Positions 1-64,000 of a stretch of 64,000 nucleotides of DNA are shown one piece after another. This stretch comes from Bacteriovoracaceae bacterium. Its GTDB lineage: Bacteria; Bdellovibrionota; Bacteriovoracia; Bacteriovoracales; Bacteriovoracaceae. The translations under genes and the position numbers were made by a program. The first letter of the stretch is position 1; every line of letters begins with the position of its first letter. The notes beneath the pieces are model-generated. The model was not told where the DNA came from, did no database searches, and worked only from the letters and a program-made list of their open reading frames with translations. Where the stretch lies: contig JAGSHI010000002.1 in NCBI GenBank assembly GCA_023954635.1, positions 1-64,000 of the forward strand. Reading direction: 5' to 3'.

Positions 1-1
1 A

Positions 2-355
2 CCGAAACAGCTTTTTGGAGAGAATCCTGATACCACTTCAGAAGTCTATTTAAAATTGAGTGAAATATATCTGACAGAAAAACAAAAGCGCTCAAGGATT
101 AAACTTCTTCATCAAATTGAGACTTTTACGACAGACTTCTTTTTTGATAAAAAAATCACACTCCCTAGAATTCTCATGTTTTGGGGTGATCAAAATAAAG
201 TTGTAGGACTTGATGAAGGACTTCGCCTAAAAGAGCTGATTGAACCTGAACAATTTTGTATTATTAGAAATGGTGGCCATTTATCGATGTATGAGAAAGG
301 AGAAGTGGTCAATAAAAAGATTGAGGAGTTTTTATCCTCCAAACATGTCATTTAA
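2..355 (+). CDS. Alpha/beta hydrolase, C-terminal part (cut by window start)
   Basis: The reading frame is open from the window edge, so the N-terminus and nucleophile lie outside. The visible end carries the two late elements of the alpha/beta hydrolase fold. One is a strand followed by WGDQNKVV, where the Asp of GD would be the acid residue. The other is RNGGHLSMYE, where the His of GGH would be the catalytic base. This matches the end of small esterase or lipase-type hydrolases; substrate unknown. The last 24 bases overlap the convergent HD-GYP-like gene. An internal TTG (56) could be mistaken for a start, but the frame continues upstream without a stop. Confidence 0.7.
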   Translation, partial: PKQLFGENPDTTSEVYLKLSEIYLTEKQKRSRIKLLHQIETFTTDFFFDKKITLPRILMFWGDQNKVVGLDEGLRLKELIEPEQFCIIRNGGHLSMYEKGEVVNKKIEEFLSSKHVI

Positions 356-1282
356 AGCATCAACAGCTTTTCTAAATGTTCCCACATAGAATTGCCCCTG
401 AATATCACTAATAATTTTTTCTTTTTCTTTAAAGTTAAATTCACAGTCTATTAACTTATGCGTAAATACATCTGCAACAATATGAATAGCTGACAATTGT
501 GAAATTTGCATATGCTTTGTACCGAGAGGAAAACCAATTCCCTGTGGTCTCTCATGATGTTGTTCAATAATCTGAATGACCTCTGGTGAAACCCAGTTAT
601 TATTGTCTTCTTGAAGCATTTCGGCGACAAGTATTGGGTGATTTAAGGCCATTTTAGAAAGATTTTTCTTATCTCCATCCCAGTTTTTAATTTCTTCAAA
701 ATGCTCAGGAAGAAGAATTATATCTCTTAACATTACGGCCATAATAGATTTTTCTTTAATTGAAGCACTCGACCAGTCAACAAACTCCATCATAGAAGAA
801 ATCGTAAAAGTTAAAGTAACGTTGTACATATATTCTTCGGAACAGTTCTCTTTAAACTTTTCAAAAAATTTGAAAATATTCGGTTGCTCTTGTAAAACTT
901 CCATCGATTTTTTTGCAATATCCTGTGCTAGAGAGATACTCTCAGAACTAACCCCAATTTTTTGAAAAGCTTCCTTCGCCACAGCATAACAACTGTCAAG
1001 AACAACAACTTTTCCATCAATTGTAGACTCATCAAAAAATTTATTTTGAATCGTCTTTCTCATGAAATTCATAAAGCTTTTAAACTCTTCTTCTAGAGCG
1101 TAAACATCTTCAACACCCTTGGCTCGGTATCTTTTATAGGTTTCGGTTATATCCTCATCTCCATGGGAAATTTTAATAATTTTAGTTGGACCAATTTTCA
1201 AAAAGACATCGAATGGAAACTTCTTTCCATACTTCTCTAGAAGAGCGGGGGGAATTTTGCAGTACTTTCTTTCTTCACTCAT
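332..1282 (-). CDS. Degenerate HD-GYP-like domain protein
   Basis: 316 residues with no signal peptide. The C-terminal half resembles the HD-GYP cyclic-di-GMP phosphodiesterase fold: an NHP near residue 214, then HHERPQGIGFP at 242-252, which corresponds to the GYP-side HHERxDGxGYP block. The metal-binding HD step appears lost. The expected His is Tyr (around 153), and the HD pair reads RD (186-187) in MLRDIILL. The protein is therefore probably a binding or scaffold protein rather than an active phosphodiesterase. Residues 1-140 form an N-terminal module I do not recognise. It is monocistronic and its start codon lies inside an inverted repeat. The family call is good; loss of activity is inferred. 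Confidence 0.7.
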   Translation of the reverse strand: MSEERKYCKIPPALLEKYGKKFPFDVFLKIGPTKIIKISHGDEDITETYKRYRAKGVEDVYALEEEFKSFMNFMRKTIQNKFFDESTIDGKVVVLDSCYAVAKEAFQKIGVSSESISLAQDIAKKSMEVLQEQPNIFKFFEKFKENCSEEYMYNVTLTFTISSMMEFVDWSSASIKEKSIMAVMLRDIILLPEHFEEIKNWDGDKKNLSKMALNHPILVAEMLQEDNNNWVSPEVIQIIEQHHERPQGIGFPLGTKHMQISQLSAIHIVADVFTHKLIDCEFNFKEKEKIISDIQGQFYVGTFRKAVDALNDMFGG

Positions 1283-1306
1283 AGTTCTCTATTTTATCAG
1301 AACTAT
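1281..1306 (-). promoter_or_regulatory. Inverted repeat over the start codon of the HD-GYP-like gene
   Basis: Perfect 8-base arms (ATAGTTCT / AGAACTAT) are separated by 10 bases. Read on the minus strand, the downstream arm contains the weak GAG ribosome-site remnant and the first two bases of the ATG. The spacer contains TAAAAT, which could be a -10 element. It could be an operator or an RNA hairpin hiding the start; the sequence does not decide. Confidence 0.4.
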
Positions 1307-1438
1307 GAAAAGTGGCGTTCAAATAGCAGAACAGGCAAATTTTTCACGTAAGTGCCTGATAATACAAACAAATTTAATGTTGTTTGATCGACGTTATTTT
1401 AGGAAAAAGGAAAAAAACACAGATATGGGGCAAAGGTA

Positions 1439-1473
1439 ATAGCTCTCTTATTTAAATACTTAAAGAGAGCTAT
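1439..1473. terminator. Hairpin downstream of the desaturase gene
   Basis: An 11-base stem (ATAGCTCTCTT with its complement) encloses a 13-base AT loop and begins 6 bases after the minus-strand stop at 1479. No clear T-run follows on either strand, so termination or 3'-end protection is plausible but not certain. Confidence 0.45.
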
Positions 1474-1478
1474 AAGAC

Positions 1479-2552
1479 TTATTTGCCAACTGATTCGGCC
1501 ATTCCTGTTACAAAAGGTTCCTCATGCAAAAAGGAAAACAATTTTGCTCGGTATCTCTTATTGTACTCAGAGAAAGTAATCATTTCATTTTTGTCTTCAT
1601 CATAGATTTTTAGAAATGCAGTTCTCCAACAATCAGTCCAAGTAACAACACTAGGATTTTGGAATTCTTCGTTCTCATCCATACATTGTTGTAATTTATA
1701 ATTTGGAATAAGGTGACTTAAATGGTGGAGGTGATGGATACCAATATTTGCAGTAAACCATTGCATCACTTTATTCATTTTAAAGTAACTACATCCTTCC
1801 ATTGCAGCATTAAAGTAATCCCAATCCTCATGTCTTTCCCAGTAAACATCTTCATACTGATGCTGAACATAGAAAAGCCAAGTCCCAGTAAACTGAGCAA
1901 TCATAGTCGCCGGAATTTGGATCATAAGGAATGCTTTCCAACCAATAGCATAAACCAAAGCTCCAATAATTAAGGTAAGTGCGATATTACAGATATAGAC
2001 GCTTCTCCTAGCATTGGCATTATCTCTCTTGTCAGTAAATCTAAAACGAAGTTGAAAAAGATAAATTGGTCCAATAATAAAAGTCACAAATGTATTTCTA
2101 TATAATTTATAACCAATTTTTTTCTGCCAACTCAATGCTGAATACTCTGCAGCAGTGAGAGTCCAAATATCTCCTCTTCCCCTTCTGTCTAAATCTCCAG
2201 ACGTTTGGTGATGAGCTGCGTGGTCATCTGTCCATTGCCAATAAGGAGTGAAAGTTAAAAAACCAGTTATATATCCTACAATCGTTCTAAGTTTTTTTGA
2301 TTTAAAAAATGATCCATGTCCACAGTCATGCATGATACAAAATGTTCTAACCATCATTCCAGCATTCAATAAACAGAAAAATAAAGTTAGAGCGTAAGAA
2401 ATTTCAAGTGACTTATAAGCAAGGTACCAAGTAATAAAATATGGAATAAGTGTATTCGCGACTTGCCACCAACTTCTCATGTTATCGGCAACCATATAAG
2501 GCCTTACTGTTTTCTTCCAATCTTTTGTCATGTTGTTTTTATTTGCGTCCAT
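1479..2552 (-). CDS. Membrane fatty acid desaturase
   Basis: 357 residues, an integral membrane di-iron desaturase that would introduce a double bond into acyl chains. The three histidine boxes are visible: HDCGH (75-79), HAAHH (111-115), and the C-terminal HHLHHLSH block near residue 275. Hydrophobic segments lie around 33-70, 90-105 and 160-225. Length and the HHLHHLSHLIPNY ending fit the omega-6/omega-3 (DesA/FAD2-like) branch more than delta-9 enzymes, but regiospecificity cannot be read from sequence. It stands alone between a hairpin and a 267-base upstream gap. Likely role: membrane fluidity adaptation. Confidence 0.88.
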   Translation of the reverse strand: MDANKNNMTKDWKKTVRPYMVADNMRSWWQVANTLIPYFITWYLAYKSLEISYALTLFFCLLNAGMMVRTFCIMHDCGHGSFFKSKKLRTIVGYITGFLTFTPYWQWTDDHAAHHQTSGDLDRRGRGDIWTLTAAEYSALSWQKKIGYKLYRNTFVTFIIGPIYLFQLRFRFTDKRDNANARRSVYICNIALTLIIGALVYAIGWKAFLMIQIPATMIAQFTGTWLFYVQHQYEDVYWERHEDWDYFNAAMEGCSYFKMNKVMQWFTANIGIHHLHHLSHLIPNYKLQQCMDENEEFQNPSVVTWTDCWRTAFLKIYDEDKNEMITFSEYNKRYRAKLFSFLHEEPFVTGMAESVGK

Positions 2553-2819
2553 AAAATTTTCCAGTGTTAGTGCATAACTTAAACTTAGCTTATCAATTCA
2601 TTAATGCTCGTTGTGTAAAACAAGAGTAAAAGCTTTCCAACTATCTGTAATAACGTCATCTCCAATTTCAGACCTTTCTTAAATCAACTTTATTTCCTCA
2701 TTAAAACTTATAAAAACAAATACTTAGACCTCTCTTTAGAGTGTAAGTTTTACTCAAAACTCCCTATTTTTTCTCAGCGTGTTATGAAAGTGTAAATGCA
2801 CTGAAATATTGGGGATTTT
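2553..2819. other. Divergent intergenic region, no gene seen
   Basis: 267 AT-rich bases separate the desaturase (minus) from the exopolysaccharide-type locus (plus). Promoters for both must lie here, but I see no convincing -35/-10 pair. The only clear signal is a GGGG Shine-Dalgarno core at 2811-2814 serving the TTG start at 2820. Confidence 0.5.
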
Positions 2820-3914
2820 TTGAAACGAGTTTTAACTCTTTGTACATTCTTAGGAGTAATGAGCAACGTTTTGGCCGTTGAAGGGATTGAGCTCAATTCA
2901 AAAGTGAGCCTCAATGGAAGTCATGTCGGTGGCAAACTCAATGAAGCTCGAACGTTTGGATTAAACTCTCAATTAAATTTTAATCAATACATAAATGAAA
3001 AATTAAAAATAAATTTAGCGGGTGGACTTTCGCTCGAAACAGGAAATAGTGAAACCGTTTATGGCGCTGGAACTTTTAAGCCTACAAACTCTCTCTACTT
3101 AATCAATGCAAAGGCAATCTACTCACCCTTTAAAAGAGTTACACTGGCTGCAGGGGCAATTAATCAAAATTATCAAAAAAACCCTCTCTTTATAACATCT
3201 ACTCCTTTTATAGGAGCTCAAGAAGTTTTCTCATATAAAATTTCGAACTGGACTATTGAACTTGATTTACTTCAGTCAATCCCTTCAAACCATACTCTTT
3301 CTAAAAGACTTGGAAGTGTAAATGAAGGATCTGCAAAATTTTATAATGAGAAGATTAGAGTGAAAGGTGAAGGGAATGTTTTAAGTGTAAACGCAAGTAT
3401 CGGGCATTTTGCATTTGATCAACTGAGTTCTTCTGTAGCATATGAAAGCCGGTTACTAGGAAATAGTGTTTCAGGTATTGGAAACATTAATAACAAGTTT
3501 AAATATTCATTTATAGGGTGGAATGGTGATTTTGCTCTTGATTATAAGAATTTACCAGGAACAACAATTTCTTTAAATTCAGCTTGGCATCTTAATTCGA
3601 AGGCACCATCAAATAAAAACCTCGGTTACAAAATAGGACCTTCTATTGCTTTTGAAAGTGGTAATAGAATATACAAAATTGAATTAGAGTCATTTGAAAA
3701 CCAATCTGATTCAGCAGTAGCTTACTACAGCAGCAAGAACTATGGTCACGTGAATAGAAAAGGTGCTGCCATTGGCGCTTCAGTTGATGATATTCAGAAT
3801 CAAATAAATTACGGTCTTAAGGGAGTTGATACCAAACCCATTATCTCATCCCCATTTCAGTCAAAAGAAAGAATCATATCGATCTTTTTAAGGAAGAATT
3901 ATGAACTCTTTTAA
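2820..3914 (+). CDS. Exported beta-barrel-like outer membrane protein
   Basis: 364 residues starting with TTG, chosen because GGGG sits five bases upstream and the N-terminus is a clean signal peptide (cleavage probably after SNVLAVE, about residue 20-21). The mature part is rich in alternating polar/hydrophobic stretches with Asn, Ser, Gly and aromatic residues, typical of outer membrane barrels, and it ends in aromatic NYELF. No family is recognised. It is first of seven co-directional genes and overlaps the next by 14 bases, so the two products are probably made together. By position it may be part of an export pore for the polysaccharide made by genes further down; that is inference. Confidence 0.72.
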   Translation: MKRVLTLCTFLGVMSNVLAVEGIELNSKVSLNGSHVGGKLNEARTFGLNSQLNFNQYINEKLKINLAGGLSLETGNSETVYGAGTFKPTNSLYLINAKAIYSPFKRVTLAAGAINQNYQKNPLFITSTPFIGAQEVFSYKISNWTIELDLLQSIPSNHTLSKRLGSVNEGSAKFYNEKIRVKGEGNVLSVNASIGHFAFDQLSSSVAYESRLLGNSVSGIGNINNKFKYSFIGWNGDFALDYKNLPGTTISLNSAWHLNSKAPSNKNLGYKIGPSIAFESGNRIYKIELESFENQSDSAVAYYSSKNYGHVNRKGAAIGASVDDIQNQINYGLKGVDTKPIISSPFQSKERIISIFLRKNYELF

Positions 3915-6486
3915 ACTCCTAAATATATTTTTCTTGATATTAGCAGTTGCCTTGAGTAGTTGTTCAACAGGTATTGATGGCGACGGGAATGAAGATAAAA
4001 GTACTGGAACCATAATATTGAATAGTTTAAGTGCTACTTCAATTCAAGAAGTTTTTGAGAATGCCGGTAGTGTAACGAGACCTACACATAAATCTTTTTT
4101 AATCACAGTTTGTTTAAAAGAAAACGTTCTTTTAGAGGCTATCCGAAATCAATCTTTTATAGTCAACACGAATCCAGAAAAAGCAATTAATAGTGACTCC
4201 AATGGATGTCTAAGATGGACTGAAAAAGTTGAGATGAAGTCTAGTTTCGAAAATAGATACGTTCTCTTTAATAGAAAATTATCTACAGAGAGCCCCTATA
4301 AAGGATCTATTAATATCAGATATGCTTTTAATATTTTTACAAATAATTTTGTAGATCTCCAACATGAAAGCCTTCCAGAAGATCAACTCGTTACCGCAGG
4401 AAAAGAAGACCTCAATGTTGATTTTGATATGACTGACTTAACAATCTACTTTGGTGGTTACGATACTGAACACGACGACTCCCGAGCAAAGAAACGAGTT
4501 ATCACGAAATGGATAGGATGTTTTAAGTTAAAAGCAGACATGAGCTCAGTTTCAAACCAAATTATTGAAATGAAAGTTCTCGATGAAAAAGGTGAAGTCG
4601 TTCAAGAAGTTGTTAACAAAACTGACCTAAAGGGTTGTTTGAGGGCCAATATTTATACTGAGTATGATCAATTTGAAAAAGTTAGATGGATTCCAAGAAG
4701 ACTCGTAGTTAAAACAATTGATGGCCCCCTTGAAGGACAAGTACTTAATAGAGATATCTATATAAACCCTTGGGTTAATGGTAGAAATCACGGCTGGGAT
4801 TCGAGAGCTGGTAAACCTCCTCAAAACCCTATTGGCGACAATGCAAAACTTCATATTGACCATGTTCGTTACACTTTCCTTGGTAACAGAGAAGATGGCT
4901 ACCAGGTAAATAAATTTTTAGACCTCAGTGTAACTAAAACTTACCTTTTGGAGATTCGACCAAAAATTAACAGAGGGCACAGCTTTTCAACGAACAGACT
5001 TATTGAAGATATTTATACAGGTCAATTTACATTAAAAGTATCAATTCTTGCTGCCACGAAAGGTGACACGGAGATAACCTCTAAAAATGTAGAGTCTTTC
5101 AAATTTATCTCTGGGATCAAAAAGGATGTTGAAGTCATCAATAATAAAATCATCACAACTGTCGAGTTACCGTTTCGATTTGATCAACTTTCAGAGTCAG
5201 CTGCCAGAACAGTCGCTATACTGGAACTCTCTCCGAAAGACCCTGAAGCAGAAAATCTTCAACCTGTTATTGTTTCTGGAAAGTTTTTAGCCTCTTCTCA
5301 TCAGTTAAGTGTTGGACTTCGCCCTCACGACAGAGATCTTAAAACGGAATCTAAGTTAAATATTGGAGAAGACATTTTACGAAGTAAGCTAGATCCCATC
5401 AAAAACTTGATGCGATCCAAAGAACTTGATTCTAAATGGAAAGGAAATCCAATTGATATTTTCTCAGAATTACACAAAGACAATCCAAATAAGCAGCTAC
5501 CAATTATTACGCTTAAAAGAAATCGAGTTAACAATATTTTAGATGAAGATAAAATTTCTGCAGCTGAGTTTAACTCTTTTCATGCAAATCCACTGAAAAA
5601 AGAATTACTTAACAAAGTATGTTCTTACTTTTATCCGAAAAAGCTTGTGACTGGTATCATCTGGGATAGTTATGAGTTCCCTAGAGAATATAAGAGATGT
5701 AAAAGAAATCCAGAATCAATTATCACAGCGACAAGTTATAAGCATATCTCTAAGATCATTGGTAAGCCCCAAAAGCTTTACTCCAGTAGCGATAGTTTCA
5801 ATATTGGAACCGGATTCCTTGTTTATAATGGAGAGAGTAGAAGAACAGCAGTTTCCAGAAGAGTCAGTTTTGGTGGTGGTTTAAATGCCAAGATTGAAAT
5901 TCCATTTATAAAAATGCTTAGCCTCGGAGTTGGAGTCAATGCAGATATTGCAAAGATATGGACAAGGGATGAAAGTCAGGGAACAACATCAAGAGCTCAA
6001 TTCTCTAGAAGTAGAAATCTTTTTAGTGACCAATTAAAATTAGGGTTCGAAGCTGAAGTTAAGAATTGTATTGTCGTAGAAGGAGTTGAGTATACTGAAT
6101 ATTCAAACTCAATGTCATATAGTCCATATGCAATGGCCCCTCAAACCATGACGACTAAACAAAACAAAAAAAGAATACAAATTTGCCAAGACAAAGATCA
6201 AAAAGAGTGGCTTGAAGAGAGCTGGTATTATATTGGTGAAAATAGACCAAATCATTCGATCCTTCGAGATCCATGGAGCATTTCAGAAAATTACCTTGGC
6301 AAGATTATTCGAGGCCGTGACAATTATGATATGTTTTATAACCTTATGACAGATGACACCAAAGTGATCTTTTTGGAGAAGATTGAGGCCATGCCAAGTA
6401 ACAATGCCTTAATTAATAGTTATTACAAAGATAAATCAAGACCAGTTCTAGAGGACATGGCCCTACCAGGTACTATTAAACTCTAA
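3901..6486 (+). CDS. Large lipoprotein (861 aa) of the polysaccharide-type locus
   Basis: The signal peptide ends in the lipobox LSSC, with Cys near residue 21 as the lipidation site, followed by an acidic and Gly-rich linker. The rest has repeated beta-rich segments. A strongly Gly/Val-patterned stretch near residues 640-690 resembles amphipathic membrane-inserting strands. Paired cysteines recur (VCLKE...GCLRW, GCFKL...GCLRA), suggesting duplicated N-terminal domains with disulfides. No known family recognised. The start overlaps the preceding barrel gene, and the stop is one base before the next ATG. It may be a periplasmic or surface partner of the barrel proteins. Confidence 0.72.
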   Translation: MNSFKLLNIFFLILAVALSSCSTGIDGDGNEDKSTGTIILNSLSATSIQEVFENAGSVTRPTHKSFLITVCLKENVLLEAIRNQSFIVNTNPEKAINSDSNGCLRWTEKVEMKSSFENRYVLFNRKLSTESPYKGSINIRYAFNIFTNNFVDLQHESLPEDQLVTAGKEDLNVDFDMTDLTIYFGGYDTEHDDSRAKKRVITKWIGCFKLKADMSSVSNQIIEMKVLDEKGEVVQEVVNKTDLKGCLRANIYTEYDQFEKVRWIPRRLVVKTIDGPLEGQVLNRDIYINPWVNGRNHGWDSRAGKPPQNPIGDNAKLHIDHVRYTFLGNREDGYQVNKFLDLSVTKTYLLEIRPKINRGHSFSTNRLIEDIYTGQFTLKVSILAATKGDTEITSKNVESFKFISGIKKDVEVINNKIITTVELPFRFDQLSESAARTVAILELSPKDPEAENLQPVIVSGKFLASSHQLSVGLRPHDRDLKTESKLNIGEDILRSKLDPIKNLMRSKELDSKWKGNPIDIFSELHKDNPNKQLPIITLKRNRVNNILDEDKISAAEFNSFHANPLKKELLNKVCSYFYPKKLVTGIIWDSYEFPREYKRCKRNPESIITATSYKHISKIIGKPQKLYSSSDSFNIGTGFLVYNGESRRTAVSRRVSFGGGLNAKIEIPFIKMLSLGVGVNADIAKIWTRDESQGTTSRAQFSRSRNLFSDQLKLGFEAEVKNCIVVEGVEYTEYSNSMSYSPYAMAPQTMTTKQNKKRIQICQDKDQKEWLEESWYYIGENRPNHSILRDPWSISENYLGKIIRGRDNYDMFYNLMTDDTKVIFLEKIEAMPSNNALINSYYKDKSRPVLEDMALPGTIKL

Positions 6487-6487
6487 T

Positions 6488-6862
6488 ATGGATATCGAAC
6501 AGACCTCCCTGTTCATTTTAGTTACTCTTTCTTCCTTGAGTCTCTATAGGCCAATAGTTAAATACTCAATGAGAATTGGCGTATTCAGACCTAGAAGTTG
6601 GAGACTTTGGTACTTCTCGACCTTTTTACTCGGTCTAGTTTTGGCCTTTATCTTAAAAAATAGCTCTTCAGAGGTTAAATTTACCCTTTTTATTACTTGT
6701 CTTTTAATTCAGTTGTCCTGGTTGTTAATTCAAGACAATGCAATACTTAAAAAAGGCGCCATTGATACTAGGTTCTTTGTTATGGCCAGTTTTCAAATTA
6801 TATTTACTCTCCTCTCAGGAAAATTTTTATTTGATGCGATATTCCCTTATCTCGAAAGCTGA
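6488..6862 (+). CDS. Small integral membrane protein
   Basis: 124 residues with about four hydrophobic helices (roughly 7-22, 42-58, 64-80, 98-116) and a short basic loop (RPRSWR) after the first. No family recognised. It starts one base after the stop of the large lipoprotein gene and ends 14 bases before the next exported protein, so it is an internal member of the locus. A small membrane subunit beside a processive glycosyltransferase would be analogous to PgaD in role, but there is no sequence evidence for homology. Confidence 0.65.
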   Translation: MDIEQTSLFILVTLSSLSLYRPIVKYSMRIGVFRPRSWRLWYFSTFLLGLVLAFILKNSSSEVKFTLFITCLLIQLSWLLIQDNAILKKGAIDTRFFVMASFQIIFTLLSGKFLFDAIFPYLES

Positions 6863-6876
6863 TTAATAATAGAGTA

Positions 6877-7842
6877 ATGAAAATACTTATCTTTATTGCT
6901 TTATTTATTTACACTTCATTTGCCTTGGCTGATATGAGTCACTTTAACTTTTCCTCTAGCTATACAGGAACCAGAGATCATTTCATGCTTCGAAGTTTTG
7001 GAATGAGTTGGGACAAGAATAGAAGGTACTCAGGATGGGAATACCCTAATGAAGATACAAGAGCCTATGACTACGGATTAAGTACAACAATTAATAATGG
7101 TTCTGCACTCTCCTCAAAATTTCAGGCCTCTAGAATTATGGTCAATTTCGGAAGGAAGTGGAGCAAATCATTAAGTACTAAGATTTTTTCGGGTGTCCAT
7201 GAGCTAAAGAATAAATCAAGTAATCAAAAACATGTAACCGTCCCAGTAAAACTTGAACAAACATTTAAAGTAAAAGAATGGTTATTCTCTTCTATTTCAT
7301 TGGTTAAAGATTGGAACTATCAAGATCTTCAACTTAGTAGTGCAGTAGATAACTTCACTAAGAAAAGTACAGTTCATCATCATTTTCTCATAACCCCTAC
7401 TGAGAGAGTCAGACTCTCGCTTAGAGGGAGAAACTCAAAATACTCAGACACAAACAAAAGTTACACTCAAGATCTAGATATGAAATACAAAGTCGGGCCC
7501 AAACACAGCTGGTATTTAGTCGGACTAGGTAGTGAATATACACGGTTTGAAAAAAACCTTTCAGGTTATTGGACTCCTCGAAAATTTCTCTCAGTTGGTC
7601 CAAGGTTTGAAGTCGTTCAGAGTATAAAAGAGAAGTTTTCTCTATCATTGGCCTTAAACCTCAATCGATTTAGAGATGAAAATGGAGCCTGGGGAGATGG
7701 TTTTTACTCAAATACTGCCATCACTTATGGAAAACGAGAGTCTTTAAATACTTCACTCGGTTATGAAAGAATCCAAAGCCGACAAAGTGAAAATCTCTGG
7801 TATAGCGAAAAAATCTACCTAAATCTCAATCACTTTTACTAG
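6877..7842 (+). CDS. Exported beta-barrel-like protein
   Basis: 321 residues with a short signal peptide (MKILIFIALFIYTSFALA, cleavage after ALA near residue 18). The mature part alternates short hydrophobic and polar runs, is rich in Ser, Lys, Asn and aromatics, and ends in NLNHFY with a terminal aromatic residue, the usual outer membrane barrel signature. Family unknown. With the first gene this makes two candidate barrels in one locus. A 66-base gap follows before the response regulator, so a second promoter could start there. Confidence 0.68.
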   Translation: MKILIFIALFIYTSFALADMSHFNFSSSYTGTRDHFMLRSFGMSWDKNRRYSGWEYPNEDTRAYDYGLSTTINNGSALSSKFQASRIMVNFGRKWSKSLSTKIFSGVHELKNKSSNQKHVTVPVKLEQTFKVKEWLFSSISLVKDWNYQDLQLSSAVDNFTKKSTVHHHFLITPTERVRLSLRGRNSKYSDTNKSYTQDLDMKYKVGPKHSWYLVGLGSEYTRFEKNLSGYWTPRKFLSVGPRFEVVQSIKEKFSLSLALNLNRFRDENGAWGDGFYSNTAITYGKRESLNTSLGYERIQSRQSENLWYSEKIYLNLNHFY

Positions 7843-7908
7843 GATTCTTAACCTATAAGGAAAATATATTCCTCTATTATTTCATATACTTAAGAGTAAA
7901 ATTAAGGT

Positions 7909-8841
7909 ATGGAAACAATAGGAAATAATGAAAAGAAAAGTGAATCACAACCAGACTCTACAACTGAAAAGCCCTTAATTTTCTTAATTGATGACGATGA
8001 AGATCTTTTAGCCATTTTAGAGAAAGCTCTTTCTGATAATTTTCAAACATTAATTATTACAGAACCGATCGAAGCAGTTCAACTGGCCGAAGAGAAATCT
8101 CCTCGAGCAATGATTCTAGATTTACAAATGCCAAATATTGACGGTTACGAGGCCTTAAAAATATTTAGAGAACATCCATTTACAAATAATATTCCTGTTA
8201 TTTGTATGTCTTCAGACAGTAATCAAAAGATTAGAACTCACCTAGACACTCTAGGAGCAAATGGATTTATAAAAAAACCACTTAACGTGGAGATTCTCTC
8301 AAGGACAGTAAATAGTATTTTGAGATCTCTAAATCAAAAAGTTAAGTCCAAAAAAGGTGATTACAATTGCTACGTTACCTTTAATGATTTTGAAAAAAAT
8401 AATCTCATGTATGAAAAAATATCCAGTCTTTTGGAGAACGGTGAAAGAGTAGTCTTTCTAAGTTGGATTCAAGGTAAAGACTTCATTGACTCTAGACTTA
8501 TGCCATTCGTTGATGACAACAGATTAATATTTCTTGAGATTAAATCATCGATGATAATGAAATTTCCCTTTATGCAAAATATTTCTCCTGTCATGGCAGA
8601 TATCCATAACTTTACGCATGGAGAAAGCCTTCAAAACTATTATCTTATTTTTGATGAACCTAGAAATTTGTATGACCTCTCTATACAAGAAAAAGCCCTC
8701 TCAAAAACGATGGAGCTTTCACGACTGATTAACACTAGTTTCAAAGGTTCTCATATCTATATGACCAAAACAAGAAACCCCAATACAAAACTATTTCAAC
8801 TTAAAATTGCGAGAGTCTTTTCAGGGATGTCAGTAAACTAG
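7909..8841 (+). CDS. Response regulator with unrecognised output domain
   Basis: 310 residues. The receiver domain spans about 22-140 with acidic pocket DDDE (28-31), phospho-acceptor Asp71 in LDLQMP, Ser101-102 and Lys123 in FIKKP. Residues about 150-310 form an alpha/beta domain that is neither a DNA-binding helix-turn-helix nor GGDEF/EAL. Its pattern (GERVVFLSW..., YYLIFDEP) recalls RecA-like sensory domains such as MEDS or DUF835 without a P-loop; that is a weak resemblance. It ends two bases before the glycosyltransferase ATG, so it most likely controls the polysaccharide machinery by protein contact rather than transcription. Confidence 0.75.
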   Translation: METIGNNEKKSESQPDSTTEKPLIFLIDDDEDLLAILEKALSDNFQTLIITEPIEAVQLAEEKSPRAMILDLQMPNIDGYEALKIFREHPFTNNIPVICMSSDSNQKIRTHLDTLGANGFIKKPLNVEILSRTVNSILRSLNQKVKSKKGDYNCYVTFNDFEKNNLMYEKISSLLENGERVVFLSWIQGKDFIDSRLMPFVDDNRLIFLEIKSSMIMKFPFMQNISPVMADIHNFTHGESLQNYYLIFDEPRNLYDLSIQEKALSKTMELSRLINTSFKGSHIYMTKTRNPNTKLFQLKIARVFSGMSVN

Positions 8842-8842
8842 A

Positions 8843-10144
8843 ATGAAAAACGAAACAGATACTTTTACGAAAGTTTGGATTATTTTTATCGCAATAGTTT
8901 TTCTTGCGGTTTATTACTTTAGTGTTGATGTAAACTGGGAAACACCTGAAATTGCTCGACCAGTAGTTCAGCTGATGTTCTATTACCTCTATTTAATTTG
9001 TATTAGATCTGTCATTATCTTAGGCCTTTCTTTTTGGGAATATCTCTTTCGACAAACTCTTACAAGTTTAGATTATGATCCTATCGTCACGATAATCATA
9101 CCTTGCTACAATGAGGAAGCTGTTATTCAAGACTCTATCAACTCCGTAAACGAGATAGACTACCCTAACTTGGAAGTCCTTGTTATTGATGATGGAAGCA
9201 AGGACGATACATTTATAAAAGCAAATGAAATTGCTCAAAAAAATGACCATGTCCGAGTGATTCTTAAGGAAAATGGAGGGAAAGCCTCTGCACTTAACTT
9301 CGGCATTATCGAGGCAATGGGTGATTATATCGTTTGTATGGATGCCGATAGCAAACTACACCCTGACGTTATAAAGAATGCTCTCCCCTACTTCAAAGAT
9401 AACGATAATCTTGCAGCCGTCGCGGGGAATGTCACTGTCCGAGGAGTGAAAAACATACTCGGACTCTTTCAAAAATTAGAATATATTATTGGTTTAAATT
9501 TTCATAAGACTGCTCAAAGTTCCCTCAGTGCTGTTACAATTGTCCCTGGCCCCATAGGTGTTTTCAAAAAAAATGCAGTCATTGGTGTTGGTTCTTACGA
9601 AACAGATACTTTTGCTGAAGACGCTGATTTAACCATCAAGTTACTGACTGCAGGCTGGCAGATTAAATATAGTCCCAACGTCATTGCGTACACTGAAGTT
9701 CCAGATAATCTATATGAGCTCTTCGTTCAGAGATATCGTTGGTCAAGAGGGACAATTCAAGCTATTTCAAAAAATGTGTTTAAGTTTAATAGTACTAAAT
9801 TTAACTGGAGGTCTATTTCAGTAATATTATATGTAGCAGCTGAAACAATGATCATCCCGAGTATTAACTTTATCTTCGCAATGCTTACGATATTTTTCGC
9901 TCTCCAGTTTGATATAACAAACTTGTACGGTCCTTTTTTTGCTGGACTTACTCTGATGGATGGTACACTCGCCCTTTATGCCATTATTACTGAGCGAGAA
10001 GTAAAGTCTATGATCTTTTTAGCAATCATAGGTCGAATAACCTATGGATTTATGCTTGAGATTATTCGATTCTACTCGATGGTAGATGAAATTTTAAACA
10101 TTCCCATGAAGTGGGGAGCCCTAACGAGAAAGGGAATGGATTAA
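8843..10144 (+). CDS. Processive family 2 glycosyltransferase, PgaC/IcaA-like
   Basis: 433 residues. Two N-terminal membrane helices (about 11-28 and 43-63) precede a GT2 catalytic domain, followed by about four C-terminal helices. Catalytic motifs are complete: VIDDGS (115-119), DAD (167-169), AEDADLT with Asp260 as base, and QRYRW (296-300), the Q/RxxRW signature of processive enzymes. Layout and length match poly-N-acetylglucosamine synthases (PgaC, IcaA), which use UDP-GlcNAc at the inner membrane. Sugar specificity is inferred partly from the deacetylase gene that begins one base after its stop. The family call is strong; the polymer identity is open. Confidence 0.88.
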   Translation: MKNETDTFTKVWIIFIAIVFLAVYYFSVDVNWETPEIARPVVQLMFYYLYLICIRSVIILGLSFWEYLFRQTLTSLDYDPIVTIIIPCYNEEAVIQDSINSVNEIDYPNLEVLVIDDGSKDDTFIKANEIAQKNDHVRVILKENGGKASALNFGIIEAMGDYIVCMDADSKLHPDVIKNALPYFKDNDNLAAVAGNVTVRGVKNILGLFQKLEYIIGLNFHKTAQSSLSAVTIVPGPIGVFKKNAVIGVGSYETDTFAEDADLTIKLLTAGWQIKYSPNVIAYTEVPDNLYELFVQRYRWSRGTIQAISKNVFKFNSTKFNWRSISVILYVAAETMIIPSINFIFAMLTIFFALQFDITNLYGPFFAGLTLMDGTLALYAIITEREVKSMIFLAIIGRITYGFMLEIIRFYSMVDEILNIPMKWGALTRKGMD

Positions 10145-10145
10145 C

Positions 10146-12254
10146 ATGGAAGTTAAATATTTTTTCAACGTATTATTGCTTTCGATTTCACTCGCAACGA
10201 TATTTATGACTTTAGTGACATACATCATCTTCAAATTTAGATATTCAGTAAAGTCTAAGAAGAGTGACGACACATACGAATTAGAAGGAAGTTTCTTTAG
10301 AAGATATGCTCCACACATCCATAGAGAAAACGAAAAGATTCTTGCTGAAAAAAACCTTAAGGAGCTAAACCCAAAGAAAAGACGAAAGAAGCTAGTTTGG
10401 ACATATGGAGGTTTAACCTTAATTATTTTCACCTTTTTCTTACTAGAAAATCATTTAAGTTTCCGGCGGGAACTTATGGACAGGGTAGGAGAAGCTAAAA
10501 CTTACAAAAACCTTTTACAGCAAGGACTTCTCCAAAAACGTGAACTTAACCCGTATCTAGAAGTAGGAGAAATTGAAGAGAATATTCCAACCAGTGTAGA
10601 GAGTTTCACATCAAACTTAGTTTCACTATTGTCCAAGGAAACGATTTATATAGTAAGAACAAAATCGACCCGCAGCAAGCACCCTACATCTAAAGCCCTT
10701 AGTAACTGGAAAGAATTTTTAAAAAGAAATAAATTAAAGTGGAAGTATTCAAGTCTAAATTTCAATAAAAAAGGTATTTACATTTTACCACAGTTAAATG
10801 AATTATCAGATAACGAGTACAAGCGTATCAAACAGGCGATAGACCATGAAAAGAGTAAATTGTTCCTAACAGGGCCTGCTGGAAAATCAAATACGGATGG
10901 AAAAACACGAAAGGATTGGCTAGGAAGTAATCTTGTTAAATTAATTAGTAATAAAGAAAGTAAAACTTTTTTCCCAACTCAGTTGAAAGGTATAGGAGCA
11001 ATTCCTCCTGGCTTAAAAATTAACTGGGTTCCACTAAATAACAATTTTAAATATGAAAATGATATTTCAGGACCTTTAAGCGAAAGTACCTATCAAGGCC
11101 ACCCTCAATTTGATAGCTCTGGATACAAAAGGATTCTTCCTCACCCAAGATTACTTCACCTCAATAAAGACACGACTCTCTCCCTTCTCGACCCAGTCGA
11201 GGTTGTAATAAAAGAAGGAGAAACGGCTGACCCTAACTATAAGTATTCTGATTTATTTTTACTTCGGGAGTTAGCTATCCTTGCGAATATCGAGTTCTCC
11301 GAAACTCCGACATGGAGATATGGACAGATAAATTCAATCGTATCACTTTCAGTCGATACAGAAGAGGATTTTAGGAAAATAGAGATTTTAACAGAACTAT
11401 TTGAGAAACATGAAGTCTCAGCAACTTTGTTTCTTGTCAGTGATCTTATGAAAGAAAACATGTCGATAATGAAAGACCTTCCTCCAAAGATGGAGTTAGC
11501 TAGTCATACATCTGGTCATAAACCTCTCAAGGATCGAAAAATTAAAGATGTTTTTGATGACATTCAACAAAGTAGGCATGCAATTGAAGAAGTCTCTTTA
11601 CAAAAAGTTAGTGGGTTTAGACCACCTGAAGAAGTATTAGGAGATCGATACTTCTCTCCCGTCTATCAGAATGAAATTGATTATGTATTTGGAAATCAGG
11701 CTTGGTTTCGCTATTCTCCACTAGCTGTATCCAAAAATAATTATATTTATATTCCACGAACAATTCCAGATGATTTCAATATCACTAAAAACAAAGTTCT
11801 TTCAACGCCAGAGTTAATAAGCAGCTATATGAAATCTCATTTTGAACATGTAAAAGATCTCAATGGTGGTTATTTCTTTAGTTCACATACCCATGTTTTC
11901 TCAAGTGCAGTAGGGATAAAGGCTTTTGACTTTTTTATTAGAGATGTTATTCAATCTTCTGAGGGAACCCTCTTTTGGACTTTAAAGGAAGTCTCTCGTT
12001 GGTGGAAAATAAAAAATCAAATAGCTTCAAAGATTGTATATATCGAAAAAGTTCCACATCTAGAAGTTAAGAATAACTCTATTAAAGAGACTGGAGAATT
12101 TGAGCAGATCTTATATACTGACGAGAGTAAACTAGGAAAGTGTAATAATAGTTTAAATTATTTTAAAGCTAATAAAAGAGACGGTAGCCTAGTAGTTAAT
12201 ATTCAAAATCTAGAAGCAAAGAAAGAAGAGCTAAAGCCTATTTGCTTAAATTAG
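10146..12254 (+). CDS. Membrane-anchored polysaccharide deacetylase, multidomain
   Basis: 702 residues. Membrane helices lie at about 7-29 and 84-101. A periplasmic N-terminal domain (about 155-320) contains LTGPAG and a DGKTRKDWLG segment, reminiscent of the glutamine-amidotransferase-like folds found in some polysaccharide-processing proteins. A NodB/CE4 domain follows: SVDTEED (402-408, metal-binding Asp), SHTSGH (453-458, two metal His), RPPEE (492-496) and SSHTH (579-583). It would remove acetyl groups from the nascent polymer, as PgaB or IcaB do. Unlike PgaB it is not a lipoprotein and lacks a recognised C-terminal hydrolase. Its end overlaps the convergent PIG-L gene by four bases. Confidence 0.85.
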   Translation: MEVKYFFNVLLLSISLATIFMTLVTYIIFKFRYSVKSKKSDDTYELEGSFFRRYAPHIHRENEKILAEKNLKELNPKKRRKKLVWTYGGLTLIIFTFFLLENHLSFRRELMDRVGEAKTYKNLLQQGLLQKRELNPYLEVGEIEENIPTSVESFTSNLVSLLSKETIYIVRTKSTRSKHPTSKALSNWKEFLKRNKLKWKYSSLNFNKKGIYILPQLNELSDNEYKRIKQAIDHEKSKLFLTGPAGKSNTDGKTRKDWLGSNLVKLISNKESKTFFPTQLKGIGAIPPGLKINWVPLNNNFKYENDISGPLSESTYQGHPQFDSSGYKRILPHPRLLHLNKDTTLSLLDPVEVVIKEGETADPNYKYSDLFLLRELAILANIEFSETPTWRYGQINSIVSLSVDTEEDFRKIEILTELFEKHEVSATLFLVSDLMKENMSIMKDLPPKMELASHTSGHKPLKDRKIKDVFDDIQQSRHAIEEVSLQKVSGFRPPEEVLGDRYFSPVYQNEIDYVFGNQAWFRYSPLAVSKNNYIYIPRTIPDDFNITKNKVLSTPELISSYMKSHFEHVKDLNGGYFFSSHTHVFSSAVGIKAFDFFIRDVIQSSEGTLFWTLKEVSRWWKIKNQIASKIVYIEKVPHLEVKNNSIKETGEFEQILYTDESKLGKCNNSLNYFKANKRDGSLVVNIQNLEAKKEELKPICLN

Positions 12255-12928
12255 AATGGTCTTGGTGCGACCTGACCACCATTGTGCTCAAGGTATGGCC
12301 AATACCACTTAAACTTGTCTAACAATTCTAGTTTAGGGTTTTTACCTGTAACAAAATAAGAGTAAAGCTCTCTAACCTCAGCTTCTGACACTTGTGTAAA
12401 ACCTTCGAACCAATAAGCTTGAATGAAATTCACAAATCTTCTTGTTTCAGCATGATAAATATCTGCAAGGATCTTTGTCTTAATTTCATATTGCTGTTCA
12501 GTTAAAGTAACTATCTTTTCAGGTAAGCAATTATACGCAATGCTCAATAAATTATTGTGACCTTTGAAAGTTTCATTAGCGGCCATACAAACGTCTTGGT
12601 GATGAGGATGACCGTACTCTCCTAATACGCCATGTGTAAAAACATAATCAGCTTTACCGAACTGTTTTAAGTCAGAAGACAACTTGTCTATATCTAATCT
12701 TTGTTCATATATATCGGGATGCCCAAGAATTTCACACTCTTTCACACCTAGCATTTGGCATGCTCTTTTAAACTGATCTGCACGAACCTCTCCGTTGCCA
12801 TCAGCATTACCATCAGTAACACAGTAGACATGCCAATCTATTTCAGGATGATTCATAATCAATCCAGAAAAAAATATTGATTCATCATCTGGATGAGCTG
12901 TAGCAATAAGGGCCTGTTTTTTTCCCAT
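12251..12928 (-). CDS. PIG-L/LmbE family N-acetylglucosaminyl deacetylase
   Basis: Metal-dependent deacetylase acting on GlcNAc-containing or similar small substrates. The signature AHPDDE lies near the N-terminus and the second metal site is HPHHQD. I chose the ATG at 12928 (225 residues) because GGGAG sits nine bases upstream and AHPDDE follows after seven residues. The longer start at 12976 would overlap the divergent NagB-like gene and add residues unlike the family. Together with that neighbour and the polysaccharide locus it suggests local amino-sugar metabolism, though family members also act on mycothiol or bacillithiol-type conjugates. Confidence 0.85.
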   Translation of the reverse strand: MGKKQALIATAHPDDESIFFSGLIMNHPEIDWHVYCVTDGNADGNGEVRADQFKRACQMLGVKECEILGHPDIYEQRLDIDKLSSDLKQFGKADYVFTHGVLGEYGHPHHQDVCMAANETFKGHNNLLSIAYNCLPEKIVTLTEQQYEIKTKILADIYHAETRRFVNFIQAYWFEGFTQVSEAEVRELYSYFVTGKNPKLELLDKFKWYWPYLEHNGGQVAPRPF

Positions 12929-12944
12929 GACTCTTCTCCCGTAG

Positions 12945-12950
12945 TATAAT
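12945..12950 (+). promoter_or_regulatory. Consensus -10 element placed for a leaderless start
   Basis: A perfect TATAAT ends six bases before the ATG at 12957, so the expected transcription start coincides with the A of the start codon. No Shine-Dalgarno core is seen before that ATG. A matching -35 is weak, so the leaderless reading is a hypothesis. Confidence 0.4.
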
Positions 12951-12956
12951 TCAACC

Positions 12957-13577
12957 ATGGAACTGGAATATTTCAAAGATTATCATGAACTCTCACAAGC
13001 TGCCCATAATTGGGTGCTTGAAAATATAGATACTTACGGAGCTACCAGTCTTTATATTCCAGCAGGAGGGACGCCAAAAGGTCTATACACCCACTGGGAG
13101 AAAATTGGTCCAAGCTGGGCCCAAGGACTAAACTTTGTTCAAATAGATGATGTTTTAACAGGTGCCAAAAAAGACTTGTTTAAAAAGTTTTTCGAAGATC
13201 AACTGCCTTCTTATAAAGATAAAATCCAAAGTATAAATGTAAATAATAAGATCCAAGCAGACTTAGGTATTTTAGGTCTTGGTGTTAATGGACACGTTGC
13301 CTTTCATGAACCACACATCAAAGAAGATTTTAGTTTTGGAACTGTAGCTCTTTCAGATATAACGAAAGATAACTTAGGGTTAAGTAAGGATGATCAAGGC
13401 ATAACTTATGGCCTAGGATCTTTTTTAAAAACAAAGGCTGTTCTTTTGATAGTATCAGGAGAAAATAAGTCAGAGATTTTTAAAAGGTTTTTAGGGAAGG
13501 AAAAAGAAATTCCAGTAAGCCATCTCCATAAGCACACTCGTCTTACAGTGATGGCCCTAGAATCATTTAGAGTTTAG
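12957..13577 (+). CDS. NagB-like sugar-phosphate isomerase/deaminase family protein
   Basis: 206 residues, shorter than typical glucosamine-6-phosphate deaminases (about 240-266) but with their landmarks in order. They are PAGGTPKGLY (phosphate loop), QIDDVL (catalytic Asp region), LGLGVNGHVAFHEP (ring-opening His and following Glu), GITYGLG, and PVSHLHKH near the end. It would convert GlcN6P to Fru6P plus ammonia, or belong to the related 6-phosphogluconolactonase branch; the NGHVAFHEP block favours NagB. It is divergent from the PIG-L gene with a 28-base gap. Its end overlaps the convergent ALDH-like gene by four bases. Confidence 0.8.
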   Translation: MELEYFKDYHELSQAAHNWVLENIDTYGATSLYIPAGGTPKGLYTHWEKIGPSWAQGLNFVQIDDVLTGAKKDLFKKFFEDQLPSYKDKIQSINVNNKIQADLGILGLGVNGHVAFHEPHIKEDFSFGTVALSDITKDNLGLSKDDQGITYGLGSFLKTKAVLLIVSGENKSEIFKRFLGKEKEIPVSHLHKHTRLTVMALESFRV

Positions 13578-14413
13578 TAACCAACCGGATGCCAAACTGT
13601 CTTGTATTCAATAAAGCTAAGAATATTTTCTAAAGACTTTTGATTTTTATGAAGAGGAATCATTCTTTTCATATTGTCAGTTGCCTTAAGTTTCATATCA
13701 TGAAAAACATCTGATCTTTCACTTTGAAAACTAATACTTCTTACTTCTCTATGCTCAGCGATAAAGTTTCGAAGTTCATCTAAGTGACCACTTAGAATAT
13801 TAATCACTCCTCCAGGAACATCTGAAGTAGCCATCACTTCAGCCAATGGCCCTAGAACTGCAGGACAACCAGAACCTAAAAGAACAATTACGCTATTTCC
13901 ACCAGTCATTATTGAACAAATAGAATCAACTAGTTTAGCAAAGTTAAACTCATCGTCTTCAATAAGTGTTGTTACTCCAACACCCTCGATATGTGTAAAG
14001 TTATGAAATGGCCCAGAGACTGGGTTTATTGACCCAGCAACTTGATGGTACTTGTCACAGAAACCTGCATAATAAACAAAGGTATCAATTGCTTCATCAA
14101 CCATTTTTGTTGCTTCAGAAGAAGACTTACCAAGTGACTCAGTGAAAAGAGTTTCAAACTCGTATCTCTTACCTTCAGTCATTTCAGCCATTCGATACAA
14201 GATTTGAGATCTATTAAAAGCCGTCTTTGATGACCAAGCTTTGAATCCTTTCTTTGAAGACTCAACTGCATTTCTAAAGTCTTTTCTCGACGCCAGACAA
14301 AGTCTCGCAAATTGAGTTTCTTTTCCAGTTACGTTCATAGAGTAAGATCGACCAGATTCTGTTCTAGTAAATTTACCATCAATATAGAGTTTAATCGTTT
14401 TAACAACTTTCAT
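13574..14413 (-). CDS. Truncated aldehyde-dehydrogenase-like protein lacking the catalytic domain
   Basis: 279 residues aligning only with the N-terminal NAD-binding half of ALDHs: FIDGKF-like start, ALDH helices (RSQILYRMAEM, FVYYAGFCDKY) and a GGVINILSG segment. The catalytic Cys loop and the ELGG glutamate motif are absent. The PWNFP segment is replaced by LIEDDEF, so cofactor binding may also be lost. It overlaps the stop of the full ALDH by one base and so is translated after it. The precise overlap and intact frame argue for a retained partner subunit, not a decaying pseudogene. Function unknown; a hetero-oligomer with the upstream ALDH is a reasonable guess. Confidence 0.72.
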   Translation of the reverse strand: MKVVKTIKLYIDGKFTRTESGRSYSMNVTGKETQFARLCLASRKDFRNAVESSKKGFKAWSSKTAFNRSQILYRMAEMTEGKRYEFETLFTESLGKSSSEATKMVDEAIDTFVYYAGFCDKYHQVAGSINPVSGPFHNFTHIEGVGVTTLIEDDEFNFAKLVDSICSIMTGGNSVIVLLGSGCPAVLGPLAEVMATSDVPGGVINILSGHLDELRNFIAEHREVRSISFQSERSDVFHDMKLKATDNMKRMIPLHKNQKSLENILSFIEYKTVWHPVGY

Positions 14414-15984
14414 TACTTAACCTCCAAATAAGGAAGAAGACCTTGCATTCCACCTTCTCGACCTTGACCACTTTCAAAGAAACCTCCAAAAGGTGCTGTC
14501 GGATCAAATTTATTATAGGTATTGGCCCAGATAACTCCGGCCTTTAGTCCAAGTGCTGTTTTGTGAATTTTACTTCCTTTTTCAGACCATATACCTGCCG
14601 CTAACCCATAGTTTGAATCGTTAGCTTTTGTGATGGCCTCATCAGGAGTTCTAAAAGTCTGAACAGAAAGAACTGGCCCGAAGACTTCAACTCGAGAAAT
14701 GGTGCTTGAAGCTGACTGGTGAGCAAAGTAACAAGGCTTATGAAAATATCCTTTTCGTGGAAGAGTGATGTCTGCTTCATGGTAGACACCTCCTTCTTTT
14801 TTACCTTCTGCTACAAGCTCTTTAATTTTATCTAACTGCTCTTTGGAGTTAATTGCACCTATGTCGGTATTCTTATCGAGAGGGTTTCCAACTCGCAATG
14901 TACTCATTCTCTTGTTTAATTTTTTAAAGAATGTATCAGCAATTGATTCTTCAACGAGAACTCTAGAACCAGCACAACAAACATGCCCTTGGTTAAAATA
15001 GATTCCGTTAATAACACCTTCTATTGCTTGATCAAGAGCAGCGTCTTCATAAATGATATTCGCTGATTTACCACCCAACTCCAGAGTAAGTTTTTTATCT
15101 GTACCTGAAATGGCCTTAGCAATAATTTTTCCGATGTCAGTTGAACCTGTAAAGGCAATTTTATTAATGTCTTTGTGAGCTGTAATAGCTGCACCAGTTT
15201 CACCTGCACCAGTAACAATATTAACAACACCTGCAGGAAGCTCAGCTTCTCTACAAACTTCAGCTAAAAGAAGTGCTGTAAGTGGAGTTTGTTCAGCTGG
15301 CTTTAAAACAACAGTATTCCCAGCGGCTAGTGCTGGAGCAATTTTCCAAGCGGCCATAAGAAGAGGGAAGTTCCATGGAATAATTTGTCCACAAACCCCC
15401 AAAGGCTTTGCTGTTCTACCTGGAACTGCGTATTCAACCTTATCTGCCCAACCGGCATAATAAAAGAAATGAGCGGCAGCAATAGGAATATCGACATCTC
15501 GACTTTCCTTAATAGGCTTTCCACCATCCATCGTTTCAAGAACGGCAAACTCTCTCGCTCTTTCTTGAAGTATTCTAGAAATACGAAATAGGTATTTACC
15601 TCTTTCGGCACCGGTCATTTTTGACCAAGTTGTTTCATAAGCCTTACGAGCAGCTTTAACTGCTTTATCTACATCTTTCTCACTTCCGATTGCTACTTTG
15701 GATAATGTTTCTCCTGTCGCTGGATTTAAAGTAGGCATATATTTACCTGCTTCTGGAGCAACAAACTCACCATCAATGAAGTGATTATATTTGTTTTTAA
15801 TATCTACCACAGCACTAGACTCTGGTGCAGGATCATAATCAAAGACAAATTTTTCTTTCTTAGAAGATTTTCTAACAGCTTTTTTCTTAGTAGCTTTCTT
15901 CTTAGATTTTGCCGGAGCCTTTTTCTTAGAAGAAGTCTTCTTTTTTGCGCTTACTTTTTTCTTCGTAGTTTTTTTCTTAGTCAT
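14413..15984 (-). CDS. Aldehyde dehydrogenase with lysine-rich histone-like N-terminal tail
   Basis: 523 residues. Residues 46-523 form a complete NAD(P)-dependent ALDH: PWNFP (203-207), FTGSTDIG (278-285), LELGG with Glu302, and FNQGHVCCAGSR with Cys336 at the catalytic position. Residues 1-45 are an extra tail built from repeated KKK, AKKK and TKKK units with Ser/Thr/Ala/Pro, like histone H1 or HU-type tails. The start at 15984 is supported by AAAGGA eight bases upstream, so the tail is genuinely in frame. It lies 15 bases after deoC; oxidising the acetaldehyde released by DeoC is the simplest role. Confidence 0.88.
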   Translation of the reverse strand: MTKKKTTKKKVSAKKKTSSKKKAPAKSKKKATKKKAVRKSSKKEKFVFDYDPAPESSAVVDIKNKYNHFIDGEFVAPEAGKYMPTLNPATGETLSKVAIGSEKDVDKAVKAARKAYETTWSKMTGAERGKYLFRISRILQERAREFAVLETMDGGKPIKESRDVDIPIAAAHFFYYAGWADKVEYAVPGRTAKPLGVCGQIIPWNFPLLMAAWKIAPALAAGNTVVLKPAEQTPLTALLLAEVCREAELPAGVVNIVTGAGETGAAITAHKDINKIAFTGSTDIGKIIAKAISGTDKKLTLELGGKSANIIYEDAALDQAIEGVINGIYFNQGHVCCAGSRVLVEESIADTFFKKLNKRMSTLRVGNPLDKNTDIGAINSKEQLDKIKELVAEGKKEGGVYHEADITLPRKGYFHKPCYFAHQSASSTISRVEVFGPVLSVQTFRTPDEAITKANDSNYGLAAGIWSEKGSKIHKTALGLKAGVIWANTYNKFDPTAPFGGFFESGQGREGGMQGLLPYLEVK

Positions 15985-15999
15985 AATTAATTCCTTTCC

Positions 16000-16971
16000 C
16001 TAATCTAAAGAGAAAATATCATCATAAAAATATTGGCCAGAATATTGTTTAAAGATTTGTCTTAATAAATCATTTAAAAGTGTACTTGCTCCAAATCTAA
16101 ACATATCTGGATCAAGCCAATCACTTCCAAGAGTTTCGTTTACCATGACAAGATAGTGAACAGCTTGTTTTGCCGTTCTAATACCACCAGCTGGTTTCAT
16201 ACCAATCTTCTTTCCAGTCTCTTGATAGAAGTCCCAAATGGCCTGCAACATAACGAGTGTTACTGGCATAGTCGCAGCAGGCTGCACCTTACCTGTTGAT
16301 GTTTTAATAAAGTCAGCACCGGCTTCCATCGCCATCCAACTCGCAAGTCTTACATTGTCGTATGTTTTAAGTTCACCAGTCTCAAGAATAACTTTCAAGT
16401 GAACATCTTCACCACAAGCCTCTTTTACTGCAACGATCTCATCGAAAACTTTTTGATAATCTCCACGAAGAAAGGCTCCCCGATCAATCACCATATCAAT
16501 TTCAGTAGCACCAAATTTCACTGCTCTTTTAACATCTCTTAGTTTGATGTCTAAAGGTAATTGTCCTGCAGGAAATGCAGTTGCAACACTTGCGATATTA
16601 ATTCCAGTTCCTTCAAGACATCTAACTGCCACTGGAACTTGTTCAGGATAAACACAAACTGCAGCAACTTTAGGAATAGGTCTAAATTCTTTTGCTGGAA
16701 CTATTCTATGAAGTTCTTCAAGAAATTGTGGTGGTACAGGATTAATTGCTTTTCCACACAACTGTTCAACTTTTCCAGGAGTGTCATCTCCTCCAAGTGT
16801 TGTTAAGTCAGTCATTTGAATAGCAAGATAAAGTGCATCCATCTTACTTTGTTTCTTAATACTTCTCTTGGTGAATGTTCCCGCTCTTTCGTCCGCACCA
16901 ATCATATCGATTGGGTAGTGGGGAATCGTAATCTTGTTTCCACCTGGAATTTTCAAGCTTACCGTTGCCAT
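16000..16971 (-). CDS. deoC: Deoxyribose-phosphate aldolase
   Basis: Cleaves 2-deoxyribose-5-phosphate to glyceraldehyde-3-phosphate and acetaldehyde, the last step of deoxynucleoside catabolism. Class I aldolase landmarks: EIDMVIDRGAFLRGDY, LKVILETGEL, and the Schiff-base lysine in DFIKTSTGK, then KPAGGIRT. I chose the ATG at 16971 (323 residues) because GGAGG lies directly upstream; an ATG four codons earlier overlaps that ribosome site. First gene of a deoC-ALDH-ALDH-like run, which makes nucleoside scavenging a likely theme; a predator digesting prey DNA would need it (inference). Confidence 0.93.
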   Translation of the reverse strand: MATVSLKIPGGNKITIPHYPIDMIGADERAGTFTKRSIKKQSKMDALYLAIQMTDLTTLGGDDTPGKVEQLCGKAINPVPPQFLEELHRIVPAKEFRPIPKVAAVCVYPEQVPVAVRCLEGTGINIASVATAFPAGQLPLDIKLRDVKRAVKFGATEIDMVIDRGAFLRGDYQKVFDEIVAVKEACGEDVHLKVILETGELKTYDNVRLASWMAMEAGADFIKTSTGKVQPAATMPVTLVMLQAIWDFYQETGKKIGMKPAGGIRTAKQAVHYLVMVNETLGSDWLDPDMFRFGASTLLNDLLRQIFKQYSGQYFYDDIFSLD

Positions 16972-17079
16972 ACTGGCCTCCATCTATTTTTATTAATTTG
17001 AACGCAAAAACCATACCTTCTAGACAACAGGAAGGCCATAAATCACTAAATTGCGGGACGAGTCAACTACTGGAAATCA

Positions 17080-17096
17080 CGCGCCAAAGCGGCGCG
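17080..17096. terminator. GC-rich hairpin after the Asn-repeat gene
   Basis: CGCGCC and GGCGCG pair around a five-base loop, 40 bases beyond the stop of the minus-strand gene ending at 17137. It is striking in this AT-rich context. No long T-run follows on the minus strand, so terminator function is probable rather than certain. Confidence 0.45.
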
Positions 17097-17136
17097 CTGT
17101 TTCATTGTATAGGTAGTTGATAAAATTCAGATAGAA

Positions 17137-19317
17137 CTAATACGTATATTGATCGTGTCCACAGATATTTTGTAATCTAGCTTTGGCCCGATCTAGCACA
17201 TAAAAAGGTCCCATAAACTTAACTTTACCGGCCCTTTTACACTTATCTTTTTCTCGATGGGTATAACAATGTTGTTGCTCTTCGATGTCAGAAAACCATT
17301 TGTAATAAGATAAAAGTCTTCCATCCTCAACAGAAGTATCAATCTCTATTGGTGTATTTCTTGAACGTTGAAAGTCTCTTTTCGCTAATGTAATTTTCTT
17401 ATTCATTGCTATTTTAGCATCACTTAGACGTTTTGCATTTCTTTGCCCAAATTCAGCTTTGTATTTTACTTCACAAGCCTTTCGTATTTTTCTTCTATTT
17501 CTAGATCTTGCAAAGTTGTTAGAACCATTTCGGTGACTGTTAAACCTTTTATTCCAATCAGGGTGACTTGTTTTACAGTTATCAACCCAATTATCTTCAT
17601 GGTCCTCAAGACCATCTTCTAAAGTTTCGAAGAGCTCTTCTGCATTTTCTATACGTTGATCCATAAAGTCTTCAGCAGTATCTTCATCATTTATTCTCTC
17701 AATAGCATCTGCCATATCTTCAATTCGATCTTCATTGTGCTCTTCCCACTCTTCTCTAGCATTTAAAATATTAATTCGATAACTCTGAAGAGCGGCTTCC
17801 GCTTCTCCAAGTTTCCCCATAATTCCCTGGAGCTTATCACAAAACATTTTATCGTTATAAACTTCAAATTGCTGAAGGTTTAAAAACTTTTTTAAGTTCG
17901 AAGCATTCGTCATTAGTTTTTCGACTTCGTCTAATTTCTTAGCTACGATTTCTTCACAACGCATATCTGTGGTTGAATCAAAAATATCTTCAAGTAGAGT
18001 TTTTCTTTTTTTCAGTCTTCTATGAGAAATTGATAAATGAGAAATAAGACTCTCTCTTGAAAGTTTATGTTTATCCTCTGGTCTGATACTCTCCTGGATT
18101 TTTTGCATTAGCTCTTGAGACATTAGAAAATTATCTAATAGACTTTCAAGTTTTCTGACAGCTTGGTTCATTTTTTCCCAGCCCTTTCTTGCTTTCTTAA
18201 ACTTTTCCCATCTTTCAGCTTTATTTTTTGCATCCGTTATTAAATTCCAAATTGCTTTTGCTCCTGCGACAACTCCATCGATAACAAGGTTTGCTAAAGT
18301 CGCACCAAAGACAGCCCCCGCCGATGTTGCAGCGGCGAGAGTAAACATGTGTTTAGGATCTAGCATTTTTTCTGCAATATCATTTGTTCTTGCATATTGC
18401 CGATTAGTTTCAGCCCAGTTCTGATTAGCGTTTGCCATTTGAGTATTTGAGTTTGCCCAGTTTTGATTACTATTGTTCCAATTAGTATTCGCATTACCTA
18501 TTTGCGTATTAGTATTGTTCCAGTTTTGATTAGCATTACCTATTTGAGTATTGGTATTGTTCCAGTTGTTGTTAGCATTTCCTAGTTCGGTATTGGTATT
18601 GTTCCAGTTGTTGTTAGCATTTCCTAGTTGGGTATTTGTTTGAGTTAACTGATTGTTAATCTGTCCAAAGTTATTATTTAATTGGTCAACAGAAGTTGTT
18701 AAGTCAGAAAAATCGAGAGGGTTTCCTCCTGAACCTGTTCCGCTTCCTCCTCCAAAAGGCCAGCCACCGAACTGTGCTTGTGCTTCAGATATAGGAGAAA
18801 CAAAATTGAATATAGAAAAATGTCTTTTCTTATTTGCTGTTTCGGCCATACCTCGTTGAATAATCAAAGACTCTGGTCCGACGCTATCTTGATAACCTAA
18901 CCTGAACGAAGCTGTACTAATCGAAAGAGACTCCTTCAACTCAGTTATATAAAATCGAAAGTAACGATTACCTTTCTTCCAAGGCCCTTCAACGACCATC
19001 GTCTTACCGATTTTTTTAGTAGTCCATCTTTCATCTTCACCGTATGCACTTTTTAAACTTAAAAATGTTTCAGCAGTTAATTTATCAGTTTTTTTCTTTT
19101 TAACTTGAAAGAAGGTAACAGTACCAATAGAAAAAACTTTTCCACCCACCATTGCATATCGACGAAAAACTTTTGATCGAGCAATCGTTTTACCTTTTTC
19201 TTTTTTTACTTTGACTGGAGTTGCCGTCCAACGCTTCAAAAAATATGAAGGGACTTCATAAGCAAATGAGGATGAACTGAAAACTATCCAGAGAAACAAA
19301 CAACCGACAAATTTCAT
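17137..19317 (-). CDS. Exported Asn-rich tandem-repeat protein with long helical domain
   Basis: 726 residues. Signal peptide 1-19 (cleavage after FAY region). Residues 20-165 form a beta-rich domain, then a Gly-rich linker (183-199). Five tandem copies of a 14-residue unit follow (residues 231-310; consensus LGNANNNWNNTNTQ), two heptads per repeat. Next come a hydrophobic Gly/Ala helix (324-356) that could insert in a membrane, and about 350 residues of charged helices with a few Cys. No family recognised. It lies 117 bases after the DUF4105 gene on the same strand. The layout suggests a surface or periplasmic fibre with a membrane segment. Confidence 0.75.
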   Translation of the reverse strand: MKFVGCLFLWIVFSSSSFAYEVPSYFLKRWTATPVKVKKEKGKTIARSKVFRRYAMVGGKVFSIGTVTFFQVKKKKTDKLTAETFLSLKSAYGEDERWTTKKIGKTMVVEGPWKKGNRYFRFYITELKESLSISTASFRLGYQDSVGPESLIIQRGMAETANKKRHFSIFNFVSPISEAQAQFGGWPFGGGSGTGSGGNPLDFSDLTTSVDQLNNNFGQINNQLTQTNTQLGNANNNWNNTNTELGNANNNWNNTNTQIGNANQNWNNTNTQIGNANTNWNNSNQNWANSNTQMANANQNWAETNRQYARTNDIAEKMLDPKHMFTLAAATSAGAVFGATLANLVIDGVVAGAKAIWNLITDAKNKAERWEKFKKARKGWEKMNQAVRKLESLLDNFLMSQELMQKIQESIRPEDKHKLSRESLISHLSISHRRLKKRKTLLEDIFDSTTDMRCEEIVAKKLDEVEKLMTNASNLKKFLNLQQFEVYNDKMFCDKLQGIMGKLGEAEAALQSYRINILNAREEWEEHNEDRIEDMADAIERINDEDTAEDFMDQRIENAEELFETLEDGLEDHEDNWVDNCKTSHPDWNKRFNSHRNGSNNFARSRNRRKIRKACEVKYKAEFGQRNAKRLSDAKIAMNKKITLAKRDFQRSRNTPIEIDTSVEDGRLLSYYKWFSDIEEQQHCYTHREKDKCKRAGKVKFMGPFYVLDRAKARLQNICGHDQYTY
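18388..18636 (-). repeat. In-frame tandem repeat, period 42 bases (14 codons)
   Basis: The unit encodes Leu/Ile-Gly-Asn-Ala-Asn-x-Asn-Trp-Asn-Asn-Thr/Ser-Asn-Thr-Gln. Two adjacent copies are nearly identical at DNA level; outer copies have diverged, and one carries an additional seven-residue half-unit. Copy number may vary between strains by slippage. Confidence 0.85.
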
Positions 19318-19434
19318 AAACTACTCTTCTTCATAGATTAACACACACTAATATTATAGAGGGCTAAGGCTTTCTAAGCGTACTTGGAAAATTGTACCGG
19401 AGACTTAAGTGTTCAATAATATTAAGGAATTTTG

Positions 19435-21276
19435 CTAGTAATAAAAATACATTCCCAGTTTATGAACGATAACTTCCCTACCATCTTTGGTTTTACTTAG
19501 ATTAGAATTAATTTTGATATCACCGAGTCTTTCAAGACCAATTGTCATTCCAGCTGTTGAGCCTAAAATCCATTGACTAGATTTATTCGCCAGGTCTGAT
19601 TTGATGTTTCCTTCCAAATAAAATTTTAATTTTTTATTAGCAGCATGACCTATTCGAGAAGTCGCAATCCACCCTGCACTATGACCATCAGGTAAGTCTT
19701 TTGCAACTTGTGTAAACCCTCCCGCTAAAACACTAAAAAGGGATTTGTTTTTATTCATAAATGAAATTCCAATCTTCCCTTCAAGATTTATCGCCATACA
19801 ATAATCACATCGATAATCTGAGACTCTTTTGATATTTGAATTTACTTCCCAGGAAGCTCCGGGATCAATAGTGTTGAGAGGGGTATGAGAAGTAACTGAT
19901 ATGAATTCTATTTTCTTCATCGTGATTCTTTCATCACCAGCTTCAACTTCAAGTCCAAAAGCCTCCACTCGACTAAAGGGTTCGTAACCCATGTCGGTAT
20001 CAGTCCAGTCTTTAAAAATTTGATAATTTGAAAACTCAAAAAAGAGATCTTCTTTATCGTGTGCCATCCCTAAACTTAGTAAACTCGATTGATGCCCTGT
20101 CTCCGGTCTATTTTGAGAAGATACTAATACCAAAGGAGAGCTTTCTTTTCTTCTCGCCCTTCTCTTTAAAAGTTTCCTATAGAGCTTTTTAGATTGCTTA
20201 GTAAGTCTTCCTTTTGCCTTCATTTTTTTATAATTAAAATAATCCAATGCTGTATCGAGTGAAGTAATCCTTTCATTTTTAACTTTTTTATTTTTAATTA
20301 GATTCTCGAAATCTTTTTTCTCTTTCTCATTTAAATATTTGATTCTTTGTTCTAATACCTTCTTTACTCCTGGCCGGAATTTCACAGACCGAAGAGGAAT
20401 TTCTCGTGTAACACGTTTAACGACATCATGAGGCATTACAAACCATTTATGATCTTCTACAAGGTTCCAAGTTGGATTTCCGACATTTAAAAGAGCAGCA
20501 AGAGTATATGAACAATTTTCATCTAGGAACCAGTAATCAAACCAAGCATTATAATATAACTCCCAAAGGTGAGCTAATATCAAATCGATCTCTGATTTTT
20601 CAAGCTTAAGTTCATATTCCCACAAGTCACGGCTTTCTATTTGTGCATATTCATTAACTTTTTGATAGTAGGGACTAAGACTAAACCCTGCTCGGTATTG
20701 ACCAAACAATCCCTTCATTGCGTACAACACAGGATTATCAGATCCGTCTACCATGGCCCCAAAACTTGCTCCATAATCTAAAAGGTCATTCTCTCTTTTC
20801 CCTTTTTTGAACCTAATAAAAGTATGGCCAAACATTGATGCTGGATTATTTGGGTATGAGCTTGCAAAGATTAAAGCTATTCCCTTGGGATCAACTCCCT
20901 TTTTCCAGTTCTCAAAATCCTTACAATAAATATTTTGAAATTTTAGCTTCAATGTTTTTTCTAAAAACATTCGTCTTGCAGGAAAACGGCAGAGTGGATG
21001 TTTATTAACATCTCCTTTTATTTTTTTTCTAAATTTAATAAGTGTAGATTTAAGTTCTTTATCTGGATCGATTTTTCCCTTTTTGTTTAGAAAAAATCGA
21101 GGACTATCTATCCTAGACTCTGAAAGATCTTCCTTCTTTTCCATATGAAGTAGAAGTTTCCACTGCCTAGTTCTTGAAATGGTTTGTACAGGATCAAAAT
21201 TATCGGCAGCAAGACTTACTGCCGATATCAATAAAGTAAGAAGAAGTGATTGTTTTATGATCAAACAGTTCCACAT
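19435..21276 (-). CDS. DUF4105 (Lnb N-terminal-like) exported protein with C-terminal barrel-like half
   Basis: 613 residues with a hydrophobic leader (about 7-24). Residues 130-260 match the DUF4105 type domain: SSYPNNPASMFGHTFIRF with His151, the GLFGQYRAGFSLSPYY segment, and FLDENCSY with Cys255. The conserved His and Cys suggest a papain-like thiol hydrolase; that is inference. From about 385 onward the sequence alternates like an outer membrane barrel and ends in MYFYY. The start overlaps the DUF3015 gene by 16 bases. A second DUF3015-DUF4105 pair lies at the right end of the window, so this is a duplicated two-gene module. Confidence 0.8.
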   Translation of the reverse strand: MWNCLIIKQSLLLTLLISAVSLAADNFDPVQTISRTRQWKLLLHMEKKEDLSESRIDSPRFFLNKKGKIDPDKELKSTLIKFRKKIKGDVNKHPLCRFPARRMFLEKTLKLKFQNIYCKDFENWKKGVDPKGIALIFASSYPNNPASMFGHTFIRFKKGKRENDLLDYGASFGAMVDGSDNPVLYAMKGLFGQYRAGFSLSPYYQKVNEYAQIESRDLWEYELKLEKSEIDLILAHLWELYYNAWFDYWFLDENCSYTLAALLNVGNPTWNLVEDHKWFVMPHDVVKRVTREIPLRSVKFRPGVKKVLEQRIKYLNEKEKKDFENLIKNKKVKNERITSLDTALDYFNYKKMKAKGRLTKQSKKLYRKLLKRRARRKESSPLVLVSSQNRPETGHQSSLLSLGMAHDKEDLFFEFSNYQIFKDWTDTDMGYEPFSRVEAFGLEVEAGDERITMKKIEFISVTSHTPLNTIDPGASWEVNSNIKRVSDYRCDYCMAINLEGKIGISFMNKNKSLFSVLAGGFTQVAKDLPDGHSAGWIATSRIGHAANKKLKFYLEGNIKSDLANKSSQWILGSTAGMTIGLERLGDIKINSNLSKTKDGREVIVHKLGMYFYY

Positions 21277-21713
21277 TCACCATGGATAATGATTTTATCC
21301 AATACTTCTACAGCATTTTCATTATCACCTTTGTAAATTTTATCAAAACTACCTTGCAGCGAAGGAGCAAACTTATCCATTTTGCATCCTAAGATTTCGT
21401 TAAAAGCACTTAAGTACTCTCCACTTCCTCTTGAGATATCAAGCATTAATTGATGATGGTTTGCTTCAGCAAAATGAATGGCCTCTTTTTCTGTTTTCAC
21501 AATACTGTGTTGAGAACAGTTTGAAGTTCCAAATGTCATTCCCAGAGTATTTAGCAACATTGCGTTGGTTGTCGCTCTCAGTGAAGAAGAAACCAAAGAG
21601 TTCTTTTTCAGTATGTACCAACCAGCTCCACAACCAGAACTACTGTCCTTAGCAAAAGATTGAGCTGACATAGATAAAATAGTCAAAAGCATAAGTATTT
21701 TTATAATTTTCAT
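21261..21713 (-). CDS. DUF3015 family small exported protein
   Basis: 150 residues with signal peptide MKIIKILMLLTILSMSAQSFA, then GCGAGWYILKK, LRATTNAM, GMTFGTSNC and DISRGSGEYLSAF. The pattern GCGxG...ATTN...GMTxGTSNC...ISRGxG is shared with the gene at 62729. Cysteines likely form disulfides in the periplasm. Function of the family is unknown. It overlaps DUF4105 translationally, so the two proteins probably act together, perhaps as substrate or chaperone and processing partner. Divergent from the 21813 gene across about 100 bases. Confidence 0.85.
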   Translation of the reverse strand: MKIIKILMLLTILSMSAQSFAKDSSSGCGAGWYILKKNSLVSSSLRATTNAMLLNTLGMTFGTSNCSQHSIVKTEKEAIHFAEANHHQLMLDISRGSGEYLSAFNEILGCKMDKFAPSLQGSFDKIYKGDNENAVEVLDKIIIHGECGTV

Positions 21714-21812
21714 TTTTCCTCCAATGTTTAACTATTATCTTTCTCCTTATTAAGGTGAGTCAAGGTACATAATTTTTTGTCATACTATAAAAAACAGACC
21801 AAAATAGTAGAT

Positions 21813-22805
21813 ATGATAAAGATATTAATCTGCCTCATAATCACTCTCTCTCCTTTGGCCATGTCTAAAGAATTTTACAATGTAGTAGAGTCTGACACCG
21901 AACGCGACAAGAAGAAGTATTCATACTCAATTAACGAGGCTCACGATGTCCTATCAAATAGCATAGTCCTTATTGGTTCTAAAATAGACAGTTTCTTTGG
22001 TCAGAATAGAGGTGACGACCTTGCCAATGGAAGCCGAATCAGGATGTGGACCGAGACGACAAAAGTTGAAGGTGAAAAACTAAATACCGAAGCAAACATT
22101 AGATTCAAAATTCATCTCCCTTATACTCAAAAAAGATTTAAGATTGTTTTTGAAAAAAAAGCTGACGATCCTGCTCAAGATAATCCTGAAAATACTCCCC
22201 ATGATGATTCTGGAAATACAGGAGATAATAAATCAGGTAAAATATCGTCCAAAGGAAAAACGACTGCGGCTCTACAGTACATAGTTGACTCAACTAGGAA
22301 TTGGAATTTCTTTGCTACTACTGGTATTCGAGTTGATATTCCCCCTGAACCATTTGCAAGAGCAAGAGTAAGACGAAACTGGAAACTTCCTTACGACGTA
22401 GAGATGATTGCAGAACAAAGTGTTTTTTGGTTCCTTGAAGATGGATTCGGGGAAACAAGCTCCCTGGATTTTGACTACAAGGTCTCACCCAATAAATTAT
22501 TTCGTTTTTCAAATAATGCTACCTGGAGAGATGAAACTGATACCTTCACTATAATTCATGGACCTTCATTTTTTCATACTTTTAGCCCCAGAAGAGGTAT
22601 TTCGTATCATGCGAAAGCAGTAGGATCGAGTCGTCCAAAGTCCATGATCACAAATTATGACCTCACTATTACCTATAGACAGTTGCTTCATAAGACTTGG
22701 TTTTTTTATGAGCTAAGCCCAAAAGGTACATTTCCAAGAGATGAACAATGGAAATTTACCCCTTCCATTTCACTAAAATTTGAAGTAGTTATTGGTAGAA
22801 ATTAA
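21813..22805 (+). CDS. Exported protein, probable outer membrane barrel
   Basis: About 330 residues. I prefer the ATG at 21813 since it opens directly into a signal peptide (MIKILICLIITLSPLAMS); a TTG at 21777 would add twelve polar residues. The mature chain has an acidic/Asn/Gly-rich spacer near residues 120-150. Otherwise it shows alternating aromatic strands (RWRN-, WFFYEL-, FSNNATW-like), ending in SLKFEVVIGRN. No named family recognised. The next gene starts 16 bases after its stop, so it may be co-transcribed with the rRNA/tRNA methylase. Confidence 0.6.
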   Translation: MIKILICLIITLSPLAMSKEFYNVVESDTERDKKKYSYSINEAHDVLSNSIVLIGSKIDSFFGQNRGDDLANGSRIRMWTETTKVEGEKLNTEANIRFKIHLPYTQKRFKIVFEKKADDPAQDNPENTPHDDSGNTGDNKSGKISSKGKTTAALQYIVDSTRNWNFFATTGIRVDIPPEPFARARVRRNWKLPYDVEMIAEQSVFWFLEDGFGETSSLDFDYKVSPNKLFRFSNNATWRDETDTFTIIHGPSFFHTFSPRRGISYHAKAVGSSRPKSMITNYDLTITYRQLLHKTWFFYELSPKGTFPRDEQWKFTPSISLKFEVVIGRN

Positions 22806-22821
22806 AGGACAATTTTAGCTC

Positions 22822-23535
22822 ATGAATCATAAAAACTTCTTTCCATTTTCAGAAAAAATCATCATGAATGATGGGCTTGAGTACTCTGTTCAAGACATAT
22901 TTGACACTTTTACTGAGCAGATGCAAGAGAAGAGAAAAGAGAGAATTGAAAGTGTGATGGCAGATAAAACTTGTGACATCACTCTCGTTCTTGAGCGATT
23001 ATATGACACAGGAAATATCAATGCTGTTGTTAGATCTGCCGAGAATTTTGGCATCTTACCGTTAAATATCATCGAGAGTAAAAAGACAAAACTTTCAAAG
23101 AGAACTACTCAAGGCGCCCACAAATGGGTCCACATGAAAAACTGGCAAGAACCAGAACCTTGTATTCAAGAATTAAAGGATAAAGGTTATCGAATTGCCA
23201 CGACCCACTTAAGTTCGGATGCACTACGAATTGAAGAAGTAGACTTCTCAATTCCAACTGCGATCGTACTCGGGAATGAGCTTGAGGGTGTCAGTGACTA
23301 TATGCTTGAGCAGTCCGATATAAATATTATTATTCCAACTGTAGGTTTTACTGAATCATTCAATATCAGTGTCGCTGCAGCCATTATCTGTTATCAAATT
23401 TTTCAGGACAGGACTAAACGACTTGGAAAGATGGGAAATCTGACTGAAAGTGAAATAACAAGGCTCCGGGCCGAATTCTATGCCCGAGCGGTCAAGAATG
23501 GTCCAAAAATACTTAAAAATAAGTATGATACCTAA
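22822..23535 (+). CDS. SpoU/TrmH family RNA 2'-O-methyltransferase
   Basis: 237 residues with the three SPOUT motifs in order: NINAVVRSAENFG (motif 1, with the conserved Asn and Arg), AIVLGNELEGVS (motif 2, SAM-binding knot) and IPTVGFTESFNISVAAA (motif 3). Length and the lack of a long N-terminal substrate domain fit TrmH-type tRNA Gm18 methylases. The C-terminal extension after the knot (TESEITRLRAEFYARA) also resembles TrmH. SAM-dependent methylation of tRNA ribose is the likely role; the exact target base is not decidable from sequence. Confidence 0.85.
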   Translation: MNHKNFFPFSEKIIMNDGLEYSVQDIFDTFTEQMQEKRKERIESVMADKTCDITLVLERLYDTGNINAVVRSAENFGILPLNIIESKKTKLSKRTTQGAHKWVHMKNWQEPEPCIQELKDKGYRIATTHLSSDALRIEEVDFSIPTAIVLGNELEGVSDYMLEQSDINIIIPTVGFTESFNISVAAAIICYQIFQDRTKRLGKMGNLTESEITRLRAEFYARAVKNGPKILKNKYDT

Positions 23536-23619
23536 TCTTTACCCTCTGCAATTTGATTTAGATTTGCTATATCATGGGTGTTAACCCTAATTTAGGGTTT
23601 TGCATCATTAGGAGGATAT

Positions 23620-24591
23620 GTGCCGATATTGAAGGATTCAAGTTATAACGCGCCAAGATTTTTTCAAAATGGACATGTTCAAACTATCTACCCTTATTTT
23701 TTTAGAAGTGTCGGTGAAATAGAATACAAAAGAGAAAGATTAGAACTCCCTGATGGTGATTTTCTAGATATGGACTTCTCTTCAGTGGGTTCAAAAAAAC
23801 TAGTCATCCTCTCCCACGGACTAGAAGGTGATACCAACTCACAATACGTTAAAGGTATGGCCAGAAAATTAAATCAATATGACTACGATGTAATGGCCTG
23901 GAATATGAGAGGCTGTAGCAAGGAAATTAATCGATTAAAGATGTTTTATCATGCTGGAGCAACTTACGACCTTGCTTCCGTAGTCGATCATGTAGTTTCA
24001 ACAGGAAAATATGAAAGTATTTCTCTCATTGGTTTTAGTTTAGGAGCAAACCTTACGGGAAAATACCTTGGAGAGAATGGAAAGAATCTTCATTCTTCAA
24101 TTGATAAGGCCATCTTGTTTTCAGTTCCTGCCGATCTCTCTTGCTCTAATAGACAACTCCACAAAACTCTGAATATGGGCTACATGGATATGTTTTTAAA
24201 AACGATGAAGCAAAAAATCATTTTGAAAAACCAAATCAACCCTATAGACCATATCGTTGATGTAAAAAATGTTCATAGAGTTAAAACTCTCGAAGAATTT
24301 ACCAATAATTACACTGCTCCCCTTCACGGATTTAGAGATTCAAATGATTATTATTCTCAATGTAGTTCGAAGCAATTCTTATCTCAAATTGAGGTTCCTA
24401 CTCTGATTATAAATGCGAAGAACGATCCTATTATTGGAAAGAATTGTTACCCAATCAAAGAGTGTTCTAAAAATAAAAATCTATTTCTTGAAATCCCTGA
24501 TAGTGGAGGACATGTCGGATTTGTTAATTTTGATGGTGATCACTATTGGTCTGAGATGAGAGCAAGAAAATTTCTTCAAGAATGTGCATAA
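23620..24591 (+). CDS. YheT-like alpha/beta hydrolase
   Basis: 323 residues starting with GTG. AGGAGG lies four bases upstream, and the overlapping ATG two bases earlier runs into a stop after four codons. The YheT/EMB8 pattern is clear: FFQNGHVQTIYP, LSHGLEGD (oxyanion region), GFSLGAN with the nucleophilic Ser, and late NAKNDPII and GGHVGF supplying Asp and His. These enzymes hydrolyse esters of unknown natural substrates. It stands alone between a weak AACCCT/AGGGTT inverted repeat upstream and a strong terminator downstream. Confidence 0.87.
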   Translation: MPILKDSSYNAPRFFQNGHVQTIYPYFFRSVGEIEYKRERLELPDGDFLDMDFSSVGSKKLVILSHGLEGDTNSQYVKGMARKLNQYDYDVMAWNMRGCSKEINRLKMFYHAGATYDLASVVDHVVSTGKYESISLIGFSLGANLTGKYLGENGKNLHSSIDKAILFSVPADLSCSNRQLHKTLNMGYMDMFLKTMKQKIILKNQINPIDHIVDVKNVHRVKTLEEFTNNYTAPLHGFRDSNDYYSQCSSKQFLSQIEVPTLIINAKNDPIIGKNCYPIKECSKNKNLFLEIPDSGGHVGFVNFDGDHYWSEMRARKFLQECA

Positions 24592-24595
24592 AAAA

Positions 24596-24615
24596 GGGAG
24601 TGGAACTCCACTCCC
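24596..24615. terminator. Bidirectional intrinsic terminator
   Basis: GGGAGTGGA pairs perfectly with TCCACTCCC around two bases. On the minus strand a run of T follows the stem, serving the protease gene ending at 24624. On the plus strand an AT-rich ATTTTATTTT tract follows, serving the YheT-like gene. Confidence 0.85.
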
Positions 24616-24623
24616 TAGTCATT

Positions 24624-26141
24624 TTATTTTAACTTCACTTTATAACTTCCTTTCGCTGATTTATAACCTTTTACAACAACATAATAAGTCCCTTTAGGTA
24701 AGTATTTAGTCATTTTCTCAAAGCTCTTTACACTTGTTGACTTATCTAAAACATCTTCCGATTCATTTATGAGAAAAAGATCCAAGTCTCCTACGGAATG
24801 ATCAAAGCTTAAGCTAACATCAACTGTTTTTCCATGAGTTAACTTGAATTCATAATAATCAAGATCACCAGCAGTATCTATTTTTTTATCTAACTCAGTT
24901 GGAAGTGAAACTGAAGTAGCTGTCGCAACACTATCATTGGGTTCATTTCCAACAGCTTGCCCATTAACAGAGATCTGTATTTTATATTTTGCTTTTGCTC
25001 CTTTATAGCCAAACACTTTCACATAAAAAGTCCCTTTAGGGGCATCATACTCTATAGATTCCTGACTTGAAGTTGACTCACTTTTAGCAATTGTCTTTCT
25101 TGACCCATTAATGAGTTTCAAATCGAGGTCACCTTCTGAATGTGAGAAGGTCACTTTTACTTTTATCTTGCCTGCAGAAGTCGTTTTAAATTTAAAGTAA
25201 TCATTATCTGATGATGATCCAACTTTTAAGTTAGCTTCAAATGGAAGTCCTACATATGCACTCGAACTTAATGAGTTGTTTGGCTCATAGTCTTGAGCTG
25301 ATTGATCATCGTCTCCATCATCACTTCCATCATCAGAACTCCCCCCCAAATCGACTTGAGGAAAATGAGTAAGAATATAGGGAACAATTTTAGACATCGG
25401 AACAGCAAAGTTCTCATAACCTCTACCTCTTCCATTGTTACCTGCTCCTGCATGATGGATAGCAACTACCTCATGATTTGACTTACTAAAAACAGGAGAT
25501 CCACTAGAGCCACCTAAGGTATCGGCATTGTGAGAATATTCAGCCGCAACTTTCGTTATATTTCCTTCTGAGTATTTTTTAGTCCAGTCACAATCTGAAC
25601 TTGTATAATAATCACAGTTTTGTTGAACAATATAGATCGATGTATTTTTACTCTTTGCATCTGAGTCTAATTTAACAAACCCAAATTTTCTCCCTGGCTT
25701 ACCGGCACATTTTAAAAGAGCAAAATCTAACTCTCTATTATTGCCGATAAAGGTAGAGCAATTATATTTTGCTTGATTAGCAGTGCTTACCCCTTTTTCG
25801 TGTTTGAATTTTACTGTGACCCCACTTGCATAACGACTGCTTGGGATACAGTGATGATTTGTCATAAAGACATCTTCAGAAATAAGAAACCCAGTACAAC
25901 GACTTCCCATAACAGGTAGATCGACATCTCCGACGGCCTTTCCATTTATTCGAATTTGGTTTGATGATGATAAACCTGTAATTTCTTTCCAATCAAGATC
26001 ACCAATAATAATCTGGCTTTGAAAAACACTACTATAATCAGATGGTAGGTTCTGTTTTCCGCAGGCCCCCAAAAGCACCATAGTTGAAATTAAAATAATA
26101 GATTTAAAAAACTTACTCTCTCTCCCTCTCGCTCTCATCAT
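24624..26141 (-). CDS. Lipoprotein trypsin-like serine protease with two PPC domains
   Basis: 505 residues. The leader ends in lipobox LLGAC (Cys27). The chymotrypsin-fold protease (about 60-260) has TNHHC (His97), LDFALL (Asp139) and LGGSSGSPV (Ser213), similar to V8/Glu-specific-type enzymes. After an Asp/Ser linker come two pre-peptidase C-terminal domains (about 280-390 and 395-505), each opening with an EPN-D/N motif and ending in GTYYVKV-like strands. PPC domains usually fold on secreted proteases and bind surfaces. AAGGAG precedes the ATG by five bases. Likely surface-anchored digestion of foreign protein. Confidence 0.88.
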   Translation of the reverse strand: MMRARGRESKFFKSIILISTMVLLGACGKQNLPSDYSSVFQSQIIIGDLDWKEITGLSSSNQIRINGKAVGDVDLPVMGSRCTGFLISEDVFMTNHHCIPSSRYASGVTVKFKHEKGVSTANQAKYNCSTFIGNNRELDFALLKCAGKPGRKFGFVKLDSDAKSKNTSIYIVQQNCDYYTSSDCDWTKKYSEGNITKVAAEYSHNADTLGGSSGSPVFSKSNHEVVAIHHAGAGNNGRGRGYENFAVPMSKIVPYILTHFPQVDLGGSSDDGSDDGDDDQSAQDYEPNNSLSSSAYVGLPFEANLKVGSSSDNDYFKFKTTSAGKIKVKVTFSHSEGDLDLKLINGSRKTIAKSESTSSQESIEYDAPKGTFYVKVFGYKGAKAKYKIQISVNGQAVGNEPNDSVATATSVSLPTELDKKIDTAGDLDYYEFKLTHGKTVDVSLSFDHSVGDLDLFLINESEDVLDKSTSVKSFEKMTKYLPKGTYYVVVKGYKSAKGSYKVKLK

Positions 26142-26366
26142 GAGATCTCCTTCCTTGTAGTTTGTGCCATATACCCAATCCCGGGTTTATTAAGAAGGCC
26201 CAAGCATTAAATCATGGTTAGGGATGTATTTAGTTAAAAAAAGTTCAACTTTTTCTATCAGACTAGAAAGTTCTTCAAACCGACAGGATTCCTTTATTCA
26301 TGGGCACTTAGGCCATTTTTGGTTTTTTAGCCACTTTGACACTGGTTTCATTTTGGCTACACAAAA

Positions 26367-27305
26367 TTATTGAATTGGAATAATTTTTAATGATTTCATT
26401 TTGAGTGAACTTATATCTTCAGGAAGTTTAGACAGAATCACTTCTTGAAGTGCATCTATATATTTTTCTTTTAGATAAATTCTATTATGGACAAGAGACA
26501 CTTCTCTTGTTGGTACTGGAGAAGAAAAAGGCCTTACCCATTTCCTATCTTTTGAGTCCAATTGATCGATGGCAAGTTTAGGAAGTAATGTTTCTCCTCC
26601 CCAGGATTTAACCATATTCTTCAGTGTTTCCAGGTTCCCACTTTGAAATTGAATATCGCCCTTCCTCTTACCTTTATACTTACATATTTTTAAAACCTGA
26701 TCTCTAAAGCAATGGCCTTCATCAAGAATCCAAAGGTTTTCATTCTGAATACTCTCGGGAGACACTTTATTTTTCTTAAACAAAGGGCTTTTTGGATCAC
26801 AAAATAAATAGAAAGGCTCATAGAATAGAACTTTCTCAATAATCTCATCTTTACTTAAAGGTGTGACTAGTATTCCAACATCGATTGAGTCTTCATCAAG
26901 AAGTTTTATTATCTCCTCTGTCTTTCTTTCTTCAATGACTAATTCAACCTTAGGATATTTAACTGAGAAGTCTTTAGCAAAAAGAGGGATAACATAAGGA
27001 GCAAGTGTAGGAATCACAGCAATTGTAAATTTTCCTGATAGTTCGGTACTCTCACTTTCCACAACATTGCGAAGTTTATTAAACTCTTTAACAGCAATCC
27101 GGGCCTGTTTCAAAAAGGCCAGACCTTCCTGCGTAGGTAAAATAGGAGATTTCGACCTATCGAATAGAATGACTCCTAACTCATCTTCCAATTTGGATAA
27201 CTGCATACTCAAAGTTGGTTGAGTAACATGGCAAGACTTAGAAGCCTTTCCAAAGTGCCTAAATTGGTCAACAGCGATAGCATATTCAATCTGTGTAATA
27301 GTCAT
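26367..27305 (-). CDS. oxyR: OxyR-type LysR regulator of the peroxide response
   Basis: 312 residues with an N-terminal winged helix-turn-helix (CHVTQPTLSMQLSKLEDELG) and a LysR effector domain. The redox pair is preserved at the E. coli numbers: Cys199 and Cys208 in GHCFRDQVLKIC, followed by the OxyR block LETLKNMV...GGETLLP. Oxidation forms a disulfide that switches the regulator to activate peroxide defence. The ribosome site AGGAGGT lies directly upstream. An ATAG-N7-CTAT element 10 bases before the start suggests autoregulation. The divergent side carries a small ORF and a VOC protein. Very confident. Confidence 0.93.
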   Translation of the reverse strand: MTITQIEYAIAVDQFRHFGKASKSCHVTQPTLSMQLSKLEDELGVILFDRSKSPILPTQEGLAFLKQARIAVKEFNKLRNVVESESTELSGKFTIAVIPTLAPYVIPLFAKDFSVKYPKVELVIEERKTEEIIKLLDEDSIDVGILVTPLSKDEIIEKVLFYEPFYLFCDPKSPLFKKNKVSPESIQNENLWILDEGHCFRDQVLKICKYKGKRKGDIQFQSGNLETLKNMVKSWGGETLLPKLAIDQLDSKDRKWVRPFSSPVPTREVSLVHNRIYLKEKYIDALQEVILSKLPEDISSLKMKSLKIIPIQ

Positions 27306-27315
27306 GGCACCTCCT

Positions 27316-27330
27316 ATAGATTTATTCTAT
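27316..27330. promoter_or_regulatory. Possible OxyR half-site (ATAG-N7-CTAT)
   Basis: Exact ATAG, seven bases, CTAT lies between oxyR and the divergent small gene. The full OxyR site has two such elements seven bases apart; the second is not recognisable here, so this is a partial match in an AT-rich region. Confidence 0.4.
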
Positions 27331-27407
27331 TACTATATAAATAATATCGAATTTATTTATTGTCAAATTCCTCTATTATGAAAACAACTTAAGAAACGGA
27401 GGAAAAC

Positions 27408-27530
27408 ATGAAGAATATAAAAGAAATCCTAGAAGTGCTGTTTTTAGGAAGCCTAAGCTTTGAAGTAGCTTACTCAGAGGCAAATTGCAGAATTAACAAG
27501 AGCAAACTCATCCAAAGCAGATGGGTCTAG
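27408..27530 (+). CDS. Small ORF (40 aa) with strong ribosome site
   Basis: An ATG preceded by GGAGG (five-base spacing) opens a 40-residue frame: a hydrophobic N-terminal half (ILEVLFLGSLSFEVAY) and a basic C-terminal half ending in QSRWV. It lies 18 bases before the VOC gene and divergent from oxyR. The ribosome site makes translation plausible. It could be a small membrane peptide or a leader for the downstream gene. No homology recognised. Confidence 0.5.
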   Translation: MKNIKEILEVLFLGSLSFEVAYSEANCRINKSKLIQSRWV

Positions 27531-27548
27531 TCATACAAAGGAGTAGAT

Positions 27549-27944
27549 ATGTTTAATATAATTGGAATTGATCACCTTAATTTAAATGTTAAAAACTTGG
27601 ACAACTCTAAGGTTTTCTATAAGCAAGTATTTGATCTCGATGAGAAAGAGAATGGTAAAAGTAGTACAGGAAACCCTTACTCGATCATTGGAAAAAAGAA
27701 CGGTTTTTACTTATGCCTATATGAAAGTATCAAAACTGAAGAAGTTCCTTCTGGATATATGAACCATTTTGGAATTCACATAAGTGACTACGATGGGATT
27801 ATTAAAAGGTTAGACAAAAACAAAATCCCTTACCTCTACGGTGGACATGTCGAATATTCAGAGAGTAGATCCGTCTATATCACTGACCCAAATGGTATTG
27901 AGATTGAACTTAGTGAAAAGTTTGGAGGGAATCTAGACAATTAA
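27549..27944 (+). CDS. VOC-family (glyoxalase/bleomycin-resistance fold) protein
   Basis: 131 residues, two beta-alpha-beta-beta-beta modules. The first metal ligand is His9 in GIDHLNLNV; the second module starts NHFGIHI, and YITDPNGIEIELSE is the typical C-terminal strand with Glu ligand. Such proteins include glyoxalase I, dioxygenases and thiol transferases; the substrate cannot be assigned. GGAG sits eight bases before the ATG. Its location next to oxyR, after a small ORF, hints at a role in electrophile or peroxide defence, by association only. Confidence 0.8.
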   Translation: MFNIIGIDHLNLNVKNLDNSKVFYKQVFDLDEKENGKSSTGNPYSIIGKKNGFYLCLYESIKTEEVPSGYMNHFGIHISDYDGIIKRLDKNKIPYLYGGHVEYSESRSVYITDPNGIEIELSEKFGGNLDN

Positions 27945-27975
27945 AAGAGATTTCATGTAATAATGGGACATATTA

Positions 27976-28070
27976 ATAAATCAGGGGAATCACCTTAAGT
28001 GACTGAGAGGCCTAAACCTTGTAGGCGACCCTAGAACTTGATGCAGTTTGTACTGCCGAAAGGAGAATTT
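27976..28070 (+). promoter_or_regulatory. TPP riboswitch (THI element)
   Basis: Hallmarks appear in order: GGGG, a TCAC/GTGA stem, CTGAGA, an extra GCCTA/TAGGC stem, GACCCT, AACTTGATGCAG, then TACTGCCGAAAGGAG. This is the thiamine pyrophosphate aptamer layout with the conserved CTGAGA, ACCCT and TGAT...TACTG blocks. The closing P1 helix includes the AAAGGAGA ribosome site of the transporter gene, so TPP binding would block its translation. Confidence 0.9.
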
Positions 28071-29516
28071 ATGTCCCGTTCTTTTAACCCTAATATTTCA
28101 ATCTCTGAAGTCATTACAACTCTCGACTGGGTTGTCTTTTCCTTGGTCCTACTCTCTACTTTTGCTGCCGTACTCTATGGTGAGATAAAAAAGAAAAAAG
28201 AAATTAATGCTGACGATGAAAATCTAAATTTTTTAGATTTACTTTTAATGGGACGAAATCTTACTCTCCCCCTCTTTATTGGAACTCTTGTTGCAACCTG
28301 GTATGGAGGAATATTTGGTGTTACAGAAATAGCCTTTAAAAAAGGAATCTTTAATTTCGTTACTCAAGGAGCTTTTTGGTATGTGGCCTACATTATCTTT
28401 GCACTATTCATTGTTGATCATGTTAAAAATTACCAAGCAGTAACTTTACCTGATCTTATTCACAAGATGTTTGGCCCAAGGTCGGCAATGCTTAGTGGAT
28501 ATTTTAATTTTTTCAATGTTCTTCCTATTGCCTATGTTATTAGTCTCGGTATTTTTATCAAGGCCTTGTTTGGTCTAAGCCTCATAATGGGAATGAGCTT
28601 AGGGGTAATCGTTGTTATCCTCTATTCAATGTGGGGTGGTTTTAGGGCCGTAGTATTTTCTGACCTTGTTCAATTTTTTGTTATGTGTTCCGGTGTCGCA
28701 CTCATTTTAATTCTTTCAGTTTCCGAGTTTGGCGGACTAAGTTTTCTAAAACAAAACTTACCTGAGAATCATTTTACATTAACAGGTGGAGAGACTCTTG
28801 CCACAACATTCGTTTGGGGATTCATTGCTCTTTCAACTTTAGTAGATCCTAACTTTTACCAAAGAGTTTTTGCAGCAGACTCTGCCAAGACTGCCAAGAA
28901 AGGAATTCTCATCTCTACCTTGGTATGGTTTTGTTTCGATATTTGTACTACCTTTGGAGCAATGTATGCTCGCGCAGTTATTCCAGAAGCAGAGTCAGGG
29001 CAAGCCTATCTGATCTACGCCATTCAGCTCTTACCAAGTGGAGTAAGAGGTTTTGTTCTTGCTGGAATTTTAGCAACAATTCTTTCTACTTTAGACTCAT
29101 ATCTATTTTTAGCAGGAACTACTGTCTCCTTCGACCTTGTTCCAAAAAAGTACAAAGGAAAAGTATCTCTCCACCATCTTGGTGTTGTTTCTGTTGGAAT
29201 TATTTCTGTTATCATGGCCATTTTATTTGAGGGGAATATTAAAACTGTCTGGAAGACTCTTGGAAGTTACTCAGCGAGTTGCCTCTTACTTCCTGTTGTC
29301 TATGGCTACATCTTTCCTGGGAAAATCAAAGACAACCAATTTATATTTTCTTGCTTGCTAGGAATTATAGGAACGACTTACTGGAGAAATGTAAAACACT
29401 CGGGATTTGCGTCCAATATTGATGAGCTTTATATAGGTATCGCGTCAACTACCATCGGATTGGTAATCTATCCTCAGCTTTTTAAAATTTTCAGTAAGAG
29501 CACTGAGTCAAAATAG
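28071..29516 (+). CDS. TPP-regulated sodium:solute symporter (probable thiamine or precursor transporter)
   Basis: 481 residues from the ATG at 28071, which follows AAAGGAGA by five bases; earlier in-frame TTG/ATG codons at 28038 and 28041 lie inside the riboswitch aptamer. About 12-13 membrane helices with SSS-family features: LLMGRNLTLP, TWYGGIFGVTEIAFKKG, SMWGGFRAVVFSDLVQF, and DPNFYQRVFAADS, typical of SLC5-like sodium symporters. The riboswitch makes thiamine, HMP or a related compound the likely cargo. SSS-type candidates under THI elements have been proposed before, but they are far rarer than ThiBPQ, YkoEDC or PnuT. Confidence 0.87.
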   Translation: MSRSFNPNISISEVITTLDWVVFSLVLLSTFAAVLYGEIKKKKEINADDENLNFLDLLLMGRNLTLPLFIGTLVATWYGGIFGVTEIAFKKGIFNFVTQGAFWYVAYIIFALFIVDHVKNYQAVTLPDLIHKMFGPRSAMLSGYFNFFNVLPIAYVISLGIFIKALFGLSLIMGMSLGVIVVILYSMWGGFRAVVFSDLVQFFVMCSGVALILILSVSEFGGLSFLKQNLPENHFTLTGGETLATTFVWGFIALSTLVDPNFYQRVFAADSAKTAKKGILISTLVWFCFDICTTFGAMYARAVIPEAESGQAYLIYAIQLLPSGVRGFVLAGILATILSTLDSYLFLAGTTVSFDLVPKKYKGKVSLHHLGVVSVGIISVIMAILFEGNIKTVWKTLGSYSASCLLLPVVYGYIFPGKIKDNQFIFSCLLGIIGTTYWRNVKHSGFASNIDELYIGIASTTIGLVIYPQLFKIFSKSTESK

Positions 29517-29590
29517 TCAACAAAGCATGGAAACCTTGTCGTTTTTGGCATAGCCTATAGGGATTAATTTTTGATCAAAAGGATATCCCC

Positions 29591-31918
29591 ATGGCGGATG
29601 AAAAAGACTCTAAATATCTTGCAGCACTAAAATATCATGAAGTAGGTCGACCCGGAAAAATTGAAGTCGCTTCTACAAAACCTACTCTTACAAGTAATGA
29701 CCTTTCACTGGCCTATTCTCCTGGAGTAGCGGCTCCTTGTTTGGAGATTGCAAAGAATCCAGAAGATGCATACAAGTACACCGCCAAAGGAAATCTAGTC
29801 GGTGTTATCTCCAATGGATCTGCAGTTCTAGGTCTTGGTAATATTGGGGCCCTCGCAGGAAAACCAGTTATGGAAGGGAAAGGTGTCCTTTTTAAAAGGT
29901 TCGCAGACATTGATGTCTTTGATATTGAAGTTGATGAATCAACAGTTGAAGGAATGGTAAGTGTAGTTGAAAAGCTTGAACCTACTTTTGGTGGAATTAA
30001 CTTAGAAGATATTAAAGCTCCAGAATGTTTTGAAATTGAAAAGCAGTTAGTAGAAAAAATGAACATTCCTGTTTTTCATGATGATCAACATGGAACGGCT
30101 ATTATTGCAGCAGCTGGATTTATCAATGCACTAGAAATTTCTAAGAAAAAAATTAGTGACGTGAAAATGGTTTTCAGTGGAGCAGGTGCCGCAAGTATAG
30201 CTTGCGCAAATCTCTTTATTGATCTTGGAGCCAAAAAAGAAAATCTCATGATGTGCGACTCTAAAGGTGTTATTTACCAAGGTCGAACAAATGGAATGAA
30301 TCAATACAAAGAAATGTTTGCAGTAAAAACAGAAAGAAGAACTATTGCAGACGCTATGAAAGATGCCGATGTTTTTATCGGCTGTTCAGCCAGAGGAGTT
30401 TTAACTAAAGAAATGGTTAAAACAATGGCCAAATACCCAATCATATTCGCCATGGCGAACCCTGAGCCCGAAATTCTTCCTGAGGAAGTTGCTGAAGTCA
30501 GGGATGATGCAATTATGGCGACAGGAAGATCTGATTTTCCAAATCAAGTTAACAATGTTCTAGGTTTTCCATTTATATTCAGAGGTGCTCTTGATGTAAG
30601 AGCTCGAAAAATTAATAGTGAAATGAAAATGGCTGCGGTTCATGCTCTGGCAGGACTCGCAAGAGAAGAAGTTCCAGAGGAAGTTAAGCTAGCTTACGAT
30701 AATGCAGACTTCTCATTTGGCCCAGAGTATATCATTCCGAAACCATTCGATACGAGAGTTTTAACAAGAGTCGCTCCTGCTGTTGCAAAAGCGGCAATGG
30801 ATACTGGAGTCTCTAGAATAGAAATTCCTGACCTACAAGAATATGCAAATAGTCTTGAAGATCGTCTTGGAACTTCAGGTGCTCTTATGAAGTCTCTAAG
30901 AGACAGACTTTCGACTTGGGTTAAAAGGCAAGGGCTTGTCAAAATGGTTTTTGCCGAAGGTTCCAACACAAGAATTCTTCAGGCCGTTAATCAACTTGTA
31001 GATGAGAAAAAAATCGATCCCATACTTCTTGGTAGCAAAACACAAGTTCATTCAAAAATGGAATCTCTTGGATTAGATCATTTAAAAGAATTAGAGATTG
31101 TAACTCCTGCTAAAAGTGAACACTTTCCATCATTTATTTCAGAATTCTCAAAGAGAAAAGAAAGAGACGGAGTATCCATCTATCACGCAGAAGATATGAT
31201 GGCCCAAGAGAATTATTTCGGGGCAAAAATGGTTCAGCAGGGTCTTGCGAATGCATTTATTGCTGGCCCAACACTTTCATACCCGAGTTGCTTTAAGCCA
31301 GTTATGAAAGTTATTGGGACAGAAGAGGGCAAGAAAGCCGCAGGGATCTTTCTACTCGTTTTTAAAGAGAGAGTTCTTTTTCTTGCCGACTGTACAGCAC
31401 AGATTGATCCGAGCTCTGAAGATCTAGTAGAAATTGCGGCTTCAGCAGCTGAACTTTATCACAGTCTTATGAAGAAAGAGCCAAGGGTCTCTTTTTTAAG
31501 TTTTTCAAGTTTCGGTTCTAATCACCATCCTTCTGCAAGAAAAGTAAAAAAAGCTGTAGAAATTGCGAAGAAGAAGTACCCCAAAATGGAATGCGAAGGA
31601 GAAATGCAAGCTGACGTTGCCGTTAATAAAAGAATCCTAGATAAGCTCTTCAGTTTCAACGGCCTTTCAGGTCAAACTGATATTCTAATCTTCCCTGATC
31701 TTTCATCGGCCAATATTTCGTACAAGCTTCTTCAACAGTTATCTGACGCCGATGCGATTGGACCAATTCTCGTCCCTCTTGCAGGAACAGCAAATATAAT
31801 TCAAAGAACAGCTTCTGTTTCAGAAATTGTTAATATGTGTAACTTAACCGCTCTACTATCAATCGTTGATGATTTTAAAAGAAAAAAAGGTATGAAGAAT
31901 GGAAAAGAAAATAATTAA
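29591..31918 (+). CDS. maeB: NADP-dependent malic enzyme with phosphotransacetylase-like domain
   Basis: 775 residues. The malic enzyme part (about 1-425) has [23 protein letters not shown] and [10 protein letters not shown] (NAD(P) site). The C-terminal part (about 440-770) is homologous to phosphotransacetylase and usually regulatory. Converts malate to pyruvate and CO2, giving NADPH. With PckA and the DASS transporter elsewhere in the window this supports growth on C4 acids or amino acid carbon. The stop overlaps the RidA gene by 20 bases, so the three genes maeB-ridA-ydcF form an operon. Confidence 0.93.
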
Positions 31919-32276
31919 TACTGATAAGGCACCCGCTGCTGTTGGAACATACTCGCAAGGAGTTGAGTTCAATGGTGTTTTATATTTCTCAGGACAAATT
32001 GGACTCGAGCCAAAGTCAATGGAAATGAAGTCTGATTTTGTAGGACAATTAGATCAGATAATGAATAACATTGACGGCCTTTTAGAATCTCAAGATCTAA
32101 AAAGAGAAAACATTATCAAAACTAGTATTTTTGTAACTGACCTAGGAAACTTCTCAGAAGTTAACAAAGCCTATGAAAGTTACTTTAGTGAGCCATACCC
32201 AGCAAGGAGCTGCGTTGAGGTTCCAGCACTTCCGAAGGGAGCTCTAGTTGAAATAGAGGTTATAGCTGCTAGATAA
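31899..32276 (+). CDS. ridA: RidA family enamine/imine deaminase
   Basis: 125 residues, the full length of the trimeric RidA/YjgF family. Motifs: [20 protein letters not shown], and [23 protein letters not shown] with the conserved Arg that binds the substrate carboxylate. It hydrolyses reactive 2-aminoacrylate released by PLP enzymes. The gene overlaps maeB by 20 bases and its stop shares one base with the next start. Confidence 0.92.
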
Positions 32277-32932
32277 TGTTTACCTCTAAATACGTTTTTG
32301 AAACAAGAAGTACACGCTACATGAGATACACCCGAAATGTGGGTTTTCTCATCCTTATATTTTTTATCGTCTACACTCTTAGCTGCATGTTTTTTATCGT
32401 CGTTTCTGAAGATGAGAACAAAATTAGTAAAGAAGCATTTTTCAAAAGACCACCAGATGCCATTGTTGTCTTTACTGGTGACAAAGGAAGAATTGGATAC
32501 GGACTTCAAAAAGCTCGAGAGTATAATCAACCTCGAATTTTTATTACTGGAGTCTATTCAAAGAATAGTGTCGACACACTCTTAGACCTCAAAGAGTCTG
32601 TGAACCCACCGAATCCAGACATGATTGAAATTGATTACCTTGCCTCAAATACTGTTGAAAATGTACTTTCAACACTACGCTACCTAAGAAAAAACAAGGG
32701 GCTAAAAAGAATTCTCCTTGTCAGTCACGATTATCATATTATGAGAATTAAAATTATTATGAATCAACTGAGCTCAGAAAAAGAGACTTACGAGTTCTAT
32801 TACTCTGGAATTGAAACCAAGTATGACAACTTTCGAAGCTTAAAAATTCTATATAAAGAAGTTTTTAAAATTACGCGAACATGGGGTTTTCTTATGCTCT
32901 GGGACCCAGATGTGAGAAGTCCTCTAAATTAG
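32276..32932 (+). CDS. YdcF/SanA-like DUF218 membrane protein
   Basis: 218 residues. One N-terminal helix (about 20-43) anchors a DUF218 domain: DAIVVFTGDKGRIGYGLQKA, RIFITGV, SNTVENV (TxEN motif) and RILLVSHDYHIMR. Family members (ElyC, SanA, YdcF) act in envelope biogenesis or bind nucleotide-like ligands. Translational coupling to ridA is tight (one shared base). Its end overlaps the convergent rsh gene by four bases. Confidence 0.82.
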   Translation: MFTSKYVFETRSTRYMRYTRNVGFLILIFFIVYTLSCMFFIVVSEDENKISKEAFFKRPPDAIVVFTGDKGRIGYGLQKAREYNQPRIFITGVYSKNSVDTLLDLKESVNPPNPDMIEIDYLASNTVENVLSTLRYLRKNKGLKRILLVSHDYHIMRIKIIMNQLSSEKETYEFYYSGIETKYDNFRSLKILYKEVFKITRTWGFLMLWDPDVRSPLN

Positions 32933-35115
32933 ACTCTAGTGACGGAAATTACTTCTTCGATTGATTCAATTGTCGATATGGCCCTAAGTAACTCTGAATA
33001 ATCTTTTACTTCTACCTCAAAAACAAAAGAACCCTTTCTATCAGGAAGTGATTTTGCAATTGCAGACCTAATATTGACACTAATACCTGTAATAACTTTT
33101 GATATCTGAGATAGGATTCCCGGTTTATCATGAGTAATGACTCTAATGTTCACAGGATGTTTAAAGCTAAACTCTGAGTTCCATTCGACATTAACTGTTC
33201 TTGCAAGCTCACCAACTTCAACTCTATTACAGTCGACATGGTGAACAGTAATACCCCGTCCTCTCGTGATATAACCCATAATTGGATCACCAGGAATTGG
33301 GTTACAGCATCTGGCCATTCGAACCATAACATCATTCATTCCATCGACAATTACGGCATTATCTTTATTGGATTTCTTTCTTACTGACTTTGATAACTTC
33401 TGACTATAAGAGTTTATTTCTTCAAGTTTTTTCTCATCATTGTTTTCTTCCTCTTTTAAAGTCGGAATCTTATCAATAATATCTTTTGCTGAGAATTTAC
33501 CTGAGCCAACATGAATATATAGTTCTTCTTCATTTGTGTAATTTAAATCTGCTATAACTTTAGCCAAGTCTCCCTTCTTAATTACTTTTGGTAAAGAGGT
33601 ACCAAATACACGAAAAGCCTTCTCTAAGATGTCTTTTCCGACTTCTTTATTTTGGTCTCGTTCTATTTTGAGAAGATGCTGCTTAATTTTTGTTTTAGCC
33701 CTAGAACTCTTAACAATATTTAACCAATCTTTAGAGGGTGATTGGTTCTTACTAGTCATAATCTCAACAGTGTCACCAGACTTTAAAGTGTGTCTAAGTG
33801 GAACCATCTTTCCGTTTACTTTAGATCCAACACATCGATGTCCGACATCAGTATGAATTGCATAAGCGAAATCAAGAGGAGTCGCCCCATATCTTAACTC
33901 TCTAACATCTCCATCGGGAGTAAAAACAAAGACTCCTCCCATATCAAGATCATTTTTAATAACATTCATAAATTCGTTATTATTTTCAACGTTCTGGTTA
34001 AACTCAAGTAATTCTTCAACCCAGTCTAACTTTCGTTTCCCGGACTTAATTCCTTCTTTATATTTCCAATGAGCGGCAACCCCAGTTTCAGCAACCTCAT
34101 CCATTTCATCTGTTCGAATCTGGATTTCGATTCTCTCGGCCTTAGGACCAATAACTGTCGTGTGGAGAGATTGATAATTATTCACTTTTGGAATGGCAAT
34201 ATAATCTTTGAATCTTCCAGGTATCGGTGTGAAAGATGAGTGAATAATCCCAAGGGCCTTATAACACTCAGTAATATTATTAACGATAATTCTAAAGGCC
34301 AGGACATCTTGAATTTGTTCAAAGTCTACACCTCTGGCCATCATTTTCTTATAGATTGAAAAGAAGTGCTTAGGTCTCCCCTTCACCATAATTTTCATTC
34401 CGTAATCAATAAGTTTGTCTTGGATCTCACCAACAGTGTTATTGATATATTTTTCTCTTTCAGATTTTTTCATCGCTACTTTTTCAGCTAAGCGATAATA
34501 AATTTCAGGATGAAGAAAGCGAAGACATAAATCTTCTAGCTCACCTTTAACTGAGTTAATACCTAATCGAGATGCAAGAGGAACATAAATATCGATTGTT
34601 TCTTGAGCAATTTTCTTTTGTTTTTCATCATTAACGTATTGAAGAGTACGCATGTTATGCATTCGATCAGCAAGCTTTACAATAATAACCCTTAGATCTT
34701 TGGCCATAGCAACAACCATTTTTCTAAAGTTTTCGGCCTGACTCTCTTCTTTTGTTTTAAACTTAATTTTTGAAATTTTTGTTAGACCAACAACAATTTG
34801 CATTACATCAACAGAAAATTCTTTTTCAATTTCTTCTGGTGTAACTCCACAATCTTCTACAACATCATGAAGAAGGCCTGCGGCAATACTGTCCATATCT
34901 AATCGAAGTTTGATGAGTGTTGCTGCAACATTTATTGGATGAATAAAATATTCTTCCCCAGAACTCCGCTTTTGACCGGTGTGTGCCTTCTCTGCAAAAT
35001 GATAGGCCTTCTCAAGGAGATCAAAGTCAGCATCAGGATAATAGGCCTGTACTCGTCGCTTTAGATCGTCGAGAGTAATATCTCTTTCATGTGAGAAATC
35101 TAGGGGTTGGTACAA
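32929..35115 (-). CDS. RelA/SpoT homologue, (p)ppGpp synthetase/hydrolase
   Basis: 728 residues, full-length Rsh. The HD hydrolase domain carries HPINVAATL and LLHDVVEDC. The synthetase domain carries FKDYIAIPKVNNYQSLHTTV and IEIQIRT. TGS (GGVFVFTPDGDV), a helical/zinc-finger-type region (RMARCCNPIPGD) and a C-terminal ACT domain follow. The intact HD and synthetase motifs suggest a bifunctional enzyme controlling the stringent response. Start is TTG with GAGG upstream, two bases past the gmk stop. The gene order yicC-gmk-rsh is conserved in many bacteria but here lacks rpoZ between gmk and rsh. Confidence 0.94.
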   Translation of the reverse strand: MYQPLDFSHERDITLDDLKRRVQAYYPDADFDLLEKAYHFAEKAHTGQKRSSGEEYFIHPINVAATLIKLRLDMDSIAAGLLHDVVEDCGVTPEEIEKEFSVDVMQIVVGLTKISKIKFKTKEESQAENFRKMVVAMAKDLRVIIVKLADRMHNMRTLQYVNDEKQKKIAQETIDIYVPLASRLGINSVKGELEDLCLRFLHPEIYYRLAEKVAMKKSEREKYINNTVGEIQDKLIDYGMKIMVKGRPKHFFSIYKKMMARGVDFEQIQDVLAFRIIVNNITECYKALGIIHSSFTPIPGRFKDYIAIPKVNNYQSLHTTVIGPKAERIEIQIRTDEMDEVAETGVAAHWKYKEGIKSGKRKLDWVEELLEFNQNVENNNEFMNVIKNDLDMGGVFVFTPDGDVRELRYGATPLDFAYAIHTDVGHRCVGSKVNGKMVPLRHTLKSGDTVEIMTSKNQSPSKDWLNIVKSSRAKTKIKQHLLKIERDQNKEVGKDILEKAFRVFGTSLPKVIKKGDLAKVIADLNYTNEEELYIHVGSGKFSAKDIIDKIPTLKEEENNDEKKLEEINSYSQKLSKSVRKKSNKDNAVIVDGMNDVMVRMARCCNPIPGDPIMGYITRGRGITVHHVDCNRVEVGELARTVNVEWNSEFSFKHPVNIRVITHDKPGILSQISKVITGISVNIRSAIAKSLPDRKGSFVFEVEVKDYSELLRAISTIESIEEVISVTRV

Positions 35116-35116
35116 A

Positions 35117-35686
35117 TTAATTTTCCTCTAATATAGATCTTACCAAATCTCTGAGTTCACCGAAAGCCCTATCAAGGTTATCGTTAACTACACAGTGATC
35201 ATAATCGTCTTTTCTTAAAATTTCTTTTTTGGAGTTCTCAATCCGTAAATTGATAATACCCGTGGTTTCTGTTCCACGATTTCGAAGCCGGCTCTCTAAC
35301 TCCACTATAGACGGGGGTGCGATAAAAATGGCCTTTGCTTCATCTTTAAAATATGACTTAAATGAGTCTGTCCCCTGAACATCTAAGTCAAACAAAAGGT
35401 TAACACCTTTTTTAATTTCAGACTCCACAAAAGATTTCTCTGTTCCATAGTAGTTTCCATGGACTTTAGCCCACTCCAAGAAATCATTAGACTCAATTTT
35501 TGATTTAAATAAATTTTCATCAATAAAGTTGTAAGAAACGCCATCAACCTCACCATCCCTAATCGGACGAGTAGTAAATGACACAGACTCAACCAGCTCA
35601 GGAAGCTCGGCCTTGAGTTTTTTAATCAGAGTAGACTTTCCTGACCCTGATGGTGCAACAATTATGACAATTTTTCCCTTTTTCAT
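35117..35686 (-). CDS. gmk: Guanylate kinase
   Basis: 189 residues, normal length. P-loop GPSGSGKST-type sequence (APSGSGKSTLIKKL), GMP-binding SFTTRPIRDGEVDGVSYNF, and LDVQGTDSFK. Phosphorylates GMP to GDP with ATP. The ATG overlaps the yicC stop by four bases; rsh follows immediately, linking GDP supply to (p)ppGpp metabolism. Confidence 0.95.
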   Translation of the reverse strand: MKKGKIVIIVAPSGSGKSTLIKKLKAELPELVESVSFTTRPIRDGEVDGVSYNFIDENLFKSKIESNDFLEWAKVHGNYYGTEKSFVESEIKKGVNLLFDLDVQGTDSFKSYFKDEAKAIFIAPPSIVELESRLRNRGTETTGIINLRIENSKKEILRKDDYDHCVVNDNLDRAFGELRDLVRSILEEN

Positions 35687-36558
35687 TCGAGATTTAACCC
35701 CTGCTCTCGGATTTTCTCCAACTGTACTTTCATCTGAACGACACTATCTGAAACTTCTTTGAGAGCTGACTTAGAACCAATTGTATTCGTTTCTCTTCCT
35801 AGCTCTTGAATTAAAAAGTCTATCTGTCTCCCTACTTCTCTTTTAGAAGAAAGCAGAGAATCTAATTTCTCAAGATGGGCCTGAATTCTATTAATTTCTT
35901 CGTGTACATCCATCTTCTCTAAGTAATAAACAACTTCTTGAAGAAATCTTGGCTCATCTATTTTGATTTCAGATGAGAATTCTTGAAATTTCTTTGTAAT
36001 TCTTTCTTCAATATGAGTTTGGAAAGTTTTAGATTTTTCTAAGATGACATCATAGTGAGTATTGTAAATGTCCCGATGGTTTCTAAGGACTTCAATCATT
36101 TTCCCACCTTCAGATTCTCTAGAGACTGAAAGTGTTTCAATTGCTTTTGCAAAGGCTTGCTTCGCTAATTCCCTAAGCTCATCAGACTTATTATCGTCTT
36201 GGTCGGCCATAAACTCAGACCTAAGAAAATCAGTGTGTGAACATGTGAAGTCAACACCTGTCCCAGAAGTAATTTCATTCATCTTCTCTAAAAATGATTT
36301 CACTTTCTTTGGGTCAATATCATCAAACTTCGTGTTATTTTCACCTCTTTTATAATTTAAAAAGATGTCAAAACTTCCTCGAAAAAAAGCTTTCCCTAAA
36401 GATTTCTTTAATTCAATTTCGATAGGAGCAAAGACTGAAGACATCTTAAATCTCATGTCTTTAAATCTATGATTTACACTTTTAATTTCTGCTACGACTG
36501 TATAGTTTTCACCAGCAGCTTCACCTTGCCCATAGCCTGTCATTGATTGTAGGGACAC
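35683..36558 (-). CDS. yicC: YicC/YloC family endoribonuclease
   Basis: 291 residues. N-terminal MTGYGQGE and VEIKSVNHRF-like AEIKSVNHRFKDMRF, and C-terminal RQIDFLIQELGRETNTIGSKS, are the two hallmark blocks of the family. YicC proteins cleave certain small RNAs. The gene sits between accA (eight-base gap) and gmk (four-base overlap), a usual neighbourhood. Confidence 0.93.
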   Translation of the reverse strand: MSLQSMTGYGQGEAAGENYTVVAEIKSVNHRFKDMRFKMSSVFAPIEIELKKSLGKAFFRGSFDIFLNYKRGENNTKFDDIDPKKVKSFLEKMNEITSGTGVDFTCSHTDFLRSEFMADQDDNKSDELRELAKQAFAKAIETLSVSRESEGGKMIEVLRNHRDIYNTHYDVILEKSKTFQTHIEERITKKFQEFSSEIKIDEPRFLQEVVYYLEKMDVHEEINRIQAHLEKLDSLLSSKREVGRQIDFLIQELGRETNTIGSKSALKEVSDSVVQMKVQLEKIREQGLNLE

Positions 36559-36566
36559 TTTTTCTC

Positions 36567-37544
36567 CTATTGAGTAATTGTTTGATTACCCATTGATCTA
36601 AACTTATTAAATCTACCATCAAGAATTTCTTGGACTGATAATTTATTTAATTTTGAAAGCTCTTCTAAAATAGAGCTCTTAACTGACTCCATCGCCACTG
36701 GCCAATCTCTTTGAGCTCCACCAGTAGGCTCTGGAATAATTCCATCCACAACTTTTAATTCTAATGCCTTCTCCGGACTAAGTTGTAGAGAGTTCGCAGC
36801 TGTTTCTGCCATTTTTGGATCTGCCCAAAGAATGGAAGCACATGATTCTGGAGAGATAACTGAATAGATTGAATATTCCATCATCAATACTTTATCAGCA
36901 ATGGCAATTCCAAGTGCCCCACCAGAACCACCTTCACCAATAACACAGGCCAAGATAGGAGTTTTGATATCGAACATTTCTGCTAGGTTCGTAGCAATGG
37001 CCTCAGACTGTCCTCTTTCTTCAGCTCCAATTCCTGGGTAAGCTCCTGGAGTATCAACAAAAGCAACTACAGGAATATTAAATCGCGATGCCGTTTGCAT
37101 TACTCTCAAGGCCTTACGGTATCCTTCAGGTCTTGGCATTCCAAAGTTATGAAGAACTTTTTCTTTTGTTTTTCTTCCCTTCTCAATTCCAAGCACTGCG
37201 ACTTTTGTTCCACCAATGTATCCGAAACCAGTGATGATCGCTGGATCGTTGGCAAATCTTCTATCACCTTTAACTTCTTTAAAGTCATCGATAATAGTTT
37301 CAATATAATCTTTAGAATGTGGCCTCTTTGGATGTCTAGAAAGTTGAACACGATCCCAAGGGGTAAGGTTCCCATAAATATCTTTCAAAAGAGTGTCGAC
37401 TCTCTTTTGTAATGTTTTAATTTCTTTGGAAAGATCTACTCCACCAGACTTATTCGTCACTTCCTTCAGTTCTTGAATTTGATTTTCAAGATCTTTAAGG
37501 GGTTTTTCAAATTCCAACGCAAAATCATTTAATAGAGTGCTCAT
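36567..37544 (-). CDS. accA: Acetyl-CoA carboxylase carboxyltransferase subunit alpha
   Basis: 325 residues, typical AccA: N-terminal coiled coil (residues 5-45), TPWDRVQLSRHPKRP, RRFANDPAIITGFG, FVDTPGAYPGIGAEERGQ and GEGGSGGALGIA. Catalyses carboxyl transfer from biotin to acetyl-CoA with AccD, committing carbon to fatty acids. GAGGTGA lies five bases upstream of ATG. First gene of the accA-yicC-gmk-rsh run. Confidence 0.95.
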   Translation of the reverse strand: MSTLLNDFALEFEKPLKDLENQIQELKEVTNKSGGVDLSKEIKTLQKRVDTLLKDIYGNLTPWDRVQLSRHPKRPHSKDYIETIIDDFKEVKGDRRFANDPAIITGFGYIGGTKVAVLGIEKGRKTKEKVLHNFGMPRPEGYRKALRVMQTASRFNIPVVAFVDTPGAYPGIGAEERGQSEAIATNLAEMFDIKTPILACVIGEGGSGGALGIAIADKVLMMEYSIYSVISPESCASILWADPKMAETAANSLQLSPEKALELKVVDGIIPEPTGGAQRDWPVAMESVKSSILEELSKLNKLSVQEILDGRFNKFRSMGNQTITQ

Positions 37545-37709
37545 TGCTCACCTCATTTATATGTACAAATAACGTACAAATTAAGCAGATTAGGGGTCCG
37601 AGTTTTTGTGGGGCAGAATATAAGATTAGGTATTAATAGACAATTGTTAACACGGGGCAAACCCCTCAAATACGGGATTTATTTAATGAGATTTCAACAA
37701 GTTAGATTA

Positions 37710-38375
37710 TTAGTCCATGATCCAGCCGGCAACTGATCCATTTTCAAAGAAAACCTGCCGAACTTTTCCATTTTCGTAGAAGGACCACCTTTCATTTTCA
37801 TTGGCAGGATTACCTGCAATATCGACTCTTGTAGGTCGTCCCCAGCTGGTCTGAACTTGAACTTTGCTCATCCCATGATAGATATCATTTACTCTTACGG
37901 CCCGAGATTCAAAGTAGCTCATCCCTCGACCATTTTGCTTTTCTTTAAGATATTTTTTACTAATCTCTGGAGCATAACCCCTAGTCATAAGATAATCGAC
38001 TCTCTCATTTCGAGGAAGGTTTAAAAAATATAACTTATCAGAGTCAGTCGGTAGAAATTCTCTATACCGCACGTACTCATCGTAAGATCTCTCGTCTAGT
38101 GCATTAAGCTTAGCACCCAACTCTTGTTTCAATGATCTATCTTGTAATTCATCTTTACGTGTTCGAACAGAGGCTGGAGTTCTTTGATGAATTTCGTCGC
38201 GAGTTCTTCCTGCTGCTCCCCCGTCACCAGGTACGACAGAAAAGTCTTGTCCAGGAACGAAAAACCCATCCGTCTCATGATCCATTTGCTCAATAAAAGT
38301 TCTATCAGGGTAGGCCATTCCAGCACATCCAGTTAGGCAAATCAGAGATAAGATAATTGTTATTTGAGCTTTCAT
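37710..38375 (-). CDS. Lipoprotein with BamE/SmpA-like C-terminal domain
   Basis: 221 residues. Signal peptide with lipobox LTGC (Cys17). The middle is charged and helical. Residues about 165-221 (GMSKVQVQTSWGRPTRVD...ERWSFYENGKVRQVFFENG) match the small SmpA/OmlA (BamE) fold pattern, in which GMxxxxVxxxxGxP precedes two strands. An outer membrane biogenesis or anchoring role is possible; assignment as BamE itself is not supported because the domain is C-terminal in a longer protein. Confidence 0.7.
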   Translation of the reverse strand: MKAQITIILSLICLTGCAGMAYPDRTFIEQMDHETDGFFVPGQDFSVVPGDGGAAGRTRDEIHQRTPASVRTRKDELQDRSLKQELGAKLNALDERSYDEYVRYREFLPTDSDKLYFLNLPRNERVDYLMTRGYAPEISKKYLKEKQNGRGMSYFESRAVRVNDIYHGMSKVQVQTSWGRPTRVDIAGNPANENERWSFYENGKVRQVFFENGSVAGWIMD

Positions 38376-38614
38376 AAATCCCCCTCCAAGGGTCGTAACA
38401 CAGAACTTTTCGGCTAACTCGAGGAAGAAGGAAGTTTTGCTGAGCTTTAATTAGAAACCTGGATAATTTTTCCTCTAAAAACCCACGACAAAACGCTTAA
38501 TCAATAGGTTCTGGGCAGTAGGTGACTAAAACCCTTAAGTAATTAACATTTAACTTAAATACCCGATAAGGTACTGAGGTCTGATATAAGACCGAATAAT
38601 AGAAGAGGACTAAC
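38376..38614. other. Divergent intergenic region, no gene seen
   Basis: 239 bases between the lipoprotein gene and the 38615 gene. A short inverted repeat, GGTCT/AGACC around GATATA (38578-38593), lies just upstream of the plus-strand gene, 22 bases before its TTG, and could be an operator. No other structure is evident. Confidence 0.35.
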
Positions 38615-39478
38615 TTGAAAAAGTGGCAAAAAATCGAGCATAAAATGGACTCTATGATTGTTTCAATCATAAAGAAGTTCTGGGAGCTTTACCATAAGCT
38701 CATGCCAACAAAAGGCCAAAATTTTCTCGTTGGTGGAAGAGAAAAACTAATTAACCTAAAGAGTCGAACTATCATCTGGTTTAAAATGCTTGGGATGAGA
38801 GTGATGGCCTTCTTTCCTATTCTTCTAGGAAAATTAACAGGCTTCGTAGGTAATTTTCAAGGTCATTTCACTCATTGGATAATTAGCCTTCGATCTCTAA
38901 AAAGCAAAAAGTTTAACCTTAAAGGTTTTCTTCTTTCAATAGTGGCAATTTTGAAAGCACCCTTTATTAGTTTCAAAACTTGGTACGATACCCTTAGTGC
39001 AACGACTGTTGCGGTTTCATTAACTCTAATTATTGCTTCAACCAGCTCACTATTTAGCATTTGGTATTTTAGTGGGGATCTTTACAATAAAGTTAGAGGA
39101 CCCGCCAGCGCAGAAGAAGCTATTGAGATTGGAGTAAGGCCAGTTTATTACAAGAAGAATGAAAAACATTTCACTATTTTTAACTTAAGCATGCCTCTCT
39201 ATATAGAGGGAATTCACAATCCAAAACAAGTTAAAATTGACTTCACAATTGAACCTTCTAATCGCTACATAAAAGAATACTTTTTTGAGAATGAATACCT
39301 AATTCACGATCGGATAAATTTAATGGTTCATCCAATAATACCAAGCCTTCCTCTCTCAGAAGAAGGGAAAGTTATTCTAAAAGATAAGCTCCTCCTTGAG
39401 CTTAATCAACTAATCAAGGACCTTAAGATCAAAGGTAAGATTGACGAAATTTACGTTAACTCCGTCCTTGCAGTTTGA
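38615..39478 (+). CDS. Membrane protein with possible FliL-like C-terminal domain
   Basis: 287 residues from a TTG start with AGAGGA upstream. The first 125 residues are basic and amphipathic. One strong membrane helix is at about 130-152. A 130-residue extracytoplasmic domain ends with LSEEGKVILKDKLLLELNQLI...IDEIYVNSVLAV. That ending resembles the closing helix and strand of FliL/stomatin-like basal body proteins. It is not near flagellar genes, so the similarity is only suggestive. Standalone, divergent from the lipoprotein and convergent with the sigma-54 activator. Confidence 0.55.
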   Translation: MKKWQKIEHKMDSMIVSIIKKFWELYHKLMPTKGQNFLVGGREKLINLKSRTIIWFKMLGMRVMAFFPILLGKLTGFVGNFQGHFTHWIISLRSLKSKKFNLKGFLLSIVAILKAPFISFKTWYDTLSATTVAVSLTLIIASTSSLFSIWYFSGDLYNKVRGPASAEEAIEIGVRPVYYKKNEKHFTIFNLSMPLYIEGIHNPKQVKIDFTIEPSNRYIKEYFFENEYLIHDRINLMVHPIIPSLPLSEEGKVILKDKLLLELNQLIKDLKIKGKIDEIYVNSVLAV

Positions 39479-39479
39479 T

Positions 39480-40751
39480 TTATTTACCAACTAAACTTCT
39501 AAGTGTATTTTGACTAATCTGTAAGACGTCAGATGTTCTTTTAATACTTCCATCAAATTGATTTAATATTTTATTTGCATAATTTATTTTTAAATTCTTC
39601 ATTGGAATAACATTATCAGGGAGAAATATTTCTTCATTATCTATTTTCAGACTATCATCATTGCCATCCCAAATGATTTTATCGCCACCAGATAAAACTC
39701 TTTTCTTTTCGAGATGTCCCAGGAGTTGTCTCGCATTTCCAGGCCAATTTAATTCCTGATAACTCTCAATCAACTCATTGGAGACAAAGACATTTTTAGA
39801 ATTCGCAAAGAACTTACAAAGGGATACTATTTTTTCTTTATCCTCTCGAAGTGGTTTGAGTCTTAAATTCACACCACTTTTCAATCTAAAGAAAAAATCT
39901 CTACGCATCTCTCCAGATTCAACTAAATCCTCTAGGTTTCGACCACTAGCAAAGATAATCCTAGCGTTGGACTTCTTTACTCCATGCCCACCAACTGGTC
40001 GATACTGACCATTATCTAAGAAAAGAAGAAGTTTAACTTGAAGATCTTTTGAGATTGAATCAATTTCATCTAGGAAAAGAGTACCTCTATCTGCTTCATT
40101 TAATGCTCCCCCTTTATCGCCAGTTGCACCTGTAAACGCTCCCTTTATATGTCCAAACAATTCGGATTCAACGAGTCCACTTGAAAAAGAACTCAGATTT
40201 AGATGAACAAATCGTCCTGACCTGTGACTTCTTTCATGGATAGTCCCGGCAAGTCTCGTTTTCCCAGTACCTGTTTCACCTTCAATCATAATACTAATAT
40301 TTGATTCACATACCCTATTCTCAAAGGGGAAATCCTCTACAACTTCTTCAGTTTGAGGTACTTGAAATTTAAGTTGATGATAGCCAAAAACAATGACATC
40401 TCCTCTCTCTGGAAAACATTCAAAGACGGCCTGTCCATTGAGCTTAAAAGGGATACCGTTTAGTGTTTTCAACAGAAATCGTCCTGTATCGTGAGGATCT
40501 GATGTTTTTTGCATCGGAATCAACGTCAAACTCAATTCAGCACAATACTTTGTCATTACTGGTAAAAAGATCTCCCAGTTGGATTTTTTTACACCAGAGA
40601 CATCTGAACAGGCCTTAAACACTAGTTTAGTTCGATTTAGATTGATCTTTTTCCGTAATCCATAGGCAGGCGTAATCACTAATTGATCGTTCATTCTTAA
40701 TCCATTCACATCTACCCGGGGAAACTCTTTTTTTAAACTGAAACTTTCCAT
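39480..40751 (-). CDS. Sigma-54-dependent activator with N-terminal FHA-like domain
   Basis: 423 residues. Residues about 25-132 resemble an FHA domain (LKTLNGIPFKLNG, RGDVIVFGYHQLKF). The AAA+ domain follows: Walker A GETGTGKT (158-165), GAFTGA (204-209, sigma-54 contact), Walker B TLFLDEI, and sensor FFFRL. The C-terminal Fis-type helix-turn-helix contains RTSDVLQISQNTLRSLVG. There is no receiver domain. FHA input means control by a Ser/Thr-phosphorylated partner, as in Myxococcus enhancer-binding proteins. GGAG five bases before ATG. Confidence 0.87.
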   Translation of the reverse strand: MESFSLKKEFPRVDVNGLRMNDQLVITPAYGLRKKINLNRTKLVFKACSDVSGVKKSNWEIFLPVMTKYCAELSLTLIPMQKTSDPHDTGRFLLKTLNGIPFKLNGQAVFECFPERGDVIVFGYHQLKFQVPQTEEVVEDFPFENRVCESNISIMIEGETGTGKTRLAGTIHERSHRSGRFVHLNLSSFSSGLVESELFGHIKGAFTGATGDKGGALNEADRGTLFLDEIDSISKDLQVKLLLFLDNGQYRPVGGHGVKKSNARIIFASGRNLEDLVESGEMRRDFFFRLKSGVNLRLKPLREDKEKIVSLCKFFANSKNVFVSNELIESYQELNWPGNARQLLGHLEKKRVLSGGDKIIWDGNDDSLKIDNEEIFLPDNVIPMKNLKINYANKILNQFDGSIKRTSDVLQISQNTLRSLVGK

Positions 40752-40858
40752 TGACGCTCCTTGACTTACTTACTACAAAAAGACTTTTAAACGAGATAGA
40801 ATAGATTTGTCTCCAATCTACATTAGTGGACTTTTGAATTTTCAAAAAAGGAACATAA

Positions 40859-41512
40859 GTGGAAATTATTCGTGGTAGCGCAGAATTTAAGTTCGGAATG
40901 TCTGACCCAGATCAACTAGTCAACTGGCTTGAAGAAAATCAAGATATTATCGGTGTTAGCTTTGTCGGAAGATCGAACGTTGGAAAATCAAGTATGATCA
41001 ATGCCCTATTTGGAAATGGTATTGCTCGAACATCCAATACTCCAGGTAGAACACGAGAAGTTAACATTTTTTCTTTTTCGCTAATTAATGGAAAAGAAAC
41101 GTATCCAACTAAGTTTTGGCTATTTGATTTACCGGGTTACGGTCATGCTAAAGTTAGTAAGGAAATGAGCCGCCAGTGGGATATTTTGATGAATGATTTT
41201 TTCAATCACTGTCCACTTACTGTTCAGATGATAAACATTCAAGATTCTAGGCACCCAAACCAAGCAAGTGATCAACATTTTCAACAATATTTAAAACCAT
41301 TCGATTTTAAGACAACTTTGGTTTTCAATAAGCTAGATAAATTAAAAAAACAAAAAGAAAGAGCTGCTCTAAACAAAATAAAGCCAGATCTTTTCAAAAC
41401 TTACAAATGGGTAAAAGATATTCACTTTGTATCTGCAGAAAAGAAAGACGGTCTTCAGCCATTACATGACTCCATAGTGAATCATCTTCTTCAATCTAAT
41501 ATGGAAGCTTAA
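40859..41512 (+). CDS. engB: Ribosome biogenesis GTPase EngB/YsxC
   Basis: 217 residues, GTG start with AAGGA upstream. G1 GRSNVGKSS (37-45), G2 region TSNTPGRTREVN, G3 DLPGYG, G4 NKLDK. Needed for late assembly of the 50S subunit. The stop overlaps the ATG of a small membrane protein by one base. Slightly longer than E. coli YihA at the N-terminus only. Confidence 0.94.
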   Translation: MEIIRGSAEFKFGMSDPDQLVNWLEENQDIIGVSFVGRSNVGKSSMINALFGNGIARTSNTPGRTREVNIFSFSLINGKETYPTKFWLFDLPGYGHAKVSKEMSRQWDILMNDFFNHCPLTVQMINIQDSRHPNQASDQHFQQYLKPFDFKTTLVFNKLDKLKKQKERAALNKIKPDLFKTYKWVKDIHFVSAEKKDGLQPLHDSIVNHLLQSNMEA

Positions 41513-41763
41513 TGGAAGAACTCTTCTCATTGATAAGAGTTTATTTATTTTTTGCACTATATGAATTTATTGCTGTCGCTTTCATTCTCATCGTTTTTTA
41601 TAAACCTAAGTTTGTCTTTCAAAGAAGTCGATGGAATGAAACAGATTTAGAAATTCCGAAATGGATAAAAGTAGCTGCCATCGGAAACCTCTTTATTGGT
41701 AGTATTTTTTTAGGGATTATTAGCTACTTTTGGAATCTTTTTAACTTTATGGATTTTTATTAA
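41512..41763 (+). CDS. Small two-helix membrane protein
   Basis: 83 residues with hydrophobic helices at about 8-26 and 50-72, and a basic cytoplasmic-type loop (KPKFVFQRSRW) between. No family recognised. Translationally coupled to engB by one shared base. Its stop overlaps the convergent 41760 gene by four bases. Confidence 0.6.
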   Translation: MEELFSLIRVYLFFALYEFIAVAFILIVFYKPKFVFQRSRWNETDLEIPKWIKVAAIGNLFIGSIFLGIISYFWNLFNFMDFY

Positions 41764-42176
41764 GATTCACTATCTTCCGATTTTTTATCTTCTTTAACTT
41801 TTACTTCTTCAGTCTCAGTCTTTTTCTCAGATTCAGAAGAATCTGTCGCTACAGGCCCTGCAGTTCCAATATCCATAGGTCCAGCAGAAAATTTAATTTT
41901 CTTCACTTCACTTTCAATAACTTCCAAGTCTTTTTCACAGTTCGCAATTTCTGCAAGCAAATCCTTAACTCTTTCGTTATTCCAATTTAAAGTTCCATTT
42001 TCAATTGCTTTAGCCGCAAGCATTCCCAATTCCTCATAAGCTTCATGCAATGAAGAATTTGTTTTAGAAGCAGTCAACATCTTCTTTCCAATTTCAGTTG
42101 TTCGCTTTAACTCGTCTTGAGCAACTTGAAATAGTTCTTGAACTTTTGATTTCCACTGTTGATTTTTTTCCATCAT
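41760..42176 (-). CDS. Coiled-coil protein with acidic tail
   Basis: 138 residues. Residues 5-95 are helical with heptad-like spacing (VQELFQVAQDELKRTTEIGKK, VKDLLAEIANCEKDLEVIESEV). The last 40 residues are Ser/Glu/Lys-rich and disordered. No signal peptide or known family. Found between engB and acyltransferase genes on the opposite strand. Function unknown. Confidence 0.6.
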   Translation of the reverse strand: MMEKNQQWKSKVQELFQVAQDELKRTTEIGKKMLTASKTNSSLHEAYEELGMLAAKAIENGTLNWNNERVKDLLAEIANCEKDLEVIESEVKKIKFSAGPMDIGTAGPVATDSSESEKKTETEEVKVKEDKKSEDSES

Positions 42177-42296
42177 TCTGGCCTCGCGTTTTGCCTTAAA
42201 AAGGTAGGTAAAGTATATCCCTTGCCCGATTTCTTGTGAAGAAGGGACATTCTGGTAATATTATGGAGTAACAATAACTTACATCCCCGAGTGAAT

Positions 42297-43151
42297 ATGT
42301 TGGATAAACTGTTTAAGACATTTACCCTGTCAGAGAGCGAGAAAAAGAAATTCAAAAAAATTGAAGCAGCTCTAGATGAACGCTATCCAATTGGGGAGGA
42401 TCCATGGGGATTAAACGTAAATAAAGCGAAAAAGTCTCTTCAAAAAATTTACCCAATATACAAACATTATTTCAAAAGTAGAGTTTTTGGAAAAGAGAAT
42501 GTTGAAGATAAACCTTATATGGTTGTCGCAAACCACACTGGTCAAATTGCCATTGACGGAATGCTTCTATCGACGTCCTTTGTCACAGATGTCTATCCTC
42601 CACGAATTTTAAGACCAATGGTTGAGAGGTTTTTCACGGCCCTCCCTTTTGTTGCCCCCTGGGCCGCAGAAGGTGGATCTGTTCTAGGAGATAGAACGAA
42701 TTGCTTAAAACTTCTTAAAAAGGGACAATCTATTTTAGTTTTCCCTGAAGGTGTTAAGGGAATAACAAAATCAACAAGTGAATTTTACAAGATGAAACCA
42801 TTCACTCGTGGTTTCTTTCGAATGTGTGCTGCAACCGGAACTGAGATTCTCCCTGTTGGCATAGTTGGTGCTGAAGAGTTTTTCCCTTATGTGTACCATC
42901 CAAGGAAAATAGCTAAATTGTTTGGTCTACCAGGTCTACCTCTTTCAGCAAATTATTTTCCCTTACCTTCTCCTGTTGATATCCATATTGGAAAGCCTTT
43001 CAAAATTCCAGAGGGCCTTGACCAAGATTCGCCAGACAAAGATATTGATGAGCAAGTTTTTCAAGTTGAAAAGTTAATTAAAGATTTAGTTGAAGAAGGT
43101 CTCGAAAAACGTCGTCCCTTTTGGGCCAACGCAGTAGGACCGAAAAAATAA
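42297..43151 (+). CDS. PlsC-like lysophospholipid acyltransferase
   Basis: 284 residues from the ATG at 42297 (a GTG two codons earlier is also possible). Acyltransferase motifs: VANHTGQIAIDG (motif I with His-x6-Asp, a spacing seen in the LPLAT branch distinct from classical PlsC His-x4-Asp), SVLGDRTN, and VFPEGVKG (motif III). It would transfer an acyl chain to a lysolipid or similar acceptor at the membrane face. Tightly coupled (TAATG) to the epimerase gene, suggesting a joint lipid-modification task. Confidence 0.8.
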   Translation: MLDKLFKTFTLSESEKKKFKKIEAALDERYPIGEDPWGLNVNKAKKSLQKIYPIYKHYFKSRVFGKENVEDKPYMVVANHTGQIAIDGMLLSTSFVTDVYPPRILRPMVERFFTALPFVAPWAAEGGSVLGDRTNCLKLLKKGQSILVFPEGVKGITKSTSEFYKMKPFTRGFFRMCAATGTEILPVGIVGAEEFFPYVYHPRKIAKLFGLPGLPLSANYFPLPSPVDIHIGKPFKIPEGLDQDSPDKDIDEQVFQVEKLIKDLVEEGLEKRRPFWANAVGPKK

Positions 43152-44113
43152 TGATAAAGCTCAATGATATTAAATCTATTCTCATAATTGGTGCTGGTGG
43201 TGGACTAGCAAAATTAACGGCCAGCCTCATTGCTCAAAAATACCCAGAAATATCTATTCATGGAGTAGACCCTAGAGATACTGACTTTCTTATCAGAAAA
43301 GAAAATATTAAGTATCAGAGAATGAAATATACTCGAGGAAATTTCGAAAGACTCTTTAGAGACAATAGTTTTGATATGGTTCTACACTTGGGAAGATTAA
43401 GCCACTCAGCTAGTGATACGGCTTCCTTAACAAAAAGACTTGATCTCAACTTAATGGGAACAAGTAAAATTCTAGAATTATCTCTAAAGCATAAAATTAG
43501 AAAAGTTTTAATCATGTCTACTTATCATGTATACGGTGCACTTCATGATAACCCTGTTTTTTTGGATGAAGAGTCTCCATTAAAGGCGAGTATTAAGTAC
43601 CCTGAACTTCGAGATGTTGTAGAGATGGATCAAATCGCCACAAATTGGATGTGGAAAAATCAGAATGAAATTGAAACAATTGTTCTTAGACCTTGTAGTA
43701 TTATTGGTCCTCAAATTAAAAATACGATGAGCCAATATCTCACGACACCTTATGTTCCAGTCCCCATCGATTTTAATCCTATGTTTCAGTTCATCCATGA
43801 ATTCGATATGGCCAAAGTTATTATCAAGTGTCTCGATAAAGTTCCTACCGGAATTTATAATGTTGCACCTGATGAAATTATTGGTCTTAATGAGGCAAAA
43901 GAACATCTAGATATTCCATTTATACCAGCTCCAATTTTCCTGTTGGAGCAGGCCGCCAAGATTGTGAAAATGGCCTGGAACTTTCCAGACTATTTCATAA
44001 ACTATATTAAATATTCTTGTATTATCGACAACTCAGAACTTAAAAAACATATTGGTGAAGAGTTTTGTCGCTTCGGTCCAAAAGACACTCTGGAGCTTCT
44101 CAAGCTCGACTAA
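43151..44113 (+). CDS. Extended SDR / NAD-dependent epimerase-dehydratase
   Basis: 320 residues from the ATG at 43151, which overlaps the acyltransferase stop; a longer start at 43121 lies inside that gene. Rossmann motif IGAGGGLAKLTA, then MSTYHVYG supplying the catalytic Tyr region, and RPCSIIGP. Extended SDRs act on nucleotide sugars or steroids and lipids. Coupling with an acyltransferase favours a lipid or sugar-lipid substrate but does not fix it. Confidence 0.8.
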   Translation: MIKLNDIKSILIIGAGGGLAKLTASLIAQKYPEISIHGVDPRDTDFLIRKENIKYQRMKYTRGNFERLFRDNSFDMVLHLGRLSHSASDTASLTKRLDLNLMGTSKILELSLKHKIRKVLIMSTYHVYGALHDNPVFLDEESPLKASIKYPELRDVVEMDQIATNWMWKNQNEIETIVLRPCSIIGPQIKNTMSQYLTTPYVPVPIDFNPMFQFIHEFDMAKVIIKCLDKVPTGIYNVAPDEIIGLNEAKEHLDIPFIPAPIFLLEQAAKIVKMAWNFPDYFINYIKYSCIIDNSELKKHIGEEFCRFGPKDTLELLKLD

Positions 44114-44114
44114 A

Positions 44115-44143
44115 TTGACACATCGAAGTGATTTCAATATTAT
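44115..44143 (+). promoter_or_regulatory. Sigma-70 promoter of tRNA-Leu
   Basis: TTGACA (44115-44120), 17-base spacer, TATTAT (44138-44143). Transcription would start near 44150, about 15 bases before the mature tRNA. It begins immediately after the stop codon of the preceding gene. Confidence 0.85.
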
Positions 44144-44164
44144 GACGGACTATCTTTTAGATAT

Positions 44165-44249
44165 GGCCCTGTGGCGGAATCGGTAGACGCGCTTGATTCA
44201 AAATCAAGTATCTTCGGGTGTGGGAGTTCAAGTCTCCCCGGGGCCACCA
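44165..44249 (+). tRNA. tRNA-Leu (anticodon CAA)
   Basis: 85 bases. Acceptor GGCCCTG pairs with CGGGGCC; the anticodon stem CTTGA/TCAAG encloses TTCAAAA, giving anticodon CAA for UUG. The long variable arm (TATCTTCGGGTG region) is of class II type, the T arm is GGGAG/CTCCC with TTCAAGT, and CCA is encoded at the end. Confidence 0.95.
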
Positions 44250-44250
44250 A

Positions 44251-44298
44251 AAAAAGCTCAACTATTTAAACGCAAGTGAAAATGGTTGAGCTTTTTTT
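44251..44298 (+). terminator. Intrinsic terminator of tRNA-Leu
   Basis: AAAAAGCTCAAC and GTTGAGCTTTTTTT form an imperfect-loop hairpin with a seven-base T-run, beginning two bases after CCA. Loop about 22 bases. It separates the tRNA from the ORF6N gene. Confidence 0.85.
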
Positions 44299-44402
44299 AT
44301 TGCTTTAAGCATATCAAAAATGAAATAAACACGAATCTCAATATCAATTTTTTTAAAACATATAGCTCCACTGATAACACATCTATTATCCCGGGAGTAA
44401 CA

Positions 44403-44915
44403 ATGCCATTTCAATTAGAAAAAATTCAAACCATGATTTACATGGTTAATGGACAAAAAGTAATGTTGGATAGTGATCTTGCAAAGCTTTACCAAGTAGA
44501 TACTAAAGTATTGAACCAGGCAGTAAGAAGGAATATAAAGCGGTTCCCTGAGGACTTCATGTTCCAGCTCTCCGTTGAGCAGTACGAAAACTTGAGGTCA
44601 CAATTTGTGACCTCAACTTCAAAACATGGGGGAAAACGATACCAACCGCTTGTTTTTACAGAGAATGGAATTGCAATGCTTTCTAGTGTTCTAAGAAGTG
44701 AAACTGCTATTGAGGTAAATATCGCAATTATGAGAATCTTCACAAAACTAAGAAGTTTTCATGCATTAGAAAGTAGAGTTGACCGTAAAATTGAAATGAT
44801 TGAAAGAGATGTAACTAAAACCTTCAAGATAGTCTTTCAAAGGCTAGACGAAATTCAAGACACAAGGCCAAGTAATAAAAAAAATAAAATTGGACTCAAG
44901 AATGAAGATACTTAA
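44403..44915 (+). CDS. ORF6N domain protein
   Basis: 170 residues from the ATG at 44403 preceded by GGGAG; the frame is open from 44286, but that part overlaps the tRNA terminator and looks non-coding. The ORF6N domain is clear: MVNGQKVMLDSDLAKLYQV, LNQAVRRNIKRFPEDFMFQL, FTENGIAMLSSVLRSETAIEVNIAIMRIF. The family occurs in phages and mobile elements and also alone in chromosomes, as DNA-binding antirepressor-like proteins. A helical tail (RVDRKIEMIERDV) may oligomerise. It sits directly behind a tRNA, a common integration site, with no other phage gene nearby. Confidence 0.87.
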   Translation: MPFQLEKIQTMIYMVNGQKVMLDSDLAKLYQVDTKVLNQAVRRNIKRFPEDFMFQLSVEQYENLRSQFVTSTSKHGGKRYQPLVFTENGIAMLSSVLRSETAIEVNIAIMRIFTKLRSFHALESRVDRKIEMIERDVTKTFKIVFQRLDEIQDTRPSNKKNKIGLKNEDT

Positions 44916-44952
44916 GCTTTTTTATTGTCCCTTTTCATTTTATAATTAACTC

Positions 44953-45423
44953 ATGAAAGAAAAAGTCAAAACTGCACTTATAAATCTTTTAACAAAAGAA
45001 CTCGATGATCTTGAAAGGATTGCACGTTCAACAAAAGAGCAAGCTATCGATAGCGAAATGGGTCAAGAAGATAAATGGGACACCAGAAGAATCGAAGCGA
45101 GTTACCTGGCCGGAGCCCAGGCCAAGAGAGTAGAAGAAATTAAAAGGGATCTTAACCTCATAAAAAGTTTAGAGATTCAAGAATCTTCAGAAACCGTAAG
45201 CCTTTCATCAATTATTTCTGTAGAGCATGAGGATAAGAAAGATAAATATTTTATGTCGCCAACATACTCTTCTCACACTCTTGAGATAGAGGGAAACCAA
45301 ATCCAAGCACTTTCGATACACTCACCACTCGGGAAAGGACTAATCGGATCAGATGAAAATGAATCGATTGAGATTGAAACACCAAAAGGGATTAAAGAGT
45401 ACGAGATATTAAAAGTTGATTAA
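44953..45423 (+). CDS. GreA/GreB-like transcription elongation factor family protein
   Basis: 156 residues. N-terminal helical hairpin (about 1-75: ELDDLERIARSTKEQAID...AKRVEEIKRDLNLI) and C-terminal FKBP-like strand block (HSPLGKGLIGSDENESIEIETPKGIKEYEILKV), the Gre pattern. The hairpin tip lacks a clear Asp-Glu pair as in GreA, so cleavage stimulation is uncertain; it may be an Rnk- or Gfh-like modulator. Its stop overlaps the convergent Cys-rich gene by four bases. Confidence 0.78.
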   Translation: MKEKVKTALINLLTKELDDLERIARSTKEQAIDSEMGQEDKWDTRRIEASYLAGAQAKRVEEIKRDLNLIKSLEIQESSETVSLSSIISVEHEDKKDKYFMSPTYSSHTLEIEGNQIQALSIHSPLGKGLIGSDENESIEIETPKGIKEYEILKVD

Positions 45424-45746
45424 CGTCTTTTAGGAACTTTTGGTCGCAATCGACAAACATTCTGATGGCAAGTAACACCTGGCTCAGGCATTAAACTTTT
45501 GAATATTGGATTACTATATTTCTTTAAAAACTTATCACTATATTTCTTATTAAATGCAGTCCATCCCCCACATTTGTCATGCAGAACAACACAATCTTCT
45601 TTCTTTAAACATTTTTGTTCTAACATAAGGGGTCTTTCGAGTGTTTCAAAACATTCACAACGCTTAAACATTTCTCCCTTCATTCCAGGACAACTAGCAA
45701 AAACATTCAAATTGAAGAAAAGTATTATAAAAAGAAGTCGTTTCAT
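45420..45746 (-). CDS. Small secreted cysteine-rich protein
   Basis: 108 residues with a signal peptide (MKRLLFIILFFNLNVFA). The mature part has eight cysteines (SC, RCEC, KCLKKEDC, DKCGG, TCHQNVC), enough for four disulfides, and a basic C-terminus. LKKEDCVVLHDKCGG resembles a motif found in other small secreted proteins. No defined family. Its ATG overlaps the stop of the upstream membrane protein by four bases, so it belongs to the speB-speA transcription unit. Confidence 0.68.
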   Translation of the reverse strand: MKRLLFIILFFNLNVFASCPGMKGEMFKRCECFETLERPLMLEQKCLKKEDCVVLHDKCGGWTAFNKKYSDKFLKKYSNPIFKSLMPEPGVTCHQNVCRLRPKVPKRR

Positions 45747-46882
45747 TCAAAATCCCTAAGTCGGTCATTCTCTTTTAGTAAGAAATTATAAAAAGGCAGA
45801 TCTTTATTTGCACTATTTTTTTTCATCGCAGTTAAAAGCTCATTTACTTTTTCTTCATACTTGAGAAAAAAGAATTCAAACTCTTCATATTTTGAAAACT
45901 CTCTTGCGAGAGGAAAATAAAAAATGACAAACAAGCGATTATAGTCCGTATAATCAAGTTTTAAGCTTCTAGAATAAAATGTCCTCGTTAAATATAACCA
46001 AAACCATTTTTCGTGCTCTTTATCTTTCATAGTGCTTAAGTGCAAATGTGCAGAAGCAGCAAAATACTCCATTTTTTCTTTAAGTACCATTTTGCCTTCT
46101 GGCTTCAAAAATTCATGCGCACTCTTTAGCAGGTCTGCTCGAGGGCCTTTTGAAAGTACTAGTTTTTCTGGATACTCATTTAGCTCTGATAAATCTCTAA
46201 TCACTAGAGTTTGGATAAATTGAGTCTTATTTGGAACATTTGAAATTACATGTTGTGTCCAGTTTTGAGTTTTCCCCAACTGAAACTGTCTTAACTGAAG
46301 AGAAACCATTTCAGCCATTATTAAAAGGAATAAAATAATATAATTTCTTCGTTTATCAACATCTAGCTGAATTGTTGATTGTAAAAAGAAAAACAAGCTC
46401 CAGCCTGCATTTAAGAAGAGAAAAGAATAGAGGTTTAACTTCATTACCCATACAAGGATGAGAGAAGATAGGAAGAGGATACTTCCAAGCTTTATAATAT
46501 TTTTTTCAGACAAAAGACGGATTACCGCAATTAAAGACCAGAATGAAATTGAGATTAAGATTAAAGGTGCTCCAAAACCAAAGTGAACCAAACTGTCAAA
46601 GAATGGAAATAAACAAAAGAGAAGTACTCCTGCAACTGAGGATAAATCCAACCTTTTAACAGAAATCCACTGATGAAGCGGGATCAATCCTCCGAGGGAA
46701 ATAAGCGCCATCAATCTAGAAAGCTTAGAAAGAACCAACAAATCATCAGAAAAACTCAATTGATTTAATGAGTCTACAAACCATGAGTTTTGTAAGTATG
46801 GTCTGTAAGCAAGGACGACAAGAAGTGGTAAACATATAATTGCCACTAGAGTTCGTATTTTTGTTATAGAGTCTTTATTCAA
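45743..46882 (-). CDS. Multi-pass membrane protein of unknown function
   Basis: 379 residues. TTG start with AAGGAA six bases upstream. About six membrane helices in the first 210 residues (around 9-27, 54-69, 80-97, 102-120, 130-150, 178-192), then a long soluble helical region to the end. The topology recalls truncated glycosyltransferase-C or O-antigen-ligase-like proteins, but no catalytic motif is seen. Starts nine bases after the speA stop. Confidence 0.62.
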   Translation of the reverse strand: MNKDSITKIRTLVAIICLPLLVVLAYRPYLQNSWFVDSLNQLSFSDDLLVLSKLSRLMALISLGGLIPLHQWISVKRLDLSSVAGVLLFCLFPFFDSLVHFGFGAPLILISISFWSLIAVIRLLSEKNIIKLGSILFLSSLILVWVMKLNLYSFLFLNAGWSLFFFLQSTIQLDVDKRRNYIILFLLIMAEMVSLQLRQFQLGKTQNWTQHVISNVPNKTQFIQTLVIRDLSELNEYPEKLVLSKGPRADLLKSAHEFLKPEGKMVLKEKMEYFAASAHLHLSTMKDKEHEKWFWLYLTRTFYSRSLKLDYTDYNRLFVIFYFPLAREFSKYEEFEFFFLKYEEKVNELLTAMKKNSANKDLPFYNFLLKENDRLRDFE

Positions 46883-46891
46883 CGAAGTTCC

Positions 46892-48808
46892 TTATTTGTG
46901 CTTCAAATAAGTATAACCCCTTAAACACCTTTCATAAAAGTCAATTAGCTTAACTCCCTCTCGAGGTTGAATATTTCCGGCTTTGATCTGCTTATCTAGC
47001 ACTTTTTTAACTGAAGAAGCTAAAGACTGGTCATTATATTGCATTGTTTGAAGAACTTTACGTGAGGTAACCCCATATATTGTTTCTTCTATATAAAAAT
47101 CTTTTGGATCCTCATCATCACAGTAAACATGAACTTCGTTCAATCTTCCTAAAAGATTATGGTTATCCCCCATCACATCCTGATAAGCACCAGTCATGAA
47201 TATTCCTAAGTTATATTCCTCATCTTCTTTCAAGTCGTGCAAGAGCAGAGTTTCTTCCATTTCACCTTGCCCAATGAACTTGTCTACTTTCCCATCACTA
47301 TCACAGGTTATATCAGCAAGGGTTGTGTGGACCGTTGGTTTTTCATTCAATCTTTCTAGAGGAAGAATTGGCAAGAGTTGATCAATGGCCCATGTATCTG
47401 GCAATGACTGAAAAACACTAAAATTACATAAGTATTTAGAGGCTAGTTTTTTATCGAGATTTTTTATATCTTCAGGAAGTTGATCCAAATCAACATCAAT
47501 ACTCATTTGCTGTATTTTCTGTAGAGTTTTCCAATAAATTGTTTCAATAACGGCTTTCTCTCTAAGGTCAATAACACCTAACTTAAAAGCACTCATGGCC
47601 TCACGTTTATATTGGTCTACGTCATTAAATGTTTCTAAAAGATTACTTTGATCGAGATTCCCATAGGCTTCGCGCATGTTCTCTACAAAGAGATGCTCCC
47701 CAGAGACACTTTCAGTGTTAAAGCTATTTTTTACCATCTCAATCTTGTCAAAGACATTAACAACAACACAAGAATGCCTTGCTGTGATGGCCCTTCCACT
47801 TTCTGTTACGATATTTGGATGAGGAACACCTTCCATATCGCAAGTTTGCTTAACACTATAAATGACATCAGAAATATACTCACTCATCTCATAATTTATT
47901 GATGAGTCTGTTCCGCCTTTAGAGCCTTCATAGTCAACCCCAAGACCTCCACCAACATCAAAGTATTCAAGAGGAACTCCAAGCTTTTGAAGTTTACAAA
48001 ATATTCGGCTTCCCTCATTGATAGCCTCTTTTATACTTCGAATATCTGGAATTTGTGAGCCTATATGATAATGAAAAAGACGTAGCGAACTTTCTAGACC
48101 TTCATTCCTTAAAAAATCTACTCCCCTTAAAATTTCTGCAGTAGTTAACCCAAACTTCGCCTTATCACCAGAAGATGTTGTCCATTTTCCACCTGCGACA
48201 GTATCAAGTTTAGCTCTAAATCCAATAAGAGGTTTAATATTCATTTCTTTGGAAGCATTTACTAAAAGTTTTAGTTCGGAATACTTTTCAATTACAACAA
48301 ATACTTTTCGTCCTAACTTAAGCCCAAGTAACGCAAGCTTCATATACTCTTCGTCTTTATAGCCATTCAAAACGGTAAGAGAATTTTTATTTTCATTAAG
48401 GGCCAGTACAGACATTAGCTCTGTCTTAGAACCTGCCTCTAGTCCATAATCATAATCTGCACCAGCATCAATAATCTCTTCAACGACCTCGCGCATTTGA
48501 TTAACTTTAATAGGGTAAACTCCAAAATATCTTCCGTTATATTCTGCTTCCTCAATTGTTCTATTAAAAAGTTGATTTATTTCTTCAACTTGATACCTAA
48601 GAATGTCATGAAATCGAATGACTGCTGGCAAGCTGATGTTTTGATTCTTCATCTCAGATACAATTTCTGAAATATCGATTCGAGGCCCATCCGTTCTCTT
48701 CTCTGGGTAGACACTAAGATTTCCCATATTGTTGATACCGAAAAAGTCTTTTCCCCAATGTGGAATTCTATAATAATTTTCAGCTTCTTCTCTCGTCCAC
48801 TCAATCAT
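46892..48808 (-). CDS. speA: Biosynthetic arginine decarboxylase
   Basis: 638 residues, full length. PLP site in FGVYPIKVNQ, LEAGSKTEL, GFRAKL, HYHIGSQIPD and YFDVGGGLGVDYEGS (pyridoxal phosphate and arginine contacts), then GRAITARHS. Converts arginine to agmatine. The start is ATG with GGGAGA upstream, overlapping the speB stop by eight bases, so enzyme and next step are made together. Together they yield putrescine and urea. Confidence 0.95.
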   Translation of the reverse strand: MIEWTREEAENYYRIPHWGKDFFGINNMGNLSVYPEKRTDGPRIDISEIVSEMKNQNISLPAVIRFHDILRYQVEEINQLFNRTIEEAEYNGRYFGVYPIKVNQMREVVEEIIDAGADYDYGLEAGSKTELMSVLALNENKNSLTVLNGYKDEEYMKLALLGLKLGRKVFVVIEKYSELKLLVNASKEMNIKPLIGFRAKLDTVAGGKWTTSSGDKAKFGLTTAEILRGVDFLRNEGLESSLRLFHYHIGSQIPDIRSIKEAINEGSRIFCKLQKLGVPLEYFDVGGGLGVDYEGSKGGTDSSINYEMSEYISDVIYSVKQTCDMEGVPHPNIVTESGRAITARHSCVVVNVFDKIEMVKNSFNTESVSGEHLFVENMREAYGNLDQSNLLETFNDVDQYKREAMSAFKLGVIDLREKAVIETIYWKTLQKIQQMSIDVDLDQLPEDIKNLDKKLASKYLCNFSVFQSLPDTWAIDQLLPILPLERLNEKPTVHTTLADITCDSDGKVDKFIGQGEMEETLLLHDLKEDEEYNLGIFMTGAYQDVMGDNHNLLGRLNEVHVYCDDEDPKDFYIEETIYGVTSRKVLQTMQYNDQSLASSVKKVLDKQIKAGNIQPREGVKLIDFYERCLRGYTYLKHK

Positions 48809-49736
48809 TATTTACATCTCCCTCAACTTCACCTGCTAAGACCAAAAGGAGTTCACGAACAACTTTACTAGCAAATACAGAACTATTTCCACTCGAGTCT
48901 AACTCAGGAGACAGTTCGACAACATCCGCTCCTACTAATTTTTTATTCTGAAGAATTTTCATCAAAGAAATAAAAGAGTTGAAATCTTCTCCACCTGGTT
49001 CAGGAGTACCAGTACCTGGAAAAATACCTGGATCAAAATAATCAAGGTCTAGTGTTAAATAAATTGGTCGATCACTAGGAATGGATTCTACAGATTCTAA
49101 AAATGAAGACCGGATTGTTTTTAAAGTTCCGTGTTCTTTCATCCATTCATATTCTTCTTTTGTTCCTGAGCGGATTCCATATTGAATTAAGTGATGACCA
49201 TCTTCAAAATGATCTAAGCATCTTCTCATTATTGAAGCGTGGGAATAATGATGCCCTTCATATCCGTCTCTAAGATCTGCGTGAGCATCTAAGTGCAACA
49301 AAACCATATCTGGAAATTGCTTCAGATAGGATTTTATTTGAGCATAAGAAACAGAATGCTCCCCACCGATAAGAAGAAACCGATTTTTACTTTCATTGAG
49401 TTTCTGACTCATTAAAGTATTCTCGATGGCCTCAGACGATTTCAAAAAGTCTTTTTCACAGTTTCCGGTATCTGAAAAAGGAACGTCCCCTAGGTCAAAG
49501 ACATTGGAGTAATCTTCAAGGTCAGAATCGAGATACGGACTATAGCTCTCTATTCCATAGCTAACTTTTCGAAGGGAAATTGGACCAAGTCTCGCTCCTT
49601 TTCTAAAGCAAGCCGTCCCATCAAAGCCAAAACCCCAGAGGTAAACAGAGTTTTCTGTAATATCTTGGGCCCATTTAGCGAATTCATAACAGAATTCTCC
49701 GTGCTCAAAGTTAACAGTACCTCCGTTAGAACTCAT
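48801..49736 (-). CDS. speB: Agmatinase
   Basis: 311 residues of the arginase/agmatinase fold. Metal-site motifs: GGEHSVS, HLDAHADLRDGYEGHHYSHA (containing HxDAHxD), and LTLDLDYFDPGIFPGTGTPEPGG (DxDxxDP). Splits agmatine to putrescine and urea. Placed before speA in the same transcript, with GAGG upstream. Agmatinase rather than arginase is inferred from linkage to speA. Confidence 0.92.
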   Translation of the reverse strand: MSSNGGTVNFEHGEFCYEFAKWAQDITENSVYLWGFGFDGTACFRKGARLGPISLRKVSYGIESYSPYLDSDLEDYSNVFDLGDVPFSDTGNCEKDFLKSSEAIENTLMSQKLNESKNRFLLIGGEHSVSYAQIKSYLKQFPDMVLLHLDAHADLRDGYEGHHYSHASIMRRCLDHFEDGHHLIQYGIRSGTKEEYEWMKEHGTLKTIRSSFLESVESIPSDRPIYLTLDLDYFDPGIFPGTGTPEPGGEDFNSFISLMKILQNKKLVGADVVELSPELDSSGNSSVFASKVVRELLLVLAGEVEGDVNND

Positions 49737-50000
49737 TTCTTAACCTCTATATGCGTAACATCAATTCAATAAATTTAAGGTTTTTTAGGATCATTTAAAA
49801 AGAAAGTAAAGGGCCCAGGCCGAGGCAAAAAAGCTTTCTAGGGCAACCTTGGTAAATTTTTTAATAGAGCCCCTTGTTATAAAGAAAAGGGTGCCAATAT
49901 GCTTAAAACTTTATAATATTAAAAAAATTTTACGGGCCCTTATTTTAGGGATTTACAATGCACCGCACTGGAAAAAAAACCAGGACATCAGGAGCAGGTC
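49737..50000 (+). promoter_or_regulatory. Structured 264-base region upstream of pckA
   Basis: Several pairings in order: AAGGGCCC (49809-49816) with GGGCCCTT (49934-49941), enclosing CCGAGG (49820-49825) with CCTTGG (49847-49852, one G-T) and CCCTT (49871-49875) with AAGGG (49887-49891). A TATAAT occurs at 49912-49917 without a good -35. This nested layout could be a regulatory leader RNA, but it matches no riboswitch I recognise. It also holds the speB promoter side. Confidence 0.35.
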
Positions 50001-51584
50001 ATGACTGATTTTTACACCGATCTTGGTCTCAAATTAGATCAAACCCAGAGACAAATTTACATCAATTCACCTCGAAACTTTCTGATTGAACAATCCGTTC
50101 AAAAAAAACAAGGCAGTTTGACTGAGGATGGCTCACTTGTTGTTGAAACAGGTAAACACACAGGCCGTTCAGCAGGAGACAAGTATGTCGTAAAGTCTCC
50201 ACTTACAGAAAAATCTGTATGGTGGGAAAACTCAATCAATGAGATGACTTATGACAACTTTCAAAAACTAAAAACGGCTGTTCTAAACTATTTAAATGAT
50301 GGTCGAGATTTATTTATAACTGAAAGAAGTGTTGGCGCAGTCGAGGAACACAATATTGGTGTTAGAACCATTACTGATCATCCAAGTCATGCCCTATTCT
50401 CTAAACATCTTTTCAGACCAAAAATGAGGGATTTTAAAAATAGTGATTTTACAATTCTTCATGCTCCTGAAATGGAAGTTAATCCTGCAGATTACGGAGC
50501 TAAAACAGGAACAATTATTACAACTTGTTTCGATACAAATACAACTATTATCATCGGATCTCTTTACGCCGGAGAAATCAAGAAGAGTATGTTCTGTATT
50601 ATGAACTACGTACTTCCCGATAAGAATGTTCTTCCTATGCATGCTGGTGCTTGTAGAATGGAGAATGAAGACGTTTCTATTTTCTTTGGACTTTCAGGAA
50701 CAGGAAAAACGACTCTCTCAACTGATGAGGGAACTTTTCTCATTGGTGATGACGAGCACGGACTTTCTGACGAAGGTGTTTTTAACTTTGAAGGTGGTTG
50801 TTATGCAAAAACCTATAAACTTTCAAAAGAAACAGAACCTGGAATTTTCGATGCCTCAAATAGATTTGGAGCACTTCTAGAAAACGTCGTTCTCGATAAA
50901 GCTTCTGGGAAAGTCGATTATTTTGACAAGTCGCTTTCTGAAAACGGACGATCGAGTTACCCTCTTCGATTTATTGATGGGCTAGAACCATCATCGAAAG
51001 GAAAAGTTCCAAATAATATTTTCTTTTTAACAGCAGATGCTTTTGGCGTTCTTCCTCCGGTATCAAAACTATCAAAAGAACAGGCCATGTTTTACTTTGT
51101 ACTTGGATATACCTCCAAGTTGGCCGGTACAGAAATTGGTGTAAAAGAGCCACAAGCAACATTTTCTCCATGTTTTGGAGCTCCATTCATGCTCAGACAT
51201 CCAAGTGAATATGCAAAACTTTTAGGTCAATACCTTGATCGATATGAGATTGATGTTTGGCTAGTTAATACAGGATGGACAGGTGGACCATACGGAGTCG
51301 GTCAAAGATTTCCTCTTCACGTAACAAGAGAGATTATCAGAACTATCCAGGCCGGAAAACTTAATAAAGACCTTGTTGAAACCGATCCTCTTTTTGGTCT
51401 ACAAATTCCTCAAGAGATTGGAACTGTTTCTCAAACTCTTCTTAATCCTCAAAGAAATTGGGATAAGGAAGCAGATTACATAGCAAAGGCTGAAGACCTG
51501 GCGAAGTCTTTTCATACTCAAATGAAAAACTTTGGAGAATTTTATAATGAAAATTTAGGTGGCGCGCCGACCTTTGGAGCATAA
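50001..51584 (+). CDS. pckA: Phosphoenolpyruvate carboxykinase (ATP)
   Basis: 527 residues, full length. Signature blocks: GLSGTGKTTLST (P-loop), GDDEHGLSD, FNFEGGCYAK and NTGWTGGPYG. Converts oxaloacetate and ATP to PEP, the entry of gluconeogenesis. AGGAGC lies seven bases upstream of ATG. The next gene, a DASS carboxylate symporter, starts eight bases after the stop, pairing C4-acid uptake with gluconeogenesis. Confidence 0.96.
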   Translation: MTDFYTDLGLKLDQTQRQIYINSPRNFLIEQSVQKKQGSLTEDGSLVVETGKHTGRSAGDKYVVKSPLTEKSVWWENSINEMTYDNFQKLKTAVLNYLNDGRDLFITERSVGAVEEHNIGVRTITDHPSHALFSKHLFRPKMRDFKNSDFTILHAPEMEVNPADYGAKTGTIITTCFDTNTTIIIGSLYAGEIKKSMFCIMNYVLPDKNVLPMHAGACRMENEDVSIFFGLSGTGKTTLSTDEGTFLIGDDEHGLSDEGVFNFEGGCYAKTYKLSKETEPGIFDASNRFGALLENVVLDKASGKVDYFDKSLSENGRSSYPLRFIDGLEPSSKGKVPNNIFFLTADAFGVLPPVSKLSKEQAMFYFVLGYTSKLAGTEIGVKEPQATFSPCFGAPFMLRHPSEYAKLLGQYLDRYEIDVWLVNTGWTGGPYGVGQRFPLHVTREIIRTIQAGKLNKDLVETDPLFGLQIPQEIGTVSQTLLNPQRNWDKEADYIAKAEDLAKSFHTQMKNFGEFYNENLGGAPTFGA

Positions 51585-51592
51585 TTTATTCA

Positions 51593-53023
51593 ATGAAAAG
51601 ACTTTTACTTAAAATATCAAAAAAAGGACTCTATCTGGGTCCTTTTTTGTTTTTAATAACATTGATTTTACCTCTAAACCTAACGCCTGAGGCCCACCGG
51701 TTCCTCGCCATTTTTATGTGGGTTATTAGCCAGTGGTTATTTACTTATATCCCGCTCCATATCACTGGAATATTTGGCGTGTCTCTTTCGATTATCTTAG
51801 GAGTTGATACGGCCTCAAATGCTTTTGCTCCTTTTTCCAATCCCATTATTTTTCTATTTCTTGGTGGGTTCTTAATGGCAAAGGCACTCGAAAACCTCCG
51901 CTTTGATAGAAAGATTAGCCTGACAATTCTATCTCTTCCCTGGGTTGGGACAAACCTCAAAAGAACTATTTTTGCTATTTATGCGCTAACTGCCTTTTTC
52001 TCAATGTGGGTTTCCAATACAGCGACTACAGCTATGATGATTCCAATTGTTATTGGGATTCTTAAAAATTTAGAAATTGAAAATAAAGAGCTTCGCTCTC
52101 ATATTATTCTTGGAACTGCTTATGCCGCCACAATTGGAGGTCTAGGAACACCTATTGGAAGTCCTCCTAATATGATCGCTCTTGGGTTTCTTAATGAACT
52201 TGCAGGAATTCAATTTAGCTTTCTCTCTTGGTTTTTCATGGCCATCCCTTTAGTTGTTGTACTTCTCTTTATTCTCTTCAAGTACAGCACTAGGCATATT
52301 AATGATCACGAAAACTTAAGTACGATAGACCATATCGAAAAAGTTTCTCAAAACTTTGGACCACTAAACCGACATGAGATATCGGTAATGATCGTTTTTG
52401 GACTTGCTATCTTTTTCTGGTTTTCCCCAAGTATAATAACCTTACTCCTTGGAAATGATCACGCGATATCGGTTTTTGCTAAAGCAAGGCTAAATCCTGG
52501 AGTCGTCTCAATATTTTTTGCTTGTCTCTTATTTGTTTTACCCTTTCGAGATAAGAACAAAATCCTTTCAGGTAACGATGTTAAAACAATTGACTGGGGA
52601 AGCTTACTTCTCTTCGGAAGTGGACTCTCCCTAGGTAATTTATTATTTAAAACTGGGCTTGCTTCAGAATTTGGAACATTTCTCGTTGGTAACTTTGCTG
52701 GCGGAAGTATGACTGTTTTTATTATCATGACTATCTTTTTCACTGTTTTCTTAACCGAGGTTTCGTCAAATACAGCCTCTGCTAATATCCTAATTCCGAT
52801 TATCATTGCAGCTTCACAACAAAGTAACTATTCCCCTTTATTACCTGCAATAGCTGTTGCTCTATCATGCAACCTGGCTTTCATGTTACCTGTAGCAACA
52901 CCACCGAACGCAATTGCTTACGGGTCGGGGGAGATAAAATTAAAAAAGATGGTAAAAGTTGGTTTTTGGATGAATGCAATATCGATTGTAGTTCTTAGTA
53001 TTATTTTTTCAATCCTCCTTTAG
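51593..53023 (+). CDS. DASS family sodium:dicarboxylate symporter
   Basis: 476 residues with about 11-12 helices. Both SNT substrate/sodium motifs are present: VSNTATTAMMIP and VSSNTASANILIP, plus a PPN-type IGSPPNMIAL and ATPPNAIAY. These are hallmarks of SLC13-like transporters (succinate, malate, citrate or sulfate). Carboxylate is favoured by linkage to pckA. The stop overlaps the convergent histidine phosphatase gene by 15 bases. Confidence 0.88.
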   Translation: MKRLLLKISKKGLYLGPFLFLITLILPLNLTPEAHRFLAIFMWVISQWLFTYIPLHITGIFGVSLSIILGVDTASNAFAPFSNPIIFLFLGGFLMAKALENLRFDRKISLTILSLPWVGTNLKRTIFAIYALTAFFSMWVSNTATTAMMIPIVIGILKNLEIENKELRSHIILGTAYAATIGGLGTPIGSPPNMIALGFLNELAGIQFSFLSWFFMAIPLVVVLLFILFKYSTRHINDHENLSTIDHIEKVSQNFGPLNRHEISVMIVFGLAIFFWFSPSIITLLLGNDHAISVFAKARLNPGVVSIFFACLLFVLPFRDKNKILSGNDVKTIDWGSLLLFGSGLSLGNLLFKTGLASEFGTFLVGNFAGGSMTVFIIMTIFFTVFLTEVSSNTASANILIPIIIAASQQSNYSPLLPAIAVALSCNLAFMLPVATPPNAIAYGSGEIKLKKMVKVGFWMNAISIVVLSIIFSILL

Positions 53024-53608
53024 AAACCCTACGGGAATAAAACCTTTCTCTTTTTCATACTTAAGATGAAAGAGGGAACAATTTCCGACTTTGGGAAATA
53101 CTCTTCCCTCTTCCCAATATATTTTGAGTAAGTTTACGAGAGCACTTCCATGGGTTGAAATCCCAATAGATTGATATTGATTCTGGTCAATTAAGGTCTC
53201 TAGTACAGCAGACATTCTATCAGTGACCTCCCCTCGCGTTTCTCCTCCGGGTAAACATAGACCTCGGTCTTTATTCAAGACATCGCGAAACTGATTCCAA
53301 TATTCTTCCCCTACATGTTTCACAATATCGTCCAAAAACAAGCCTTCCATTTCTCCAAAGAATGTCTCCCTCAGGTCCTTGTTTATCTCTAGCGGTACTT
53401 TCTTTGCACTTGAAACAATTTGAGCTGTTTCATGGGCCCTTTTTAAATGACTCGTGAATATAATCTCGAGAGGAATATTTTCCATGAAGTCCGCTAAACC
53501 AACTGCTTGATTCCTTCCGGTATCATTTAACGGTATATCAGTACTTCCCTGACATTTTTTTTCAAAGTTCCAGTCTGTTTGACCATGCCTAAAGAGATAA
53601 AAGTCCAC
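53009..53608 (-). CDS. Histidine phosphatase (phosphoglycerate mutase-like)
   Basis: 199 residues. Catalytic LFRHGQTDWN with the phosphorylated His, STDIPLNDTGRNQA, TSHLKRAHETAQI, and the second His in STHGSALVNL. The family includes cofactor-dependent mutases and CobC-like phosphatases; the short size and PLN-TGR block favour a broad phosphatase. Divergent from hemJ by 52 bases. Substrate unassigned. Confidence 0.85.
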   Translation of the reverse strand: MDFYLFRHGQTDWNFEKKCQGSTDIPLNDTGRNQAVGLADFMENIPLEIIFTSHLKRAHETAQIVSSAKKVPLEINKDLRETFFGEMEGLFLDDIVKHVGEEYWNQFRDVLNKDRGLCLPGGETRGEVTDRMSAVLETLIDQNQYQSIGISTHGSALVNLLKIYWEEGRVFPKVGNCSLFHLKYEKEKGFIPVGFLKED

Positions 53609-53660
53609 ATCACACCCTTAGTTTTCATTCTCACTACTTAGATGTATATTAGAACACATT

Positions 53661-54191
53661 ATGAGTTTTTTCTATTTAAAGGCATTACATATAATTTTTA
53701 TCGTCACTTGGTTTGCCGGCTTATTTTATATTGTCCGTTTATTTATCTACCACAGAGAGGCGATGGATAAACAGGAGCCAGAGAAATCGATTTTAATAGA
53801 TCAATTTTCAACGATGGAAAAAAGGTTATGGTATGGGATAACATGGCCCTCAGCTATTTTAACTCTAATATTTGGTCCTGCTTTAATACCAAGTTTTCTC
53901 CCTTTGAAAGATGAACCGTGGTTAATCGCTAAACTAGGTTTCGTTATCCTCTTATTTCTCTACCATCTTCAATGTGGAAGAATATTCAACTCTCTCAAAT
54001 CTGGAGAAATGACTTGGTCATCAACTAAGCTTAGAGTTTGGAATGAAGTCGCAACACTTCTATTGGTCGCCATAGTTTTCTTGGTCATTCTTAAGGATAT
54101 GGTCTCTATGGGGTATGGAATTTTAGGACTTGTGATATTTTCTGCTATCTTAATGTTTGCTATCAAAGTCTATAAAAAAATCAGATCTTAG
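53661..54191 (+). CDS. hemJ: Protoporphyrinogen IX oxidase HemJ
   Basis: 176 residues, four to five membrane helices. The conserved LKALHIIFIVTWFAGLFYIVRLFIYH carries the essential His, and IAKLGFV the essential Lys, of HemJ (UPF0093) proteins. Oxidises protoporphyrinogen IX to protoporphyrin IX in haem synthesis. The CopD-like family members are the alternative, but motif order supports HemJ. Confidence 0.88.
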   Translation: MSFFYLKALHIIFIVTWFAGLFYIVRLFIYHREAMDKQEPEKSILIDQFSTMEKRLWYGITWPSAILTLIFGPALIPSFLPLKDEPWLIAKLGFVILLFLYHLQCGRIFNSLKSGEMTWSSTKLRVWNEVATLLLVAIVFLVILKDMVSMGYGILGLVIFSAILMFAIKVYKKIRS

Positions 54192-54340
54192 TAGATTCAG
54201 TTACTTAAACTTATTACCTGTCTAATATACTCGGTATTGCTTACACCAACTTTCATAGATGAAAGACATTATAAGTCCTCAGTTCATCTTCTGATTCGTA
54301 CAATATTTCCACCTTAATCATGCTAACAAAAGGAATTGTT

Positions 54341-55645
54341 ATGTTTCGTCTTCTGACACTTATGGGCCTTATGCTCATCTCTCTTACAGTCTCAGCTGAT
54401 CATCATCCGAACAGATTAATTGTAAAAATGATATCTGGTCACGATATGCCACAAAATGATCTTATTACTAAATCAAAACATCTATTTGGAACAATGTATG
54501 TTGTTCATACAAATAACCTTCAGGAACTTGAATCAAGACTTCTAGAAGATAAAGGAGTTCTCTATGTAGAGAGAGACCAAAAGTCTCCAAAGAGTGAACT
54601 ACCTGTTGCTCAACCTCTTCTACCTAGTCAATGGGACATGGAAAAAGAAGCTGGGCAATTTAATGATCCAAGACTTTCTAAGCAGTGGACATTTAAAAAT
54701 AGTGAACGCGGTGGAATCTCTATTTCAAGAGCATATCAGAATAGAAGATCACAACCGAGAGAAGAAATCATTGTAGCTGTAGTCGATACAGGTGTTGATT
54801 ATACTCATGAAGATTTAAAAGAAGTTATGTGGACAAACCCAGGTGAGATCGCAGGAAACGGAATTGACGATGACGGAAATGGATATATTGATGACATCCA
54901 TGGAATTAATACACTTGTTAGAGATAGTGACGGTAACGCCACTGTTAATATGAAAGATACTCACTCTCACGGTACTCACGTTTCTGGTTCTATTGGAGCA
55001 CAACAAAACAATGGGAAAGGAATTGCTGGAATTGCAGGTAATGTAAAAATTATGGGTATTAGAACAGTTCCAAACTCAAGTGATGAGTTAGATGTCGATG
55101 TTATCGAAGCATTCCTTTACGCTGCAAAAATGGGTGCGAAAGTTATCAACTGTTCATTTGGAAAAGATAGAAATGAAGGTGGAATGGCCGTTAGTGAAAC
55201 TATCGAACATATCCGTGATACTTATGGAGTTCTTGTCGTAGCTGCGGCCGGTAATTCATCAAGAAACATTGATAGAAGACCTACTTATCCTGCTAGTTTT
55301 GCAAACGATAATTTACTAGTAGTGGCCTCTACTAGCTCAAGAGGAAGTATGAGTTATTTTTCTAACTACGGATTGACCGGTGTTGATGTAGCTGCTCCAG
55401 GTTCTGGAATTTTATCGACAACACCAAACAATAGATATTCTTCTATGTCTGGAACATCAATGGCCTCTCCAAATACAGCTGGAGTTGCTGCAGAAGTTCT
55501 TGCTCACTACCCTGAGCTTGGCCCAGTCGAACTTAAAAAGGTTCTGATGGACTCTGTGACGAAATCTTCTAGATACAATGGGAAAGTTGTTTCTGGTGGA
55601 AGAGTAGATCTTGAGAAAGCACTAGAACTAGCATCTCAACAATAA
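54341..55645 (+). CDS. Secreted subtilisin-like serine protease (S8)
   Basis: 434 residues from the ATG at 54341, preceded by AAGGAA; it opens a signal peptide (MFRLLTLMGLMLISLTVSA). A propeptide-like region (about 20-85) holds GTMYVVHTNNLQEL. Catalytic domain: VVDTGVDYTHEDL (Asp), HSHGTHVSGSIGA (His), AAAGNSS (oxyanion Asn), SGTSMASPNTAG (Ser). The calcium-type loop NGIDDDGNGYIDD is also present. Codon choice looks biased towards high expression. Likely a digestive exoenzyme. Confidence 0.92.
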   Translation: MFRLLTLMGLMLISLTVSADHHPNRLIVKMISGHDMPQNDLITKSKHLFGTMYVVHTNNLQELESRLLEDKGVLYVERDQKSPKSELPVAQPLLPSQWDMEKEAGQFNDPRLSKQWTFKNSERGGISISRAYQNRRSQPREEIIVAVVDTGVDYTHEDLKEVMWTNPGEIAGNGIDDDGNGYIDDIHGINTLVRDSDGNATVNMKDTHSHGTHVSGSIGAQQNNGKGIAGIAGNVKIMGIRTVPNSSDELDVDVIEAFLYAAKMGAKVINCSFGKDRNEGGMAVSETIEHIRDTYGVLVVAAAGNSSRNIDRRPTYPASFANDNLLVVASTSSRGSMSYFSNYGLTGVDVAAPGSGILSTTPNNRYSSMSGTSMASPNTAGVAAEVLAHYPELGPVELKKVLMDSVTKSSRYNGKVVSGGRVDLEKALELASQQ

Positions 55646-55653
55646 ATTTATTC

Positions 55654-55686
55654 AACGCCTGGTGATCCTTCATCAGGCGTTTCTTT
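55654..55686 (+). terminator. Intrinsic terminator after the subtilase gene
   Basis: AACGCCTG pairs with CAGGCGTT around a 12-base loop, followed by TTCTTT, nine bases after the stop. Confidence 0.8.
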
Positions 55687-55790
55687 AATTTCCAAAACTT
55701 CATTTTAACTTCTATAATTAAATCATTATTTATATGTAATAAAATTAGGTTTAAGGGCACTAAACTTTGGAGTTAATGCCTAAGGATTTC

Positions 55791-56477
55791 ATGAAGTCAA
55801 AATTGATTATTCTTTTTTTAATTATTTTATTTTTTTCAGGATTCGTTTATTTTGATCTCAGTCAATTTCTCACATTGGAGTACATTAAAGACAATCAAGA
55901 AAGATTTCAGATTTACTATCAACAAAATCAAGTTTCAACTCTGTTAATTTACATGAGTATTTATATTATAGCGACGGCACTTAGCCTTCCAGGAGCCACA
56001 GTTTTATCACTCGCAGGAGGTGCTCTGTTTGGTTTTACAGTAGCTCTCATAATAGTAAGTTTTGCTTCTACTATTGGTGCAACATTATCATTTCTTTTTT
56101 CTCGATATTTTCTTAAGGGTTTTGTTCAGGAAAAGTTTGGGGACAAGTTAACAACGATTAATGAAGAATTTAAAAAAGAAGGAGCTTTTTACTTATTCAC
56201 TTTAAGGCTCATACCTGTTTTTCCATTCTTTTTGATTAATCTACTTATGGGCTTAACTCCGATAAAAACAACAACTTATTTTTTCGTGAGCCAATTGGGT
56301 ATGCTTGCAGGAACTGCTGTTTATATAAATGCTGGTCTTCAACTTTCAAAGCTAGATTCCTTGGCAGGAATTCTCTCTCCCTCAATAATTGGATCATTTG
56401 CCCTACTTGGACTTTTTCCACTCATTACAAAGAAGATTATCGCTTCAATTAAAGAGAAAAAAGGAAATAAGGAGTAA
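55791..56477 (+). CDS. TVP38/TMEM64 family membrane protein
   Basis: 228 residues from the ATG at 55791 (AAGGA four bases upstream; an ATG at 55776 is also possible). Five to six helices. The domain block is SLPGATVLSLAGGALFG, then FSRYFLKGFV...FTLRLIPVFPFFLINLLMGLTPI, the TVP38 signature with RLIPxFPF and N-LxG. The family is related to DedA proteins and may flip lipids or transport ions. Ends 14 bases from the convergent GNAT gene. Confidence 0.88.
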   Translation: MKSKLIILFLIILFFSGFVYFDLSQFLTLEYIKDNQERFQIYYQQNQVSTLLIYMSIYIIATALSLPGATVLSLAGGALFGFTVALIIVSFASTIGATLSFLFSRYFLKGFVQEKFGDKLTTINEEFKKEGAFYLFTLRLIPVFPFFLINLLMGLTPIKTTTYFFVSQLGMLAGTAVYINAGLQLSKLDSLAGILSPSIIGSFALLGLFPLITKKIIASIKEKKGNKE

Positions 56478-56490
56478 GCTTAAGCAACTT

Positions 56491-57006
56491 TTAAAGCTTT
56501 TTCCCCATAATAAGAAGTTTTGAATTCTTAAGGTTTTTAAAGTCTAAAATATTAAATCCTAACGACGCATAGAACCCTGAGTTTTTAGCACCTATACTTG
56601 TTATGATGTGGAGACCAGGTAGTTCTTTTTCTTTCATTTCATCCATGAAAGCTTTCATTAGCTTTGTCCCAATCCCTAGTCCTTGATATTCAAGGTCACA
56701 ATTTATATGTAAATGAGCGGGATATTCTTCATAAAATTCCTGAAACAAATCATACCCAGGAATTTTAAATTCTTTTAATGCGGTTTTTGAGTTCGTGTGA
56801 CCCGCAAGGTATCCCACCACTTTATTATCTATAATAGCTAAATAAAACTGCGTCGGATAATTCTTTAGATATTGGCCACACCAGCGATTAAAAAAGTCTT
56901 CTCTATCCGTGTGAGATGAAAAAGTCTTAATCAATGAGTTATCAAAAAATATCTTTTCAATATCTTCTTGATCATATTTATATTCAACTGCTCGCTTAAT
57001 ATCCAT
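56491..57006 (-). CDS. GNAT N-acetyltransferase
   Basis: 171 residues. Acetyl-CoA binding motif A: LEYQGLGIGTKLMKAFMDEM; then a downstream SIGAKNSGFYASLGF as in the GNAT B motif. N-terminal half less conserved. The ATG shares one base with the stop of the ABC-F gene. Substrate unknown. Confidence 0.85.
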   Translation of the reverse strand: MDIKRAVEYKYDQEDIEKIFFDNSLIKTFSSHTDREDFFNRWCGQYLKNYPTQFYLAIIDNKVVGYLAGHTNSKTALKEFKIPGYDLFQEFYEEYPAHLHINCDLEYQGLGIGTKLMKAFMDEMKEKELPGLHIITSIGAKNSGFYASLGFNILDFKNLKNSKLLIMGKKL

Positions 57007-58871
57007 TAAATCATCTCTTCAAGTTCATTAATTTTCTTTTCATAGATACTCGATTTTTTCTCATGCTCAGTGTGAAGAAAATCAAGCCTGTCATATTTAT
57101 CAGCAAGAGAGATTTGAACTTTACCTATTTCTTGAGAGAGTTCTGAAATGGCTTTTCCGTCAGCCTCTTCAGAAGCTGTCATCATCTGAGCATTTAAAGA
57201 CTCAATCTTTTCTTCACCTTCAAAAATCTCAGTCTCGATAGTTTCTATCTCTCTCTTTAAAGGCCCTACTTCCTTACTTCGTCCCTGGATTAGCTCTTGT
57301 CTTTTTTGCTTATATTCTTTTCTACTAATTTTTGGTTTTTCAATTTTTACTTCTTCGACAAACGGTTCAAGTTCAGAATCTTCACTCTCCCAACCTATTT
57401 TTGATAAGAAGTCATCGTAACCACCTTCAAAGATTTCTGCTCCACCTTCTCTAAAGATAATCAACTTGTTTACAACATCTCTAAGGAAACCTTCACTGTG
57501 GGTCACAACGACACAGGCTCCTGGATAGTTGTTAATTTCTTCTTTTAAAATCTCAATTGATTCCATATCCAAGTGGTTTGTCGGCTCATCAAGCAGAAGA
57601 AGATTCGTTTTGTGGGCCAGAATTTTTCCGAGGAGCACTCGTGAACGCTCACCACCCGACAGTACTGATATTTTCTTATCTGCTAGATCACCCTCAAAGA
57701 TCATGGCCCCACATATACTTCGAACTTGAGTATAACTTAGGTCTGTATTAGACTCCTGAATTTCTTGTTGCACACTATTTTTCATATGGAGTCGATTAAT
57801 ATTTGTTTGACCAAAATGTCCTATGGAAAGACCTGAATGGGATGTCACTTTTCCATTTGTTGCCTTTAATTCTCCAGATAAAACATTTAAGAGTGTCGAT
57901 TTTCCCTTTCCATTTTTTCCAATTATTCCTATGCGATCAGACTTTCCAATACTCATTTTAATATTCTTAAAAAGGAGATCCTCTTCTTTTCCAGAATAAC
58001 CAAAAGCTAAATCCTCAGTATGCATAATCCATTTTGCAGGGATGTCTTTGTAATGGAAGCGAAATCCCATGTCTGAATCACTAGAGAGTTCATGCATATC
58101 TCCCATTTTTTCAAGTTGCTTCAAGCGGGATTGCGCCTGAGATGCTTTACGGGCCTTAGCTCGAAATCGATTCACAAACGCTTGCATTTCCTTTTTTCTT
58201 TTCTCAAAGTTTTGCCGAGTCTGCTCATAAATTTCATCTTCTTGAGTCAATTGAGTATAAAATTTTTCTGTATTACCTCTAATCTTCTTAATTCGTTTCC
58301 GGCTGATTCCCATCACATGAGTTACACAATCATCCATAAACTCACGGTCGTGAGTAATGATCATCACTTCTCCATTAAATGTTCGAAGGAAGTTCTTAAG
58401 CCAAATTATTGAAACAATGTCTAAGTAGTTGGTTGGTTCATCCAAAAGAAGCATATTTGGATTTCCAAGGAGAGCTTTCGCAAGATTGATTCGAACCTGA
58501 TATCCACCTGAAAAACTTGCAGGATCCTTTCCCATATCATCACTTGTAAAACCGAGACCCATAAGTATTGACTCTGCTTTATAGTGGTCATATTTTTCGT
58601 CCTCACTCAAAGCTTTGCAGCACTCCTCAAGAACTGTTGATGAAGTGAACTCTATATGCTGTTCGAGATAGCCGATTTTATAACTCTTAGGAATGGCAAT
58701 TTCACCAGAGTCAGCAAGTTCTTGTCCCAATATCATACGAAACAAAGTTGATTTACCCATCCCATTTCGCCCAACGAGACCGACTCTCTCGCCATTTGAG
58801 ATGTTAAAAGAGGCATCCTCGAAGAGAACTTGGGCGCCAAAGTGCTTTGAAAGGTTATTTACTTGAATCAT
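57006..58871 (-). CDS. ABC-F family ATPase
   Basis: 621 residues, two ATPase domains with no membrane segment. Walker A GLVGRNGMGKST and GIIGKNGKGKST; signatures FSGGYQVR and LSGGERSR; Walker B LLLDEPTNYLD and LLLDEPTNHLD. The arm between them is RFRAKARKASQAQSRLKQL, and a C-terminal coiled coil (about 530-621) ends the chain. ABC-F proteins act on the ribosome in translation or antibiotic protection. Which subfamily is unclear; the coiled-coil end recalls Uup/YheS. Confidence 0.9.
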   Translation of the reverse strand: MIQVNNLSKHFGAQVLFEDASFNISNGERVGLVGRNGMGKSTLFRMILGQELADSGEIAIPKSYKIGYLEQHIEFTSSTVLEECCKALSEDEKYDHYKAESILMGLGFTSDDMGKDPASFSGGYQVRINLAKALLGNPNMLLLDEPTNYLDIVSIIWLKNFLRTFNGEVMIITHDREFMDDCVTHVMGISRKRIKKIRGNTEKFYTQLTQEDEIYEQTRQNFEKRKKEMQAFVNRFRAKARKASQAQSRLKQLEKMGDMHELSSDSDMGFRFHYKDIPAKWIMHTEDLAFGYSGKEEDLLFKNIKMSIGKSDRIGIIGKNGKGKSTLLNVLSGELKATNGKVTSHSGLSIGHFGQTNINRLHMKNSVQQEIQESNTDLSYTQVRSICGAMIFEGDLADKKISVLSGGERSRVLLGKILAHKTNLLLLDEPTNHLDMESIEILKEEINNYPGACVVVTHSEGFLRDVVNKLIIFREGGAEIFEGGYDDFLSKIGWESEDSELEPFVEEVKIEKPKISRKEYKQKRQELIQGRSKEVGPLKREIETIETEIFEGEEKIESLNAQMMTASEEADGKAISELSQEIGKVQISLADKYDRLDFLHTEHEKKSSIYEKKINELEEMI

Positions 58872-58948
58872 ACCAAACTATTTAGTTACAAAAGTTGACA
58901 AAAATCCTATCATGGCCGTTACCTATTGGCCTTTTTTATGGAAATTTT

Positions 58949-60784
58949 ATGACTATTGCATCAAACCTGCGAAATATCGCCGTTGTGGCCCACGTTGACC
59001 ACGGAAAAACAACCCTTGTTGATTGTCTCCTTCACCAATCTGGTTCTTTCGATGAGAGATCAGAAATTGCAGAAAGGGTCATGGACTCTGGAGATCAAGA
59101 GCGGGAACGTGGAATTACAATTACTGCAAAAAACTGTGCGATTGAGTGGAAAGACATGAAAATCAACCTCCTCGATACTCCAGGCCACGCCGACTTTGGA
59201 GGAGAAGTTGAAAGAGGTCTCGTCATGGTTGATGGTGTCCTTCTTCTTGTTGATGCCGCGGAAGGACCACTTCCCCAAACAAGATTCGTTCTCACTAAGG
59301 CCATGGAGAAAAATTTAAAGATTGCTCTCATAATTAATAAAGTAGATCGGCCAGATGCTAGAACTGAAGAAGTTAAAAGTGAAGTTGAAGACCTTCTCTT
59401 AGATCTTGCAAGTATGATCGAACCTGAAGACTTCGATTTAGATATTCCAATCATCTATGCTTCTGCAAAAAATGGTTGGGCCAACTCTGAATCAGAAGAA
59501 GAAAAAAGTGATATGAATGACTTACTTAATTTTATAGTAGGTGATTACTTTCCTTCTCCTAAAATCTCAGATGGGAATGAGTTCCAACTTCTCGTTGCGA
59601 ATCTTGGTTACTCTAATTACCTCGGTCCTCAACTTATTGGAAGAATTCAGCGTGGGACATTAAAGAAACACCAGACTGTTATTTGCATGGGTGAAGAAGC
59701 TCAGAAATCGTTTAAGGCCACAAACATTCAAGTCTATTCAGCTCTTGGAACAGAAGAAGTTGACTCTGTTGAGGCAGGGGAAATTGTCCTTATTGCAGGT
59801 TTAGAAAACCCACATATTGGGGATACAATTTGTGACTCCAGTAGACTTGAGGCCCTCGAAAGACTTAAAGTCGATCCTCCAACTGTTGGGGTTCATATAT
59901 CTGTGAACACCTCACCTTTTTCAGGAAAAGATGGAGAATATTTAACATCTAGAAAGCTTGAAGAGTTCCTTGAAGAAGCAACTAAATTAAATGTTGCTCT
60001 TGCTTACGAATCTACTGATGACCCTAAAGTTTATAAACTCCTTGGTCGAGGTGAACTTCAATTAGCTGTAGTTTTTGAAGACTGGAGAAGAAGAGGTTTT
60101 GAATTCATGATTTCGAGACCTGAGGTTGTCTTAAAAGAAATTGATGGCGCGAAACATGAACCATTTGAAAACTTTGTTGTTGATATACCAAGTGACTGTA
60201 CCGGTGCCGTTACCGAGAAACTCGCCAAAAGAAAAGGTGTCATGGAGGCCATGCAGCCAATCGGAGATACCAGAACAAGAATGGAATTTACTATTCCATC
60301 AAGAGGTCTCATTGGATATCGCTCTACCTTTTTAACAGACACTCGAGGAGAGGGCCTGATGAGCTCTGAATACCTTGGCTATAGACCTTGGATGGGTCAA
60401 ATGTTGGCTCGTCAAAATGGATCTTTAATCGCAGACAGAAATGGAAAGATGACACCCTACGCACTTTTTAACCTTTTAAGTTCTGGTGAGCAGTTCGTTA
60501 AACCAGGTGAGAATTGCTACGAGGGAATGGTCATCGGGCAAAATAAAAAAACAAATGATATCAATGTAAACGCAGTGCGAGAAAAACACCTTTCCAGTAT
60601 GAGAACCGCGGGAAAAGACGAAAATATTACGCTACCTCCCATACGAGAAAGGTCACTAGAGTGGGCCATGGATTGGATTGATAACGATGAATGGGTTGAA
60701 ATTACGCCAAAAGATATTAGAATTCGTAAAAAGATCTTATTGTCGAACATGCGTTCTGTGATCAGGGCGGATAAAAAAAAGTAA
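58949..60784 (+). CDS. typA: Ribosome-associated GTPase TypA/BipA
   Basis: 611 residues. Start at 58949 (GGAA seven bases upstream), since residues before it are not TypA-like. G1 AHVDHGKTTL, G2 RERGITITA, G3 DTPGHADFGGEVERG, G4 NKVDRPDA; then EF2-like domains III/V and the CTD block IPSRGLIGYRSTFLTDTRGEG. Acts on the 50S subunit under stress or cold. A CHI-like exported protein gene follows 11 bases later. Confidence 0.95.
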   Translation: MTIASNLRNIAVVAHVDHGKTTLVDCLLHQSGSFDERSEIAERVMDSGDQERERGITITAKNCAIEWKDMKINLLDTPGHADFGGEVERGLVMVDGVLLLVDAAEGPLPQTRFVLTKAMEKNLKIALIINKVDRPDARTEEVKSEVEDLLLDLASMIEPEDFDLDIPIIYASAKNGWANSESEEEKSDMNDLLNFIVGDYFPSPKISDGNEFQLLVANLGYSNYLGPQLIGRIQRGTLKKHQTVICMGEEAQKSFKATNIQVYSALGTEEVDSVEAGEIVLIAGLENPHIGDTICDSSRLEALERLKVDPPTVGVHISVNTSPFSGKDGEYLTSRKLEEFLEEATKLNVALAYESTDDPKVYKLLGRGELQLAVVFEDWRRRGFEFMISRPEVVLKEIDGAKHEPFENFVVDIPSDCTGAVTEKLAKRKGVMEAMQPIGDTRTRMEFTIPSRGLIGYRSTFLTDTRGEGLMSSEYLGYRPWMGQMLARQNGSLIADRNGKMTPYALFNLLSSGEQFVKPGENCYEGMVIGQNKKTNDINVNAVREKHLSSMRTAGKDENITLPPIRERSLEWAMDWIDNDEWVEITPKDIRIRKKILLSNMRSVIRADKKK

Positions 60785-60795
60785 AGGAAATTTAT

Positions 60796-61353
60796 ATGAA
60801 AAATTTTGCAGTATTATTTGTCACACTTTTTTTAACACTCAATCTCCAGGCTGCTACAAAAGCTAACATCACAATGCCTGACACTAAAAATGTTTCAGGA
60901 AGAGTTCTTCACTTGAACGGACAAGGCATCAGAAAAGCAACATGGCTTGGAATCAAAGTTTATGTTGGTGGATTATACCTAGAAGAAAAATCAACTAACC
61001 ATAAAGCTTTTCTTGAAAGTGAAAAATCTCTTAAGCAAGTTGTTATGCATTTTGTAAGAGATGTTGATGGTGAAAAATTAGTTGGTGGATGGAATGATGG
61101 ATTCAAGAACTCTGGAAACGATAAGAAAGAATTGAAAGACAGACTTGCTACTTTTAATTCTTATATGGCAGATGTTAAGAAAGGCCAAGAAATTGTCCTT
61201 ACTTTCACTCCTAATCAAACTGAAGTCACCTTTAACGGTCAAAAGAAAGCTGCCATTAAGGGTGGAGATTTTGGAAAAGCTCTACTTTCAGTATGGTTCG
61301 TTGGACAAGACGACAAAGGACTTACTAAAGGTATGCTTGGTCTAGAAAAATAA
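60796..61353 (+). CDS. Exported chalcone-isomerase-like protein
   Basis: 185 residues with signal peptide (MKNFAVLFVTLFLTLNLQAA, cleavage near 19). The body carries LNGQGIRKATWLGIKVYVGGLYLEEKS, the CHI-like opening strand, and ALLSVWFVGQDDKGLTKGMLG at the end. Bacterial CHI-like proteins are periplasmic ligand (fatty acid type) binders rather than true chalcone isomerases. Codons are biased as in highly expressed genes. Linked to typA. Confidence 0.87.
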   Translation: MKNFAVLFVTLFLTLNLQAATKANITMPDTKNVSGRVLHLNGQGIRKATWLGIKVYVGGLYLEEKSTNHKAFLESEKSLKQVVMHFVRDVDGEKLVGGWNDGFKNSGNDKKELKDRLATFNSYMADVKKGQEIVLTFTPNQTEVTFNGQKKAAIKGGDFGKALLSVWFVGQDDKGLTKGMLGLEK

Positions 61354-61356
61354 TTT

Positions 61357-61749
61357 CTAATATTCAGAATATTTTTTAGAACTACCCCGCACTTTTTCTG
61401 CGGGGTATTTTTTTGCATTTTTTTCAAACTTTTTTTCAATGGCAGTAACTAAATCTAAATTCATCACATCTGAAATTCTAGAAGTGTAAAAAAGAATGTC
61501 ACAAATCTCTTCAGCAATCTCTTCTCTCTTCTTTATATTTTCTAAACTTTCATTTGTTAACTCACTAGCTGCTTCATTTGATAGCCATTGGAAATGTTCC
61601 ATTAACTCAGCGCACTCTACAGACAAGGCCATTGAGAGATTTTTAGGAGTATGAAACTGGTCCCAATCTCTCTCTTTTGAAAATTCTGCCATTCTTTTTA
61701 CTAAATCCTGAATATTTATATTGTATTTTTCCAAGCTTCCCACCCTCAA
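61357..61749 (-). CDS. MazG-like nucleotide pyrophosphohydrolase (dCTPase/RS21-C6 type)
   Basis: 130 residues. FSKERDWDQFHTPKNLSMALSVECAELMEHFQWL and EEIAEEICDIL contain the two metal-binding E-x-x-E and E-x-x-D motifs of the all-alpha NTP pyrophosphatase fold. Removes pyrophosphate from (d)NTPs, sparing the pool of modified bases. Its last codons also encode the plus-strand terminator of the preceding gene. Confidence 0.87.
   Translation of the reverse strand: MRVGSLEKYNINIQDLVKRMAEFSKERDWDQFHTPKNLSMALSVECAELMEHFQWLSNEAASELTNESLENIKKREEIAEEICDILFYTSRISDVMNLDLVTAIEKKFEKNAKKYPAEKVRGSSKKYSEY
61383..61414 (+). terminator. Intrinsic terminator inside the convergent MazG-like gene
   Basis: TACCCCGCA and TGCGGGGTA form a nine-base stem around CTTTTTC, followed by seven T. 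It ends transcription of typA-CHI but lies within the C-terminal codons of the MazG-like gene (Lys-Val-Arg-Gly-Ser region). Confidence 0.9.
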
Positions 61750-61879
61750 GCTCCCTTTAAATAGGGCAATTTGCCAATTGTATATTTTTTCTTACGCTAC
61801 TTAAGATACTAGCTATCTTATTAAAATTTTAGGAAAAATTAAGTTTTTTCTTTCTATTTCATTCCTTAAAATTAAGTCA

Positions 61880-61908
61880 TTGTAAGCTTAAAGTGAATGG
61901 CTTATGAT
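61880..61908 (+). promoter_or_regulatory. Sigma-70 promoter of the OmpR-type regulator gene
   Basis: TTGTAA (61880-61885), 17-base spacer, TATGAT (61903-61908), 32 bases before the TTG start. It fits the consensus well. Confidence 0.65.
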
Positions 61909-61940
61909 AAAGCACTTTTTATTTAGTCAGGAGAGCTCTT

Positions 61941-62612
61941 TTGCATCTAACCATAGTAGATGACATGCAAGACAACTTAGAGTGTTACCAAGAACTTTTG
62001 GGTGACAGGTTTGAGCTGGAGCTTATTCAAGACCCTACAGGTCTTATTCCTTTCCTTTCTAAAACTTCAACAGACATGCTTATTCTCGATCTTCATATGC
62101 CTAAGATAGAAGGTTTTGAGCTCTTTGAAGAAGTTCGAAAAGACCATAAGAACTTACCAGTTATTTTTCTTACGGCCGACCCTTCGGAAGATGCTGTTGT
62201 AAAAGGTTTAAGTCTTGGAGCAGAAGACTTCATTACTAAGCCAGTTTCTTTAAGAGAACTTGAAGCTAGAATTCTTAACAAGCTCATTAAGAGCCCTGAA
62301 CTTTCCGGAGAAGAATCTTCTGAAAAGTGTCTTAAGTTTGATGGCTTTATTCTGTACTTAAAGACTCAATCAGCAAAAGTTGAAGACAAACTGATTCAAC
62401 TAACTCCAATTGAGTTCAAACTAATCTCGCTTTTGGCCTCAAATCCAAATGAAGTTTACGATAGATCATATATCTCAAACATGCTGTGGCCTAACGTACA
62501 CGTACAGAACCAAAACATAGATACTCACCTCTCAAACTTGAGAAAAAAGCTTCATCCGTTTTCTAAAAATATTAAAACGATTAAATCTCGCGGGTACATT
62601 CTTAGAATCTGA
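61941..62612 (+). CDS. OmpR-family response regulator
   Basis: 223 residues with TTG start (AGGAG eight bases upstream). Receiver: DD 7-8, phospho-acceptor Asp50 in ILDLHMP, Thr78, Lys100 in ITKP. Winged helix-turn-helix: QLTPIEFKLISLLASNPNEVYDR, and IKSRGYILRI at the end. No histidine kinase adjoins it. Orphan regulator of unknown target. Confidence 0.9.
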   Translation: MHLTIVDDMQDNLECYQELLGDRFELELIQDPTGLIPFLSKTSTDMLILDLHMPKIEGFELFEEVRKDHKNLPVIFLTADPSEDAVVKGLSLGAEDFITKPVSLRELEARILNKLIKSPELSGEESSEKCLKFDGFILYLKTQSAKVEDKLIQLTPIEFKLISLLASNPNEVYDRSYISNMLWPNVHVQNQNIDTHLSNLRKKLHPFSKNIKTIKSRGYILRI

Positions 62613-62728
62613 CTTCTTTTGTCCAACTTAAATTTGTAAGAAAATTTCTTCTCTCTATTGTTGAGAAGACAACCTAGTGTTAGCCTTGTTAGCATCATAA
62701 ATTTTATTTTTCATCATGGAGGATTTGA

Positions 62729-63187
62729 ATGAAAAAACTTCTACTTACTATGCTTGCTTTTGGAATGATGTCTGCTGCTAACGCTGCTTCTTATCAGGCT
62801 CAAGGTTGTGGACTTGGATCAACAATTTGGACAGACGGATCAAGTCTTGTACACCAAATTCTTGGAGCTACAACTAACGGACTTTCTGGTAACCAAACTT
62901 TTGGTATGACATCAGGAACTTCAAACTGTGAACTTGATGGAGCTGGTGGACAAGCTCAAACAGTTTTCATCGAAGCTAACAAAGTTGCTCTTTCTAACGA
63001 CATCGCTCGTGGAAACGGAACAACTCTTGCTTCACTTACAAAAATGTACGGTTGTTCAAATGTTGATGCCGTAGGAACAGTTCTTCAAAAAAGATATGAA
63101 GAAATTTTTCCTTCACAGAATGCTGCTGCGACTTCAATTAACAGCAAAATTTCTAACATCATCGACGAAACTAAAGCTTGTATCTAA
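62729..63187 (+). CDS. DUF3015 family small exported protein (second copy)
   Basis: 152 residues, signal peptide MKKLLLTMLAFGMMSAANA. QGCGLGSTIW, GATTNGLSG, GMTSGTSNC, DIARGNG and MYGCSN match the family pattern and the first copy at 21261. Strong GGAGG ribosome site and strongly biased codons indicate high expression. Followed after 50 bases by a DUF4105 gene, as in the first pair, but here with a terminator between. Confidence 0.88.
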   Translation: MKKLLLTMLAFGMMSAANAASYQAQGCGLGSTIWTDGSSLVHQILGATTNGLSGNQTFGMTSGTSNCELDGAGGQAQTVFIEANKVALSNDIARGNGTTLASLTKMYGCSNVDAVGTVLQKRYEEIFPSQNAAATSINSKISNIIDETKACI

Positions 63188-63211
63188 GCTAATTTAGATT
63201 TTGCCAATTAG

Positions 63212-63255
63212 GCCCTGATCATCTAGGCTGATGCCTTATGATCAGGGCTTTTTTT
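63212..63255 (+). terminator. Intrinsic terminator containing the start codon of the next gene
   Basis: GCCCTGATCAT (63212-63222) and ATGATCAGGGC (63238-63248) pair perfectly over 11 bases with a 15-base loop, followed by seven T. The ATG of the DUF4105 gene is the first three bases of the second arm, so the hairpin both terminates and buries the start. Confidence 0.88.
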
Positions 63256-64000
63256 ATACTCAATATTCTTATTTTTTCATGTAGTGTATTCTCTGCAAGT
63301 TCAAAAGAATTTAATCAACTAATAAAAACAGGTTTAAACAACTCAGCTCATCTTGATGCTCAATGGCTTAACGCTCTTCATTATAAGAAAACTTTATTTG
63401 GAGGTTTCCAGAGTGAAGCCGACAGTAAGTCTTTCTTTTTTGCAAAAGACGGAGAAGATAATTCCAAATCAGAAATGCAGGCCACAATATTGGCCCTACT
63501 TGAAGGTAAGCCTTCAGATATAAATCAACACGCTCAATGTCGATTTCCAACGCGTACAAAAATAATTAAAAGACTTTTTCCAGACCTTGCCAATAATTTA
63601 AAAATCGTTTGTCCCCAGTTCGAAGAGTTTAAGAAAAAATTATCTGCGAAAGCTGTTTCAATTGTTTTTTCTTCCTATTATTTGGATACTCCAGCTTCAG
63701 CTTTTGGGCACACTTTAATGCGTTTTAGTAAATATGCAGATCCAAAAGAGGGTGAATCTTTTGAGCTTCTCGACAATGCCGTAAATTATTCAGCAAATGT
63801 AACAACAAATAATGCTCTCATTTATGGACTACTTGGGCTTTCAGGTGGCTTTAAAGGTGAGTTCGCTTTTATGCCTTATTTTTATAAAGTTCGTGAGTAT
63901 AACGACTTTGAATCAAGAGATATATGGGATTACCATTTAAACCTTAATCAAGAACAAATAGACACTGTAGTCACACATGTCTGGGAAATGAAGCAAACTT
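63238..64000 (+). CDS. DUF4105 family exported protein (second copy, cut by window end)
   Basis: 254 residues visible, frame open to the window end. Signal peptide MIRAFFILNILIFSCSVFS; then SSYYLDTPASAFGHTLMRF, DNAVNYSANV, GLLGLSGGFKGEFAFMPYFYKVREYNDFESRDIWDY, colinear with the first copy (19435). The His of FGHT is present; the Cys of ENCSY lies beyond the window. The start codon is inside a terminator hairpin; an in-frame stop (63229-63231) excludes an earlier start. Confidence 0.83.
   Translation, partial: MIRAFFILNILIFSCSVFSASSKEFNQLIKTGLNNSAHLDAQWLNALHYKKTLFGGFQSEADSKSFFFAKDGEDNSKSEMQATILALLEGKPSDINQHAQCRFPTRTKIIKRLFPDLANNLKIVCPQFEEFKKKLSAKAVSIVFSSYYLDTPASAFGHTLMRFSKYADPKEGESFELLDNAVNYSANVTTNNALIYGLLGLSGGFKGEFAFMPYFYKVREYNDFESRDIWDYHLNLNQEQIDTVVTHVWEMKQT

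Follow-up and report, generated by a model that had tools for sequence, protein, structure and literature searches.

Genetic organization of two DUF3015-DUF4105 gene pairs

The window, i.e. the whole analysed stretch of 64,000 nucleotides from contig JAGSHI010000002.1 of a Bacteriovoracaceae bacterium, contains two copies of a two-gene module that combines a small protein of the DUF3015 family with a large protein of the DUF4105 family. The following genes and domains were assigned.

21261..21713, minus strand: DUF3015 copy 1, 150 aa (Pfam PF11220, 105.4 bits versus a cut-off of 25)
19435..21276, minus strand: DUF4105/Lnb_N protein copy 1, 613 aa (Pfam PF13387 and AlphaFold2 model)
20404..20916, minus strand: Lnb_N catalytic domain of copy 1, aa 121-291 (Pfam, invariant residues, model)
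19441..20082, minus strand: predicted 12-stranded outer-membrane beta-barrel of copy 1, DUF7840, aa 399-612 (model and Foldseek)
62729..63187, plus strand: DUF3015 copy 2, 152 aa (Pfam PF11220, 140.3 bits versus a cut-off of 25)
63238..64000, continuing to contig position 65151, plus strand: DUF4105/Lnb_N protein copy 2, 637 aa (Pfam PF13387); positions 3239-5152 of the extracted locus L003

The family PF13387, formerly named DUF4105 and now Lnb_N, matched the large protein of copy 1 with 179.3 bits and the whole protein of copy 2, the reading frame of which is still open at the window end (64000), with 178.5 bits (cut-off 22.2). The DUF3015 and DUF4105 reading frames of copy 1 have 16 bases in common (21261-21276), and this 16-base overlap was seen again in seven of the genomes examined. 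The translations contain the motifs GCGAG or GCGLG and GMTFGTSNC or GMTSGTSNC in the DUF3015 proteins of copies 1 and 2, respectively, as well as ATTN in both DUF3015 proteins and FGHT in both DUF4105 proteins. The reading frames, Pfam matches and translations thereby bear out the preliminary description of the locus as a two-copy module with a 16-base overlap and shared motifs. A hairpin of 12 pairs is located at 21201-21227 (minus strand), early in the DUF4105 coding sequence and just past the overlap.

The 3.7 Mb genome yielded exactly two matches to PF11220 and two to PF13387, all four within these two pairs. The DUF4105 copies are 26% and the DUF3015 copies 34% identical to each other, and by this measure the copies of both genes represent old, distant paralogues. 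The window contains one member from each of two old pair lineages.

Among the adjacent genes, a response regulator (61941-62612, plus strand) is located directly upstream of pair 2, and its position next to the pair is conserved in related genomes of the family. Pair 1 is followed at a short distance by a gene (17137-19317, minus strand) for a 726-aa exported protein that contains degenerate repeats rich in Asn (NNWNNTNTQIGNAN...). This gene was rejected as a third partner, as it is absent from related loci, even from the closest one, L069. The region 24624-26141 (minus strand) specifies, according to its translation only, a predicted secreted lipoprotein serine protease with a GGSSGSP motif and two repeated C-terminal domains.

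Distribution and co-divergence of the gene pair

The matches listed for both families were compared in 144 genomes of the window's phylum. Among these listed matches, 124 of the 128 DUF3015 proteins scoring at least 80 bits are encoded within 1.8 kb of a DUF4105 gene, mostly upstream of it and on the same strand, and 117 of 120 DUF4105 proteins with at least 119 bits have a DUF3015 neighbour, as opposed to none of the 30 with less than 119 bits. Among the exceptions, that of G134 represents one pair broken across contig ends, and the matches of G143 are likewise located near contig ends. Both families occur, again among the matches listed, in 84 of the 85 genomes carrying either. Up to three DUF3015 genes can accompany one DUF4105 gene, and 18 of 117 DUF4105 genes have two, whereas no DUF3015 gene common to two DUF4105 genes was found among the matches listed for this phylum. 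Several DUF3015 genes per DUF4105 gene, and never the reverse, are expected if DUF3015 is a substrate or an interchangeable partner.

When named genomes were scanned for DUF4105 alone, 80 loci were obtained, which are distributed over Bdellovibrionota, Nitrospirota, Pseudomonadota, Myxococcota, Desulfobacterota and other phyla, and a DUF3015-like gene is located at most 2.5 kb from DUF4105 in 76 of them. In 150 genomes of Pseudomonadota, DUF3015 was detected in 18, with 17 of the 20 matches adjoining DUF4105. Moreover, all eight plasmid records with DUF3015 also contain DUF4105 (the DUF4105 match set comprises nine plasmid records), and both genes lie side by side in the three records inspected. 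Near-constant adjacency over many genomes and phyla is thus observed instead of adjacency at chance level. DUF3015 genes lacking a DUF4105 neighbour include three in Pseudomonas-like genomes (L226, L228 and L229) and, in the window's phylum, divergent members of the family. The same pair is present in Pseudomonas, Acinetobacter, Nitrosomonas, Nitrospira and Marinobacter; since these non-predators carry it, a predation-specific role is unlikely, and the role in prey attack that the preliminary description had considered is not suggested by the distribution. In Acinetobacter, the pair (L223, 3334-6977) adjoins the blaADC beta-lactamase gene and is also found on plasmids.

Co-divergence of the two families was analysed in 20 genomes with two pairs by asking whether both trees match the paralogues alike, with 2000 random re-pairings (flips) as reference. 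Of the 190 genome comparisons, 180 showed concordant trees (mean 90 and maximum 148 in the random reference), a result that is independent of the species tree, and the tree distances of the two families correlate at 0.85. These data show that DUF3015 and DUF4105 have evolved as one unit. Together with the adjacency counts, they establish the coupled pair postulated earlier as a real, conserved and co-diverging unit.

Domain composition of the DUF4105 protein

The large protein of copy 1 consists of a signal peptide, DUF7843, the Lnb_N catalytic domain and the DUF7840 barrel. An AlphaFold2 model calculated from an alignment of 57 sequences (mean pLDDT 92.4, pTM 0.89) comprises the helical and catalytic parts, followed by 12 long strands (399-612). 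The residues His151 (codon 20824-20826, minus strand), Cys255 (codon 20512-20514, minus strand), Asn254, Cys96 and Cys118 are invariant in 161 of 161 barrel-type sequences. In the model, His151 opens the strand 151-158 and Cys255 is located at the N-terminus of the helix 255-266; this modelled arrangement, with His before Cys, at a strand start and a helix N-terminus, is the placement found in papain-like folds. The earlier proposal of an aligned, papain-like His/Cys pair is thereby supported for the large protein.

A Foldseek search of the PDB with the copy 1 model matched the strands to the 12-stranded outer-membrane barrels of NanC, KdgM, FapF and autotransporters, and barrel matches only were obtained. 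A sequence search of the PDB with DUF4105 gave no relevant relative, with weak matches to Max only, an hhalign comparison with one single E. coli YiiX sequence was not significant, and PHROGs contained no match for the pair 1 proteins or DUF3015 copy 2. Because the fold search returned the barrel only and YiiX was not matched, the assignment of the catalytic fold relies on Pfam, the published classification and the placement of secondary structure elements. DUF4105 is grouped among the permuted NlpC/P60 lipid-acting enzymes, which include enzymes with phospholipase A1/2 activity, and Lnb, the lipoprotein N-acyltransferase of Bacteroides, is reported to be a DUF4105 protein (PMC12994826); a list of papain-like domains likewise includes DUF4105 (PMC10318531).

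The DUF7840 domain is present in all 57 aligned pair members. Outer-membrane barrels typically end in an aromatic residue, and the last residue is aromatic in 145 of 161 barrel-type sequences, with copy 1 ending in Tyr-Tyr. A closed barrel with an even strand number (12), as modelled here, combined with an aromatic C-terminal residue corresponds to a BAM-type outer-membrane barrel. The barrel and the outer-membrane location of the large protein, the latter already proposed in the preliminary description, are accordingly predicted with high confidence on the basis of the model and the Foldseek matches. Residue 422, which belongs to the HDLLD motif of the barrel, is a histidine in 147 of 161 barrel-type proteins and a lysine in copy 1.

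Features of DUF3015 and its association with the barrel form

DUF3015 copy 1 is composed of a Sec/SPI-type signal peptide, which agrees with the proposed export of the small protein, a cysteine-containing half with the motifs GCGAG and GMTFGTSNC, and a helical C-terminal half. Cys27 and Cys67 are almost always conserved, and 155 of 162 sequences contain both. Two further cysteines (109 and 151) are either both present or both missing in nearly all sequences. From this conservation pattern, Cys27 and Cys67, and often also Cys109 and Cys151, probably form disulfides; S-acylation of Cys27 was consequently not adopted as the main claim. An ordinary lipoprotein was ruled out for typical members, as their signal peptide is of the AXA type and precedes the conserved cysteine of the GCG motif; a lipidated appearance is confined to a few divergent members. 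In these members (L102 and L123), a lipoprotein-type signal and a linker take the place of the N-terminal half and the helical half is kept, which suggests that the N-terminal half serves to keep the helical domain at the membrane.

In the model of DUF3015 copy 2, the C-terminal helical half (aa 73-148) reached pLDDT values above 95 and the N-terminal half values below 50. The N-terminal half is the more conserved one and is rich in Gly, Ser and Thr. The low values would fit an N-terminal half that folds upon the partner, although a shallow alignment could equally be their cause. DUF3015 has no relative in the PDB by sequence, a fold search gave no significant match, and no conserved cleavage-like site was detected besides the signal peptide and the cysteine motifs.

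DUF3015 was seen only with the barrel form of DUF4105. Twelve weaker DUF4105 proteins were scanned, nine of which carry DUF7844 and lack both DUF7840 and DUF3015; the other three (L165-L167) contain DUF7840 and have no DUF3015. Directly upstream of the barrel-type genes of L166 and L167, a small lipoprotein (2209-2559 and 2469-2822, respectively) occupies the place of DUF3015. In Pseudomonadota, no DUF3015 was found beside any short DUF4105 protein (approximately 330-450 aa, classed by length only). DUF3015 hence goes with the barrel and not with the catalytic domain alone. Small exported proteins or lipoproteins of other families were observed beside DUF4105 genes lacking DUF3015 in L172 (4183-4605) and L179 (4094-4513), in addition to L166 and L167.

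Genes in the vicinity of the pair in other genomes

An alpha/beta-hydrolase (lipase-like) lipoprotein of one family is encoded near DUF4105 in 28 of the 80 loci, often overlapping the DUF4105 end, and also in four further loci of Pseudomonadota. The window genome contains a homologue with 46% identity on contig 140, adjoining neither of the window pairs.

The solo DUF3015 genes of L226, L228 and L229 are located near a PilZ-like gene and radA. Judged from gene order only, the solo gene of Pseudomonas is probably PA4607, which is listed in a surface-shaving proteome (PMC8959810). PA4610 was ruled out, as it is a copper transporter in the literature and gene order favours PA4607.

Proposed function of the gene pair

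DUF3015 and DUF4105 most likely work together as a single machine for membrane lipids or protein lipidation that has not been described to date. The reading preferred here, with a probability of roughly 0.45, is that of a two-component outer-membrane enzyme which would carry out acyl transfer by means of Cys255 and His151, with DUF3015 as dedicated acceptor or acceptor-presenting partner. The C-terminal 12-stranded barrel is predicted to anchor the large protein in the outer membrane, so that the periplasmic Lnb/LRAT-type (permuted NlpC/P60) domain would be held at the inner leaflet of this membrane. With His151 as the activating residue, Cys255 would accept an acyl chain from a phospholipid as a thioester and hand it on. 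DUF3015 would leave the cytoplasm through Sec and dock on the barrel enzyme, acting either as the acyl acceptor itself or as a subunit presenting the acceptor. The odds of acyl chemistry, as indicated by family and neighbours, are put at about even, and a role of DUF3015 as acceptor rather than accessory is somewhat doubtful.

Since the catalytic domain is that of Lnb, a lipid-acting domain, acyl transfer or lipid hydrolysis appears likelier than peptide processing. The alternative that the large protein is a cysteine peptidase of the papain-like type, cleaving DUF3015 or anchoring it at the outer membrane, is close to the original proposal and draws on the invariant His and Cys in papain-like placement, on the listing of DUF4105 among papain-like domains (PMC10318531) and on the strict pairing of the two families. 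It is nevertheless rather improbable, as the activity of Lnb and of the related clades acting on lipids is the transfer or hydrolysis of acyl groups (PMC12994826), and no conserved cleavage-like site was seen in DUF3015 besides the signal peptide and the cysteine motifs. The papain-like His/Cys part of that proposal was thus retained, and the processing part gave way to acyl or lipid chemistry. If the barrel enzyme were instead an OMPLA-like phospholipase or lipid remodeller, with DUF3015 as a regulatory or lipid-presenting subunit and not as a substrate, the phospholipase A1/2 activity reported among permuted NlpC/P60 relatives (PMC12994826) and the alpha/beta-hydrolase lipoproteins nearby would be in line with it. 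The lipoprotein-type DUF3015 of L102 and L123 and the small upstream lipoproteins of L166 and L167 would likewise fit a tethered accessory subunit. This explanation is considered unlikely: the nearest characterised domain is an acyltransferase and not a hydrolase, and multiple DUF3015 proteins per enzyme suit substrates better than a subunit. The hydrolase lipoprotein also figures in an extended version of the preferred reading, in which the barrel-anchored Lnb/LRAT-type enzyme would acylate its own DUF3015 and the hydrolase would de-acylate it or clear lyso-lipid, a combination that seems distinctly unlikely as a whole.

An export of DUF3015 to the cell surface through the 12-stranded barrel in the manner of FapF or autotransporters, in which the His/Cys domain would serve as a gate or for processing, would be compatible with the presence of FapF and autotransporter barrels among the top structural matches and with the N-terminal half of DUF3015, which is conserved, rich in Gly, Ser and Thr and, in the model, does not fold alone. 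The occurrence of PA4607, by synteny maybe a solo DUF3015, among shaved proteins (PMC8959810) points in the same direction, but surface shaving frees periplasmic proteins too and the identity of PA4607 is derived from gene order. As the porins NanC and KdgM match equally well, and catalytic residues that are needless for export alone are kept in every barrel-type protein, this route is regarded as very unlikely. The two genes might also be only co-regulated and serve the same process without contact; the tight overlap or short gaps, the near-perfect co-occurrence and the co-divergence of paralogues fit direct interaction better and render this highly improbable.

With regard to the two-component acyl-transfer enzyme, the substrate range is narrowed by Lnt, which is present in the window genome (216.8 bits versus a cut-off of 132.9) and in each of the 122 good genomes from the window's phylum. 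A replacement of Lnt by DUF4105 was therefore dismissed. As Lnt performs general lipoprotein N-acylation in the same cells, the pair would not represent this step, and an acceptor role cannot simply be assigned to newly synthesised lipoproteins. If true, the unlikely extended version with the hydrolase would amount to a lipidation of proteins at the outer membrane that is separate from, and later than, the Lgt-Lsp-Lnt route. Here, a domain of the lipoprotein-acyltransferase type and a predicted outer-membrane barrel are combined in one protein in cells already having Lnt, and this barrel enzyme is tied to one small exported family over many Gram-negative phyla, with Pseudomonas and Acinetobacter among the carriers. 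This combination suggests that the outer membrane hosts a lipid or protein-acylation step not described so far, and it gives DUF3015 and DUF7840 a first role that can be tested.

Comparison with known systems

No description of the DUF3015-DUF4105 pair was found in the accessible open-access literature. The earlier view that the pair lacks a described function thus stands for the pair itself but not for the large domain, since DUF4105 corresponds to the catalytic domain of Lnb (PMC12994826). Lnb of Bacteroides likewise contains an Lnb_N domain (PF13387) with conserved His and Cys, and is defined by this domain together with PF25221 (5TMH_Lnb) and by the NCBIfam equivalog NF051878 with a cut-off of 550 bits. 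The latter scores 21.3 bits on copy 1 and has no listed match for copy 2, and PF25221 was not detected in the window genome, with a positive Bacteroides control. An Lnb equivalog was accordingly ruled out: the five-helix membrane domain is replaced by a predicted 12-stranded barrel, and the pair adds a dedicated DUF3015 partner.

In the permuted NlpC/P60 lipid enzymes LRAT, HRASLS, YiiX/YaeF, TseH and Tox-Act1, His precedes Cys, as in the DUF4105 protein, and neither a barrel fusion nor a DUF3015 partner was found described for them in the literature consulted. The barrels of NanC, KdgM, FapF and autotransporters resemble the modelled domain in size and fold, with approximately 8-11% identity, but here the barrel comes after a periplasmic His/Cys enzyme domain. 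OMPLA is also a 12-stranded outer-membrane barrel, and LptD-LptE is a two-gene outer-membrane unit of a barrel and a small partner. The DUF3015-DUF4105 pair shares with LptD-LptE a dedicated small exported partner for the barrel, whereas DUF3015 is usually no lipoprotein and the barrel protein of the pair carries a predicted catalytic domain.

Follow-up and report, generated by a model that had tools for sequence, protein, structure and literature searches.

Analysis of the junction between a DUF3015 gene and the downstream gene lnb, within a 64,000-nt stretch of Bacteriovoracaceae DNA (the window), revealed a terminator-like hairpin that carries the lnb start codon and, nested within this hairpin, a predicted promoter for lnb. 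We propose, with a probability of roughly two in three, that this overlap of terminator and promoter insulates lnb from a neighbor predicted to be very strongly expressed, and that lnb is translated from a leaderless or nearly leaderless mRNA made from its own promoter. If this proposal is correct, about 60 bases would serve four functions (transcript end, next promoter, a lock on the translation of read-through RNA and the first codons of a signal peptide), and a gene pair that standard operon prediction would call one operon would be built not to be one.

Terminator-like hairpin carrying the lnb start codon

All features of the junction lie on the plus strand. The upstream gene, copy 2 of DUF3015 in the window, occupies positions 62729–63187 (Pfam PF11220, E 5e-41), and lnb runs from 63238 to the end of the window at 64000 and beyond; in the full contig its ORF encodes 637 aa and ends at contig position 65151. 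Pfam analysis of the full contig ORF identified DUF7843, Lnb_N (formerly DUF4105; PF13387, E 1e-51) and a C-terminal DUF7840, the Lnb_N domain making the product a putative Lnb, the lipoprotein N-acyltransferase. A search of solved structures with the lnb product found no relative, and the literature search for DUF3015 returned a single, unrelated mention.

The DUF3015 stop codon (TAA, 63185–63187) is followed after 24 nt by the first arm of the hairpin (GCCCTGATCAT, 63212–63222), which forms a perfect 11-bp stem with the second arm (ATGATCAGGGC, 63238–63248), and a run of seven T (63249–63255) follows directly. Arm 2 opens with the lnb ATG (63238–63240), also the predicted site of a leaderless or nearly leaderless transcription start; arm 2 encodes M-I-R-A, and the T-run supplies Phe-Phe codons of the lnb signal peptide. 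Within the main loop, folding predicted a further apical stem (AGGC, 63225–63228, with GCCT, 63233–63236), the details of which vary among relatives. The hairpin thus has the stable G+C-rich stem and immediately adjoining T-run of an intrinsic (Rho-independent) terminator, and the T-run, which was also recovered in a terminator scan, is the predicted U-tract of a DUF3015 terminator. RNAfold gave −28.5 kcal/mol for the hairpin, compared to a mean of −14.6 for 200 dinucleotide shuffles, none of which was as stable (z −4.46). An inverted-repeat search with a minimum length of 12 reported nothing at the junction because the perfect stem is 11 bases long.

A preliminary description of this DNA had noted an 11-base perfect stem with seven T at 63212–63255, the second arm opening with the ATG of the gene that it named DUF4105, and had suggested that read-through RNA would hold this ATG in a stem with no clear ribosome site; our analysis agrees on each of these points. 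The stem, T-run and ATG are present in the sequence, no Shine-Dalgarno site lies upstream of the ATG, and the predicted fold of read-through RNA leaves the three bases of the ATG with unpaired probabilities of 0.06/0.01/0.00. For an RNA starting at the ATG itself, the corresponding predictions are 0.99/0.64/0.55.

These features could have a trivial explanation, namely that the hairpin does no more than terminate DUF3015 transcripts, with lnb translation actually beginning at a non-standard codon further downstream; terminators are ordinary after highly expressed genes, and the intergenic space is short. We give this explanation almost no credence, since no ATG, GTG or TTG follows in the ORF from 63238, either before the signal peptide or before the mature part of lnb, and a wrong lnb start was rejected for lack of an alternative start codon. 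Moreover, arm 2 and the T-run encode a normal signal-peptide start, which reads MI[RK][GA][FIL]F in most close relatives and MKTALLL or MYFLLL where the hairpin is elsewhere.

Predicted promoter nested in the hairpin

Comparison of relatives revealed a promoter-like pattern that a generic promoter scan had not listed because the rules of the scan need 9 of 12 matches, whereas this pattern (TTGCCA-TAGGCT) has 8. When ten close relatives were aligned, the columns between stop codon and loop that lay outside the arms and never varied were TTG and TA...T, with a gap-free spacing of 17 nt. In the window, the invariant TTG (63201–63203) opens a predicted −35 box, TTGCCA (63201–63206), and TA...T belongs to a predicted −10 box in the hairpin loop, TAGGCT (63224–63229), which is weak, with three of six consensus matches, and ends 8 nt before the lnb ATG (6–10 nt in relatives). 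The pattern TTG-17-TAnnnT ending 5–10 nt before the ATG, chosen after the sequences were seen, occurred in 10 of 11 relatives, whereas shuffles predict 0.05 such cases and 7 of 248 control genes had it; TAnnnT at a gap of 5–10 nt occurred in 18/18 loci, compared to 3.65 expected. All 18 loci used have a pyrimidine immediately ahead of the ATG, as would be predicted for transcription starting on the A.

With the −35 box before arm 1 and the −10 box in the loop, arm 1 would be the promoter spacer. We propose that polymerase arriving from DUF3015 transcribes both arms and the T-run and terminates 10–20 nt into lnb, and that in any RNA escaping termination the lnb ATG would be locked in the stem. 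The gene itself would be transcribed from its own σ70-type promoter, TTGCCA-17-TAGGCT, with a start on the ATG or only a few bases away; its mRNA would lack arm 1, so that the terminator could not form and the ATG would be free, and would be translated as a leaderless or nearly leaderless message. As a corollary, elongating polymerase would cross the lnb promoter before stopping, raising the possibility that lnb is partly occluded when DUF3015 is most active.

A start codon overlapped by a hairpin is typical of regulated switches, and the junction hairpin has such an overlap. A protein, a ligand or ribosome stalling could therefore open the hairpin, allowing read-through and exposing the ATG, with the apical stem and the conserved loop bases potentially forming a binding site. 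This explanation is improbable: the conserved loop bases are exactly those of a −10 box at promoter spacing from the conserved TTG, the hairpin sequence is unrelated between genera despite its kept position, and no competing antiterminator fold was visible in the RNAfold output for the junction. An Rfam search of the junction found no family above threshold, and a known RNA family or riboswitch was rejected on this basis, the match to STnc480 (25 bits, with 72 needed) being a chance one.

A leaderless start for lnb is consistent with a broader signal in the family. In a 1.14-Mb sample of a relative (G004), 50 of the 325 genes without a Shine-Dalgarno site had TAnnnT at a gap of exactly 6 nt from the ATG, whereas other gaps gave about 12; of the genes with a Shine-Dalgarno site, 8 of 328 had the box at 6 nt. 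The peak corresponds to roughly 12% of the genes without such a site in excess of background. These counts suggest that leaderless genes are a sizeable minority in Bacteriovoracaceae. The 8-nt gap at the window lnb is off the sharp 6-nt genomic peak, and transcription may start at the ATG or 1–3 nt before it. Leaderless mRNAs are known, for example, in Zymomonas (119 of 2,675 start-gene pairs) and Mycobacterium (PMC7566282), where, as predicted for lnb, the 5′ end of the transcript lies no more than 5 nt from the start codon and a Shine-Dalgarno site is not required; in contrast to these, the predicted lnb message is combined with a terminator. Our proposal, if true, would predict leaderless mRNAs in a group for which the literature searched contained no description of leaderless genes.

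Unequal codon adaptation and related systems

Codon adaptation differed markedly between the two genes. Measured against a small reference set from the same genome (EF-Tu, GroEL and ribosomal genes, with a few dubious short ORFs), DUF3015 ranked first of the 84 contig genes (0.79, compared to a median of 0.54), whereas lnb was average (rank 35). A strong transcript beside an ordinary gene is a situation in which insulation pays, and these ranks suggest that insulating lnb from its neighbor is probably the purpose of the element. The window contains a second, paralogous DUF3015-lnb pair (19435–21713, minus strand), in which the ORFs overlap, the lnb ATG lying 16 nt before the end of the DUF3015 stop codon, and in which no hairpin was found at the junction. 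With codon-adaptation ranks of 20 and 46 of 84, this hairpin-free pair is unremarkable and offers a natural control for the element.

These observations bear on further claims of the preliminary description. That the first copy of the gene pair lacks such a hairpin proved correct, and its expectation of high DUF3015 expression gains indirect support from the top codon-adaptation rank. Its expectation of very low lnb expression gained no support, since the conserved promoter-like pattern would give lnb an mRNA of its own without arm 1 and codon adaptation of lnb is average, and a switch that opens the hairpin, which it had offered as an alternative, is not needed with a promoter-like TTGCCA-17-TAGGCT and found no counterpart among known RNA families.

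The same imbalance could arise from plain attenuation, in which the two genes form one operon, lnb has no promoter, an imperfect terminator sets high DUF3015 and low lnb expression by partial read-through, and access to the ATG depends on random breathing of the stem or on passing ribosomes. Intrinsic terminators that act as attenuators between operon genes likewise consist of a G+C-rich stem and T-run between a strong and a weak gene. The terminator-like hairpins that occupy the DUF3015-lnb junction throughout the family and also in several other phyla, and the very unequal codon adaptation, would fit this scheme. So would some loci (L023 and L029) whose lnb ORF contains the hairpin and begins 1–2 nt past the end of DUF3015, as in translational coupling. 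Attenuation, however, leaves unexplained the invariant TTG-17-TA...T of the close group, the missing Shine-Dalgarno site and the use of an ATG that is paired in read-through RNA. Unlike an ordinary attenuator, the predicted terminator at the lnb junction overlaps the next predicted promoter and the coding start, and its T-run codes for Phe-Phe of the signal peptide. We regard attenuation as unlikely, although it is the strongest competitor to insulation by terminator-promoter overlap.

Part of the logic of the proposed insulation has precedents. In the transposase gene of IS10/Tn10, an inverted repeat in read-through RNA hides the start region, and the gene's own RNA starts inside the repeat. 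The likeness to the arrangement proposed for lnb is that an inverted repeat in outside RNA hides the start and the gene's own RNA begins inside it; the difference is that IS10/Tn10 is a mobile element facing its neighbors, whereas DUF3015-lnb is a fixed pair in several phyla, with a terminator. The closest parallel is provided by phage T4 gene e, encoding lysozyme, and I-TevI. There, read-through RNA made early forms a structure over the ribosome site, and late transcription begins at promoters inside the 5′ strand of that structure, giving late RNA without that strand (PMC3014915). The arrangement proposed for lnb would share with it a hairpin that blocks translation of upstream RNA, a gene's own promoter in the 5′ side of the hairpin and conservation in related genomes; the T4 promoter differs in being a phage late promoter that serves timing, and that passage describes no terminator (PMC3014915). 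At lnb, sequence prediction places the equivalent elements ahead of arm 1 (−35 box) and within the loop (−10 box), and they recur in 10 of 11 relatives. In contrast to T4 gene e, lnb combines a predicted chromosomal σ70-type promoter with an intrinsic-terminator hairpin and its T-run, a leaderless or nearly leaderless start and shared signal-peptide codons. The logic would thus be known from T4 gene e, and the chromosomal setting, the intrinsic terminator, the predicted start and the shared codons would be new, extending a phage timing device to a chromosomal gene pair.

Conservation and variants among relatives

Of 129 genomes of the family, 69 contained a DUF3015 relative (E ≤ 1e-20), nearly always adjoined by lnb. 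The pair also occurs in Myxococcota, Campylobacterota and Proteobacteria, with a terminator-like hairpin in many of the junctions, often well before the lnb start, and the maintenance of gene order across several phyla points to a shared function of these two poorly understood proteins. In a survey of Bacteriovoracaceae junctions that took, for each locus, the best hairpin from the end of DUF3015 to the mature part of lnb, with start codons picked by hand, all 54 loci had a hairpin (dG ≤ −10.7), 52 of them at −12 or below, and the hairpin lay over the lnb start codon in 30, before it in 16 and inside the ORF in 8. Among 147 control junctions of equal length from the window's own contig and a relative, −12 was reached in 50, and a T-tailed hairpin over the ATG occurred in 3.

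Covariation supported the stem in the close group. Twelve pairs were counted, with 94% of cells paired and 6 of the 12 changed on both sides, a level reached in none of 500 shuffles and far above slid controls, the relatives being non-independent observations. One of these six was a silent AGG/AGA change in the lnb Arg codon, with a corresponding C/T change in the noncoding arm. A one-base insertion in arm 1 that distinguishes the window and a congener (L003) was likewise mirrored by one in arm 2. The alignment of orthologous loci, which the preliminary description had put forward as a check, thus found pairing kept with two-sided changes and no loss of pairing in close relatives.

Other genera showed different arrangements at the same junction, with hairpin sequences unrelated between genera. 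In a second group of 15 loci, nearly all from one genus, an unrelated hairpin (GGGACCTG..CAGGTCCC) is followed by the ATG, and a TATAAT-like box preceded at 17 nt by TTGCAA or TTGTAA lies directly before arm 1 in all 15. A start 7 nt past this box falls in arm 1, so that the gene's own mRNA would lose part of that arm; the fold of this predicted mRNA is weak in 13 of the 15 loci and still −17 to −18 kcal/mol in L051 and L052. The U-tract is often poor in this group (T at 2–8 of 9 positions), and the −35 box falls on DUF3015 codons, so that selection on the protein may account for its conservation. In a further genus (g3) and in L025 and L030, a TAnnnT box lies between hairpin and ATG, 6–7 nt before the latter, and in L015 a terminator-like hairpin and a promoter stand side by side, un-nested.

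Such variety could reflect terminator-nested promoters that recur in Bacteriovoracaceae and have been re-invented independently to insulate lnb from DUF3015, with unrelated hairpins at the same junction in different genera that each leave the start of the gene's own mRNA past arm 1 and an arm and T-run doubling as signal-peptide codons; for this broader proposal we consider the chances evenly balanced.

In the 8 of 54 loci with the hairpin inside the lnb ORF, a start at the ATG could not remove it, and translation-coupled antitermination is more likely there: ribosomes reinitiating on lnb would block the hairpin, and lnb would be transcribed only when translated. In four relatives (L023, L029, L017 and L026), the terminator-like hairpin lies wholly within the lnb ORF and codes for the signal peptide, and in three of the four the ORF begins 1–2 nt after the DUF3015 stop. 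Such coupling may hold for relatives of this kind but is very improbable at the window locus, where 50 nt separate the DUF3015 stop from the ATG in arm 2 and a reinitiating ribosome would first have to pass the formed hairpin.

Finally, the arrangement is rare among other gene pairs. ORFs in the 1.14 Mb of relative G004 were called by a simple method, and 1 of 565 close same-strand pairs there had a terminator-like stem spanning the start codon; a general genomic habit was rejected on this count. By the same method, DUF3015-lnb was the only one of 44 close same-strand pairs with such a stem in the window's own 95-kb contig. In these 1.14 Mb of G004, one gene other than lnb, in a same-strand pair with a 37-nt gap, has a small terminator-like hairpin over its ATG and TATAAT just upstream.
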